This document shows positions 1 through 64,000 of a stretch of DNA of 64,000 nucleotides, piece by piece. The translations under genes were made by a program, and so were the position numbers. The notes below the pieces were generated by a model, which saw only the letters and a program-made list of their open reading frames with translations, searched no databases and was not told the origin of the DNA. Within the stretch, counting starts at the first letter, position 1. Every line of letters begins with the position of its first letter. Origin of the DNA: Acarospora socialis (taxonomy: Eukaryota; Ascomycota; Lecanoromycetes; Acarosporales; Acarosporaceae); assembly GCA_025617375.2 (NCBI GenBank), contig JAMYGW020000002.1:3286001-3350000 (forward strand). Reading direction: 5' to 3'.

Positions 1-2574
1 TTTACTTACCTGGACCATTTTCAGGAGCTGGAGGAATGGAGTCCCGAGGACGTTGATCCCATCCAGATAGCCAATACTCCGCTGGTACGGAGAATAATAG
101 TAGAACCACAGGAGTCGACCAGTTCGAAGACCTCGAAAGTTTTACTGTGTCATGACTACAAGGGTGGTTACCATGACTACGAGAGTGTACGGCCAGCAGA
201 AGTCGATACTGAAGACTATAGCTGTGAATATCTCCAATATGTGGATACCTTCATCTACTTCTCGCACAAACTGGTCTGCGTTCCACCACCCACATGGACC
301 AATCTGTTGCACCGGAACGGAGTCAAGGTTCTAGGCACCTTTCTTGTTGAGCCTCAGTCGCCAGACGTGGAGCGGTTACTCCGCGAATGCGATGGGGACC
401 TCCCTGCAGCCAAGCAGCTTGCTTGCATGGCCGATACCTTTGGCTTTGACGGCTGGCTGCTCAACATCGAGAAGGAGTTTCCAAGGGACGCCGAGGACTG
501 CATCGAACGGTTGACTCACTTCATCCAAGCCCTGAAGCAGCATCTCGGAAACGACAAGCAAGTCGTGTGGTACGATGCCTTGACGGTCGAGAACGAAGTG
601 GACTATCAGAATGGCTTGACTCCGAAGAACCTGCCTTTTGCACGGGCTGCAGATGCCTTGTTTACCAACTACGAGTGGATGCCGACGAACGTCTTCGAAG
701 CCAGACGGATAGCAAGTGAGAACGGCATCGCTACCGAGAACATCTTTTTCGGTATCGATGTATGGGCTCAGAATTCGCACTTTTCGGGGCCTCCCCGTGT
801 GACTTATCCTCCTGAAGGTGGTGGCGGTACGAACACGGGGGTGGTAAGTCTATTGTGTGGCAAAGGGACTCGTCTCTATAGCAGTTCCTATCTCCATGGG
901 TTTCTATATCTTTTGTGCTTACAATACTGCTGGTGTGGAAGTCTTATAGTCAGAGCTGCCCGTCATATCCAGCTGATACTTGTCAGCTTCCCGAAGATCT
1001 CGTACCGTATCAGTGCTATATTCCTTGGTATCCTGTGATCTTCAGATGTCGTTCCTGGAACTTTCTGCTCTGTTGTTCATGAATTGTAATTTCAGGCTAC
1101 GTAGACATTAAGTCACAAAACAGCACTGATGGACTTATCGTAGGCAGTCAACGCCCTCGCAAATTTGAATTTCTCCACTGCCATCTTTGCGCCCGGATGG
1201 ACCTTCGAACATTTTCGTGCAGGGACAGATCGATCAGACCACACTCGAGAAGCTCCACAGGCCGGTCGGCTCGTGGAACAGACGATGTGGGAGGGGGCAA
1301 AACTGTCCGAGGACCTCCAATGCGACTGTACGGAAGGCATACAGCAACACAAGCTGTACTTTCAAAACCATCCCATTGTACGGCACGCGCGAGAGTATCC
1401 GGCTGGCTCAGCAACTTATTTCGAAACCGACTTCAGCCGGGCTTTTACAGTTGGGCGACGGTCGGAACAGGCAGTATGTACACGTCTCTTTTCATCACTG
1501 TGGACCTCCTTTGGCAATTCAGAGCAAAGCTCTGAGATATCAGACGACCCTCTCATGCAACATAAATACTGATGTAAACTCTAGTTCCAGGACAGCTTTA
1601 GTATACTTCCACAGCTCGGCGCCCAGTCAATCTTACCTCATCTCCTGCCCGTGCCGCGGAAGCTATGGGACAAACTTCCTGAAGGTTCTCTCACACAAGT
1701 GATCTATGGCGAAATCGCCAACGGCCTCGATGAAACCGGATTGAATATATACACTAAGACGGTCGGCCAATCCAAACAAGACTCAACTATCCCCACACCA
1801 TTCCCAGAAAGGCCCGAACCCGGCCTCGAAACACATCGCCTATGCCTCTACAAGCTCAGCATGCCGACTCACTCCTATTTAGCAGCGCACATCACGTATC
1901 AACGACTCCGAGTGTCTCGAAGCACCACCGTGGGCTTCTACTTCGCCTACCACAGCCACCACACCCAACCGTCACTCTCCTACACTTACCATCCCGTCCC
2001 CTACCCTTCCCCCATAACCACCTTGCTAATCCCCATCACCCCACTCCCACACCCCGACCACCGCCTCATCGAACTAGGCACCTACATCTCCGCCCCCCTC
2101 CCCTCCACTCCCACTCCCTCACCACCCCTCCACCTCCTAACAATCCAACACATCTCCATCCTGCCCGCCCCCGCCCCCGCACCCGCAACTCCCGCACCCA
2201 AGCCCACCACCCACCAAATCACCAACCTCCACATCGCAACGCGCGGCGCACCGCCAAATACTCAGAAACGCCTCGTCTGGCGCTTCCATGCCCCCACCGG
2301 CACAACGCACGATCGTCTCCCATATAGCAAATCCACAGGACCGTTCTCCCACTTCCTGGTGCGCGTCGACCGGAGGTGTGTCGGGCGGGCTTACGCGTGC
2401 GAATTCCCGCTCCGACGAGCGGATTTCGGCGAAGAAGGCGAGGGCGAGGGCGAGGCCGGGACGCACGAGGAGGGAGAGGGAGCGGTAGAGATGACTGTAA
2501 CAGGCGTACTCTTCGGCGGTGGGGAGGTCGTAGCGCAGGGGATCAGGGTTGGAGTGAGGGGTGTTTTGGGATGA
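1..2574 (+). CDS. Cytosolic endo-beta-N-acetylglucosaminidase (GH85), 5' partial
   Basis: This gene is cut by the window's left edge; the frame is open from base 1. Exons are <1..843, 1144..1473 and 1591..2574, giving 718 visible residues. The GH85 family cleaves the chitobiose core of N-glycans and in fungi is usually cytosolic, acting on free glycans or misfolded glycoproteins. Visible signatures are LLCHDYKGGYHDYE near the start, then FGFDGWLLNIEKEF, whose Asn (window residue 155) and Glu (157) are the family's catalytic pair. GGGGTNTGV is followed across the first intron by AVNALANLNFSTAIFAPGW, and a later exon carries LPQLGAQSILP. The C-terminal third is Pro/Thr-rich and weakly conserved. 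The first intron (300 nt) is long for this window; the join 843/1144 was chosen because it restores family-like sequence in phase. Confidence 0.88.
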
Positions 2575-3399
2575 AGAGGATAGGAAGGAGGGGCGGTTTG
2601 GTGACGAGACGAGACGAGATTGCGGGATGTGTGGGGGCAGGTGCAGGACGGCGGTTCATTGAGACCGTCGTCGTGCGGACGGGACGGGAGGAAGGTGCGA
2701 GCGAACTGGATGCCTTCTGTCCGTTCGCCCGGGCGTGGGAGGATGGGACTGTTGGTGATCTCACGGTTCTGGTCCTAGTTCTGGTCCTAATCCTGATCCT
2801 TACGGCGTCGAAAGAGATGAGGAAGGTAGATGTTCTGTAACTTAGGCAGCCTACTTGTTTCGCGCTCCCGTAAATAGTCTGTCGACCTTGCTCGCATCAT
2901 GTGCGGTGTTTGTACCGAGTACGCTAGAATCAACCCACTTGTCACGCACGGCACACAGTAGATGGATTAGGTAGGGTATTTAGCTACAAAACCCTCTCCT
3001 CCCGTCTTCGCCTTGGCATTCGCGTGCGTCTTCGCGTGTGGCGGCACGGGACACTGCACACTGCCTTGTGAAGAAGAAGACGGTCGGACATGCACAATGC
3101 TAAAGGAAGGGTCCTCATGAAGAAACGAGTCTCGAGGAAAGAGAGAAGATTAGGAAAAGAAAGACAGGTGGCCCGTCAATCCGCTCGCAGGACGACAACG
3201 AAGAACAGAATGATACAGAACAGAACGGCATCGTCAATTTCATCAGACTCGTCACGTCGTCGCCAATTGCAACCCCCTGTCACGCTCCCGGTATGTAGAC
3301 AGCTCAGACCAGACCGAACAAAGCACCCTTCAACCTCCGCCCTACCGAACCCGACCGGACCGTGCTCTTTCTTCTCTTCTCTTCTCCCCTCCCTTCCGC
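2575..3399. other. Intergenic, convergent 3' ends
   Basis: This is an 825-bp gap between the ends of the GH85 gene and byr4. A short degenerate GGTCCT/AGTTCT repeat lies near 2765-2800. Open frames at 3090-3878 are antisense shadows of byr4. No gene is supported. Confidence 0.6.
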
Positions 3400-6300
3400 T
3401 CAACGTCCTTCCCCCGCCAGCACCCGAATGGCCCACCGCCAATCCTCCCGCCCACTCCCTCCGTCGGCGCCCTGCCGCTCGCTCTCCTCCCTCCTCTCCC
3501 CGACCCACGCCTCCACCTTCCTTCTCCACTTCTCCTCTTCCGCCCGCTGCCTCCTCACGAACTCCGGCCCGACATCAAACTCCTCGCCGACGAGCCACTC
3601 GTCCGCCAGCCCACCTCCCTTCCCACCCTTCCCTTCTCCCTCCGCATTTCCTCCCTCGCCATCGCCAGCACCAGCACGATCCGTCGGCTTCGATTTCGAA
3701 TCCTCGAGATCCTCGAGGCCCGCAAAGGGGTCGTCTTCGTCGTCAACGGTGTCGGGGCTCATCGGCGTGCTGCCGTGACCAGTACCTGTTTGCGACGAGG
3801 GCGCCATCTTCAACCAGCACATGCGCTGCGGGTCGAAGACCATGCCGCCAACGACCTGGACGCCCTGCGTGGCGCTGATGTTGGTGATGAGGGCCGGGGC
3901 GGCTTTCAGCGCGGTGGAGGTCGGGGTCGGGTGTGTGGGAGAGGAGGTCGCTGCCGCGGCGGCAGGAGAGGGGAGGGGGGCATCGAAGGGGGCCAGGGCG
4001 TTTTCGTTGCCTTCCCAGCGGAAGAGGGTCGGGTTGTAGTGCATGCCTTTCACGGCTGTGGGGTGGTGGACTGTGTCAGTATGGGCGGTTTCATGAGGGG
4101 TTTAGGGAAGGCAGGCGGGAGGAGCTTACATTTCGGTTCGTGCACGCCGTCGCCCATCGGCTTGATCAGACAAGGCTTGGTGCTGGTTCCGGGGAGTTTC
4201 GACTTTTTGCCTCGGTGCGCGCTCGGGCTGGCTAGACCTCGCGCGGCGATTTGCGCTTTCCAATTCGTGCTCACCGGTGCTAGTGGCCCTCCTTCGTTTC
4301 TAGGATTCACGCTTGCGGCGCCCATGCGTTGCTCTCGAGCGATCCGGCTGGCGTTGGTGTCTCGCGCGAACCGTGGGGTGTAGTCCTGTTTCGTTGGACT
4401 CATCGGAGGTAATGGCGTCTCGGTCCTCGACGGCGGAGGGATGTGCGACTGCTGACCGAGCCGGCTACGGAGCCCGACCCTAGGTCCTCCACGAGCAATG
4501 GGTTGCTTGACGAACTTGCTCTCGGTGCTGGCAGAAGTCGGGAGATCGTCGAAGACTTCGAGCTCACTTCCATCTCCAAAGTTCCGACGCCTCGTAGGCT
4601 TCGTGATCGTCCGCTTGGCAGCCGCTTTTTGTGCAAGGTGTTCGGGAGCTAAGTCTTTGCGGCCTCGACCGGTTGGAGTTTCTGGTCGTTGAGCATTCGA
4701 AAGACGAGAGATAGGGCGCGGCGGCGCTTGGTCGTTAGAGTCGGATGAATCGTGACGCCGGAAATGGCGGGAAGATTTGATGCTGATGTGGTGGGACTGG
4801 GAGTGCGAGCTACCGGCAGGTAGGAAGGGCACCGGAGGTTTGCGGCTGTTCCCAAGGCTAGATTCAGCCCCTGACCGATCAACCGGGGTCTTGGGCCGAG
4901 AGGGCAAGGCTTGACGGGACCCGCTTTCGGCGCGAGAGGGAGGGCGATTGTAACTCGGTGGAGGTTTGGCTGGGGAAGCTTGCTGGGAGCGCATTGCGGG
5001 CATTGAACGTTTCGCACGCAGTAGCTGGGCGCTCGTGGTTGTAGGCTCCGTTCGAAGACCTTCTCGCGATGACTTATTGCCGAGTCCTCTTCGGCTAGGG
5101 GTCGTCGGCATCGCTGGCGTAGAGGTCGGGACGATCGGTGCCGGGATATTGGAGACGGAAGTTTGCGTTGAATGGGCCGCCAACCTCGAGCGAGGTCGAT
5201 GATAAGCTGGCACTGGGCCACCTATCTCTGACACAGACTCGAGCGTAGATTTCTGGCGGTCGTGTCCACGTAGTGGGAGCGGTATCCGTGTTGTGGTCTG
5301 TTTCGTGATTGTTTGTTGAGCTTTGCTTGTGAAGGTCAATGTCGTGGCCGTCCGTCTCGCTGGACTGGTAGATCGTGTAATCTTATGTTTGATATTACGA
5401 TTGAGGGTCAGCTTTCCGGATCCGAAAACAGCGCCATCTCCAATCTCCAGGCCGGAGAAGAAATCCTCTTTCGGAGCTGCAGCCTTATCCGACGGTTTCT
5501 CCACTGCGAGGCTGGTGGCTTCAGGAGATGCATTTTCTCGACGTCTCCTAAGTGCCTCGTCAAATTTCAACGGTCCATCTGGCAATATCAAGCCGTCGAG
5601 ACCCTCATCTTCACTTTCTGCAGTAAGACAACTGGATACACTTGGACTCAAGGCGGACACAGAAGAGCTCCGGTTCGACCTGCCGTCGCGCTTAGTACCA
5701 CCAAATCGAGTCCCCAGGCTTCCTTCGGCCCATTCAGTATCGAAATCATCTAGAGAGCTGGCAGTCACTGGTGTTTTGGGGGTCTCTTTTCGCGTAGATA
5801 GCTTTAGTGGCTCGCCCGTATCGGGGAACTCAAGGTCTTGTTCGAAGTTATCCACGTCCTTGGGTACGTTCAAAGTTGGAGGTGCGAAGTTGATAGGTTT
5901 CTGCAGTGTCCTAGTCTTCCCCAGTTTGATTGTGGGTACATCACCAAAGAAGCCATCCTCATCTTCGTCGTCACGAAACTTGTCAAGCCCAGGACCTTTG
6001 TCGTTACCAGCGGCGGCCAGACGCTCCATCAGATTCATACCGACTTGGGGTCTGGCAATGGTGGGACCATGGAAGGCCGCACTGATCTGCCTCAACGTAT
6101 TTGGGTAGGTTTTGCCTTCCGACTTCTTGATTTTCAGCCCTCCTGTTTCTGCTCCAGGTAATTCCAGGCCTTCACTCCAGTCATCAGCAAGCACCTTCTT
6201 CAGTTTCCTGCCTCCCAAGCGTTTGATTGTACCTCCAAGCAGCGCCGAGGAGGGTACGTTGGTCGGTATCGGTATACCCGCACTTTTGGCAGATGCAATT

Positions 6301-6581
6301 GCATCCGTTGTTGCGCTCTCATCGTCCCCGGGTAGTAAAACCTGCCAGTCTTCATCTACCCCACCGTTGCTCTCTATGTCTGACTTTGTCGACATGCGCG
6401 ACGAGAGAGAATCTCGGTGGTTTGAAGGCTGTGTGGAGAAGCTGGTACTAGCCGTCGTGGTTGATGACATACGAAAATTGAGATCATCGATTCCTTGAAG
6501 GTCTTCATCATCATCCCAGCACTCAACGTCTTCAGTGTTCGGGCGTGGCTTTAGTGTAAGGGCCTCCATTTCGTTGTTCAT
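3400..6581 (-). CDS. byr4: Byr4/Bfa1-type septation initiation network inhibitor
   Basis: The exons on the minus strand are 6581..4130 and 4055..3400, with one 74-nt intron, giving 1035 residues. The first ATG is at 6581; the codon before it is GTG. Byr4/Bfa1 is the scaffold half of the two-component GAP (with Cdc16/Bub2) that holds the GTPase Spg1/Tem1 off at the spindle pole body and so restrains septation or mitotic exit. The acidic N-terminus (CWDDDEDLQGIDDLNF), DDWSEGLELPG, the long disordered Ser/Pro/Arg-rich middle and the C-terminal block (MHYNPTLFRWEGNENAL, GVQVVGGMVFDPQRMCWLKM, DDPFAGLEDLED) are the family pattern. The last motifs are the conserved spindle-pole and GAP-partner region in fungal homologues. 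The intron restores the C-terminal block in frame (EPK-SVKGMHYN). Identification is by family recall, not a search. Confidence 0.85.
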
Positions 6582-7191
6582 CACGAAATTTTCCAGTCGC
6601 TGCGCCTTGATGAGATTTTTTCTGGTCGCAATAATAGTATGGCTTTGTTGTTGTGGTGATGGTCAAGTGTTGAGGCCGTTTCTACCAAAGAGGGAAGGAA
6701 AAGGTGTTAAGGAAAGGGCGACAAAGCTTTGCGCGATTGAATGCGAATTTGGGTGTTAAGTAGTGCCAAAGAGCTGTGGTTCAGACACAATGGCTCGATT
6801 CAAGGTGTCGTACTAGAGTGACGGACTCGACGCGTTCCTGTTTGCTGCTTGTTCACGATCTGATTGTCGTCCTCGTCGTCGTCGCAGCAGATGCAGCTGG
6901 CTGCCGATAGCAGCTCCCTGGCCCTGGGACAGCGCAGGGGCTGCGAATTTCCTCTGCGTACGGTGCCCGTACAGGTTGAAAACGTGTAATCGGAAACAAG
7001 AAAGTCTTCAAGGTAGAGGCTTTACGTTAAGGGTGATCAAGTCTGTGGTTGGTGAGGTCGGAGGTGGCTGGTCGGCCGCCGGTCGCAAGCTCTCGTTGAG
7101 ATGAGCAAGCTAGCGTAAGCGACGCACTAAACGCGAACAGGGGTCTCAGCGCGTTTCTCCATCTCCGTGCGGACGTCCTCACTCCCATTAG
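6582..7191. other. Intergenic, byr4 5' region
   Basis: About 600 bp upstream of byr4, with pyrimidine/purine tracts and GTCGTCCTCGTCGTCGTCG near 6868. No gene is seen. It runs into a decayed gene on the other strand. Confidence 0.5.
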
Positions 7192-8173
7192 ATGCGACCA
7201 TCTATCATTATAATACTTACCGTCACGTCTCTGGTCTTCTCTACACATCGTACTCTTCTCTACACATCGTACGCCAGGGTTCCCTCGGTACCAGAAACCG
7301 TTCGAGAACTTTCACGATATGGCAGCTCATCTCAGCGGGAGCGATTCTTCTACAGCTACTACGGAGCTCAGATGTTCACGTACCACAAGGGTCGTGATGA
7401 ATGGGCACTACAGGCGTTTTGGAGAGGAGTGCAGGTATCATAAAGCACAGCGGTCATATCTGGGTCGAGGACACTCTAGACGGAGGTCTGAGTGATTGGT
7501 TGTTGAAAGTGGAAGGGAAACATCCTGAGATGGGTGCAGGAGCTCTGCTCGAGCGAGTGAATCTCATCTGGGTGACTTCCAAGTTCAAGGGAACACGAAG
7601 GGCAACAGTCCGGTCAACAACCCGGCAGCGGAAGGTGAAAATCTATCGGTAAGCTGTCATTGCGGAGGTGTACAGTATCACATCACTCCACCAAATCGAG
7701 AATCTACGAAAGCGTCATCCCCATGGCGGATCTTCTCGTGCCCGACCATAGGAGTTCCGCTGAGAATCAGGAAGATGTGAAGTGGTGGCTCCGTGTTGAC
7801 GGGACAAAGTATCTAGCAGGGACTTGTACCTGCAACTCATGTCGGCTGGCCTCCGTATTTGACATTCAGAGCTGGACGTTTGTGCCAAAGGTCAACATCC
7901 TGGTAGCGGAAGAACAACCACCGATACAAGGGCTCAACGGGGCCTTTCAGGGAGTTCTGCGGGGTGTGTGGGGCCACCGTATTCTGGCACTGCGACGAAC
8001 GTCCGGACTCGAACAATGTCAGTGCAGGCTTGCTTAGGGCCAGGAACGGAGCAAGGGCGGAGGAGTGGCTCGAATGGTGGACGGGTAGGGTAAGTTTTCA
8101 GGAGGGTGCTCTTAACCAAGACCTTGTGAAGAGGTTGGAAGCGGGACTCCAGAAAATATGCGATACAGAATAG
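7192..8173 (+). pseudogene. Decayed GFA/CENP-V-domain (glutathione-dependent formaldehyde-activating type) gene
   Basis: Pieces of a fungal two-domain GFA/CENP-V-type zinc protein lie in order but in different frames. They are RERFFYSYYGAQMFTYHKGRDEW (frame 1, around 7330-7405), GIIKHSGHIWVEDTLDGG (frame 3, from about 7405), SCHCGGVQYHITPP (frame 2, from 7652), DVKWWLRVDGTKYLAGTCTC then NSCRLASVFDIQSW (frame 1), and FCGVCGATVFWHCDERPD to the stop (frame 2, from about 7950). At least four frame changes are needed, with no plausible introns at the junctions. Two expected zinc Cys in the first domain read as Tyr (FFYSYYG where FFCSYCG is expected); TGC to TAC is a TpG to TpA change. The second domain keeps its Cys pairs. 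I call it a pseudogene; sequencing error is the alternative. The 5' limit is approximate. Confidence 0.7.
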
Positions 8174-8730
8174 CAACGCACCCTTCACAGAAAATATACA
8201 TCTGTAGCAATTATCGACGGTGCCCTGAAGCTTTGATGAAACTTTGGCCTCTCAACCTTAGCAAGCCACAGCTGGCTGGTTCCTGATCACACATCTCTTA
8301 CCTGTACGTTGTATGATGGTCTGCATACCAGATAGGGAACTCTTGTCGTCTAATATGTGGGGACCGGGATCACTACCTACCTTATTCTCGAGCATTTCAT
8401 AACCCTCCATCCGAGTATCATACACAACGGTTACTTCACCCTTCTCCTTGTGGTCCGTTATATCTTTCTGTCGATACTAACTGATGAGTGGGATGCACTG
8501 AAGATAGTAAATGTATGGGACTGACCTGGCACCCTGCAATCTATCTTTTATGATGTAGTGTGTCGGTCCCCGATGCCCTACATTCACCTCGTAGGGGGAA
8601 AAGTGACACGACCAATGCCGCCAAGGCCGTTGTAAGATAGCATCTTGCGCTCATCGTCAAATTCATATTGTAACCGTAATAGGTGCTCTAATTCTCTTGT
8701 TTTCACTGCTGCCCATTGCAGCCACATTGA

Positions 8731-8775
8731 CTACAAAGGAACTAGTATTTAGTGTCCGGACGTACCATAAGCGGC
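8731..8775 (+). repeat. Left terminal inverted repeat of MITE-like element
   Basis: Forty-five bases, 40/45 identical to the inverted copy at 8943-8987. Confidence 0.7.
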
Positions 8776-8942
8776 AGCATATTTGAATACCACAACATCA
8801 ATCATCATGAACATTAGATTTGCACAACTTGTGAGGATACAGTTGGGTAAACATCAAACTTCTGAGAAATCAACTTCTTATCACATATTCTGATCCTATA
8901 TAGGGATGTTAAGCATAAGGATATAGTAGGGTTAGCTGTGTC

Positions 8943-8987
8943 GCCGCTTACAGCACGTCCGGACAGTAAATACTAGTTCCTTCGTAG
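8943..8987 (-). repeat. Right terminal inverted repeat of MITE-like element
   Basis: Inverted partner of 8731-8775, with mostly transition differences. Confidence 0.7.
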
Positions 8988-9499
8988 ATGCATGGGTCAT
9001 GGGTCTCTGATTGAGCGTGCCAGCACAAATGACCACACTCCCTGGATGAAGATGAGCCACATCAAGTGAACAAGGCCAGCCACTCTCCTTCTGCGCATAG
9101 GATCCACTCTCATACTCGCTGTGCATGATCGAACATCTTGATTTCCTCTGCACGTCGCTCTCATCAATATGTCCGAATACAACAAAGCGCAGGCAGGCAC
9201 GGTAGAGCTCACGTAGAAGATGCGGGGATCCTGTTCTACCACAGTATGTGTTTGTGTCCAGATGGAATTGTGGTGGACCGTGAGTCAGCAGGGTGTGATT
9301 TGCCCGGATGCTGAAAGGCCCCGCATCTCACCATAAGGTAGACGGTACCTCGTAAGCAGCAATCTTCAGCGTTCCTTATGTACGGCGCGTGTCCACTCTG
9401 AACATCATTGCTCTTACCCATTATTATTGTCAAGCAGCACTTTGCACACTGGACCGCCAACAACCTTTTCTACACTATCCACACCCTAGCCAATTCACA

Positions 9500-10950
9500 A
9501 TGACACGAAATGAGGAAAATGAGGCTATCTCTCTCCGCAGGCCGCTGCCGTCAAACGTCGGCGAGCAAGAGTCCCACGCCACCAACAACACTAGACAAGC
9601 CAAGGCAAGGCAGTGGGAAGCAGATAGGAAGAGGGCCTTCGTTCTTGTGGGCTCCTCAATATTGCAGCTGCCGATCTGGGGTAGACTAAGTAGAACTTCA
9701 TCCAAACTGGAATTCTGCTCACACACGTAGGCTTTGCCATGAGTTATGGTGTCTTCCAAGAATACTATTACGACAACTGGACGCTTCAAGGCAGTCGTGA
9801 AGTTACTGGTGTCATCGGCACAACCTCCAACGGCGTCATGTACCTATCCATGCCCTTCCTATTCGCTCTGTTTACCAAACGATGGGCCCGTAAACGCCAG
9901 ACCGCAGCTCTTTGCGGCGCTGCGCTTGCAGGCCTCAGCTTCATATTGTCCTCCTTCAGCAAACACATCTGGCATTTGGTTGCAACACAGGGAGTCATGG
10001 CAGCGTTAGGATGTGCTCTCATCTACAGCCCGATTACACTATCTCTTGGCGAATGGTTCAACACCGAAAATCGCATATGCAATCGAGCTGTGGCGTATGG
10101 AGTTGTTCTGTCCTGCAAGAACATCGTAGGATCTGCTTGTCCGTTTCTACTCCGAGACCTTCTTGATCGCTACGGCTTTCGTACTACGTTGAGAGTATGG
10201 GCGGCTATTACAGCCGGATCCAGCATTCTCTCAATCGTCATGATACCAACTCCTCCTTCAAGCATATCCACAAGCGCTCATCGCACACAGAAGATCCCCT
10301 GGCATTTCCTCAAACACCAGACGTTCTACATCTACAGCATCGCCATCTTGCTTCAAAGCGCTGGATATGGCATTCCACAAACATACCTAAGCGAGTACGC
10401 CCGCAACGTCGCTTTGCTGTCTCAGACCTTTTCCACCCTTTTGCTCACTCTGATCAACATCCCTGGCATTGCCGCCTCGTCCTTTTTTGGGTTTCTGAGC
10501 GACAATAGGCACATCCCTCTCTCAGTTACGACTGTAACTTCTGTATCTGCGGTCAGCTCCGCTCTGTCCGCTTTCCTCTTCTGGGGCCTAGCGGCGCGAG
10601 GTAGCATAGCGCTTTTGGTACTGTTTGCCATTACCTTCGGCTTCTTTGCCAGCGGCTACAGCGCGACTTGGGGAGGCGTTATAAATGAGATGGAACGCGA
10701 AGCTGCGCGGAAGAACGAGGCTATCGACACGGGAATGCTGTATGGTCTGCTAAATGGTGCGAGGGGCATTGGATATGTGAGTGGTGGGCTTGTTAGTGTA
10801 CCACTGATCAAAGCGGGAAGTGCGAGCTCGGTGGGAGGCTTCGGTTATGGAACGGCTTACGGGCCCCTTATTATCTTCACCGGGCTCTCGTTAGCGTTCG
10901 GAGGCTGGGGATTGGTATGGAAGTGGAAGAAGTTGCTGCATTTGGTGTGA
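9500..10950 (+). CDS. MFS transporter, monocarboxylate-porter type
   Basis: Exons 9500..9680 and 9731..10950 (50-nt intron) give 466 residues. The ATG at 9500 is preceded by CACA. The splice joins GSSILQLPIWG to FAMSYGVFQEYY, the first membrane helix of fungal monocarboxylate-like MFS proteins. About twelve hydrophobic segments follow, with the expected short cytoplasmic centre (around SAHRTQKIPWHFLKHQ). Conserved features include a TGVIGTTSNGVMYLSMP helix and a late helix with GARGIGYVSGG. The protein should sit in the plasma or organelle membrane and move small organic acids. It is the left-most intact gene next to the PepM/Ppd block and could export or import a phosphonate or precursor; that link is positional inference only. 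It ends 635 bp before the convergent dioxygenase gene. Confidence 0.85.
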
Positions 10951-11584
10951 CAACGGAATGAAAGAGAAAAGCCTGCAATTTGATTCGCAAATCCTATCCC
11001 ATTAGGACTCGAAGACACCTCCGCAGTCACCAGAGTAAAGCGTTCTGTCACTATAGAACTTTCCGTTCCTCGCTGCAATCTTTACTCTCCTGCAAACCCA
11101 GGACCGTACACCTTCTCGAACGCCGAATCTCCGAGATGCAGCATGGTGAACACGTGACAGGCAAAGGCTCCAGGATATAGTGCAATCACGTGATTACGGA
11201 TCAGTGTAAGCATACTACTCAATCACAACGACGAAGTATATCTTTTCTGGGGTTTCTCCAAAACCATGACACCTCCAGACGATTTCCCAGGAACAATTGT
11301 GCTCTTATAAATAGCAAAACATCTTGGCAAGTTCTCGAGAGGAAGTCAAAGCATCATTTGAGTCCCTCAAGTGACCCGGTGGTCCTTTACAAAGATGGCA
11401 CATACCAACTTCTGTTGAACAAAAACTGCATTTGGGGAGAGAGAGACCTGATATGTAAAAAATCCTCTGCCGGTTACTAGGCATATACCCTCGTCGGAGA
11501 AGGAAAGAGTTTGAAAAAGGCCAACAACTTAAAGCATCTGGAGTCCTATATCGATATTCCTTGGTCTCTGACAGTTTTATCGTT
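10951..11584. other. Intergenic between convergent MFS and dioxygenase genes
   Basis: 634 bp with two CACGTGA boxes near 11151-11194. Open frames here are shadows. No gene is supported. Confidence 0.5.
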
Positions 11585-12978
11585 TTACTCAGCGTCAAAC
11601 AACACCTTAGGGGGGCGGTCATCCACCTGAACCCCACCCCTTTTCTTCGCGTCGCTGTCATGGAAGGGCAATTTCCAGCCGCCTTCGCTCTCAGGCGTGG
11701 AGAGCCACAACCGCAGCAGATGCCGGCCCGGCGCTGGTGGTGGGTCATCCTTGTACTGCGTTCGAGCATGAAAGAGGTGCTCGTTGGACATAAACTGGAC
11801 GTCTCCGACTTCGAGTTTCATGTGCAACGAGAGACGCTGACATGTATCCTCCAAGACCTGTATAGCTTTGATCTGCTCCGGAGAAAGGGGTGGCACGACG
11901 CCTTTATCGGAGTATCGGCTTAAGGACTTGACGAAGTTGGGATCCCACCTAGAGCAACATCTCAGCCTTTGTCGGTCTCGAATTTGGAGAGCTAAGTGAT
12001 CTTACTTTGCGTAGACTCGACCGTTATCCTTCTCGAGATAGAAGACACTTGTTCGAATAAAATCTTCCTGCCCGACGCTCGTCTCACCCTTTCGATCAAA
12101 GTACCAGATCGGTTTCGTAAGGGTTTCCATCACGTCGGGCTGCTCGGCCTGAAGAACATTAAAGACATGATGCCCTGAGACGACATCCAATTCGCCGCCT
12201 TCGCGCGCCTTGTTGATGCAAAGAAGGCCTACGATGTCAACAGGATCGGCGTGGAAATCTTGCCTAGAGGTGATTTCAGCCCTCTTTCCCGACAGTATCG
12301 TTTGGCTGACCAAAAAATTTTGGTGGTGGGGTGACTGTGAGTGGCATACCTCGCGTTCGTCCGGTAGAAGCGGACCCTATCCCACTGCTTAGGGTCTTCA
12401 CCTAAGTCTTTGATATGACCCAAGATGTGGCCCTTTCCATTTTGGGACACGATATACCCCAGGTGTGACCCGAGACCCATATAGGCCACGGCCGACTTCT
12501 GGATTCCCCATTCCTTCACGGGTAATCCTTGGAATAGCACGAAGCCCTTGCCGTTGAGCAGGTCATCGCGAAGCTCCTCAAGATACTTGGAGTGCTTGGG
12601 CAATGGGAAGTGTTCCTACTCAAGAACAAAACATCAGCGATCTAGAAGCAATGGGCTTGAGTCATGTCTCAGAGAGGATCCCACCCATACCTTTGACATT
12701 CCAGTCAAGGGCCGACCGCTCGCCAGGAATCGATCCGAAACAGCGCTCAGCTCGTCAATCTCCTCTTGGGTGAAGTGACGCTTCCAGAGCCGCTCGTTTT
12801 CACCAGCGTAGTCCTCTGCCTTCCACACGGTCTTGCCCGTGATCTTTTTCGGGAAGTCAAAGTACGGACGCAGGAGATCGTAGAGAGGCGGTTGCTGCCC
12901 AGTCGTCTTGATGCCATCGGGGAAGAGTTGAGTGTCGACTTTCGTATCAAGTGGGGTGCGGAACTCGGTCAAAGCCAT
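11585..12978 (-). CDS. TauD/TfdA-family 2-oxoglutarate-dependent dioxygenase
   Basis: Four exons on the minus strand: 12978..12691, 12615..12350, 12305..12006 and 11948..11585, giving 405 residues. Introns are 75, 44 and 57 nt. Members use Fe(II), O2 and 2-oxoglutarate to hydroxylate or oxidise small substrates. The iron triad is visible: His203 and Asp205 in FHADPVD, and His345 in NEHLFHARTQY. Arg360 or Arg364 in GRHLLRLWL should bind 2-oxoglutarate. Other fungal TauD marks are GKGFVLFQGLPVKEWG, GYIVSQNGKGHILGHI and VGLLCINKAREGGELDVVSG. It lies beside PepM and Ppd, and one copy of the shared 32-bp motif is 317 bp upstream of its ATG. In bacterial phosphonate clusters, dioxygenases commonly tailor the C-P product; acting on a phosphonate here is inference. 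A sulfonate or other acid substrate is the alternative. Confidence 0.87.
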
Positions 12979-13294
12979 TTTGACGTCTGAGGAATGCTGA
13001 TATTAAATAACAACAGCTGTTGTTTGAAACGAAGGGGAAAGATCAATCAATCTGTGCAGGCCAGTCGGTCTTGGTATGCCTAGTATATGTGAAGATGCGT
13101 GGTCTGGAGTATCTACAGGATGGAGGTTGATATATCCACGTGGGCAGTCCTTGAAACCATTCTGTTGATTGTTCCGTTTCCCCTCTTCTGTGGTGGGGCA
13201 GTGTCACTCCATTCCGCTGCGCCCTCATGCATTATCAGTCACGAAGCTGACAATAACGCAGTCACTCACACTCATATCACATACCGCCGAGGGA

Positions 13295-13326
13295 ATCAGT
13301 TGGTCATGTGCATCTTTACCTGATTC
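13295..13326 (+). promoter_or_regulatory. Shared 32-bp cluster motif, copy A
   Basis: Reads ATCAGTTGGTC, then ATGTGCATC, then TTTACCTGATTC. It lies 317 bp upstream of the dioxygenase ATG. It matches copy B at 30/32, copy D at 28/32 and copy C at 25/32 positions, while flanking sequence is unrelated. Candidate binding site for a pathway regulator. Confidence 0.6.
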
Positions 13327-14543
13327 AACAACACGCGCATAATGCGATATCATAAAATATAATGCAGGGTTACATCAGAAAACCCGACATGCAGGGCTGA
13401 CGTGAGCCTGTTCCAGATTCCCTTCACTTTTGCAGCTAGGGAGTGTTTCCCTGTCCCGCGCAAGCCAAGACTTGCGAAGCGCTGCTAAGAAGAGCACAAG
13501 AGTTAAGCATTGCCAAGAGGTTCCAGAAGACAGAGGCGGCGATCCTTCATGCAAGAAATCCTGCATACCAATCTGCCGTCAGCACATAACCGATCAGAAA
13601 TCTGCCTTGAACTCCGTTCTGATGAAGGGCACCTGCCTACTTGTGCCTTACCCTACTGCTTACTGGGCCACAACAAGATACCTCATATCATCTCCAACGG
13701 CCTGGTCGCGTGGTTGGGGTGCATGGGGTTACGGGGGTTACTAAAACAAGTTTGATGCGTAAGCCCCATCAGCCCCTGTCCGGTCCAACATCCAACACCA
13801 AGTTGTTTACATGTCATCTCCTATCGCCAAGTACATAGGGTGTCATGCCAATTATCGCCGGCGTGGAATTACCCTCCCCCATCTTCTACCCCGGCATGTA
13901 TGATGTCCTTTCCTTTACCCACTGCCCATTTCTCTCATGTACAGGACACGTTCCGTATGCCGATCTATCGGAGTTTAGAGATGCGTTTTCCCCGATCATT
14001 CGGAGTCAAGAGATGCATTATCTCCCCTCCCACATGAGCAGTCAATTACTCATCTTCGTACGGCCGAGAGAGCTGCTGCAGACAGCGCACACAAGGTCGT
14101 TGCTGCTGTCTATCACACGGTTCATGTCAGCAGACTAGGTTCATCCAAGAGATCAGCCTGATACATTGGCTCGGAACACGTATCACCTGCAACGGTGACC
14201 GAAAAGGAAAACAATCACACGACAACTCAAGAGAATTGTCTTATTATCTCTCGTCTACTTGTGTTGCATATTACGAAGGTGATGAGCAAATTTCTATGCC
14301 ATCTCACAGCTTTTGCTGTCATGTAGAGACTGACAAATGTCTTGAGTAAGTACACTAATCTTAGCATGATGAATGTTCTTCTAGTAACAACAGTCTATGG
14401 ATCACTTGACAAAGTCATTTGACCTGTTGTATCCTCAAAGTCAACTGGGGTTGGAAGCTTCTTGGTCTCTTGAATCAGCTTTTTAGGGTAGTATAGAAAT
14501 TTGCTCACCGCCTTCGTACAGTACTGGTTTCTATCACCTTATA

Positions 14544-14575
14544 GAATTAGGTAAAGATGGACATGACCAACTGAT
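14544..14575 (-). promoter_or_regulatory. Shared 32-bp cluster motif, copy B (inverted)
   Basis: On the minus strand it reads ATCAGTTGGTC, ATGTCCATC, TTTACCTAATTC, 30/32 identical to copy A. It lies about 530 bp beyond the 3' end of pepM and about 1.6 kb from the dioxygenase start, so its target gene is unclear. Confidence 0.55.
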
Positions 14576-15071
14576 ACCACATCGCTTGCTGACAAAAGTA
14601 CGACACATGGCTGCCTAGAACAGCTTTCCCGTTATCGGCCCCATCCTCTCCTCTCGCTCTCAAGTTCTCACACTTTGCGTATTGGGCACTGTCCATATCA
14701 CCAATTCACCTCGGAAACGTTGCCCCTCTCTCGTCTTCTAACTGCGGCGTCCTCTTTGTGGGTGCCTCTCATGAACACGGATCTGCCAGGAGGCAAGGTA
14801 ACTTTATCAAATTTCACATGTATAGGGTTTTGGAGTCAAAGTTCGTGCTACGATTCGCGATGCTGGCTTAATGTAGAGCTTACGACTTCTGGAATTGGTT
14901 ATTGACGGAGTTCTATCTTCATCGCTGTATTTGTCAAAGTATCATGCAACATAGGCTGAATTTCCATTGTCCAAGTAAAAGATACTTGAAAAAGTCCAAA
15001 AAGAATATGTGAATGGCAAAAGCAAGAACAGTACCATCTGATCGTTGACCGATGATTGTTTCCTCAGCCCT

Positions 15072-16235
15072 TTATCCAACTAAATCTTCGACGAGGGATA
15101 ACTGACGGGCATTGATTTTTAACAAGTCTTTGACGGGGATGATGCGATCATCTGCTTCGCAGCCGCACAATTCGCCGTTCAAAAGATCCGTGACAACAGC
15201 CTTCATATTCTCCGATGCCATGGTTGCCGCAACGACACGATATACCTGGGCCTCCTTACCTTCCTCGCCCAAGTACCGTCTTTCCCACAGCTTTCGCAAG
15301 AGGCACCCGTAATTTCGAGCCTCGAGACAAGCGCTCAACTCGGCGTCCTCGGAGAAGAGGTTGGGATTTTCCGCCAAAATCTGGTCGGAAATTCTACCGA
15401 CGGCGCTGATCTTCGCCCGTATCAGATGGTTGGCATAGATGATGACGTTTGCGCCTGCATCGTACAAAACGGTCTTGCGCGTCCTCGAATACGCCGTTGG
15501 AACGACAACCAACGGCGTCACGGCATCTCGGGCTCGGTACCCGGTAAGGAAAGATATCACCTCGCTCGGGTTGGCACTTTTGCTGTGTATCATAATCGCA
15601 TCGACTCCGGCCTCCCGGTAGACTTGGGCACGCTTGAGCGCATCGGCCAGCGCCGCTTGAACCGACGCTCGCTCTTCAGCTTCATCCTTTTTCGTCTTGC
15701 GTACGGTGAAGCTCTCGATTCTTGCCGTGATCATCATGTCTTTGCCAACCGGGGCGGAGGCAGCTTTGAAGGCCCGAACGGTTTTGGCGAATTCGTGCAT
15801 GTCCGCCTGAGCTTGGGAACCGGACGTGTCTTTGAGTGAGTTCACCTTCTGTCCGGGCGCGGAAACGGCCTTGTCTTCGATGATGATCATGGAAACGCCC
15901 ACGAGCGCCAATACCGCGACTAATGCTGGAATCTCGGCCATGTCCCCGCCGCTGTCGGCGTCAAAGGCGGCGCAGAGCGGGCGGCGAACCTTTTGTCGTT
16001 GCAGGTTGCCGTTCAACGCGAGCAAAGCTGCCCGCTGGAGGGGAGCGATCAGTTCGGTATCTGGAATGCCGAGATAGGTGGTTTGAGCAAGGCCGCTGTA
16101 CCATATGCCGTGGAAGGTTTGGCCTTTCTCGCCAGCAGTGTATCTGATGACTTCCGTCGAATTGCGGTCATGGGTTTCACACAAAGTGACTCTCCCATTG
16201 GTTTGCGCAAGCAACGATCTGATTGAGGTGGACAT
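15072..16235 (-). CDS. pepM: Phosphoenolpyruvate phosphomutase (PepM)
   Basis: Single exon, 387 residues, in the isocitrate lyase/PEP mutase superfamily. The enzyme converts phosphoenolpyruvate to phosphonopyruvate, the entry step of nearly all known C-P biosynthesis. Residues matching the Mytilus enzyme are visible: Trp45 and Ser47 in HGIWYSGL, Asp59 in GIPDTE, Asp92 and Asp94 in FDADSGGD, Glu120-Asp121-Lys122, Lys130 before Asn132-Ser133, Arg172 in TARIESF, and His217 in IMIHSKSANPSE. The EDK..NS signature separates mutases from isocitrate lyase, oxaloacetate hydrolase and phosphonopyruvate hydrolase relatives. Here nine residues lie between EDK and NS instead of the usual five. There is also an insert after ARIESF and a long C-terminal part, making it larger than the roughly 300-residue norm. 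It is divergent from ppd, and a motif copy lies 247 bp upstream. It has no intron. Confidence 0.88.
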   Translation of the reverse strand: MSTSIRSLLAQTNGRVTLCETHDRNSTEVIRYTAGEKGQTFHGIWYSGLAQTTYLGIPDTELIAPLQRAALLALNGNLQRQKVRRPLCAAFDADSGGDMAEIPALVAVLALVGVSMIIIEDKAVSAPGQKVNSLKDTSGSQAQADMHEFAKTVRAFKAASAPVGKDMMITARIESFTVRKTKKDEAEERASVQAALADALKRAQVYREAGVDAIMIHSKSANPSEVISFLTGYRARDAVTPLVVVPTAYSRTRKTVLYDAGANVIIYANHLIRAKISAVGRISDQILAENPNLFSEDAELSACLEARNYGCLLRKLWERRYLGEEGKEAQVYRVVAATMASENMKAVVTDLLNGELCGCEADDRIIPVKDLLKINARQLSLVEDLVG

Positions 16236-16481
16236 GTTGATACTGGCTCTGGTGAGTGAGCAACGAGTCTCTCGATCCGAAGATGTCGAAGTGCTGAAAG
16301 ATGTAGAAGTCGTGGAAGAGATTGAAGTGTTGGAGCAAGAAGAGCCGTGTGGATTTTTGGATGGCGGGAAGAATTGTCCAAGATATCTACCGTGATCCCG
16401 CTCCTCCGAGTGAAGTTAGGGCACGCAGCAGGTAGCACCATGGAACTTCATTCGGTATCAGTCAGCGTTGCATCATCGTGC

Positions 16482-16513
16482 CACAGTCGGTCGTGTGCAC
16501 TCTTACCTGATTC
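16482..16513 (+). promoter_or_regulatory. Shared 32-bp cluster motif, copy C
   Basis: Reads CACAGTCGGTC, GTGTGCACT, CTTACCTGATTC, the most diverged copy (25/32 to copy A). It starts 247 bp upstream of the pepM ATG. Confidence 0.5.
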
Positions 16514-16860
16514 TACTAGGCAGACATCCACAAGCTTCCTGATCCTACAGGTGCGTGCCGATGCAACCATGCACAAGATGATAAGACATCCTTGGTGAGT
16601 CATTGCGTATTTGCTTTCTTCTTTGGATACCTACTGCATGGATATGGAGTTTGTGGTAGGCTGGGCTCACGGGTCGAGGGTAGGTCATGCCCGTCCAGGT
16701 AGGAGTAGGGTACAATAAGTTGCTGCGTGACCCTACCCTAGGCCCAGTCCTAGTTTGTGTCCCGCTCCCTGAAGTGGAGTTTAGATATGCAGTAGCAGCT
16801 AGCAACATAGATATCACTTTACATCAGCTTCAGTCGCCATTAGTGTATCTGACCTTACTT

Positions 16861-16892
16861 ATCAGTTGGTCGCGTGCCTCTTTACCTGATTT
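16861..16892 (+). promoter_or_regulatory. Shared 32-bp cluster motif, copy D
   Basis: Reads ATCAGTTGGTC, GCGTGCCTC, TTTACCTGATTT (28/32 to copy A), about 460 bp upstream of the ppd ATG at 17356. Confidence 0.55.
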
Positions 16893-17355
16893 AAATCCAA
16901 TCGGATAAGGTATGATCGCTATGCCATGTAAGGTAGTGCAACCACACTCATTTCCCCTATATCAGCTTAGTAAGCATCACCAGAGGTAAGGTACCCAGCC
17001 CTGCTCTTGGCTGCTACCTCTCAACGTTGAAACGCCTGCAGCAGCGTTTCCATGCTGACCTTCGCCCCGCTCTGTCTGCATCCCAAATGGATATATCGCT
17101 TCCTCCTTCCTTAATGGGTTTGGAATGGTTCGCGGATGATGCTTCGAATTATGGCATCCCTCTACGATTATCCTCTGCGACTGCCTCACGACCTCTAAAG
17201 TACGCCTTGATGCTTAATTGATGAGCCATCGACACAATCGATTTCGAATTTTCAATCGAGCAGAGTGTCATCTCCCCATTCTAAGTTCGCACAACTCCCC
17301 ATCAGGTTGCTATTCCCTCGCCCTTTGCGTTTTGTCTTTGCAAGCTCTCGCAACA

Positions 17356-18549
17356 ATGGCTCCTCTCGATCCGCGCGAATTCTACGAGGAGGCGCTCCAG
17401 GCAAACGGCATCTCCACTGCTTTTGGCGTGCCGGACTCGTGCTTGAAGGGATTGTTGAGTTATTTTGCTGCGAGAAAACCCGTCCCGGAGCACGTCGTCA
17501 CGGCAAACGAAGGGGCCGCCGTCGCCGCCGCCGCCGGCTACTATCTGTCTACCGGCAAGATGGCGTTGGCGTACATGCAGAATTCCGGATACGGCAATGC
17601 GTTGAATCCATTACAGTCCCTGGCGGCAAAGGAGGTGTTCGGCATCCCAATGCTGCTTATGATTGGATGGCGCGGCAGGCCAGGGGAAAAGGACGAACCG
17701 GAACACGCCCTGGCCGGACCACGTACCTTCGACAATCTGAGGGCGAACGACTTTCCGTTCGAGCAGATGCCGGACACGGTGTCGGGTGCCAAAGAGGCTG
17801 TGGCGCGCCTTGTCGCCAAAGCCATCCGAGACAACACGCCGGTCGCCTTGGTGGTGCCGAACCATACCTTCTCGGAATACACAGACGGAGCGCGGCGAGA
17901 CAGGTCCGCTGAAGCAAAAACAAGCTATGCGAGTCCGAAAGTGGAACAGTGGATGTCGTCCGCGCCAGACCTTCCCCTATCCCGCGAACGTACCATCCGT
18001 TGCCTGCTCGGCCAGATGCAGGGTACCGACGTCTCGGTCTCTTCGGTTGGCGGAAACAGTCGCGAGATATATATGATCCGCAAGGAGCGCGGAGAAAGCC
18101 TCGGACGCAACTTTTTCTCCATCGGAGCGATGGGTCATACCCTTCCCATCGCTTTTGGAGTTTCAACGGGATTCTCTTCGGGCCGGGTGTTTTGCATCGA
18201 AGGCGACGGTTCGTTTTTGATGCACGTCGGCAACAATGCCGTCTTGGCCGGCGAAGCGCCTCCGAATATCATTCATGTCGTGATCCATAACGGCATCCAC
18301 TGCTCTACGGGAAGCCAGCCTCTTCCGATAAGCAAAGAGAATTTCTTTACCATGGCCGCGGGCCTGCCCTACAAGCAGAAATTCTATGTCGATAATGAGG
18401 AGGCATTGGTAAAAGCGGTCCAATCCGCCAGCAAGAGCACCCTCATCGTCGTCGCAGTTAATGATTGGGTCAGCAAAAACCTTCCACGTCCATCTGAGAC
18501 TCCTTTCGAATTAAGGGACATGTATATGAAATCTTTCATTCAAGTGTGA
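17356..18549 (+). CDS. ppd: Phosphonopyruvate decarboxylase (Ppd)
   Basis: Intronless, 397 residues. The ATG at 17356 (CAACAATGGC context) starts the conserved domain; the frame is open upstream to 17218, but that part shows no conservation. The TPP- and Mg-dependent enzyme decarboxylates phosphonopyruvate to phosphonoacetaldehyde, making the PepM reaction effectively irreversible. Family marks are FGVPDSCLKGLL, TANEGAAVAAAAGYYL (Glu52 is the TPP-activating Glu), AYMQNSGYGNALNPLQSL, LLMIGWRGRPGEKDEPEHA, and the TPP/Mg site from Gly283-Asp284-Gly285 to His311-Asn312-Gly313. These distinguish it from pyruvate decarboxylase and acetolactate synthase; sulfopyruvate decarboxylase is the closest alternative, but the pepM partner argues for phosphonopyruvate. 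No targeting peptide is evident, so it is likely cytosolic. Confidence 0.9.
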   Translation: MAPLDPREFYEEALQANGISTAFGVPDSCLKGLLSYFAARKPVPEHVVTANEGAAVAAAAGYYLSTGKMALAYMQNSGYGNALNPLQSLAAKEVFGIPMLLMIGWRGRPGEKDEPEHALAGPRTFDNLRANDFPFEQMPDTVSGAKEAVARLVAKAIRDNTPVALVVPNHTFSEYTDGARRDRSAEAKTSYASPKVEQWMSSAPDLPLSRERTIRCLLGQMQGTDVSVSSVGGNSREIYMIRKERGESLGRNFFSIGAMGHTLPIAFGVSTGFSSGRVFCIEGDGSFLMHVGNNAVLAGEAPPNIIHVVIHNGIHCSTGSQPLPISKENFFTMAAGLPYKQKFYVDNEEALVKAVQSASKSTLIVVAVNDWVSKNLPRPSETPFELRDMYMKSFIQV

Positions 18550-19113
18550 ACATCATCTTCCCAAGGTTGTAGGAGAGGACGGGTGATGAGAAAGTCACAT
18601 TTGCACACGCATATCTTCAGATAGCACATAATACTATGGATTTGGGTGAAGCAACTTTGTCAATGTGGTGAGGTTTCAAGGAATGGATGATGGATGCTCG
18701 ATAAGAAGCGAAACCCTTCCTTTCTAATCTAGATTATTATTAGTGATTTGATATTGAAACCAGTGTCAACAGGCAATACGTGGTTCAATGCTGAGCGGCA
18801 CGGATAGACCTTCAGTCGGAGGTGAGAAAGTGGTGTGTGGCTGACATCTTTCCAATTGTAGCCCGCAAACGCAAAGCTCACTGCATAGCCCGTAGTACCG
18901 TGCGCAGACTGTCGATCAGCTGTCAAGGCTCTGATGGGAGGAGAGTGGGGTTCTGAACATACAAGTAGAGGTGCAGCCCTTGGTTCCAAACTCGAACTCT
19001 AAACTTGAACTCCATTTAGCCAGAGTTTCTCACAGTTTCTGATTTGATTCCGAAGTGACCACGCCCTGAATTCACGCATTGGCTCCAAGGCCACCTCATA
19101 CACTTTCATCATC
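18550..19113. other. Intergenic between ppd and AKR gene
   Basis: 564 bp holding the ppd 3' region and the AKR promoter. I do not find a copy of the 32-bp motif here. Confidence 0.5.
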
Positions 19114-20171
19114 ATGAGCAACCTAGATATGTATCCTGGAGCAAAGACCAAGTTGCCGATTGTCTTCGGTGCAATGACATTTGGCAAACCAGGTTAGTTT
19201 CACCCAAGAAATTTGGAGGCCCTACTCATACCGTCTTAGGCGTGGAACAAACACGAGTTCACGATTTGAAGGATTGTAGCGCCCTGCTCGATATTTTTCA
19301 ACAACGCGGTCACCATCTCGTCGACACGGCTCGGATCTACGGCCAAGGTTCCTCGGAGGAATATCTCGGAGAATTGAAATGGCAAGAGCGCGGACTTGTC
19401 GTTGACACGAAGCTATATCCTAGTGGCGAAATCTCCCACACGGCCGCCGGTCTTCGCAAATACCTTCTCGAATCTCTCAAAGCCTTGGAGACCGACAAAA
19501 TCGATCTCTGGTATCTCCACGCGCCCGATCGCAATACCCCGTTCGAGGAAACATTTCGCGCTTGTGACGAGTTGCACCAAGAGGGTTACTTCAACCGGCT
19601 CGGTCTCAGCAACTATATGAGCTGGGAGGTAGCATCTATCAGCGAGATGTGCATTCGGAACGAATGGATCCGCCCAACGGTCTATCAAGGAGTATATAAT
19701 GCCATCCACCGCACGGTCGAAGCCGAGCTTTTTCCCTGCCTTCGACACTACGGCATGGCGTTTCATGCGTTCAATCCTCTGGCTGGCAGCTTGCTGACCT
19801 CCCGGTACCATCGTGATACCGAGGACTCAAGCATCGAATCCATGTCTCGTTTCGATCCGAACACTGTTCAAGGCCGGAGGTACCGGAGCCGCTTTTGGAA
19901 CGACACCATGTTTGATGCTCTTGATACGGTCAGAGGGACAGTACGAGAGTATCGCTTGACCGAGGCTGAATGTGCATTGAGATGGATGGTTCATCATTCA
20001 AAGTTGAGGGCCGATCTGGGAGATGCTGTGATCATCGGTGCAAGCAGTGTGAAGCATCTGGAAGAAAATCTTGAGGATTTGGAAAAGGGGTCTCTGCCAG
20101 ACAAAGCCGTTGAATCTCTCAACAAGGCATGGGCAACAACAAAAGGCGTTGTTGCAAATTATTGGCACTGA
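19114..20171 (+). CDS. Aldo-keto reductase, AKR7 (aflatoxin-aldehyde reductase) type
   Basis: Exons 19114..19192 and 19240..20171 (47-nt intron) give 336 residues. The join restores FGAMTFGKPG-VEQTRVHDL, the first strand of the barrel. The AKR tetrad is complete: Asp55 and Tyr60 in VDTARIYG, Lys84 in VDTKLYP, and His120 in LWYLHAPD. The NADPH-side motif AVIIGASSVKHLEENL is near the C-terminus. AKR7-type enzymes reduce aldehydes. Next to Ppd, which releases phosphonoacetaldehyde, the simplest idea is reduction to 2-hydroxyethylphosphonate; in bacteria that step is usually done by iron-type alcohol dehydrogenases, so this would be a different solution. This role is inferred from position only. 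It is the right-hand end of the accessory block; the next gene is housekeeping. Confidence 0.87.
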
Positions 20172-20543
20172 CATTTGACGATCGGGAAGAGAGTGGCCAT
20201 GTTCGATAGCGGATAGCTAGGTAGCCATGTGGATATGGTCATGTGATTTAATGAATTTGGGAGTAAAGGTGCTGACTAAACGCTTCGCGGCTTTTAAACT
20301 TTTGCTATCGACAAAATCATCAACCTCAGACAAAGCCAGGTACACTACACATATACCGCCACAGTCGGTCTTTTTTCTTCCTCGTTCTGATTCGCGCACA
20401 GTGCGCCATCAGTCCCTGGGAATGAATGAGTGTTAGCACGCGTCTCCCCGCAGGCTGATGATCAGCCTAGGATTGCTACAATCGTTGTACCAAAGACCAA
20501 GTCATTATGTTGCTGCTGCTTCAGTTTACTTCATCTGTCAAGG
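20172..20543. other. Intergenic, XRCC4 promoter
   Basis: 372 bp at the border between the accessory block and housekeeping genes. A CCGCCACAGTCGGTC string near 20357 shares nine bases with motif copy C, but the rest does not match. Confidence 0.4.
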
Positions 20544-21837
20544 ATGTCGGACATAATGTCGGAAGAAATCGTACTCAGGTTACCACGTTCGGATAGCCCT
20601 GGCGACTACGTGCTGGTCAATATCGTTCCCCAGAGGTTTTCCCCGTTGGACCTCAAGTTGATAGCCACCGAAGGAGAAGCTCCATACGTTGGGAGTGGTA
20701 AGGCGCAATACTATATTCTCCCGTTGGGCAAGGTCGCTGACAAACCATGTCTAGTCACGCAGAGTGTCCTGGAGAAAATCCGTACGAAGAACTACCAGGG
20801 TGACGATGAGGAATGGCAGGATCTGATTGCTTGGGTTTTATTACGGAAAAGACTCGAAGGCAGAAAGGCCAAGACTTTGATTGGCCTGGAAACTGTTGCA
20901 GCAATCGACGGTGCCTCACTTACGATTATCCTTCGCAAGAACATCAGTGGCATCACGCAGAGGCTCGGTACCATCACACTGAAACAGGACGACTTGCAAG
21001 CCATAGAACTCTTCGACTGGGCCGGTACCGCTGCCGCTGCGACCACCGCTCTAGAGAGTGAAGTTGCTACCCTATCCGCCAAGTATCATGACCAACAAGA
21101 GGCACTTGCGAAGCTCAATGGTCAGCTGGAAAGCTTGATAAAAGCGAAAGAGGAGCATGAGAATGAGCTCTTGCAGAAATTCATGGAGCTGTTGAATGCT
21201 AAGAAGCTCAAAATTCGGGATCAACAACGGCTCCTGACTGGCGCAAAAGTGAATCTGGATAAAGGTAATCTTGTCTCACGTCGTACTACTTGCGATGCTA
21301 ACTTCATGTTTAGCGGAGCAGGTGAAGGGAACCAGACGCTCTAACGGACCTCGAAAGGCGGCACCATCGCGCCCTGGCAAGCGAAAGGCTGATGTGGAAC
21401 CCGTTGCAGCAGACTCCGGATCGGATGAAGATGATCTTGAGAGGATGGACCTCGACAAGGATAAATCAGCTGAAGAAGAGCAAGAGGATCCGGACCGGGC
21501 TTCTACACCAGATAAATCTGACTTGGATGCTACCGAGGATGAGGATGAGGATGAGGCGGACCTCGGTCCAGGACCGGCTAAGCAGCCTACAAAGTCTGGT
21601 ATAGGCGCAAAGGGCAAGGTTATCGAGGTGGCCAAACAACAGAGCGAGGCGAATTCCCAATCAACAAAAGCAAGTCCGCCTCCACGGAGGGAATTACCCT
21701 TCACCCAGATGCGTACAGCGAAGGAAGCACCTAAGGGAGATCCGCCGAACATATCCACAACCAAATCCACATCCGAGGCACCAAATGCAGTCGAGGAGGA
21801 AGACACCGAGGGTGAAACTGATGATGACGAGCTCTAA
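20544..21837 (+). CDS. xrcc4: XRCC4-like DNA ligase IV partner
   Basis: Exons 20544..21264 and 21314..21837 (49-nt intron) give 414 residues. XRCC4 (Lif1 in budding yeast) dimerises and binds DNA ligase IV in non-homologous end joining in the nucleus. The N-terminal head (about 1-165) carries LRLPRSDSPGDYVLVNI and an EEWQDLIAWVLL segment. It is followed by a helical coiled coil (about 170-235) ending LLNAKKLKIRDQQRLL, the conserved ligase-binding region of fungal members. The C-terminus is a highly acidic, Ser/Pro-rich tail with a basic patch (PRKAAPSRPGKRK), probably a nuclear localisation signal. XLF/Nej1 has a similar fold but lacks this helix motif. The gene ends 74 bp from a convergent small gene. 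Confidence 0.82.
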
Positions 21838-21911
21838 CAAATTTACATCGGTCTCTCGGCACACTATCCTGCATATCTGTCTAGAACAACATCGCCACTT
21901 GTCGCTTGTGA

Positions 21912-22354
21912 TCAACACCCGCGTCCGACACAGGGCAATAGCCGACTGTTGCCGTTGTTGGGATGTTCTAACCCAACAACTTTCACCTCCTTCGTGGTGT
22001 CCAACTCCTCATATCTCCTCAGATCAATTGGCTCTGCCAATAGCGGAACCACGTATGGGTCGAACGTCTTCCAGTACGGATTCTCCAGATGGTACTTCTG
22101 TGACTGTACCTCCGATACTCTATCTCAGAGTCAACATTCCCAAGCAGATACTCGAGGGAACTCACGCTCTCCCGGTCATAACGCTCGACAACGGTGAAGG
22201 CGCGCGGGTCATTAACCGCCTGCATCACCTCCCATTGGACTGTCTCTTGATCTTTGCGGTAAACCTGAGCCGCCTCGATGAGCTTGTTCTTCACTTTCTC
22301 GATGGAGGTCGGATCATCCTTCGTGTAGAGGTGTGCTACGATGGTGTAAACCAT
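21912..22354 (-). CDS. Small ABM/dimeric alpha-beta barrel domain protein
   Basis: Exons on the minus strand are 22354..22166 and 22103..21912 (62-nt intron, GTGAGT donor), giving 126 residues. The start MVYTIVAHLYTKDD and the segment IEKVKNKLIEAAQVYRKD, then PRAFTVVERYDRESSQKYH, fit the antibiotic-biosynthesis-monooxygenase (ABM) fold, a ferredoxin-like dimeric barrel. The splice gives YHLENPYWKTFDPYVVPLL, as in fungal ABM-domain proteins. Such proteins act as small quinone-forming monooxygenases or have no known activity. It lies tail-to-tail with XRCC4 and 1.7 kb beyond the phosphonate block, so membership in that block is doubtful. Confidence 0.78.
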
Positions 22355-23619
22355 TGTTTGTTCGGTTCCCTACGTACGTGTATGACAAGGAATATACTTT
22401 AAAGATCACGTCGCGGCGTTCTTTCAAGAGGCAGAAGGACGATCAAAATATGATTCACAGGGGAACCAAATGGGCAGACTTTATAACTCGTTTTATGAGG
22501 TGATGGCGGGCGCCAATCTCAAAAGCGACTACTAAGGGAACACCCCTCAATTTCGAGCAAGGGAAGGCCCGACTAGACGTTGATTTTCCAACAGTTCGAA
22601 GAGTACTGATGGAACATACATTAAGCAATCGCCGGTCACTGCGCGACTACTGATCAATTATCGTTTATCATAGTAGGAGAATTGATGCAGCGTGGACTCG
22701 AACCATACCACCAAGACAGGGTAGCAGCGACGGTTCGTCATGTACGAAGGTACCTTGTTGATAGTCTGTGGGTACTTCGTACTCGCGGAATCGTTGCACG
22801 AGCCTGATGTATCTTACTCCGTACCTACTTTTGTATCCGATCGGGTTTGTGTCCCAGTCACCTCATGCGCGCTTGCTTGCATGAAGAAGTGCGAAGGAAA
22901 AGACGATTGGGTGCTCGTGCTATCCGCCTGCACAATCTTCTTCCCGCCCTCTTTCATCATCAACATCATCCTTTGTTCTGTTGCCCAACGACGACGGACT
23001 GACAAACCTAAGTACGATAGGAATGATGTCAATTGAATAGATAAATCTGTACTAACTTTTCTTGCCAAAGTGATCCCGTCAGTATCAAGATATATATTTT
23101 CTGACGAGGAGTGGCAGTACTCGTACTCTGTAACTTATATAAATAAACAGCCGATGACATTGAGTTTGCATTTGCGGCAGGTACCGCACGGACCGAGCGC
23201 CGTGATCACCAGTCATCTCGATTCAGCCTTAACATTAATCCGGGAGCTCTCCCTCTCCCTCTCCCTCCACCTCTACCTCACCGACCTCATACATATAGGT
23301 ACAGATACCTGCTCTACGGAGTACTCCATAATTTACTCATCGCTCTTGCCTGTACGGAGTACTCCACCTACCCTATTGAGAGCAATGAGTACACTACCTA
23401 ATACGGACAGCGCGCAATACAGTACCTTCCCTATTGTGTTGTGGATGGTGCTATTCAGGTCGTTCCTTGCTGGTGCTGGAGGCCTTCATATCACCACAAT
23501 AAACACACTCAAGTTTCTGCACTCAGATATCAACTCATTCACACTCATGCGCTCAAGCCTTCTTCACTCTCGCACTCAGATTCACTCCAGTCAAACTCCA
23601 TAACACGTACAAAAGAGCA
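22355..23619. other. Intergenic with palindromic GGAGTACTCC pair
   Basis: 1.27 kb without a supported gene. Two copies of TACGGAGTACTCC, containing the perfect palindrome GGAGTACTCC, lie at about 23317-23329 and 23354-23366. A T-arm-like string on the minus strand near 22690 is not a tRNA. The right part is the promoter of the next gene. Confidence 0.5.
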
Positions 23620-25983
23620 ATGGCAACCATGTCGACCACTGGAGGACTCTCAAAGCAGCGTTTGGCCACTGGCGGAACCAAGTCTACTCTCAGTGCGGCC
23701 TCGTCTTCCAAACACTCCTCGACCAGTCGTGCGATCAAGTCTACTCCCTCCGTTACAACACCGTCATCCAGGAATCTCTCAATCAATGGTACTTCCAAGC
23801 CTACTACTGTCACCGCTGCATCGTCTCTCAAGAAGCTCTCAGCCACTGGTACAACGAAGTCTACAACTCTCTCTACTGCATCGTCTTCAAAGAATCCCTC
23901 AACCACTGTTACAACCATGTCTACAGGAGCGTCCTCGAAGAACCCCTCGCCCGCCTTTACAACCAAGTCTACGATTACTGCAAAATCGTCTCAGAAACCC
24001 TCTACCACCGGTGTCACCACACAAACCAAGTCTCACATCAACCATCGCCACCAAAACGCTTCCGACATCACGCCATACTACCTCACCGTCCCCACCACTA
24101 AGCCATACCAGGTCACTCCTTACTACGAGGGTCTTTGGCAGCGAGGGTCGCCGTTTTCCCTAGCGGAGGAAAACCTCCAATACATGACCTTCCTTTACGA
24201 CCAATGGCAGGACGGCTTGGCCGTCGCTGTCGGCAATTGGGACGACGACAACGGCGGCATCATGGACAAGACCAAGGCGGAGGGGTCCAAGTCCGGGCCC
24301 TCGACTCCTCCACGCGACCAGGCGCCAAGGAAGAAGATCTCCTTGAGTGCATACAAGAGGAAGAGGGCTGGAGAGAGCGGGGAAACCACCCCTAGCCTGG
24401 GAGGTGGAGACGTCCCGCCAGCCAAGAAGGCGCGGAAGTCGCCACCTCCCCTCCAGCCCGCCCCGACGAAGACCCCTCCTCCTCCCCCTCCCACTCTCGC
24501 TCCCGCCGCCGCTCCACCTCCAGCTCCCGCTGCCGTCCCGGGCCCCGTCGCTCCAGCCACCGCGGCTCCCGCCACTGCTGCTCCCGCCACCGCTTCCACC
24601 GCCTCCAAAAAGCCGACGCCGGCCAACCCCGACAAGGGGCTCTCTCACAAACTCCCCCCGCTCCTCTCCCCAACTCTCCCCACCAGCATCGAAGAAGAGC
24701 TGGCGAAAGAACGGGGATCCTCGGCTTCACAGCCTTCGCGAAAAACGAAGGTGGTGAAGCTGAGGATCCCCAGGCGGTTACAGAAGACGGTGGCCAGGCT
24801 CCTCCAGACAAAGCCCCAGCCAAAGCGGCCGGTGACCACCGCCGCTCCTTCGGCCGCTTTGGCTGGGGCTAAGCGGCCACGGCCCAACGACGACGAGACG
24901 GCCCGTGATCCTCCGTCGAAACGCCCGAGGGCGCCTCACGGGACGGATCTTCCTCACCAACCTCGAACACCGATTCCTCCTCCCTCCAAATCCCCGCCGT
25001 TCAAGTCGCAGTCCTCACACCCTGGTAGTGCCAGCAAATCCACGGGCGCCACCACGCCTAAGCGTGATGTCAAAGCCGTGGCGGCCGTGGCGCTGAGACG
25101 CCCTCGATCCGGCGACGGGGACGTGATGACCCCGACAGCACCGCCGAGCACGGAGAAACCCAAACCTCCTCTCCACAACGCCTCCTCATCATCTACCAGC
25201 ACGACCGCCGCCGCCACCACCACACGACAAGAAGACATCACCGCCCTGCGAGCCGACAACAAGAAATACCTCGCACTCGGCCGCGACCTCAAGCACGCCG
25301 CCGACGCCCTCCTCAAACCCAAGGACTCCGCCCCCGCCACCACGACAACCACTACCATCGACGCCGACGCCACCAACCGCGGCACCGCCGTCGCCCTCGA
25401 GTGCGTTCTCTGCTACATGCTGGCCTTCGCTCTCGCCGACGAAGCCTCCCACCTCGCGCGCCTCCCCTCCGGCGATGCCTCCAGCTGGCGCTCCCTCCTC
25501 CCCTACTGGGCTTTCGTCGAGTCTAAATGCCAACAGCAACCCCAAAACCCGCTCCTCCACGGCCTCGTCCTCCAGCTCGGCGCCGTCTGCCGCGACGTCA
25601 TCCACAACCACGACCTCGATCGCCTCGCTTCCGATCCCCTTCCATCCTCTTCCTCCACCACCGCTGCTGAGGAGTTCGCCGACTTCAAAACTCGCCTCGT
25701 CGATAACGCCCGCGTCGCACGAACTCTTTGGGCTGAAGGCACGCGTCGCTTGCCGGTCGATGCGCTCCGCGAGCGGTTTCCGAGGACTTGGGAGAAGAGG
25801 ACGGCCGTGCCTGCTGTGGGGCGCGTGAGGCTCGAGCCGGGCGCGTATGGTGGGGACTTTTATTTACCGTTGAGTGGTGGTGGCGTTTCGAGCGCTGTTG
25901 AGGCCGTGAGGGTCGGTTGGGCGGTTCTGGGCGAGTGGTGTGCTAAGAAAGAAGTGAAGTGGGAGGGGAGGTTGGGGTTATGA
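23620..25983 (+). CDS. Low-complexity, probably nuclear protein of unknown function
   Basis: Single exon, 787 residues; I do not recognise the family. Residues 1 to about 140 are a degenerate repeat of about 20 residues rich in Ser, Thr and Lys, around TTKST and SSSKNPST cores, in roughly six copies. A more ordinary segment follows (about 148-210, with TPYYEGLWQRGSPFSLAEEN). Next come KKISLSAYKRKRAGE and PPAKKARKSPPP (likely nuclear signals), a Pro/Ala tract, and a basic disordered region. The last 200 residues look folded, with VLCYMLAFALADEASHLARL, WRSLLPYWAFVESKC and a tail with ALRERFPRTWEKR. The high GC of the middle leaves long shadow frames on both strands. A chromatin or transcription role would be a guess. 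Confidence 0.7.
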   Translation: MATMSTTGGLSKQRLATGGTKSTLSAASSSKHSSTSRAIKSTPSVTTPSSRNLSINGTSKPTTVTAASSLKKLSATGTTKSTTLSTASSSKNPSTTVTTMSTGASSKNPSPAFTTKSTITAKSSQKPSTTGVTTQTKSHINHRHQNASDITPYYLTVPTTKPYQVTPYYEGLWQRGSPFSLAEENLQYMTFLYDQWQDGLAVAVGNWDDDNGGIMDKTKAEGSKSGPSTPPRDQAPRKKISLSAYKRKRAGESGETTPSLGGGDVPPAKKARKSPPPLQPAPTKTPPPPPPTLAPAAAPPPAPAAVPGPVAPATAAPATAAPATASTASKKPTPANPDKGLSHKLPPLLSPTLPTSIEEELAKERGSSASQPSRKTKVVKLRIPRRLQKTVARLLQTKPQPKRPVTTAAPSAALAGAKRPRPNDDETARDPPSKRPRAPHGTDLPHQPRTPIPPPSKSPPFKSQSSHPGSASKSTGATTPKRDVKAVAAVALRRPRSGDGDVMTPTAPPSTEKPKPPLHNASSSSTSTTAAATTTRQEDITALRADNKKYLALGRDLKHAADALLKPKDSAPATTTTTTIDADATNRGTAVALECVLCYMLAFALADEASHLARLPSGDASSWRSLLPYWAFVESKCQQQPQNPLLHGLVLQLGAVCRDVIHNHDLDRLASDPLPSSSSTTAAEEFADFKTRLVDNARVARTLWAEGTRRLPVDALRERFPRTWEKRTAVPAVGRVRLEPGAYGGDFYLPLSGGGVSSAVEAVRVGWAVLGEWCAKKEVKWEGRLGL
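23680..24030 (+). repeat. Degenerate in-frame tandem repeat (Ser/Thr/Lys units)
   Basis: Around six diverged units of about 60 bp, each with a run such as TCGTCTTCCAA(A/G) followed by ACAAC(G/C)AAGTCTAC. The unit is a multiple of three, so the frame is kept. Boundaries are approximate. Confidence 0.55.
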
Positions 25984-26540
25984 GTGAGAGTGAGAGTGAG
26001 GTTGCTGGGAGCAGGGATCAGAGAGGGATCTGTTTATGGAAACTGGGACTGGGACCGGGACTGGGACTGATGACGGACGGGACATGTGTTCATGACGCAC
26101 GCTTATGGCTAACCTACGGTGTATTGCTTTGTCGTGTAAATATTAGCGAGCGTATTCTTGCTTTTGCCTCTGTCTTCCGGGTTTGCGCGAGATGGGGATT
26201 GGGTTCTGGGTTTTCGGGCTTGGGGTTTGGGGCGTCTTCGGCATAGTATAGCGGGGGCGCGGCATAGCGGAGCGTGGATACCATTGCGTTGCGTTCGTTA
26301 GGGTAACTCACCTATCGAACTTGGAATATACCTCACGTTACAGTATCTCAGAAAATAGACCGACTCGTACCAGCGAGGAAGGTTCCCAATGAAAAAGACA
26401 TCTTAATCAATTCCGATTGTATGTACTATGGTACAAGTGCAACCTTTCCAATCTATAACCCACCAGCCCACCCTTCCTTCCCACTTCCCAGCCAACGGTT
26501 CAACCCCACTCCCCACTCTCCCCACCCATTCCACTAAGCA
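25984..26540. other. Intergenic between convergent genes
   Basis: 557 bp of 3' flanks, with short GAGTGA and GGGACT repeats just after the stop at 25983. No gene is seen. Confidence 0.5.
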
Positions 26541-28873
26541 CTACGAACTACAACTACACTGCATCGCCCGCCCCATCCTCGGCACATCGCCACAGAACCG
26601 CTCCTCCTCGCCCTCATCCCACCCCCACCTCTCCTCGAACGGGTTCAGCGCCATCTGCAAGACCCGCTGCAAGATCTCCCGCTCGCCGCCCGTCTCCACG
26701 CGCCGGATCAACTCGTCTAGGATCCAGGATTTCGGGATGAACTGTTGGTTCCCCAGTGATGTTAGTGGGTTGCGATTTGAGCAGCAAAGGTTGGGGATTG
26801 TGCAGGGAACGAAAGAGAAGGATAAGAACAAAGGTGTTGTTTGGAGAGACGGAAGGAAAAGAAAATGTTTTTACCTTGGGATTGACCCTCTTCATCGCCA
26901 CCATCCTCGCCTCATCCCCCTCCGCGCCCCAATCCTCCAGCACGCGCGCGAGCCACGCGTCGAGCCATTTCGCGACGCGGGCGCGGGCGTTGGCGTCCGT
27001 GTTGCCGATGCCGGTGACGCCTTCGTGGTGGAAGAAGAGGGCCGCGGCGTCGTTCCGCTTCTCGTCCGTGTCGAGGGCGGAGGTGGGCAGGGAGGAGAGC
27101 TTGCGGAAGAATTGGTTGAAGTCGAGTTCGAGCGTCTGCATGGTATCGAGGAGGTCGGAGTAGAGGCTTTCGTCGTCGTCGTCGTTGTCGTTTTTGTTGT
27201 TGCTTTCGTTGGTCTTGTGGGATTTGAGACCAAGGCGGGCGGTCATGAGACGCTTGTATTCGGCCATGAAGACGGCATTGTATTCTTCGCCCACGGCCGT
27301 GATAATGGTTTCGGCGCGCTTGATGAGCTCGGGCGCGAAATCTTTGCTCACGCCTTTGTTGATGAATTCTTCGTCGTCCACGTGTGAGCCCGCGCCAATC
27401 AGTTCGCCGAAAGACTCGCCGAGTCGGACGAGGTTCCACCAGATGATGGACGGTTGGTTGCGGTAAGAGTAGCGGAGCATGTGGTCGTCGTGGTTGGGCG
27501 TGTAGTTTGGGTCGAAGTTGTCGAGGAAGGCGAAAGGACCGAAGTCGATGGAGAGGCCGAAGATGGAGGTGTTGTCGGTGTTGAGGACGCCATTGGTGAA
27601 GGCGTATGCTTGCCATGCCGCCACGGTTTTGGCGTTGCGTCGGACGATTTCGCGATAGAGTCGCGTGAATCGGTTCTCTTCGGCTCCTTCGGCGCCTTGT
27701 AATTCGGTCTCGGAAACACCTCGTGACGGGTTGACGGCTGAGGTGGTAATGTCGGTATCGGAGGGGAGTGCTGCGGGTAGAGAAGACCAGCCATCGAAGA
27801 CCTTCTCGGCGATGTATGTGGAGACTTGGCGGATGAGATCGCGGTTGCCGCGAGCACGAAGAATGTCAAAGGTTCCGATACGGAGCCACGACTGAGCGAA
27901 GCGGGTGACGATGGCGCCTGGCTCAAGACGCTCCCGTCGAACTTTCTCGTTGGGCAAGAGCGTTAGGGCCAAGGCTCTTGTGGAGGGAATGTTTAGGGCG
28001 TTGAGCGCTGGTGGAAATGGTTAGCCATAACCATAGCGGAAGGGATAATGAACTGATGAGCAGCTGTACCTTCTGATACTATAAATTCACGGATGCTCGA
28101 GCGCAGTACTGCTTTGCCATCCGCGAAGCGGGAATAGGGAGTTTTGCCGGCACCTTTGAGTTGAATCTCGTAGCGAACCTTGGTCTCAGGGTTCGTAGCC
28201 TCGAAGAGTGATATTGCTCGCTGAAACGAGTCAGTCAACGGTCTGCAATGATAATTTCCTCAAGACATACACCATCACCAAGCTGACCTGCCCAAGAACC
28301 ACTGCACATTCGTAAGTAAAGTCCTCTTGAGAGATACCGGGTTAACTGTACAATTGCCATCCTGCTATCCGTAAGTATGAGTGTATCCAGACAAAAGATT
28401 GTCAACGTACCTCCATAACATTGTGCCCAAGGGTAAATCCCTTCGCCACTTTCCTCATCCCAAAAGAACTTGTTACCCGCTACCAGCTGCTTGAACTCCT
28501 CCGTTTTCTCCTCGCCCGGTTTTAACCCAATATCCCTCATAGCTCTTTCACTCACAGCAAGGAGCTCTGGCTCCTTGCTTTCCTCCGGCCGTACGTAGGT
28601 GTACAACGCTCCTTTCACCATTCGCGGCCCAAGGGATCGGCGGGGTGCCTTGTGGGAAGCGGCAGGTGTCGGGAATGTCGGATCAGGTGGTAAGGAGGAT
28701 GTGAAGACATTTGATTTGGGAAGGTCGCCGAGAGTAACACCAGAGGAGTGACCACTGCTGCCATTGCTTGTACCGTCGGTGCCGTTCATGGCGCCGTTCG
28801 AGAGATGGGCTGTCATCTGAGCGAGTCGCGTGCGGTTGATTGCTGGGCGGCGTGCCAGGGTGCGGAGGAGCAT
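26541..28873 (-). CDS. selO: SelO-type protein AMPylase (pseudokinase fold), Cys form
   Basis: Six exons on the minus strand: 28873..28411, 28361..28352 (only 10 nt), 28301..28271, 28220..28070, 28007..26875 and 26741..26541, giving 662 residues. SelO (Fmp40 in yeast) is usually mitochondrial and transfers AMP to proteins in redox stress. The N-terminus is Arg-rich without acidic residues ([20 protein letters not shown]), fitting a mitochondrial presequence. Key stretches are [24 protein letters not shown], built across three introns; [39 protein letters not shown]; and [19 protein letters not shown] (Mg/ATP Asn and Asp). The tail ends MQCSCSS; its antepenultimate Cys sits where vertebrate SelO has selenocysteine. 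The 10-nt exon is required to keep GGWQFG in frame. Confidence 0.92.
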
Positions 28874-29318
28874 ATAAGAAAGTCTGCCCAGAAATTGGTG
28901 TGATTGTCTGAGTTGAAGATGGCCAAAAAGTCTAGAAATTTATATGCTTGCATGACCGTTGATTGCGTATGTGCCAACCCTAACGCCACTGTTCATTGGG
29001 TCCGGAGAAGACGGGAAAGGAAACAATTGCATCATATGACGGGCCGTTATTCGTTCCGTAGTGGAACGGTAAGCAATGCCGAGGCCAGTGATCGACGCGC
29101 TAAATCACGGCAAGTCACGGTGGGGAGGTGGGGTGTGAGCCATGTCTGAGAAATTACAGAGCTTCCTATATACCAACATAAGATACATTCTTATACATGA
29201 GCATTGTCAATTTGAAAAGGAGATTTATCAATCGTACTTTGGGAGCATCATTTAGGCCTGGTCTTTCTACTTTGCGGCCATGCAACCTCCACTCTACCAG
29301 AGAAAAATCAGCGCAAAG
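28874..29318. promoter_or_regulatory. Divergent selO/AKR promoter region
   Basis: 445 bp between opposite starts, with no other open frame of merit. Confidence 0.5.
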
Positions 29319-30321
29319 ATGGCCAAACTTCCGACTGAGATCCCATCGTTGAAACTGAACGATGGCACCTCCATCCCAATGGTAAACATCTCGCGAGCTC
29401 AACCTCTTTCCACGGTCCTAACAATCCTCAAGCTAGGCTACGGCACCGGAACTGCCTGGTTCAAGTCCGGCGACGACGGCAAAACCGACCGCACGCTCGT
29501 CGAAGCCATCAAAACAGCCATCAAGATGGGCTACCACCACCTCGACGGGGCCGAAGTCTATAACACGGAACGCGAAGTCGGCACCGCCATCAAGGAAAGC
29601 GGTGTGCCGCGGGAGAAGCTCTTCGTCACAACCAAAGTCATCACCAATATCGCCAACATCCCCAAAGCCATCGACACGAGTCTGAAGAAACTCGGACTCG
29701 ACTATGTTGACCTGTAGGGCTCTCAGTCCCACCTATCACTTTCACCCTCCGGACTAACGTCTCCACACAAGCTACCTCATCCACGCCCCCTTCTTCGCCA
29801 AAACTCCGGCCGACCTCCAACACGCTTGGGCGGAAATGGAAGCCGTCAAGAAAGCCGGCAAAGCAAAGTCCATCGGTGTATCCAACTACCTGCAAACGCA
29901 CCTCGAGACCACGCTCGCAAAAGCCACGATCCCGCCCTCAATCAACCAAATCGAATACCACCCCTACCTGCAACACGGCACCCTTCTCTCCTACCAGCAC
30001 TCCTCCGCCAACATTGCCACCGCCGCCTACTCACCCCTCTCCGCTGTCACGAAAGCTAAGCCCGGGCCCGTCGACGAGTGCATGGCGCAGCTGGCGAAGA
30101 AGTACTACGTCAGCGAGGCGGAGATTAGTTTAAGGTGGTGCTTGGATCAGGGGATCGTGGCAATCACCACGAGCGGGAAGGAGTCGAGGCTGAGCGATTA
30201 TTTGCGTGCCACGGCGTTCAAGTTGACGCTGAAGGAGGTCGAGGAGATTAAACGGTTGGGTGAGGGGAAGCATTATCGGGGCTTTTGGAATGATAAGATT
30301 GCGGCGGACGACAAGTCGTAG
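29319..30321 (+). CDS. Aldo-keto reductase (AKR1-5 type)
   Basis: Exons 29319..29381, 29433..29713 and 29772..30321 give 297 residues. The start [16 protein letters not shown] fits the family; an in-frame ATG at 29280 would add 13 residues. NAD(P)H-dependent reduction of carbonyls in the cytosol is expected. The tetrad is seen in [17 protein letters not shown] (Asp, Tyr), TTKVITN (Lys) and YLIHAPFF (His). Cofactor-side motifs are AAYSPLSAV and [15 protein letters not shown]. The first intron is 51 nt, a multiple of three with no stop, so the frame reads through it; it was still called an intron because removal gives [12 protein letters not shown] and it contains a CTAAC branch site. Unrelated in subfamily to the AKR at 19114. 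Confidence 0.87.
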
Positions 30322-31523
30322 GTTAGGTGTTGCATATCTGATGCTGATGGTTATAGGCACGTACATAGAATGAATGTATAGATCGTAATAATCGTGGCCG
30401 TTGTGCCTTCTTTCGCACTTGTCTTGAAGCCTTATTCGTTTCCAACCGTAGACGAAGCCCACTTCAACCTACTTCCTCTACTGCCTAGACTCCCTCTTGT
30501 CAACCCAACACCGCAATTGTGAATACCCATGACACTGACATAGAGATCCTTCAAGGACACAGAACGGAAGGACACCCGCCGATATCGGGTCGGATAGAAT
30601 CCACCATAGCGCCGACGCATTGGCTGTGTTGAGTTGGGCCATTGAAGTGGGAACGTATCGGAGATGGAGAGAATAGATAATGACATACGGTTCACATTCC
30701 TGGTAAGTAGGCTAAGCAGGGGGGCGGCTTGTTGAATACACGGATCAAGGAATTTGAGGTCCTAGGTTCCAAACTACCTCGTGTCCTAAAGGCAAGAAGA
30801 ACTCAAATCTGCAGAGGTCTGGTTGGGAGAGACAGGGAGTTCAGACGGACTCGGTGACTTGAAGAGATGAACAGCGTGTGCTCCTAGTCGGCTTGTAGAG
30901 CATCGATATGAAGTAGCTCCTGAGGCTTAACTCATCTAGAAGACCGCGACTGGACCACAGGTATAGGCGTGCGCTCCAAAGCGAGCAGCTTGGCCATACA
31001 CGCCGCGTTGATGAAGTGGATAGTATATGGTGACTGGTCCACTATCGAAAGTTCGAAGTCGTGAATCTTTCTTATCGATGATCGCGACAATAGCTTCACA
31101 GACATAGAGCTTTCGATAGAGGGACGCCAACCCAGACAAACGCACCTGATCACGACGGCGCCAGCTGTACAACCATGAATACCGAAACTGGGAAGCCGAC
31201 ATTGAATGCTTTCGCAGTCACTCCGAGCGTGCCCACGTCAGAGATCACAAGACGGGATGTGAATGAGGGTTGCGAACCCTTGAATCCTCCCTATGTCGTG
31301 GTCTTCAAAACCAGGCTCTTATGCTTCTCTACTCCATTTCTTCTCTTCCTGTTTCGTAGAACATCAGTATCGGATTTCCCTCTACTCTCAGCCCGGCCGG
31401 ACTCGACGAGACTAGCAATAGACCTTTACTAGCATAGGCTCCATTTTGCTGCTGCCGACAAGGTTTCATAGCAGCACGTCGTAACCAAGTCCCCAAGCTG
31501 GAAGTCGCTGAACCCTAAGTACT
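30322..31523. other. Intergenic
   Basis: 1.2 kb with only short frames. The right part is the promoter of the His-rich J-protein gene. I see nothing else in it. Confidence 0.5.
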
Positions 31524-32832
31524 ATGCCTCATCACCACCACCATCACCGTTATTACCACCATTGCCGTCATCACCACCACGGCGACGACCATCCTCATCA
31601 TCCACGAGACCACGGTGCTGATGGGTTTGGTGACTCTCCATTTGGCCACCATCATGGTCATCACCACCACCATGGTTATCATCACCACCATGGTCATCAT
31701 CACCACCATGGCCATTATTACCACCATCGGAGAGAATATGATGCAGACGGATATCTTCGCGCTCGCTTTGAGGACGACGGCGTGTTCGGCCTAGGCCATG
31801 ATCCTGGGGATCGTCGCCACTTCAGGGACGAGCACCATAGACACAGGGAGCATAGGGACCACTATGAGCCCTTTGGTGAGAGACATGGACATGGAGGTTT
31901 TGACGCTCGCGCTCATGAGCGTGGGTTTGGCGGAGGATATGGAGGTGGACATTTTGATGATTTTGAGAGAGAGGATCCATTTACCGGTCGGACACACTAT
32001 CATGGTCACCGTCACGGTCATCACGGTCATGGTCATCACGGCCATGGTCATCATGCTCATGGCCACGACCGCCATCGGTACCGCGAGTTGTAAGTCCTTC
32101 CTTGATAGAGGGCGTAATCGAGCACTAACCCATATAGTGATCGTGACGAGCCGGAGTTCTTTGACGATCTTGATGATGACGATGTCGCGTTCTCCGACGA
32201 TGAGGAGCCTGGACCCTGGCACAGCCCCAGACCAGGGCAAGACGGATTTCGAGGACATGGTGGCTTCGAAGGACACCGGCATCGAGGACACCGTCATCAT
32301 GGTCACCATCATCACCATCGAGGTGGAGAAGAGCGCTTTAGCGACCGTTACCCACGTCCTTCGCCTTTCGATGGGTTTGATGATGAGTTTGATGATGAAT
32401 TCGACGATGGGTTTGATGACGAGGATGACGAGGAATTTCCACAACCGGCAGGGCCTGGACGAGCCGGCGATGGACGTACCCATTATGAAGTCCTGGGCGT
32501 ATCTCAGAGTGTGGACCAAGCAAGGTAGGTGGTTCAACTATATACTGTGTCTAGTAGAGCTGACGCAAGGCTTAGTCTGAATAAGGCCGCGAAGTTGGCG
32601 AGGATCAAGGCTCATCCTGACAAAAATCTCCGCTCCGACATGTCCGCGGACGAAAAACAGAGGATCAGCCATGAAGCTGCAAGAATTGGCCAGGCAGCTG
32701 ATGTCTTGACGGACCCAAGGAAGGTAAGCGGTTTTCTTTCTGTGCAATGCTCTATGGTACATAAACTCATATACCGAACAGCGCGCACGATATGACGCGG
32801 AACTAAGAATGGATCAGCACTGGGGTAGATAG
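31524..32832 (+). CDS. His-rich J-domain (DnaJ-like) protein
   Basis: Exons 31524..32089, 32138..32524, 32555..32723 and 32782..32832 give 390 residues. Residues 1 to about 190 are dominated by His (MPHHHHHHRYYHH and runs such as HHHHHGYHHHHGHH) with Gly, Asp and Arg. An acidic Asp/Glu/Phe repeat follows (FDDEFDDEFDDGFDDED). The C-terminus is a J-domain: THYEVLGVSQSVDQAR, then ARIKAHPDKN with the HPD tripeptide (338-340) that stimulates Hsp70 ATPase, then QAADVLTDPRKRARYDAEL. The third exon has a TAGTAG acceptor, so starts at 32555 or 32558 differ by one residue. The His runs could bind metal ions; that is inference. No membrane segment is seen. Confidence 0.82.
31650..31725 (+). repeat. In-frame CATCACCACCATGG-type tandem repeat
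   Basis: Three to four 15-18-bp units with a CATCACCACCATGG core encode the His runs of the J-protein. The length is likely unstable between strains. Confidence 0.6.
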
Positions 32833-32966
32833 ATGTTTCTTCTGTGAGCGATTACCGAGCGTCGAGTACTTCTTCCCTTCTCTTGTGTGCTTTGCTTCCA
32901 ATGTGCTTCAGAGCCGGCTTTGCGTCTGGCACCAAGCACTTGGGATCTCTCGAATAAATTTCTCTT

Positions 32967-34252
32967 TTACTTAGATGTAGTATTAGGTTCTAGCTTGTTT
33001 TCACGTGCTCTTTGAACTTTGACTTGTGCATCATATGCTTGCTTGACAGCCGCAATCTCGTCGATCAAAGGAGTATTCGCAAGTGCTGCCACCGCTGCAT
33101 TTGTACCTGCTTCGACCTTGTTGAGCCCTCTTCCGGATCCTAGATGCTGATTGCTCCAACCCCATCCAGTCAGGTACACCCCAACGTGAAAGTATTTCTG
33201 TCCATCATGGGACATTTCCGGTCCTCCCTCATCAATATAGGAAACCTTGATATTTTTACCCATTATCCTTCTTGCTAATTCTGGCTTAGCATCGGGGTAC
33301 GGTTTTGAGCCAATATTCTGCTGAAGGAGCTTAGGTGTCCAAAGGTTGGTCAACCAGTTCTCTGCTACTTGGAATCCGCCCTTGGTATCTGCAAGAACAA
33401 CAGCGGCTACGTAAGCCTCGAAAATATCCCCCATAGTTTTAATCCATAATTTTCTACTCTCCTGGTGAGACCGTGGTATTTTGGCCTGCTTAGCAAATCC
33501 GTACTGCACTGCGTATCCCGCTAGGGTCTCATTTTTGATCAACTTTTCGCGAACTTGAGACATTCTGCCAGCTCCAAGATGGGGGCATCGGGCGTATAGG
33601 AGCCGAGAAGCGATGATCTCGAGATAAGCGTCGCCAAGAAATTCAAGACGTTCGTAACTCCCATTGACCGAAGTAGCGTCATGCGAACTTAGCATACCCT
33701 GATGTTTGAAAGGGAGCTCCGAAAGAGAAGGGTCGGCAATGGGAGGTAAAGGTGGTAGCATGTGCGGTTGATGAGCCAGAGAAGGTTCAGAAAACGGTCT
33801 ATGGTCATGAAACGGGGGGATTGCAGGCAAATATGACGTCCTTGGCACAGAGCTGCTAGTAACCGTGCCGCGAGTATTGTTACTCAAGCCTGACCTGAGG
33901 AGCTGACCAAGCCTCGTTGCGGTTCGAACAGCTTCTTCACCAGCCACACTGATATGCTCGGCCACGCAGTCGGGTCTGTCCAGTAGCTCGCCGGTAAGCT
34001 CTGTTAGTAAAGCTATTCGATCTGCTGCCGTTCGTAGATTGGCTCCTGTAGCAGAAGGCGAGGAAACAGGCCGCCTCGTGATATGGCCATTCTTCGTGGA
34101 GTCTTCGTTCGTTGTCTCCTGCTGTACTGTGAGTGTGCACTGACAGTGATATAATCATGGTTGAGCCGGCTCACCTCAAACTTCCTTTGTTTCTTTGCTA
34201 CATCCTTAGTGTTACTACCATCACTCAGCTCTAGGCTTCTCTTCTTCACCAT
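32967..34252 (-). CDS. rnt1: Ribonuclease III, Rnt1/Pac1 type
   Basis: Exons on the minus strand are 34252..34175 and 34118..32967 (56-nt intron), giving 409 residues; an in-frame ATG at 34285 would add 11. Rnt1/Pac1 cleaves double-stranded hairpins in pre-rRNA and snRNA/snoRNA precursors in the nucleus. The N-terminus is basic (MVKKRSLELS, KKQRKFE). The catalytic domain has NGSYERLEFLGDAYLE (about 178-193), the RNase III signature with its Mg-binding acidic residues, and later KTMGDIFEAYVAAVVL with the second acidic pair. A C-terminal double-stranded RNA-binding-like part ends GSGRGLNKVEAGTNAAVAAL. The intron acceptor is the third of several close AGs, picked because it alone joins KFE to ETTNEDSTKNGHI in frame. 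It is too small for Dicer. Confidence 0.85.
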
Positions 34253-34407
34253 TTTCAAGGCATAAGGTAGTATCTCAAAAGTCACATCGAGCCGTACATC
34301 GGGGTGTTGATAACACGCCTTATCGTGTGGAAGCGGAAATTACCGCTAGCCTCTATATGTATCGCTCCCGAAATTGAACTTGCGCTTGTCGCTCCCAGAA
34401 CTCCATC

Positions 34408-34940
34408 ATGGCTGTTCCACGATCAAGAATTCTAGATCTGATGAAGGTAAGTGGCTCTCCTAGAGCATAGATGAACGTGTTAACCCTACTCAGGTGCAAT
34501 GCCGAATCTTTTCTACAACTTTCAATCCCGAAGGAACACGGACCGGTAATAAAGTGTTACGCCAGCGATTGAAAGGACCCGCTTTAGCAGCGTACTATCC
34601 CAGGCGAACGGCCACCTTAAGAGATCTGAGGAACGCCTATCCGGATTTGGAGACATGGGATGATGACGAAGAGGACCGCTTGGAGAACATACAATTGTAA
34701 GATGCTAGCTGGGTGTTGTTGGTATAAGTATGAGACTGACTATAGCTTTCAAAGACTGAAACAAAAGGGGAAGAGTGCACCTAAGAAGAAGCGAACGGCA
34801 GAGGGTAAGTGGAGCCCATGATTACTATTGGAGTAGCTCCATTGATCTGCGGCCGTCACTAATAACTGCCCTCTATAGAATCGAAGAAGTTTGCGAGCAG
34901 GAAGAAGAAGCCAGCCGCTGCACCGGTGAAATTTACATGA
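34408..34940 (+). CDS. rsm27: Mitochondrial small-subunit ribosomal protein mS33 (Rsm27)
   Basis: Four small exons, 34408..34446, 34494..34696, 34746..34804 and 34879..34940, give 120 residues. Introns are 47, 49 and 74 nt. The protein matches mS33: MAVPRSRILDLMKVQC, RIFSTTFNPEGTRTGNKVLR, LKGPALAAYYPRR and LRDLRNAYPDLETWDDDEED. The last exons add a Lys-rich tail (KQKGKSAPKKKRTAESKKF, SRKKKPAAAPVKFT). It acts in the mitochondrial 37S subunit. It is divergent from the RNase III gene, with starts only 155 bp apart. Confidence 0.88.
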
Positions 34941-35437
34941 GAGCGCGTGTCTTCTTTACTGGAGTGATTTGGTTTGGATGGCGCAGGGCATGTCACGATG
35001 CAACCGGTGTTGCGTATATTTTTAAGCTAGGCTTGTAGAAAGTTATAATTCGCATTGCAAGACCTCGATTTTTGCTAACTTCGAGATGCGTTCAAGCGCA
35101 TCGAGTTCCGAGTAATTGTTGAAGATGACTGATGCGACTCGTAGTATACTGATAGGAGATGCGCTGTTGGCACATCGCGGCTACCGTATCTGAGTGTCAC
35201 AGACTCATACCAGCACTCAGTACGAAGTCGTACCTTAGTGTTAAGTGAGACTGCTCCTGCTCGTATCTCAGCACCCCACCAGACTTTATCACTTCGCTGT
35301 ACCTTAAGGCGTCGAACCTCATTACTACGCTTGAACGAGGTAGATCGCGCAATAGCATCTACATTCAGTTGTTCCCTCCATCCGTACAAAAACCCAACAA
35401 ATCTATCACTTATAAAACATCCGACAGCAACGTCAAA
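34941..35437. other. Intergenic, SF3B2 promoter
   Basis: 497 bp between same-strand genes. Nothing else is seen. Confidence 0.5.
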
Positions 35438-37170
35438 ATGCCGGTCGCGGTGAAGTCGACTAAGAATCAGGCGAGGAGGGCAAAGAAGAAGGCCGCTAAG
35501 AAGAATGAGGTATGCTTCTAGTGACAATATCCCCACAAGATATTCCTGACAGCTGTTAGATTATATCGACCCCAAACCCAGTGCCGACGTCAGAGTCTGA
35601 GGCAGGGACGGAACCAGGAAAGGAAAACGGCGCGATAGCCGAGCTTGACTCTATGGACACTCTGGAAGAGTCAGATCCGCTCTACGAGATGTACAAGGAC
35701 ATTATGGAGAAATTCGAGAAAGGTGATAAGGAAGACCCGGCGCTGAAGGAACCGGAGAAGCCTGAAATCTACTTTGACGACGATGACGAAATACCCGACG
35801 AGGACGAGGAGAAAGGGGTCGCAAAACTCTCTAAGAAGGCAAGAAAAGAACAGAACAAACTCTCTGTGGCGGAACTCAAGGCCTTAGTGAAAAAGCCAGA
35901 AACGGTAGATTGGACCGACACATCGGCTTCGGATCCAAGATTACTTGTCCACATCAAAGCATATCGAAATGTTGTTCCCGTCCCTGCGCATTGGTCCCTG
36001 AAAAGAGAATACTTATCCTCGAAACGAGGTGTTGAGAAACCACCTTTCGCGCTGCCCAAGTTCATACAAGAGACTGGAATCGCCGAGATGAGGGACGCCG
36101 TACTGGAAAAGCAAGATCAGGCGAGCCTGAAACAAAAGCAAAGAGAGAGGGTGCAGCCGAAGATGGGAAAGCTGGACATTGACTACCAGAAGCTTTACGA
36201 AGCTTTCTTCCGTTTCCAGACCAAACCCGAGTTGACACGTTACGGTGAAGTCTATTACGAAGGGAAAGAGTATGAGACCAATTTAAGGCATCTTCGACCT
36301 GGTGAGCTCAGCGAAGAGCTTAAAGAAGCTCTTAATATCCCACCTGGTGCACCACCACCGTGGCTGATCAATCAGCAGCGATTTGGGCCTCCACCTTCAT
36401 ACCCTGCGCTTAAGATACCTGGTCTCAACGCTCCTCCACCACCAGGCGCGATATGGGGCTTTCATCCAGGTGGGTACGGTAAGCCTCCTGTTGATGAATA
36501 CAATAGGCCATTGTATGGCGGGGACATCTTTGGCGTTCTACAGCCGCAGCAGAACGCGCAGATGGGCGAGCCAGTAGAGAAAACTCTGTGGGGAGAGCTA
36601 CAGGAACCCGAAGAGGAGTCTGAAGAAGAGGAGAGTGATGACGAAGAAGAAGATGATGATAAGGATGACATTGGTGCTGGGTTGCAAACGCCTAGTGGGC
36701 TTGAGACTCCGGGCGGTATAACATCTACCGTACCCTCAGAGTTTGGTGGGGCAGAGAGTGTCGCTGGAGAATTCAATCTCCGGAAGCAGAGGAGAGGCAC
36801 GGAAACTGAAGAGTCAACACATCCACGGTCGGCGTACCAAGTAATCCCAGAACAGCAGGCTCGAGTACAAGGTTTCTTTGGTGGAGACCGCACCTACGAT
36901 TTAAAAGGTGCTCAGTCTAACCTTCCGGTTCTGGGTCAAGAAGATCAGAACAGGAAGCGTAAGAAGCCTGGTGACATAGATGTGGCTGTGGACCCTGATT
37001 CTTTACAAGCTAAGGACGGGATGGACAAAGAAGAGCTAAAGAAAATGTATGAAGCGCAAAAACAGCAGGAACAGGGTCAATGGGGGTTTCAAGAAGATCT
37101 GAGCGATATGATTGCCAGTGAAAGTCGTAAGCGACAGAAGAGAGATGAAGAGAGGAGAGCGAAGAGGTAA
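35438..37170 (+). CDS. cus1: Splicing factor 3b subunit 2 (SF3B2/SAP145, yeast Cus1)
   Basis: Exons 35438..35509 and 35560..37170 (50-nt intron) give 560 residues. This U2 snRNP SF3b subunit helps bind the branch-site region of pre-mRNA in the nucleus. The start MPVAVKSTKNQARRAKKK is basic. The DUF382 core includes DWTDTSASDPRLLVHIKAYR, VPVPAHWSLKREYLSSKRG and PPFALPKFIQETGI. The PSP region has LRPGELSEELKEALNIPPGA and PPPWLINQQRFGPPPSYP, then PGAIWGFHPGGYGKPPVDE and LYGGDIFGVL. An acidic stretch (EEESEEEESDDEEEDDDKDD) and a basic C-terminus complete it. Motif order is as in yeast and human. Confidence 0.94.
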
Positions 37171-37662
37171 TGGGATAAGATAATAGTTACTAAGATCAAG
37201 AACATAAGAACATAAGAACATGCGTGGTCAAGATGAACATCTCATAGAAGTGCACGTAGTAACGAGCCTTTGGACGATGCCAATTGACCTCGATTACGTC
37301 CCGAGCAGCGACCACTCGTTGATTCCTTTCTGATATCTGCTAAAAAAGCATTATTCACTACGATACTAACACGAAAGGTAACAATCGAGCCCCCCTAATT
37401 ACGAACAATTACTATTACGATCACTGCCTCACGTCAAATTGACCGGCAGTGTCACTCTTGGCACTGGAGGTGCCTAATGTGGTATAGTGCCAAAGTCGCG
37501 TCTAAGATATTTTGCGTGCATCAGACGACCGCAATTAATCGACAACTCAACTCCTTCCTCATACTCACTGCAAATCCGTAGGCACCTCCACACCTGTATC
37601 CGAGCTTAACCAGAATATCGTCATTTGCTCCACAGAGAGTGAAGGTCACTCAGCAGCGAATC
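37171..37662. other. Intergenic
   Basis: 492 bp between same-strand genes. An AAGAACAT repeat (three copies) lies just after the SF3B2 stop, near 37198-37220. No gene is seen. Confidence 0.5.
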
Positions 37663-39572
37663 ATGGAACGAGATCGAGATAGAAGGTCCGCCTTACCCTC
37701 CCCAAAGCTCGAGGTGCAGAGCATGCGTGGTCGACTCATCTCGAGGACCAAACCAAGTGTACTGCTTGTAATAGAAAGCTGACATTTTACTGACACAGAT
37801 ATGATGATCGCGACCGTAACTCAGGTGGTGAAACGTACCGACCTTCACACAGACCCGATCGATCTCCACCGCCACGAACTGATAATTTTCGCTCGAATCG
37901 TTCGCCTCCACGGAGAGCCCGGTCCCCTCCGCCGGTTGATACATACATACCGCCTGGTAATAGAGTTGCTGGTCGATCTCGAAGTAGGTCGCCAGGAAAT
38001 TACCGCCGTCGCTCTAGAAGTCCTACATTCAGAGCGAGGGACAATCCAGGAAGTTTCAGAGGGAGACCAAGGTCGCCTGCACGGCGCTTTTCACCCAGAC
38101 GCGAAGAGCGACCGCGATCCCCGATACGAAGGCGCTCGAGATCTCCATATGGAGATCGTGAAGCCCCATCCATGAGAGGTGGTAGGGCGAGGTCCCCTCC
38201 TCTGAAAAGGGGTCGTGAAATATCACCCATTGAAGATCGGCGTTATCGCTCGCCTCCACCCAGTAAACGGGAACGGCTTGCGTCACCCCCACGCACTAGA
38301 TACGAAAGGCGACAGTCACCTCCACCAAGGAGAGCATATTCTCCACCGCGTGATTCCAGACGTACACCACCAGCGGGTCCTAGAATGAGCAATCGACAAC
38401 GCTCGCGTACCCCTCCACGCCGCGAAGAACAAGTTGATCCCTATGCTGTCGCTTCCTGGAGACGTCGCTCGCTTTCCCCTGCTCCACGTCGATCAGAACA
38501 CGCATCTGGTCGGGAGTCTGTTGCTACATCTCGACGCTCTTCGCCTCCGATACATCCCGATAGACTTGCGCTGGCTGGCCCTGATACTCGATCACCAGCC
38601 TATGAAAACTCTCGTGTCGCTCCACAGTCTTACGCTGCGCCGAGTCCACCCGCTTATCACGGACGATCTCCTCGTAGGGAACGCGATCAATCCCCCCCAC
38701 GACGCGGTTATTCTCCTGCTCCAATGTCTCCTCGTGAGCCGTCACGCTATCGCTCTCCGTCGCCGAGGCGAGACTCGCCGCAACCATATGAGCGGGATGA
38801 ACCACGCAATGGCGCTGGCCATGATACATGGTCATCGAATCAGATTACGGCAGGTTCAGGAGCTTCGTATCGTAACGGGAGTCACTATCCTTCTCGTGCT
38901 CCACCGAGTGGTCCGGCTGGCGGGTCTCGGTACAATGAATCCTCAGCAATGTCTCCTCCGTCTGGGCCCGCTTCAGCGCCATTGTCAATGTCAGCACATA
39001 ATCGCCCAAGCAGTGCATCGCTCTTGTCAGCACCAACGAGGCCCCGCGGGGGCTCCGGCTTTGGCAGAGAGTACTCGCGGGATAACTCATATGGTGGCCC
39101 GCACCCTCGCCGTGGACCGCCTATGCCGTATCAGTATAATGAACCACCTTCACGTCATTACGATAGGCCGCCCCGCGACGGCATCCCTACTGGCCCTCGT
39201 TCCGGTCACTCTGGGCCACTGCCTTATGATAGTAGACCTCCTTTCCGTTCGAACAATAGCAGCTCAACGACCTACCCGCGTACGCAGAGATTCATGCATC
39301 ATGTGGCCAATGTGCCGGCCATAGTTCCCGGAGGCAAATTGCTACCCTCGGGTCTGGATCCAGCAACAGAGAGACGTCTAGCACAATTGGAAGAAGACAA
39401 GAAAAAGCTCCTCGACCAAATCGAAGAGAAGCAAAGGGCTAAGAGGGCTGGCTTGAGAGACTGGGAAAGGTTGGAGAGGGAGAGCGCGAGAGAGGGATTG
39501 AAAAGTGAACTTGCGGAAGGTCATTTGAACCGGATGACTGGCGAGGGCGGCCTGGGTAGTGCAGCTTTCTAG
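37663..39572 (+). CDS. RS/RSPP-rich nuclear protein (SRRM-like)
   Basis: Exons 37663..37685 and 37799..39572 give 598 residues. The main exon is one long open frame rich in Arg-Ser and Ser-Pro-Pro (RRSRSPTFRARD, RSPPLKRGREISP, RTRYERRQSPPPRRAYSPP), as in RS-domain splicing or matrix proteins, with no RRM. The C-terminal 90 residues differ: PAIVPGGKLLPSGLDPATE is followed by a charged coiled coil (RRLAQLEEDKKKLLDQIEEK) to the end. The 23-nt first exon (MERDRDRR) is plausible because it joins RR-YDDRDRN in phase, but its donor (GTCCGC) is weak, so the 5' end is uncertain. Role in splicing is inferred from composition. Confidence 0.68.
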
Positions 39573-40471
39573 GTTGGCGGATCGATGGAGTGTTGGCAGT
39601 TAGGCGGGCCCATTTTAACCCTTTGAGCTGTTCCCGTGGCTTTATTCATCATCCTTTGAATAGCGGCTGTTACCTTCTCTTATGGTTTGTTGTCCTGCAT
39701 GCTTTCACTCTACAGCGGTTTCTGTGTCCCATGTTCAAGCACTTCGTGTCGCGAACAGGCTCCCTGTGACAGGACACTAGGGCTACTTGAACTCATTTCT
39801 TTACTACAGAGTAGACCAGCATAATACTGAACAATCTCTTTCAAACAGTGCTTGGCCATATTCTCAGATAAGAATAGAAGTATGTAAGGTCGATTGCTCC
39901 AGCATTGTCGAGAAACAAACCTCTACCGATGCTTTTGAGACCAGAATTAGTTAGGCAGATCCGGGGAAGTACATCTGATAATCCTCAGCGATGGGGCCTC
40001 TCCAGACCTCAACGCACCTTAAACCTCTCAAAGTCATAACAGTACAACCCCGTTGTTTCCAATAACTTATGGCGCGTATTCTACTCTTGCAGTGTGAATT
40101 GTAGAGGCTCATGCCTGTGCCGTGATAAGGCAGGGGTTTCCCTAAATAGTAATCCCCCGCTCTCTTAGCCACTCATACAGACAAGCTAAACTTACTAGGG
40201 CAAGCCACCAGGCCTTCTAGATGCCGGATATAGACCCTCTCCGGAACCAACGTTATCCTACTGCACGAGTGCCTCCCACTGGCCCTCGGAATAGATCATG
40301 TCTTTGCTTATTTGTACAGCTTCGTTGTCGTGTCGTCTCATGATCTGTATCTGGTATTTCTGACGGCTGTCGTCTTCTCCATCGTTTCGACTTACTCTTT
40401 CTTCAATCCCATTTAGAAAAATATCTGCTTGTTTGTTCAGCTGCTCCTCTCATACTACCTAGAACGCAGCC
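39573..40471. other. Intergenic
   Basis: 899 bp, with only short frames. The last few hundred bases are the pyrimidine-rich promoter of the next gene. Confidence 0.5.
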
Positions 40472-42499
40472 ATGGAACATGGCGCCTTCGAACTCTTCCC
40501 GCCGCGCTCCAATGCTTCAGCCTACTCCCGCGTCTCGAGCATTACGGCCCTAGATGAGACGCACAGTCATCTTGGCCCTTTGCCTAACAGAAGCCACGAT
40601 TATCGACGTGATCACAGTCACACTACCAGCGATCGAAAGGGTTTTGAAGAAAGCACGGAAATCCTTATCAACCCAGGCCCGACGACAACTGACAACCTGC
40701 CGTGGCTTCCTGGCATTCTCAAACATGTCCCGTGGCTAGGCTTGTGTGCTTTGGTCATTTCAATATCTTGCATGGCTGTTTCCATTGCCGTCCTGGTCAT
40801 GTCTAATGGCCGATCAGTAACAAGCTGGTGGATCCAACCGACCGTCTACCTGGCTGCTGCATCCGCCACCGCAAATGTTGCGCTACAATTTGCTTTGGCT
40901 CAAGGAGTAACCATTTCATGGTGGTACAAATCTTTGCGAGGAGGCACTCTAGGAGATCTCCACCGCTACTGGATCTATGGTTTGGTCAATCTATTCGCAA
41001 TCTAGCGCCTTGGGCTGACCTTCGGTTTTTGTGCAGGAGACAGTGTATGGGCAACGTTGACTGCCGGCCGTCATTTCAATAAAATAGCGCTTGCAAGTCT
41101 CGTTGTGAGTGTGGCTGTAATCGATGGTCCTCTCCTTCAGCGTGCCTCGACCATCGTTCCCAAGGACATCACTTCGTCGATAATGGTGCATGCTTCTATT
41201 GCTCCGCAACTGCCTGTAGGATATACGGCAACGATGCTCGGGCGTGTGGAGTACCCCAAAGTTCTCGCCGCACCATTCGCGGACGTCTTGCAGGACTACT
41301 CCCGTCGTACGCCTATTACCGCAGAAATTGAAGGCTGCGTGGGGATATGTGAAATGGTTATCCCAGGCGCTGGTTTTTCGATTGACTGCCAACCTCCTAC
41401 CAGAACTCCTGTTGACTATCATCCTCCGAAACCTCTCAAGAATGGCAGCTTGCCCGCTAGTGCTTTTGATGACCAGCCAATTTTCTCAGTGAATCTCCTC
41501 TGGTCACATGGACATTATGCAACTGATAAAAACCAGAAGGCTTCCGTTAGCTCCTCAGCGCCAGAGCAACTCATTTTATCGGTAGGCTACTCAGATACCA
41601 AGGAGTGCGCCGGAAGTTTCGTCATGAAAAACTGCACACTTACACAGGCCGTTGTCGATTATCAGGTTTTACTGCACAACAACACTGTTTCACTCAATAA
41701 TCCCACTGTCAACCTCCACGTCGTCTCGATGGGAAATTCAGTTCCGGATGTCTTGCCCGGCTATTTACCAGGCAAGAACATCACCCTAGGCGGGTTTGCT
41801 TTGGCTGGTACAGATTTATTCGCCATAGATACTTCGTTGCGATTCGTGGGCGCGGCGGGAATGTGGGAAGTGAACCAGTTCAACACTTTTGCAAGTCAAT
41901 ACATTGTCAATTCGAAGTATATCATGAACTGCCAATTCGACTGGAGAGACCCCACCAACGACATCCTCACTGCCTTGCACGAAATCATGTTTCGAACTGC
42001 TCTCAAGGCTGCCAGTGCAGCTGACTCGGTCCTCGTACAAAACGCGCATGGTAACCGCACATTCGCCACGAAGCAATCAGTGCATGCGACGCAGACAGGT
42101 GTGCAGAACGTGTTCGTGTCACATTACGGTTACTTGTGTGGCGCCTTGGCGGTCATGACGTTGGGCGTTCTGTCCGTTATACCTACTTTTTATGGATGGT
42201 GGAAGCTCGGCCGACCCATGACCTTGAGTCCTATCGAGACGGCAAAAGCCTTCAATGCTCCGCTCTTGAACCAACAGCCTTCGCACTCAAACGCGGATGT
42301 GGGAAAACTGATGAGGGATATTGGAGGACGCCCTGTGAGGTATGGAGAGGTGGCTGTTGCTGTACCCACATATTCTGACGCGCCACATGATACGGAGATG
42401 GCTGGTGTTGGTGGGAATGCTGTTACGGGTAGAAGATTAGAGATGGCGCATCCGGATATCGTGCTGAGACCCCGGAAGGCAGCGAGGTTGGATGCTTAG
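40472..42499 (+). CDS. Conserved fungal multi-pass membrane protein, function unknown
   Basis: Exons 40472..40979 and 41037..42499 (57-nt intron, donor GTTTGG) give 656 residues. A Ser/His-rich cytosolic N-terminus precedes helices at about residues 85-113 (VPWLGLCALVISISCMAVSI), 121-145 (WIQPTVYLAAASATANVAL) and one after RHFNKIA (LASLVVSVAVIDG). A long, probably extracellular region has several Asn-X-Ser/Thr sites and Cys, and a last helix near 550-575 (YGYLCGALAVMTLGVLSVIP) precedes a cytosolic tail. WWYKSLRGGTLGDLHRYW and VAVIDGPLLQRAS are patterns I associate with uncharacterised fungal membrane proteins. The intron is needed to avoid a stop and join HRYWIY to GDSVWATLTAG. Confidence 0.75.
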
Positions 42500-43014
42500 C
42501 GGTGGCTTCTTGGATCTCATCTATCATCAGTCCCTAGGTAACCGGTTGTCAGTTTCAGACCATGTGCTTCTTTCAAAGTTCAACAACGTTTGCGGCATCC
42601 AGGATGCCGTAGGACTTCGGAAATGTAATGATGAACCGACCCTGTACCAATGCCACAAAGAAGTCACTCTACAACTGACATCGCCATTATCGACGGCCAG
42701 TCTAATCGGGTACAGTACAAGCTCACAGACTACAGGCTGCTTTTGAGAGTCCATCTGAATACAGCTTCCTGTCGACCACAACTCTTAGTCTCCTCCGCGC
42801 AGTATCAATTTAAAGTCCACTCCGCATCCAGCCACTCCCCGCGCTATAGAGTTTATTCATGGAAGATTCAATTTGTTCAACTACTACAATCTAGCTACGC
42901 CTATGGCTCAAAGTGATAGCAGACAACTCCACGCACGCACAAAGTACAACAACACACACGAGTCCACCAATTCTCCAACCCCGCAGTCATAATCATACAA
43001 GACGCACAAACCCC
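42500..43014. other. Intergenic between convergent genes
   Basis: 515 bp, no supported gene. Confidence 0.5.
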
Positions 43015-43824
43015 TCACCACGACAACTCCGTCCTTAGCGCCGACGGCCGTGACATTCCATGGCGACTACCACTACCATGATGGCTGCTGTGATGCCCAT
43101 GGTGGCTCGAGGCCAGTCCATAACGAGTTCCATGCGAACTATCACCACCACCATGATGGCTGCTGTGGTGACTATGTCCATGGCTACTATGATGCGCCTG
43201 GTGGCTCGAGTGCCCTCCAAAATTGCTATCGTGCCGACTCCCGTGGTGGCTCGAGCCTAGCCCATAACGACTTCCATGGACACTTCCTCGTTCGCTTGGA
43301 CGGTGGCTTTCGAAATTGCTTTGAAAGGCGTGTCCACTGCCATGGTGACTTGAGCCCAGTCCGCTCCGATGGCTGCTGCCATGTCGAGTGCTAGGAATGC
43401 CACTTCGGTGGCTGCTGCCATATCGAGTGCTAGGAGCGCCGCTTCGATGACTGCTCCAGTGACTGCTTCGATGCGTACTGAGATGCGAAGCGCCCAAGAC
43501 TTGCCCCTCTTGCTGCATGATAATACTTCTTCTGATGCCAGCCCAGGCAGGTGGGGAGCCTTTCAACCATTCCGGTACTGGACCCCAGTCATCGATGTCG
43601 TCGTCGCTAGTATCGGAAGATCCATCCGAGTCCGTCCACTCGTGCGTTCGTGGCACATGAGTGAATCCCTGTCCACTTCCGCGCGACTGGCCGAGCACTC
43701 CGGGACACACTATGTCGTCGTACCTATGGATGGCATCTCGGCTGGGCACGTAGCTGTCGTCCAGGCCGTAGAGGACGGGCGGCACGACAAAGCTTCCTAC
43801 CGAGGCGTAGGGGTAGCCACTCAT
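43015..43824 (-). CDS. Ser/His/Gly-rich low-complexity protein
   Basis: Single exon, 269 residues; no family recognised. Residues 1 to about 105 look semi-ordered (MSGYPYASVGSFVVPPVLYG, an acidic TDSDGSSDTSDDDIDDWGP, then VPEWLKGSPPAWAG). From about 110 to the end it is built from degenerate units around SSHRSG, STRYG and SSHHGS. The base repeats read GGCTCGAGC and ATGGTGGCTGC on the plus strand, giving long shadow frames there. A single frame without stops across the whole repeat supports real coding. Composition recalls adjacent gene 44657-45334. Confidence 0.6.
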   Translation of the reverse strand: MSGYPYASVGSFVVPPVLYGLDDSYVPSRDAIHRYDDIVCPGVLGQSRGSGQGFTHVPRTHEWTDSDGSSDTSDDDIDDWGPVPEWLKGSPPAWAGIRRSIIMQQEGQVLGASHLSTHRSSHWSSHRSGAPSTRYGSSHRSGIPSTRHGSSHRSGLGSSHHGSGHAFQSNFESHRPSERGSVHGSRYGLGSSHHGSRHDSNFGGHSSHQAHHSSHGHSHHSSHHGGGDSSHGTRYGLASSHHGHHSSHHGSGSRHGMSRPSALRTELSW

Positions 43825-44656
43825 TTCTCCCCTTTCACTAGCTTAGTCGGGTCAGCGGGTGGTGCTGAATTCTTGTGCTGCGGTAGGGTGGTTGGTGTAG
43901 GGATTATTATCACTCTTGCTTTGGGCTGCTCTGCTTCGAGTGTGTAGATGTTCTGCGTGGTGTTTCGCTTTCTCTTGTCTTCTCGTGTTATGAGATGTGG
44001 AGGAAGGTAATAGAGAGCAGAGCCGGATAGATAAGGTAAGGAAGATATAAAAAGAAAAGATAAAGGAAAGAGGATAGGGAATACGAATGTTCACAGATCG
44101 TGTCACTTGGAACGCAGCATGACCGGAGCCAAGAGTGAAGGACATCGTGGGTTGGCATGCATTCCCTCCTCGCTGACTCTTTCACTATCATCGTCCCTCA
44201 CTCACCTCGCCCTCCGCACCTTCACCCGCACGGAAGAGAACCCATGACCGCCCATGACCGGGACCGCAATATAATCATCTCGATGGCCGAGAGATTCAAT
44301 TTCTAGGTCCTCGTCCTTACCGCGTCGTATTCATTATCATGGGCTGCTCGCCGTCCGTTGGGATTGGAGTGGGATAAGATAGGAGACGTAGACAGTATAA
44401 TTACTGCCGCTAAAATTGGACATGTACGACGTAGTCCAAAACTAGTTATTCAAACCATCACCATCATCAGTGCCAGTACCTAAGTTCTGAATCGAGAGAA
44501 GCTATTCTTTCATCAAAATCTCAACTCGCTCGAAGCAACCGTAAGCACCACCATACTCCATGCCCTACAGCTCAAACTTCAAACCATTCGTACAGCAACA
44601 CATCATCCCACGCACCGTCAGCCATCCATCCGGACACATCATAACCTACTGCAACC
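43825..44656. other. Intergenic
   Basis: 832 bp between the two low-complexity genes. Only shadow frames; a CATCACCATCATCA run lies near 44457. Confidence 0.45.
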
Positions 44657-45334
44657 TCACCACGTCGCCCCGGACCTCCTCCCCTCCTCCCGCTCCGACC
44701 CCCGCCCACTACCCCCTCTTCCACTCCCCCCCGACCGCCCCCCTTCCCGCCGACTCCCCACCTCACTCGGCCTAAGCCTCTCATAACTCCCCGTCCTCCC
44801 TCCTCCCTCATACACAGTTCCCAACCGACTCTCACCGCGCCCACTCCCCGCCCCAACACCCCCGCTCCGATGGCTACTCCGCCGACTACTAGCGTGTCCC
44901 CCACTTCGACCACTCCCGGCGTGCGTACCGCTGCGATGACTACTCCCGTGCCCCCCACCACTGCGATGACTGCTCCCCCCACCACTACCACCCAAAGTCG
45001 TGCTCCCTCTCCCACTCCCTCTCCCGAACCCACCACCCCCCCACGTCGCGCCCCCTCCACTCGCACCAGCACCAGCAAACACAGCATCCCCGTCCACCCC
45101 ATCCGGAAACACCCACCGCCCTCTCCTCCCTGACGGCCCCAGGACGTCATTATCCCACCGCGCGCCGGCAGCCAGCGCCATGGCGCGCGCCTCGCCGCTT
45201 CGGGGACGGACGGAGCCGGGGCCGCGGATCGTGGGTGGCGGTACTAGTGGGGGGCCGTGGTGGGGATGGGGATGATGATGGTTGTGGTGGTGGTGATGGG
45301 AGCGGGGGAAGGGGCGTGAGTGGGAGGAGCCCAT
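44657..45334 (-). CDS. His/Gly/Ser/Arg-rich low-complexity protein with N-myristoylation signal
   Basis: Single exon, 225 residues from the ATG at 45334; the open frame extends to 45712 but the upstream part looks non-coding. The start MGSSHSRPFPRSHHHHH has Gly2 and Ser6, the N-myristoyltransferase pattern, suggesting membrane attachment. A His run is followed by GARWDNDVLGPSGRRGRWVF, a Gly-rich stretch and units around SSHRSGG and GSGRG. The family is not recognised. The SSHRSG units resemble those of the neighbouring gene, but low complexity prevents a claim of homology. The high-GC antisense frames are shadows. Confidence 0.55.
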   Translation of the reverse strand: MGSSHSRPFPRSHHHHHNHHHPHPHHGPPLVPPPTIRGPGSVRPRSGEARAMALAAGARWDNDVLGPSGRRGRWVFPDGVDGDAVFAGAGASGGGATWGGGGFGRGSGRGSTTLGGSGGGSSHRSGGGHGSSHRSGTHAGSGRSGGHASSRRSSHRSGGVGAGSGRGESRLGTVYEGGGRTGSYERLRPSEVGSRREGGRSGGSGRGGSGRGSEREEGRRSGATW

Positions 45335-45475
45335 TTGAAAGTCTTCGAGTTGAGGGTTTGTGTAGGGGTTGATGGTTTGGTGGTTCGGGAAGATGACGTG
45401 GTGGTGTTGATTCGTGAGGTTTATCTGTGGCGCAGCTTTTGATGGTTTGGGGGTAGGCTGTTGGTTTTGTTGTTT

Positions 45476-45508
45476 GTGCGTGCGTGCGTGCGTGTGTGTG
45501 TGTGTGTG
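45476..45508 (+). repeat. Microsatellite (GTGC)n then (GT)n
   Basis: About four GTGC units pass directly into about eight GT units. A simple repeat, likely length-variable. Confidence 0.8.
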
Positions 45509-45546
45509 AAGATCTCTTGCGAGAGAGGGATGGGGAGCGAGAGAGA

Positions 45547-45574
45547 GGAAAGGAAAGGAAAGGAAAGGAAAGGG
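45547..45574 (+). repeat. Microsatellite (GGAAA)n
   Basis: Five pentanucleotide units, ending GGGG. Confidence 0.8.
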
Positions 45575-46202
45575 GTGGAGGTGATGGTGGCCGTCTGCCT
45601 TGCCTTGTGACGCTGCGTGATGGGAGAAGGGGAGAAGGGAGTGAAGTACAGATCTAGCCCCTCGTGCCTGGCTCATGGTCGCGAATGGGCTGCCGGAACG
45701 CAGTGAAGGCATGGCGGGAAGTGATGTGATGTGAGCCGTTCTTCACTCTGTCTGAGAAGATACCTGTCACCTTTGATGTGACAGCGAGATGTTGATTTGA
45801 TTCAGAAGGGGAGGGTATTGCGGTGAGAGGCGCTTGTTCATGGTCTCGTGTCCGTGATAGTCTGTCGCCTGTTAGCGCTATTCGCATTGCTAATGACAAC
45901 TTTTGAGATATGAGATGTTGATGTGATGGAACCTAAGACATGCTCAAGACCGTGTTCGTCGTTGCTAGGTGGTAGCCGGGAAGGGTTGTGGGTTTGTTCG
46001 CTAGAAGGGTATTTCTGCGATGGTTCAGCGTTACAAGTTCAGAATGCGAGATATAGGCATGCTCCCGGAAGCTCATAGTGTTTTCGCTCGTTGAACTGCT
46101 ATGCCGCCCTAGCAACGAAGGAAACGCCGACGCAATGCCCAGCCTCTAGCATTCAGCAACGCCCACGAATGCATCTCATCCATCTCATCCTCCTTCCGCT
46201 CA

Positions 46203-49200
46203 TCACGCAGGAAACTCATCCTCCAACCTCAACCTCGCCAACACGTTCATACTCAGCAACTCCTGAATCAGCAACTTGGCCGCATACGGCATCGTCATCC
46301 GCACCACCCCCTTCGAGCTCTTGCACGTCTGACACCAACCCTGATATCCCATCAGCCCACAATTCTCACAGACATCCACTTCGTGCGCGTCGCTCGACAG
46401 CATGAGCCGCTCGAGCAGTAGCTGCGACGCGCCGTACGCGATCAGACAATCGCGCTCCATTTCGCCGAGCCGCAGCCCACCGTCGCGCGAACGACCCTCG
46501 GTGGGTTGGCGTGTGAGGATGGCGCGCGGACCGCGGGAGCGCGAGTGCATTTTGTCTTGCACCATGTGTTTGAGTTTCTGGTAGTAGATGGGGCCGAAGA
46601 AGATGTATGCTGGGAGCGATTCGCCCGTAATGCCGCTGGTGACAAAGTCCTTGCCGGAATAGCTGAAGCCTTTTTCGATGAGGATGTCGGCCATGTCTTC
46701 GACTTTGCTACCGCCGAACGCGGTGCCGTATTGGAGTTTGCCGGCCATGACTCCCGCTTTGCCCGCGACGAGCTCGAGCATTTTGCCGACGGTCATGCGA
46801 GAGGGGAAGCCGTGGGGGTTCATGATGATGTCGGGGACGATGCCTTGGTCGTTGAAGGGCATGTCGGCTTGCTCGGCGATGATGCCTACGACTCCTTTCT
46901 GTCCGTGGCGGGAAGAGAACTTGTCGCCGACTTCTGGACGTCTGGTCTGGCGGGTTTGTACTTTGATCAGTTTGTGGTCCGCTTCGGTGACGGAGACCAT
47001 GACTTTGTCGATATAACTATGATCAGGGAGACGGTATGTCATCGGTGCGTCGCGGAATTCGTTGGAGCCGTAGTCGGAGCCTAAGCCGGTGGCTGCGGTG
47101 TTGAGGGGTACCTGCTTCAGAACGTAGACTTCTCCAGCACTCACTTTCTCGCCAACGTTCGCGAGGCCATCTGTACCAAGCAGGGCATGCTTTTTGATCG
47201 GAGCACCGTTCTCCTCCTGTCTACCACCAAGCCGATCTGCTGTCGAATTGGGGTATTTCCGAAGGGTGGTCGAGTACTTCCGGAAAACTTGACATCTGCC
47301 AAAGCCTCTGTCGCACGAGGCTTTGTTTAATACGAGGGCGTCTTCAATATCGTAGCCGGAGTAACTCATGACTGCGACTATGGCATTTTGCCCCGCCGGT
47401 AGCTTGTCATACTTGATCAACTCAATGGTGCGTGTTTTCACCATCGGCTTCTGTGGGTAGACCATCAGATACAGGAGTGTATCGATTCGTAAAAACTGGT
47501 TGCTGGCTATGACGCCAATCGCTTGCTTCCCCATAGCACACTGATAAGTGTTGCGAGGGGATTGGTTATGATGAGGATAAGGAATCAAACCAGCAACGGC
47601 ACCAAGAATCGTGAACGGTTCAATCTCGAGATGTGTTGTACTGTCGTTGATTTCATTCTCGTACATTGCGATATTCGAATCGTTCTCCTCGTTGACGTCG
47701 AGATATTCGACTAGTCCACGAGCGAGAAAGTCATCAAACTCCATCGTCCCGCTTCGCAGTGATCTCAGATTACGCGTCATGACCTTGGATTTGCCCTTTT
47801 CGACGATAATGAGTGGCCGACATATTCGCCCTTCATCGGTTGCAATATGGACGGCGTTGTGATGGTGATTGATGTGGATGCTGACGAATTCAGACACTCG
47901 GCCGGTTCGCCGCAACTTCCGGAAGCTGTTCAAAAACTGCTTGGGCTGACGAGTTAGGGCGATTGGTGTACCATTGATGAATATTATATACGCGCCATCG
48001 CCATATAATTCTTTGCCGCTCACAGACTCAACGTTCTGTGCCCCTATCATGAAAACAAGTCTTCGGACTGGGCCATCTTCGTCGTCGGTCGTGATGTGTG
48101 TCATCAATGCCAGATTCTTCACCAAGCCACAAGCCTCTCCTTCAGGCGTATCGGACGGACACAACATACCGAACTGGGATGGTTGCAGTGCTCGAGGGCC
48201 ACTGACCTTCCTCGTCTTTTCGAACTGACTAGTGATTCTAGTCATCATACCGAGTGCACTGATATAGCTGAGCCGACTTAAGACATGTGTCACGCCCGCC
48301 CTCTCCATTCGGAACCGCTTCAGGTTCCAATTTCCAGTGGATATGGCTCGATTCATCCCTGCTGTAATGTGGTTGCTGTGAACTTGCATGACAGAGAAAG
48401 CATCAAACTCCTCGGTCCGCACTGGCTTTTTCAATACCTTGTCGATATTGATCTTAATATCGTGGTTGAATTTTTTGAACAGATCCTCGAACAAAAGTGA
48501 TAGAAGCTGTCCAGCCAACTCTAGTCTTTTATTTCCGACGTAATCTCGATCATCCACCAGACTAGCATCATGGTTGGCCATCAGCACCCTCCGGACCATG
48601 AAAGCAACGTATAAAGCTTTGGGTCTGAAGTTGAGTCCATGAACTGGCACGTGTGTGATGATAACGGAAGCTATAGCTTCAAGTGCTTCTTGTCCGTAAT
48701 TTCGACGAGGCATGCCGCTGCCGATAGGTTTTCTTGTGATCTTAATTCGAGATCCAAGGTACTCTAACGCTTGTTGCTGAGTGTTGATTCCCAACTTTGC
48801 ACATTCCTCGAAGTTCACGGAGAACTGATCTTGATAAGCCGCATCATCCCCCGCTACCATAAGTAAGATTTCCAGATCCGAGTGCACGCCCATAGCCTTG
48901 AGTATGAGCACTATAGGGACATCTTCGTTGAGGACGTTGTGCTTCAGGTAGATCCGGCCCTTTTTCATCAGAACGTAACTCTTTGATTTTCGTTCATGCG
49001 TAGAACTACGTGGTAGTAACTCAGCTCCGCACAAACAAGACGTCCTAGGTCAGGTTAGCTCACCTAGTGACCGAGGCCTGTACGATCTCCTTCTTCGGCT
49101 CTGCTTCGACGATAACTCTGTTCTTGCTCAGCTGCTCCTGGACAAGGATAACTTTCTCGGTGCCATTGACGATGAAGTATCCGCCGGGGTCGATCGGGCA

Positions 49201-50094
49201 CTCGTGGAGATTCTCCATCTCCTGTTCAGACTTGTTCGAGAGCACGCATTTCGAGCTCCGAAGCATGATGGGAAGCCGGCCGATTGCGATCCCACGCCTC
49301 CGAACGACCTGTTTCCCACGAACATAGTTGAAATCAACGAGAATCGGCGCGGCATATGTGCTGTCCCGTAGCCGGCATTCATTTGGTGTAACGGTTGAGT
49401 CCCAATCGATGTTGACATTCTCGACCTGCTCCTCGTCGACACGCCGTGGCTGGCCAACGTATATGTCCGTATATCTGCCCGAACGAATCAGCAACTCTTT
49501 CCCTACCCTTTCACAAGCATGGCTATGTACTCAAGGAAGAACGATGGGTTGACGTCGCTCAGAACCCTCTGATTAGCTTTCACAATCTTCTTCAACTCCA
49601 CCTCGACGAAGAAGTTGAACGAGTCGATGTGTTGCTTGACCAGCCCTTTAACCTTAAGAAATGCGGGAAGGAGGGTCCATTTATCCTGTCCAGCGTCAGA
49701 CGAGACCATGAGTGATCTTAAGCTAACCGCATACCTTGGCCGTACTGATCGGTTCTGTGATCGATTTGCCCTGATAGACTGGTTGGAGCAGCGCATCGAA
49801 GCCCTGTACAGTCCATTAACATTCTACACTTACTTCCAGCTCTTGGTGTAACACACATCGGTCTGTCTAGGTCTAGTCTGGCGGTTCTCTGCCGAGAGAT
49901 TCCCCTGTCCACCATGTGCCGCTGCTGACTTTGGCTTTTTCGTCTTGCTCGGCGTCTTGAGTGTTTTCTTGAGAGCTGTGTCAGTCAATCACAATTCCTT
50001 CTCATACGGCAGGCAGGGACAGTCATACCTTCCGCACTGCTTCTGGGTTGGGGGCAACCTCCACGGGTCCTTCAACCCTCTTCTTTGGGGGCAT
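46203..50094 (-). CDS. rpc2: RNA polymerase III second-largest subunit Rpc2 (Ret1)
   Basis: Six exons on the minus strand: 50094..50029, 49967..49857, 49803..49735, 49685..49531, 49474..49064 and 49005..46203, giving 1204 residues. This is the beta-like subunit of nuclear RNA polymerase III, which makes tRNA and 5S rRNA. Marks include [78 protein letters not shown], the active-site part [55 protein letters not shown], and the C-terminal zinc site [16 protein letters not shown] (about 1150-1165). [18 protein letters not shown] and the tail favour Rpc2 over Rpb2. The N-terminal exons are less certain: exon 2 was ended at a GTGTGT donor because a nearby GTAAGT would leave a 30-nt intron and shift the frame. 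Confidence 0.92.
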
Positions 50095-51562
50095 GAAGTT
50101 CTCTATGATGATAATTCGCAATATTGAAGCTCGTGAGGCAGATCATGCAAACACACGCATCAATCAATATGGTATTGATATTCGTATTTTACAATCGCCC
50201 CTCCATCGCCTAAAGTAAGTGTAAGTGGGCGGATGCTGCTAACTATGCAGCTAAGCTACTCGTGGCAAGCTCCCGGTCCCATGCCCTCCTCGACGGTGGC
50301 ATTATTATTTATATTCGCACTGCAACAGCAAGTCAAATGGCTTCAATGTTGAAATAGGTAATTCTATGGGTGAAAGTTGACCATCTACTTGTGGACATAC
50401 AATCAATCCAGTTCGTGGCTCTTAGACAGTGATGTTTCATTCGGGACAATACCCCACATCAGATGGCAGGAGCACAGAGTCCGAACCTCGGGGCTTTCAT
50501 CCAATGTGGAGGAGAGAGAGACGATTTTACAGGCACCTGCATTCATAAGGTAGACACCATGAGTACCAAACATCTCTCTGATTTGTGCGATGACTTCCTG
50601 TTCGATGCCCCGCGGCTCATTGCATCTGGGTTCAGCCGTTGAGTGGATAGATATATGAGTCGACTGTTCTGCGGAGTGCCAAAAGATCTACCGTACAGTA
50701 CAGCCCACCGGTCCAGATCATCCAGTAAGGTACTCATACCTATTCCCAATGCCGTCGAGTTACACCGCTCTTGTAGACTTCAACCTTAGCATGCTTATTA
50801 TTTAGGCCTTCTTGAACCAATGGACACGGTAGTTATGGGGTAAGGGGAGTCTCCTAACATGATATGAATCTGTGCCCTTTATGAAGTAATTATGCTCCTC
50901 CGCCATTGCACACTACTCAGCCCTGACTTTGTCGGCCATTATTGCTACCCATCATAACGGGATTCTGATTGCGTCTTGCCTGGCTGGTGTCTTGATACAG
51001 TACCTTAGGTAGGGTAAAGGGCCCTTGAGCTATTCAGAGTTAGTACAAGTTCTGTGTTGCTAAAGCGCGCGAAGCCATCTGCAACTTTGTGCTGGCCATG
51101 AAACCACAACTCTCCTTGTGCGAGGAGGGCACAACAATATCCTCCTCCTCAACTCATCGCCTCCATTCCTCTACACCATTCTTTTACCCTGTCGTTTCCG
51201 CTCCCCCTTCCCTTCACAGTTGACACCACCCACCATCACCACATGAACCCTCTGTCTGCGATTGTCCGAGCGCTAAACAGCAGGGGTTCGCAGGCGAGCT
51301 GCTGCACACATCACCCGTGGTCCTGGACACTCGGTGCATGAGATCCGGGCCCTTTTGGAGGATTGTCGCTTTGCAGCGTCTACGGTCAGTTCGTCTTGGG
51401 CTTCTGAGACTGTAGAGGTCAGTACTGAGGGTTGCCGTCACCGAGTGTTGCCTCCCTCCCTCCTTGCTTTACCCTCACCGCCCACCCCCGCTTCAGACCC
51501 AACTGCCTCTGACGGATTGCTCAAAACTGACGTATTGTACTTATCCTTTCCAGGCAAACATC
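50095..51562. promoter_or_regulatory. Divergent rpc2/puf promoter region
   Basis: 1.47 kb between opposite starts. The 500 bp before the Puf gene is pyrimidine-rich and probably holds its long 5' UTR. No other gene is seen. Confidence 0.5.
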
Positions 51563-54500
51563 ATGGCGTACAACAATGGATTCGGTGATCGCATTGACGA
51601 CATACGCTTCCGCCATCCACAATCCCCTCGTGACGAATCCTATCCCGGCTACAACTCACCTCGACGTGCGAACGGTGGCTACATGACAACCCACTCTCAG
51701 TCATCCAACGACACCCGAGCTAGTCTTCAACGTCGCTTTACCACTGACTCAAGCAAAATGCCTACCTTAACACCCATCGGCCAACAACCCGGGCAAATCG
51801 GAGAGCCCGTGGATCTATCATCTACGGTATGTTACACGCCACTGCTTGCGTTATCGTTGGATATCAACACAATATCAGTCTCCTTTCATGTTCCAATCAT
51901 TCACAACCTCGTCTTGCAGTCATGTGGCTATCTGCTAACTTGCCTCATCCAGACATTCCACAAAGTTCAGCTTGTAAGCCACCTCACCTCCTTCTTCCGT
52001 CACACCGGTCCTTACCCACTCAACTTGAAACCCACTGACGTATACCAGCTCGAGAAGAAGCGTCGGGAGTACGAGCAGTTGAGGGAACAACGCAGGCGTT
52101 TTGAAGCAGAGATGAAGCTGTTCGACTTGCAGCAAGAGCGGGAAAAGCAAGAGCTGGAACAGATGGCCGAGGATCTGACACGACTTCATATGACTGCTGG
52201 GCATCAAAGCGAGCCTACGACACCGCCCGAATATCGAGACAACGTCTTTCCCTCAGTGCTGTCTCGACCGAACCGCTTCTCGACATCTGGTCTGACCTCT
52301 CCACTTGGGACCAGCAACCGTACCTTTAGGTCTGGCTCGCAGCTTGCTTCACCACCTTCGGATTTGGTTCAGAGTCCACAGCATCAGGTACCGGCCAATA
52401 AGCTGCCGTCCAAGTCCGTGCCCGGGTCCAGACGTGGTTCCAATGACAAGGACAAAGTTTATGTGCCAGAGTCGACCATCTCAAACCCTCGGGCAACCGC
52501 TGTGTACGTATACATTCTGAGAAGGTTTCCCGCTTTTGCTTTTAGGTCTTACATTAGAGCCTCATCTTGGAGGCTATTATGTACCTTATCTTCATCCGGA
52601 CTTAGAACAACAGAGTCACCAGACCATCTCCTTCAGTAATTTGCTCTGGGGTCATAACGCACTCTTAGCTGCCACACTATCTTTTGTCTACCTTTCCTCG
52701 TGAAAGCTGCATCTTCCGTTTCGTTCACCAGTTTGACTCCTATATACTTCATTTCTGTTGATTCACTTGCATGTCCTCAATAAGCCATTCAGAACGCTCT
52801 CAGCTAATTACCTAACAGTCCGAACCGATACTCGATGCCGATCACTGGTCTGGCAGGACGGACGCACAACGACATGTCTGATCTCACTTCTGTGCTGGGA
52901 TTAGGCCACATCAATACTACAGGGTTTCTTTTTGGCGATGATGACGACAAATCCCATGTTAGGAAGGAACAAAATGCGACGACTTCTCCAGACGTCAAGA
53001 CCTACCTGCAAATGAACGCTACCGACGACAAGTTTCCGATCTTGGTTCGACATAACGACTTCCCAGGACAGGTAAGCTGCTCAAGAGATTGTTGACATAA
53101 TAGCTGATAGCTAAATGCAGCTTTCCGCATCTTCGGCTGCGTTGGATCTCGCACTTTCGCAATCTCCCGGTCCAGAGTCCCCAGCCAATGGTTGGCCTTC
53201 CGTGTCCCGTCACCGCCCTTCTCAGCTTAGTCTCCCATTGAATACTTTTAGCATGCATCAGCACAACCTCATCAACAATCCCTCTCCGGTTACTGAGCGC
53301 CAGACTGATCGTGCAACGGAGGAGCCCGTCAACAATCCACGTCAGCTGCACAGGCACTCGATGGAAGTTAAATTCAGCCCATTCGCAGAGAGCTCCTTGA
53401 GTCAAGTTACCACACCTCCAGCGGGTGTTACTACGAACCGTCCTGGCCTCGCGAACTTACAGTCATCCTACTCAACCAACGACCTTCCGACGATGAAGAG
53501 TAGCAATGCTCTTGGCAGTATCATTACACCTCCGAAAACACATGCCGAACAGCACTTCCACAATCACAACGCGAGTTTGGGACGTATTCCACCACACGCT
53601 TTGAACAATCGGCACAGTCGGGAGTTATCAGGAGGCGATGGTAAGGGTGGAGAACAGGGCAACCATTTCCAGTCAATGCAGTCTGGTCTACACGGAAGTG
53701 CTGCCCCATTCGGTCCACCCATGACCAGCACAGCATCGAATGTCCCTGCTCCAGTCACGGTAACTCCTCCGGGGATGTCTCCGTTCGCTGCTCCGGCGTA
53801 CTATGGAGGCTATGGAGTGCAGATGTTGAATATGGGCATGACCCCGATTCACATGGGAAATCCAATGCAGATGAACAACCAAGTTCAGGCTTATCAGCCT
53901 CAGAATGTATTTGCTGGGTACCAAAATTATGGAAATTTGGGTCGCTTTCCCGACAGCCAGGCGAGAGTTATCCAACAGAGACGCATGCAGAACGGCGACG
54001 GTGGGTGTTATATGCCCCTACTTCAATGCATTTCGCTGATCAATAATAGAAACTGCTCGATTCGCAAACGTACAACTGGAGCAGCTACAGGGCGAGATCT
54101 ACGGGCTATGCAAAGATCAGCATGGCTGTCGTTACCTACAGAAGAAACTCGAAGAGCGAAACCCGGAGCATATTCAGATCATTTTTCTCGAGACTAATCA
54201 ACACGTCGTGGAACTTATGACTGGTATGCAGCATGTCTAGATGCGAAAAATGCGCACTGCTAACCTCGACAGATCCCTTTGGCAACTACCTTTGTCAAAA
54301 GCTACTAGAATACTCTAATGACGAGCAGCGAACTGTCCTTATCAATAACGCCGCGCCCCAGATGGTGAAGATTGCTCTTAATCAACATGGTACTCGAGCG
54401 TTGCAGAAGATGATAGAATTCATTTCCACACGCGAGCAGGTACGAGCACCTTGAATGAAAGCTAATTTATTGGGCTGTACTGATCACTTCTCAGATTCAA

Positions 54501-55570
54501 ACCATCATCCACGCCTTGCAAGACCGCGTAGTAGAATTAATTCAGGACTTGAACGGCAATCATGTAATTCAAAAGTGTCTTAATCGTCTCTCAGCCGAAG
54601 ATGCACAGGTGCGATCACCCCACCTCTTGACGTTGACAAACTTTCTGCTAATAGTTTACAGTTCATCTTCGATGCAGTCGGGACTAATTGTGTTGTGGTT
54701 GGCACTCACCGGCATGGATGTTGCGTGCTCCAACGCTGCATCGATCATGCTTCCGGCAACCAGAAAGCTCATCTGATCAGCCAGATTACTGCGAATGCCT
54801 ATGCCCTGGTCCAAGATCCGTTCGGGAACTATGTGGTGCAATATATCCTTGATCTCGCCGAACCCGCCTTTACGGACCCGTTGTGCCACAGCTTCAAGGG
54901 CAACATCCCAGCTTTATCCAAACAAAAGTTCAGCTCCAATGTCATCGAAAAATGTCTGCGCACCGCGGATTCGAACGTCAAGCGCGTCATGATTGACGAG
55001 ATGCTGCACACAAACGAATTGGAGAAGATGTTGCGTGATTCGTTTGCCAACTATGTCGTTCAGACTGCCATGGACTACGCAGACCCCGAGACGAAAGCGC
55101 GCATTATCGAGGCCATCCGTCCAATCCTACCAGCCATACGTCAGACGCCTTATGGACGACGGATTCAAGGCAAGATTATGGGTACTGATGGTCAAGGTCG
55201 GCTGAGCGGTGCCTCCAGCGGTCAGATCACCCCTAACGATATGTCTTCGCCAGGCCAAATACCTGTGGCGAGGCAGCTTGGCACTGGTCTGCAACAAACC
55301 CAGTATCCCATTCAGAACCAGACCGGCTTCTCCAACATGAGTGGAGTGTATAATAATCCTCTCAACAACGGCTTTCAGCCTGGCGGCAATCCTGCCACAG
55401 GTCACATGCCTCCTATGGCTCCTGCCGGCCATGTTCCCAAGTCCGACCAGCTCAGCAATGCCTCGTCTACCTTCAGTCAGTTCAGTAATGCGTCCAATCA
55501 GAACCCTGTACAACAGCAATTTTCTTCGTACGGTCGCATGCCGCCACCCGGAAATCTCAATTACTTTTGA
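51563..55570 (+). CDS. Pumilio-family RNA-binding protein, Puf4-like
   Basis: Nine exons: 51563..51826, 51953..51973 (21 nt), 52049..52503, 52819..53071, 53121..54000, 54050..54223, 54273..54439, 54495..54608 and 54662..55570, giving 1078 residues. PUF proteins bind UGUA-type elements in mRNA 3' UTRs and repress or localise them. The first 620 residues are disordered, Ser/Gln/Pro-rich, with an early coiled coil (LEKKRREYEQLREQRRRFEA). The PUF repeats run from about 625 to 985: DQHGCRYLQKKL, DPFGNYLCQKLLEY, NQHGTRALQKMIEF, DLNGNHVIQKCLNRL, HRHGCCVLQRCID, DPFGNYVVQYILD, QKFSSNVIEKCL and DSFANYVVQTAMD. Repeat sequences are closest in my memory to yeast Puf4. The tail is Gln/Asn/Ser-rich. The intron 52504-52818 is long (315 nt) and its ends are less sure. 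Confidence 0.9.
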
Positions 55571-58104
55571 GCCCTCGGAGATCAACCATCATCAGGCCTC
55601 AGCTATCTTGCATCTAGACGACGATAACGACGATTATGCATTTACGGCCATCAGATGCTGAACTCGAATTGCTTATGAGCATGGACGCTTCTCAAGTATT
55701 ATAACATCTGATTTAGCTCCTGTTGCTCTCCTTGCCATTTACTTCAACTTACCATTTATGTTGGTGTCCTGCTTCTATACGTCGTGTGAAGCGAATGGAC
55801 TCTATGGAACGATCTACGAAGATTATATCTCGAACGTCCTGAGCGATCAGGCGCCGGCGGTAGCTTACAGCACGATTAGTTCCGATCCAACTTACGGCAG
55901 TGATGAGATATGAGAGCGAGATCTAGCATGGCGACTGTGCGGAGTCAAGAACTTAGTCTTTGGCTTCGCGTTCCGTGTCTTGCACGACACAACACAGGGT
56001 TCGATTCGATGACATCTCTCATCCCGGCCATTTACGGAGCGGCGAGCCCGAATATTCTTGGGCCTTCTTCTGTAGTTGTACTCGAAAACATAGACTACAC
56101 AGCTCCTGTCTTGCTTGCAAGCTTCTTTTCATTTCTCTTTCCTTTCCTGTTAGCCCTCGATATGCGTGCGTGATTTACCTTCGAGCTTAGTTTTCTGTCT
56201 TGGCTTCCTGCTCGTTTCTTTGAACATATCCGCCTCTTCCGAGCTTGGAAGGCTTGTTACTTACTGTCTCCGACACACTGGATATCACATCACACGAACG
56301 AATCTGACGACATTCAACTGCCCCCTGGATTAGTTCAGGCATACTTCATTCCTTCCTTTCCTGTTCTTTTCCTGTTCTGTCCGTTCCTTTTGGCTTCTTA
56401 GGCCTACCAGCACCAGCACCAGTTCGGGCGATCGTTCCAATAGCTTTACCCTCTCTTCTCCAGGGAGGAACTTAGAACCCGAGCCAGTCGGTCAAGTCAA
56501 CGCCATTGGCTACGAAAGGCTACCGCTACTGAGACCGATTAAGCGGCCGAAGTGGCACGAGCGAAGTACTGGTGCCAAACGGTGGTTATTTTCTCCATTT
56601 CACTTGCTCCCTTCCTTCCAGCTGTGCGCACATGGCGGGTATTCATTCATGCAAGCATGTATCTATCAGCGGCATGACCACCTGGCCTGGCCTGGCCTGA
56701 CTTGGGTTCAATCTAGTTTGGTTTGGGTGAAGGTGGATCGAATGGAATGAATTGAACATATCTACATAAACCTCCTCATGATCGTGCCACCGCATCATCA
56801 CTGACCATGGGCTCTGGTGTAAGTGGTGGGGATGAACGGCCTAGGTACTTTGCTTAGCTACTAACCCCCACCCAATCTTTGGTGAGATACTTCGTACCTA
56901 TCCCGCTTCACCCAAATCATCAATAGCAACACACCCGCCGGGCACAGAGAGAGACATACAGCATGCCGCTACCACCAGCCCCACCTCGCCAAAAGAGCCC
57001 CGAGGAAAACAAGCCTGCCGCGCATTCACTCTTCCATTCACATCATACGTCCTGCATCGTATCTCTTCAGTTCACGCGTAAGGATAACCTAACCTACCTT
57101 TGTCGGCTTCTCCCCTCATCACCAGGGACCATCCTGCCTCAACCGGTCCTTTCGCTCGGGCCCTCGTTCGCTCGCTCGTTCCCTGGCGTTCCCTCCCTCT
57201 CTCCCACCTACACCTATATCCTAACAACCGTCACGGACGTCACAATGCCGCCAACATGCCTTCATGTAGCAGTTCATCTTCGCCAGGCTGGGCCCGTACT
57301 CTATACCTACCAAGAGCGCTTTCGCGTACATGGCAGCCCCCCCTTCTCCCTCCCTCCTGTCTGCCCTGTCCCATCTCATCCCACGCTGGGCCTCTAAAGC
57401 CCCTCTTAAAGCCTCTCGCCCTTCCCGCCCCGCCCTTGCCTCGCGCGACCCTCCACCATACCCTAGAGCCCCTCAACCCCTCTTGAAAGAAAGGACAAAA
57501 GCTACGCCTTGCTGGCCTCGCCAGCGGGCAGCAACAGCAGGGCGGCACTCGTACTCGTCCTGCAAGCAACCGCCCTCGACACCGTCAGTCAGCGCTCACC
57601 GTCGTCGTCGTCAAGCGCGAACATCCAATGGCCTATGTCATGTAATCGGCCAAACGCCTAAGCTCTACCCCCCCTCGAGGTCAACAATAGGACAGCATAG
57701 TCAGATTCAGCCTCATGCCTGTCGTCGAGCCCCAGCCAAAGACGGATGTCAAGGCAGGCGTGGCTTATAGGCGTGACTTGGGCCTTAAAGCCAAAAGGTT
57801 GCACTCAGCAGGACTTACAGTAAGTAAGGTAGGCGCACACTTCTCTCCACTCAGACAAGGGGCTTGAGCCATGCGTTTAGGTGTGAGAATTGACTTGTAC
57901 TGTACTGTACTTCAGACATGGGCTAGACCCGATTCGAGTACCTATGGGCTTAGACGTATGTACTGTAGGTTTAGGTGTGGATTGAGGCATAATCAAACAC
58001 AGGCATGAACTTGGCGCCGACTCGAGGTGTAAGGCTGAAGCCGTCTTTTCGGGCGGGAGTTCAGGCGGACCAGACACGTGAAAGTTCGGGTACATTCTAC
58101 TGTA
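55571..58104. other. Long intergenic stretch upstream of the transposon
   Basis: 2.5 kb with no gene I can support. It shows short repeats (CCTGGCCTGGCCTGGCCTGA near 56690; CACCAGCACCAGCACCAG near 56411) and pyrimidine tracts. Overlapping open frames at 56963-57770 reflect a GC-rich stretch and show no conserved sequence. Part is probably the 3' UTR of the Puf gene. Confidence 0.45.
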
Positions 58105-58131
58105 CAAGGCGAGGGTCATAAATCTTCGCTC
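58105..58131 (+). repeat. Left terminal inverted repeat of Tc1 element
   Basis: 27 bp, preceded by TA; identical to the inverted right end. Confidence 0.93.
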
Positions 58132-58167
58132 GCTTAGCTAGTTTCACATGTAAATATATATCAATCA

Positions 58168-59250
58168 ATGTCTTTTATACCCACTAGACATAACGAAACG
58201 GGCGAATGGGAGACCCCGACGAAGACTAGAATTAAAGGCCTAATTGAGGAAGATTTCCTATCAATTTGAGCGGCAGCATGACGTTTCGGGGTGCCTTATA
58301 GCACCATACGGAGTTGGCTAGCCAGTGACCATGATTGACGACCTCACAAACTATGGACTGGACGACCTTCTAAACTCAGCAAACAAGATTGCAGACACCT
58401 AATTTGGACGGCAACAAGGCACTATGATGGTCGCTGGCTAAAATGGAAAGAGCTAGGTCAATTGGCTGGATTTGACGTCGGGGCGAAGACGATAAAGCGG
58501 GCATGTGCAAAGGAGGGTTATTATAAGTGCAAGGCATGCCGCAAGCCGTTTATCTCGAACGAAAACCGCCGGATTCAGAGGTATTATGCTAGGATTTATG
58601 GTAGGACAGGACTCGACTTCTGGCAGTGAATGATGTGGTCGGACAAGTGCAGTTTTGACATGGAAAAGGGGGCTACAAAGTGGATTATTCGAACAAAGGG
58701 CAAACACTACCATCCAGCATGCTGTCAGACAGCATTCTGCTTGAATACAAAGTCAATTCCGGTGTGGGGGGCAATAGAGTATAACTGGAAGTCTCCATTG
58801 GTGTTTCTGGAAGGACATGGCAAGAGGGGGGGGGTCAATAAGCAGGACTATGTGGATCAGGTCCTCAAGCCTGTCGTTGGCCCAGCATTTGTCGGCCAGC
58901 TCAATTGGGACTTCTGAGACAACGATGGGCTCTTTCAGGAGGATAATGCGTCAATTCATGGCACAAGGAAGTCAGGAAGCCTTGCCTGGGTGAAGAAAGA
59001 GCTTGGAATACACATATTTGATTGGTCAGCGAGTTTCCCTGACTTGTTCCCTATAGAAAACGTGTGGAGGATCCTCAAATCACGTATACAGAACCGACAA
59101 CGACCTCCTTGGACTTGCAGCGAGCTAATCCAGGCTATTCAGAAAGAATGGGACCGTCTGGAGTCTAAGGACTGGAGGAAATATATTGACAACATGTCAC
59201 AGCGACTGGAGCAGGTCAGGAAGCGTCGGGGGCTAGCTACTGAGTTCTAA
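58168..59250 (+). pseudogene. Tc1-type transposase with five in-frame TGA codons
   Basis: One frame from ATG 58168 (MSFIPTRHNETGEW) to TAA 59250, 360 codons, with no frameshift. TGA stops lie at 58267, 58279, 58327, 58627 and 58918; each is explained by CGA to TGA, that is C to T at CpG. N-terminal helix-turn-helix traces remain (TRIKGLIEEDFLS, RFGVPYSTIRSWLASD), then KELGQLAGFDVGAKTIKRA. The DDE residues are visible: Asp in MMWSDKCSF, Asp in FQEDNASIHG, and Glu in DLFPIENVWRILK. By my count 37 residues separate the last Asp and Glu, more than the 34 of classic Tc1. Confidence 0.9.
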
Positions 59251-59404
59251 TTACTTATTTAGTTCTAAATATTGGACAGTCATGTAGTATAGGGCCTAAA
59301 TAATTACATATAATTCAATTGACTTGTTTCTACTGTTTGTGGTTGAACTACATACAAATTAATAGGGTTGTGAACACAGGTCGTTTCGCTTAGTGGTGCG
59401 GGGT

Positions 59405-59431
59405 GAGCGAAGATTTATGACCCTCGCCTTG
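59405..59431 (-). repeat. Right terminal inverted repeat of Tc1 element
   Basis: 27 bp, followed by TA; perfect inverted match to 58105-58131. Confidence 0.93.
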
Positions 59432-60349
59432 TATGTATCAACTTGTGCCCGTGTTGTGGATGTCGGTTTCTCGGATGAGGGTAGACGGCAAGGCATGGGG
59501 GGGCAGATGTTTAGTCAGAACTGTATCGTGGAGGAAGTAGGGTGGATGTAAGGCATTTGCCCGTTTACCTCAATCCATCTTTCTGCTCAAGGGCGTTGTG
59601 GGTCGTGTATGTACATATGCACTCTACGTACGTATGGGTACTGTAGAACTCACTTGGTGCTGCGTGGGCCGGTGGCTGTTTGACGAGGAGGGTTTTGGGA
59701 TAGTGGGTAAGGTATTGCCATTGGATATGTAACATGATGTGGACGGACCGTCCGTGATCCAACTGAAGCACATGTTATTTCGTCAGCTAAGAGTTGAACA
59801 TTTCCTGCTTCTTGCCAAATGCTAGATATGTTGATATGGGTCGTACTTCTCTTCTATGTGCATCTGGGCGTACAATTGCACCCTAGAAGGACCCACTGCG
59901 AGCTAGATATATCACCATCACAATTCCCAGTTGATCAATTGCTGGTGTTTTTTGAGTGGTACTGGTACACTTTGGATCTGCTAGGCACATGGTATGATGG
60001 AAACCGAATGGAAAAGAGACGAGGCCAATGCCTGGACACAAAGAAAGGTGCAGGTGATGAAGTGCTTAGTCGGTTGAACGGCGGGTCGGCCTCAAACCTT
60101 CCGGATCATTCCACCGCCATTATTGTCAATGAGAGGAAAAACAACTCGGAGAAGCGCCACTTGTGCCACCACACCTCGCCCGACTACAGAGCCTTTATCC
60201 CGAACGCCTCGCGGAAATACAAGTACAAGACCATGCCATGAAGATACTCCGTGCCGCCTCAACGGAAAGGCCAGAGGAACTTCGACGAATATCTCGAATC
60301 AGTCCGCCCGCCCGAGATCACAAGAGAGCGGTGTAGTAAGCAGAGACCA
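59432..60349. other. Intergenic
   Basis: 918 bp between the transposon and the 3' end of the Nrd1/Seb1-like gene. The 140-codon frame at 59819-60241 shows no family features and is not called. Confidence 0.5.
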
Positions 60350-63046
60350 TTAACCGAGATGGCCTGGAGGTGGTGGTTGAGTAGGCGCGGCACCCGGTAA
60401 GACAAAGCCAGGCGGGAACATGGGCATGCCGTTTGGGAATTGGAAGCCGAATCCTGGAACAGCCGGCGGAACTCCGATAGTGTTGACCTCACGTTGTTCG
60501 TTGTTGTCGTTTCGGTCAGGTCGACGGAAGCGTGAGCCCACTTCTGGTCCCCCTCGCGAAGACCGAGGACCTGTCTTGCCACCCTGGTCGGTAGCCATCC
60601 GCCTGCTGATTGCTGTGACGCATTATTAGCCTCCTGCCTTGATTGTGGTCCGCCATGCGGTAATCAAGGAATAGCTTACCCTTCGACGACACTCCAGCAC
60701 CAATCTCAATATCAGGTTCCTCGACCACCAACCCAGACTCGATCGGCTTCCCCCCAGACCCACCGTAATCTGCAGTGAGCATCCATTTGCGATCCGCATC
60801 CGTCAGTCGATCGATGGGGATGATACTGATGCCCGTCTGGTAATCACTGCAGTCGCGAGGTCCGAAGCCAACACCCCACCGCGTCTATCAGAGTCAGCAA
60901 GCCTGGCCTTGAAGGAAAGCTAAGGGAAGAAAATAGGAGGTCATCGAACGTACCCTCAGTTGCATGTCAGGGGATTTGTATCGTTCCATGCCTTCCCTCG
61001 CCGCCAAGGCATCGTGACGGTTGATCATCTTCACGAATGCGTGTCGCTTGTCAACATTGACGATGCACGTTTGTACTTGACCGAAAGTGGAGAAGATCCG
61101 TCTCAAATCGTCTTCCGAGGATCTGCAACAGTTTAGTATCGATGAAATCACTTCTAATGATTGGGAGTGGAAGTATTACGTTACGCCACCAACAAAGAGA
61201 GTCCTGCTCAGCACTGTGAGGAAGTCAGCATGAGGGTTGTTGTATTGAAACATAGTCACTTGCCTTTGATCATGCCTTCTCCGATACTGTAGTCATAATC
61301 GACCCACTTTGGACCTGGCGGCGGCAGAGGGCTCAAGCTACGACGGCGACTGTCTGGACTTCGCTGACGATACCCGGCGCCACGGCCTTGCCCTTGCCCT
61401 TGCCCTCTGCCTCTACCGCGCCGGTCATAGCTATCTCCACGATTACCATTGCGATCTCCACTATACTCACCGTATACGGGACTGTCCCGGCGACGGGGTG
61501 GAGATTGATCACGACGTCTATCCCAGGTAGGAGGTGAGCGCGAACGTGATAGAGGTTGGTGATATCGACCGGGTGGAGAACGCATGTATTGGTCACCATA
61601 GCCATTACGGTCACGTGACTCGGCTTCATTCCTTCCAGCCCACGCATTCTGACCTCCAGCGTGCGCCCATGCCGGTGCAAGTGGATTATTGCCGTTGGCA
61701 ATGCCAGCACCGGCATTACCTGACATGAGAACAGCTAGTAAGGTACCCCATTGATCTTGGGGAGCACCAGTTGCTTGAATATATTGCAGCAACTGCAGCT
61801 GCTGTAGGGTTTCGGGCCCAATGCCACCGGTCGAGGCGGACAACAGGGCTGCAATTTGACCAAGCGGCTGCGCCTGTGCACTTGCAAGATTCTGATTCGG
61901 GTTCGGGTTCTGAGCAGCATTGTTCAGTCCAGCAAACGGTAGTGCAAAGTTTGGTCCTCCCTGTACATTTACAGCCTGCGCAGGTGGCGGCACGGGTGGT
62001 ACTTGGTTTACTGACGAAGACACGTTTTGCGGGAATGCATTCTGCGTGCTTGGTACTTTAATTGAACTACCCTGGGTCGCAATCCCTGAGGCTGTCGGAG
62101 TAGTATTGCTCTGTTGTGATTGTGCCATGACCGCGAGTGCCTTTAAAATCGCAGAAGTATCCGGTGTTGGTGCCGGTGCCGGTGCCGCAGCGTTCGACTG
62201 CTTCTGCTCTCCAAGGGGTATGAAGTCCTGCGGAGGAGTGCCACCTGGAGTAGTAGATTGCATCGCTACGTAGAGGAGATCAATCAGATAACCCGAACTG
62301 GGGAAGGTTTTAAAAGCAGAAATACATGCTGGAGAGTCTTACTGGTCGGAGACGGAGCGTTTAGCTTCTCCTTGAAAGATGCGAGCATGGGAGCCGGAAA
62401 GGTGCTTCCACGCTCCCAAATATCAATGAGTTTTTTTATTTTATCCTAGAACGCAGACCATCATATGTAAGTTGGGGATTGCTTGGACGAACGGAAAGGA
62501 AGAAGCAGCTGAGGCATATCTGGAAGAACAGGAAGCATGCGCGTCTCTAATGCTCACGCCACCATCTCTTTGGTGGAAGACTAGAGCCCTTCAGTGATGT
62601 GTCTATCAAGCGTACCTTTTGATCCTCTGGGGCAGTATTTATGATATCAGTCATCAACACAGGGAGCAGCTCCGTTACTCTAGTGACACCGGCAGCGAAC
62701 GTGCCATCCTGCGCTGCTCCACCAGCGGGGTGGCCGGCCTTGCGCGCTTGGTCTACCCATTGTCGCGTTACAGAATCTACGACATAGAGTACGCCCAATT
62801 TGTGAGTCCCGGGAGTTTTCTTGAAGTGCGTGTAGATCTTCTGGATGAGGACGGATTCGGACTATAGAGTGTCAAGGCCGTTAGCACAAGATGAACACGG
62901 AGCGCTGACTGCAAGCGTGAACATACCTGAACATTTGCATTGCACAGAGCGGTAATGCTGGTGATCTTCGATCCAGATACTCCGGGCGGTTTCAGAGCCA
63001 ACATGGACTGAAGGATAGCATCTAGCTCTGCTACACAGGACGACAT
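60350..63046 (-). CDS. Nrd1/Seb1-like CID-RRM transcription termination factor
   Basis: Eight exons on the minus strand: 63046..62927, 62861..62616, 62445..62343, 62265..61264, 61213..61180, 61122..60954, 60884..60680 and 60612..60350, giving 713 residues. Such proteins bind the RNA polymerase II C-terminal domain and nascent RNA to direct termination. Residues 1 to about 156 form a CID (MSSCVAELDAILQSML, KLGVLYVVDSVTRQWVDQAR, DKIKKLIDIWERGSTFPAPM). A Gln/Asn/Ala-rich linker is followed by an RS/RG region (RSRSPPTWDRRRDQSPPRR, RRGRGRGQGQGQGRGAG). The RRM begins about residue 490 (SRTLFVGGVT, then RHAFVKMINRHDALAARE). A Seb1-type region follows with RWGVGFGPRDCSDYQTG and a Pro-rich C-terminus. 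The fourth intron starts GC (AAAG/GCAAGT), a GC-AG intron that is needed for the frame. Confidence 0.9.
61214..61263 (-). other. GC-AG intron in the Nrd1/Seb1-like gene
   Basis: The 50-nt intron begins GCAAGT directly after AAAG and ends CTCACAG. Splicing gives GMIK-VLSRTLFVGG, the start of the RRM. Reading on instead meets TGA two codons later. Using the only nearby GT would lose the frame. Confidence 0.8.
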
Positions 63047-64000
63047 CTTGTCGTCTCGACACGATTCAATGCCAGTCACAGTGGTGAAAGTCTTCAATGG
63101 CCAAGGCGATCGTCCTAGATCAGCTGGTACTCAAGTTACCTCTCTACTTGAAGCTAAGATTGATCCGTGCAAGTCAAGTGTGAGACTTTGGTGAAGAAGT
63201 GGCGGTTGAGAAGTGTCAAGATCGCTTGTGGTGTTACTTCGATTCTACGACTATTGCGACCGTTGCAGTTCGAATCCAGGATTAAGTTGGCTACAAGCGC
63301 GAGGTGCTGTAGCTGATAACGAAGAAGCACTATGTCGATGGATTTCCTGTAGATACTGTCTTTATCTCTGATGGGTTTGATGATATCGGCCAGACGGGAG
63401 TGTTCTGGTATCCGCCTCAGTCGATAATTGTGGAGGTTGTGGTAAGAAAAACAGGAGCGAGCGGAGAAGGGGAACTTCACTTTGTAGCCACGGATTATAT
63501 AATCATAACACGTGACATTCCGCAAACGGGTCTCAACTCAAGTCAAGGTCTCCCTCTATTCCAGCGTCTTTTCGTGATGCACAAATACTGGTGTCTCAGC
63601 GTGTGCTCCATCTGTCTGACTACAGTTGGTGTGACTCGGAGCAACATATCAGAACTGTGGAACGCGTCTGCCTCCTTTTAATTGGGGTGTTATCTTGTAT
63701 AACAATTGATTGATCAGCTCCCCTTATACATGAGACAATCACATCTTACAAATCCAACGGAGCTTACCTAAAGTACGTAGGGAAGCGCGTGTAACAAGTC
63801 CGGACCCACCTTGCAACCAGGCATCCCGCAGAAGCCTCTGAGTGAACAGCGATTCAAGTCAATTAACTGGGTTGTTGATTATGTGTTCAGTAAGCCTGTC
63901 AGTTAGGACCAGAAGTTCATAGCGATAGGGAACTTATAGAGCCTTCACCTGAACTTGTTCACTTGAGAAAGGAACAAGAGATCCCTAACCGTTAAACCAG
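63047..64000. other. Right-end region without a recognised gene
   Basis: 954 bp upstream of the Nrd1/Seb1-like start. Open frames on both strands up to 123 codons (63154-63525 minus) match no family I know. Its left part is the promoter of that gene; it may hold an exon of a gene beyond the window. Confidence 0.45.

Follow-up and report, generated by a model that had tools for sequence, protein, structure and literature searches.

Phosphonates mimic phosphates and carboxylates and give drugs such as fosfomycin. Work by Gama et al. in 2022 is said to have covered both the reduction of phosphonoacetaldehyde and the cyclisation of 2-hydroxyethylphosphonate with genes from Fusarium and Talaromyces. 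In fosfonochlorin (ffn) biosynthesis the epoxide is formed by FfnD, an alpha-ketoglutarate- and O2-dependent non-haem iron oxacyclase, according to the accessible part of a review (PMC10764440). A count of potential phosphonate producers in a review puts them at 4.2% of eukaryotes. Phosphonate clusters have been called by antiSMASH in Fusarium, and two papers, in the sections available, each match one of these to fosfonochlorin (PMC12213878; PMC13117560), while the corresponding sections of a third describe Fusarium clusters for which no product was predictable (PMC10455376). Fosfonochlorin was not detected in a metabolite survey of F. avenaceum, as far as the accessible text of that survey goes. 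Together the report of FfnD, the antiSMASH fosfonochlorin calls and the listing of eukaryotic producers mean that this kind of cluster is already known.

The locus described here lies in a 64,000-nucleotide stretch of the Acarospora socialis genome (the window), itself part of a 3.67 Mb contig in an assembly of 31.1 Mb. We think it probable that the locus is a fungal gene cluster for phosphonate biosynthesis, of the fosfonochlorin type. Like the ffn pathway, as the review describes it, it would be a fungal C-P pathway; that of ffn has the FfnD oxacyclase, and the window encodes PepM and Ppd along with a reductase and a dioxygenase of the TauD family. It is also like the antiSMASH clusters of Fusarium (PMC12213878, PMC13117560 and PMC10455376, each in its accessible part) in being fungal and of the phosphonate class, a comparison made by class and not by gene lists. 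With the 2-hydroxyethylphosphonate-type module of Segatella copri (aepX, aepY and phosphonoacetaldehyde reductase) it shares the same first three proposed chemical steps. The third gene differs, being annotated as a phosphonoacetaldehyde reductase in S. copri and encoding an AKR7-like protein in the window, and in trees the fungal PepM and Ppd form clades of their own.

The first-pass annotation had placed five genes here, and splice models and a check of the open reading frames (ORFs) recover all of them at those positions, with frames intact once introns are allowed for; a profile search of the window agrees with the Pfam names that had been given. A major facilitator superfamily (MFS) transporter gene (9500-10950, plus strand; exons 9500-9680 and 9731-10950, with an open join; PF07690, 7.9e-17) is followed on the minus strand by the gene for the TauD-family Fe(II)/2-oxoglutarate dioxygenase (12978-11585, 391 aa), in four exons (12978-12691, 12615-12350, 12263-12006 and 11948-11585). 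PepM, a phosphoenolpyruvate mutase-like protein of 387 aa, is encoded by a single exon on the minus strand (15072-16235) and the phosphonopyruvate decarboxylase, Ppd, of 397 aa, by a single exon on the plus strand (17356-18549), so that the two are divergent neighbours, as had been claimed, with about 1.1 kb in between. The AKR7-like aldo-keto reductase gene follows on the plus strand (19114-20171; exons 19114-19192 and 19240-20171; 336 aa; PF00248, 1.1e-50). All splice sites in the TauD, AKR and MFS genes are GT-AG, and joining the exons leaves the frames open. The MFS protein is possibly an exporter, and its place in the cluster is a guess. Downstream, the flank carries an ORF with a match to the XRCC4 coiled coil (20430-21344; 30.0 bits against a cut-off of 27), and on the far side, where the first-pass annotation had put a pseudogene, there are a short upstream ORF (7660-8037) and a long ORF (4050-6584), neither with a Pfam match. 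No gene was recognised in the 2.1 kb that separate TauD from PepM, where six-frame pieces were judged by eye; there is one ORF of 104 aa without a Pfam match, and part of the gap is filled by a mobile-element-like repeat.

A direct-repeat search found three copies of an element of about 31 bp in the intergenic regions of the cluster. These lie on the plus strand at 13294-13326, 316-348 bp upstream of the TauD start, at 16481-16513, 246-278 bp upstream of the PepM start, and at 16860-16892, 464-496 bp upstream of the Ppd start. A further copy, degenerate and inverted, is situated in the gap that separates TauD from PepM (14544-14576, minus strand) and has two mismatches to the 29-bp core. What is new at this locus is this element: with up to three mismatches allowed, the 29-bp pattern CAGTYGGTCNNGTGCNNYYTTACCTGATT has four matches in the whole genome, all four of them inside the cluster, and the reversed control has no match in the genome at the same stringency. 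An 18-bp core with up to two mismatches matches four times in the window against a shuffle mean of 0.15; with one mismatch it finds, genome-wide, the three perfect cluster copies and one site on contig C14, and its control one match. When a weight matrix is derived from the four copies, they score 45-55 bits, which is circular for these copies, and no other site in the window exceeds 2.5. Over the window Rfam gave no match at the gathering threshold, and the repeat therefore belongs to no Rfam family at that threshold.

It is probable that TauD, PepM and Ppd are co-regulated through this 29-33 bp element, and to us the repeat looks like a candidate regulatory site that selection has preserved. 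The alternative is plain duplication. Of four pairwise comparisons, two show a likeness that goes no further than the core (33 and 40 columns), and two show a weaker gapped alignment that continues for 80-93 columns, which fits a local duplication. Two of the four copies contain ATCAG-N20-CTGAT dyads. Similar dyads whose gaps measure 11, 21, 25 and 29 bases are present in other parts of the window, the one with a gap of 11 lying before AKR at 18915, and these may be due to chance. The restriction of the repeat to the locus makes co-regulation directly testable.

The TauD-family dioxygenase retains an intact HxD motif (FHADPVD), and PF02668 is matched independently by two of its four exon ORFs. 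Its nearest solved relative is FrbJ (5eqn, 2.8e-35), a hydroxylase of the phosphonate FR-900098. Among the matches listed, TauD relatives at about 70% are widely carried by ascomycetes. The genome itself holds no other close copy, the next best matches reaching 32-39% over short stretches, and none of the 120 matches listed is from Fusarium. In an alignment of the window protein with 104 listed TauD rows, HADPxD and VVSGH occur together only in the window, P0241, Talaromyces pinophilus and T. islandicus, and in a tree of 37 of those 105 rows the same four form one clade with support of 100/100. This indicates that the dioxygenase of the window and the one next to PepM in T. islandicus are of one type. 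The combination of HADPxD with VVSGH is thus a signature which in this sample sets the dioxygenase linked to PepM apart from its common fungal counterpart. As to the ffn oxacyclase, the window enzyme clades with the PepM-adjacent TauD of T. islandicus; its tie to FfnD is tentative, drawn from linkage and from background on the ffn pathway.

The aldo-keto reductase has AKR7A3 (1.5e-79) and AKR7A2 as its nearest solved structures and is proposed, on sequence grounds, as a candidate phosphonoacetaldehyde reductase. In a tree of 16 rows it falls in a clade of ten (100/97) that comprises all seven rows labelled as linked to PepM or Ppd, the window included, together with three of unlabelled context, one of them from Fusarium. 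Outside this clade are the Lipomyces rows, P0242, P0247 and the genome's own nearest paralogue (53%). The linked rows alone do not make up one clade; they need four changes on the tree, a number also reached by 89 of 500 shuffles.

Linkage outside the window was judged from locus tags and from identity in the size of the longest contig given for each row, consecutive tags being taken to imply adjacent genes. A search of fungal proteins for the same neighbours, as the first-pass annotation had proposed, showed PepM and Ppd with consecutive tags in four other named fungi: T. islandicus (04807/04806), Penicillium longicatenatum (006384/006383), Fulgogasparrea decipioides (002461/002462) and Geoglossum simile (001814/001813). 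The TauD of T. islandicus (04808) is one tag beyond PepM, the AKR of T. rugulosus (08543) is two tags from its PepM (08545), and in T. pinophilus the AKR and TauD tags are five apart, with a longest contig of the same size as in a Ppd row. AKR and TauD are therefore linked in Talaromyces. Between the 120 listed PepM rows and 98 Ppd rows (22 lower Ppd rows being omitted), 23 longest-contig sizes are common, 11 of them below 60 kb. One of these 11, a size of 2289 bp that is too short for both genes, was set aside as coincidence. Two sizes are common to Ppd and AKR rows (5,511 and 6,899 bp) and one to PepM, Ppd and AKR rows (24,978 bp). In P0243 Ppd and then AKR are joined in one protein in a single frame, which is either a real fusion or a join in the gene model. 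Evidence against linkage comes from Alectoria sarmentosa, whose tags for PepM (007688) and Ppd (006603) are far apart, and in T. proteolyticus the sole TauD among the matches listed is of the common type, on a contig that differs in size from that of PepM.

These data bear on an unlikely alternative, namely that the pathway to which PepM and Ppd belong leads to a phosphonolipid or phosphonoglycan of the 2-aminoethylphosphonate type and that TauD, AKR and MFS are unrelated neighbours. A linked AKR or TauD is in evidence for only a minority of the listed fungal PepM and Ppd rows, which are selected rows, and in a scan of the window no copy of the repeat precedes AKR or MFS. Bacterial phosphonate capacity is moreover said, in the accessible part of PMC6697681, to serve mostly cell-surface tailoring. 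Against this, Talaromyces too has linked AKR and TauD, the window TauD and AKR stand apart from their common fungal relatives in the trees, and neither an aminotransferase nor a nucleotidyltransferase could be recognised in the set of five, genes farther out having been sampled only.

The cluster reading also requires that PepM and Ppd are what their names imply. PepM matches PF13714 with an E-value of 5e-37 and 128.2 bits (gathering cut-off 31.5). It misses the equivalog cut-off of TIGR02320 (198.3 against 319.55 bits), and is for this reason filed as PepM-like, outside the strict equivalog. By sequence its nearest solved relative is the Mytilus PEP mutase, and in an alignment with that protein it is identical at all 17 of the active-site positions checked, which are taken to be those that matter. 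Residues E120, K122, K130, N132 and R172 are invariant across 42 aligned sequences, three of them bacterial. The catalytic loop reads EDK-X9-NS rather than EDK-X5-NS, so that the strict EDKXXXXXNS motif is absent. In the 120 homologues listed, from 2344 matches, the spacing is X9 in 118 and X10 in one, the remaining one (P0009) reading EDR and SS. Prokaryote loci have X5 in 79 of 80 cases, with no call for the other, and loci of the viral collection have X5 in 19 of 21, the other two giving a longer match. EDKXXXXXNS has been used to tell PEP mutase from its kin, according to the part of PMC6697681 available, and the window protein would be set aside by such a filter. Among the papers searched, one bears that exact string, and its main text does not contain the letters 'fung'; a longer fungal loop could still be published elsewhere.

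A PepM tree was built from 29 fungal-side rows (the window plus 28 homologues out of the 120 listed, several being metagenomic) and 15 rows of the prokaryote and viral collections. The two sides are split with support of 100/100, and the window falls in a clade of 12 rows (100/99) with PepM of Penicillium, Talaromyces, Biscogniauxia, Hypoxylon, Dactylonectria and Fusarium. Matches on plasmids, in the best 8 of 143 records, are annotated as aepX PEP mutase at 33.5-37% identity. Judged by its sequence, the window protein belongs to a fungal lineage expected to act as PepM does. Elsewhere in the genome PF13714 is matched on contigs C1, C3 (two stretches) and C8; the C8 match, judged by eye, reads like PanB, and a second PepM may be among those on C1 and C3. 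Ppd passes the TIGR03297 equivalog cut-off (320.3 against 312.5 bits), and it is the only match in a search of the genome. Its nearest solved relative by sequence is 9iz3, a putative phosphonopyruvate decarboxylase. A Ppd tree of 46 rows separates 36 fungal-side rows, with the window among them, from 10 lower rows, some named as bacterial (100/100); the placement of the window among the fungi is without resolution.

The shortfall of PepM against TIGR02320 and its lengthened loop would fit a protein that is another enzyme of the isocitrate-lyase family, a hydrolase or lyase, with the Ppd-like protein decarboxylating another keto acid and no phosphonate being made. We consider this very unlikely: the PEP mutase model scores 198.3 bits against 83.9 for phosphonopyruvate hydrolase and 18.6 for methylisocitrate lyase, the five residues above are invariant in all 42 aligned sequences, the three bacterial ones included, and Ppd, above its own cut-off, is more than 230 bits ahead with its model over the sulfopyruvate models. 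That the locus is catabolic, with PepM run in reverse from phosphonopyruvate to PEP and the dioxygenase cleaving phosphonates for phosphate, is highly improbable, since, although the mutase equilibrium favours PEP and TauD weakly matches the phosphonate dioxygenase model TmpA (22.4 bits with one exon ORF and 33 bits with the whole protein, cut-off 400), the co-located decarboxylase would compete for phosphonopyruvate and so drive synthesis, and a phosphonatase was not recognised among the five genes.

In the preferred reading, that of a biosynthetic cluster, PepM would convert phosphoenolpyruvate to phosphonopyruvate and Ppd, with thiamine diphosphate, would convert this to phosphonoacetaldehyde, a decarboxylation that would pull the unfavourable first step. 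The AKR7-like reductase would then yield 2-hydroxyethylphosphonate, the compound that the TauD-family dioxygenase would oxidise; the likeliest oxidation is a ring closure that gives epoxyethylphosphonate, as reported for FfnD. Any further conversion, be it to fosfonochlorin or to some other end product, is a guess, and so is a role of the MFS protein in export. As for the chlorination step of the ffn pathway, a tryptophan-type halogenase (PF04820) was not found in this genome by an exon-by-exon search at E 0.001, and chloride might enter by another route. Direct support comes from the gene identities, drawn from homology, the conserved residues, the recurrent linkage elsewhere and the restriction of the repeat to the locus, while every reaction, the co-regulation and the product are what we infer. 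The claim of a phosphonate gene cluster with which the analysis began thus holds as regards the adjacency of PepM and Ppd in four fungi and the AKR and TauD linkage in Talaromyces; the surprise attached to it was overstated, because fosfonochlorin biosynthesis and FfnD are published and antiSMASH calls fungal phosphonate clusters. The locus is a well-supported further fungal phosphonate cluster, closest to the fosfonochlorin type.

A broader joint reading, which we hold to be possible but doubtful, is that fungi have their own PEP-mutase lineage with a lid four residues longer, missed by the bacterial filter, that the pathway is a regulon read by a dedicated factor, and that its end product is epoxyethylphosphonate, made by an enzyme outside the HppE family. 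If so, this product would be a desmethyl analogue of fosfomycin, and the 29-33 bp element, with its sole copies before TauD, PepM and Ppd, would be what the dedicated factor reads. Fungal phosphonate capacity may in that case be undercounted wherever the EDKXXXXXNS filter is used. Fungal phosphonate routes are little studied, and the locus offers a compact candidate set of four enzymes and perhaps a transporter, together with EDK-X9-NS as a signature by which fungal PepM that the bacterial motif misses can be found.

The PepM proteins of fungi that were aligned here share a C-terminal stretch of approximately 90 residues, encoded at 15075-15344 of the window. Of the three bacterial PepMs in the alignment, two are without this stretch and the third has only part of it. 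The segment following the ARIESF motif is also longer in the aligned fungal proteins. P0009, a PepM relative from a metagenome with 73% identity, carries EDR...SS at the position of the usual fungal motif EDK-X9-NS, and is possibly an inactive protein or the product of a sequence error.

An inverted-end, MITE-like element of 257 bp lies at 8731-8987. Its inverted ends are 45 nt long and 89% complementary, and relatives of at least 80 bp were found at nine further places in the genome. A second MITE-like element, with 26 nt inverted ends that are 92% complementary and relatives at four further genomic places, is located within the TauD-PepM gap (14272-14518), where one copy of the cluster-restricted repeat is found close by. 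Upstream of AKR, an ATCAG-N11-CTGAT dyad is present at 18915-18935. This dyad may be a chance occurrence, and it is also possible that it represents a shortened version of the ends of the cluster-restricted repeat.
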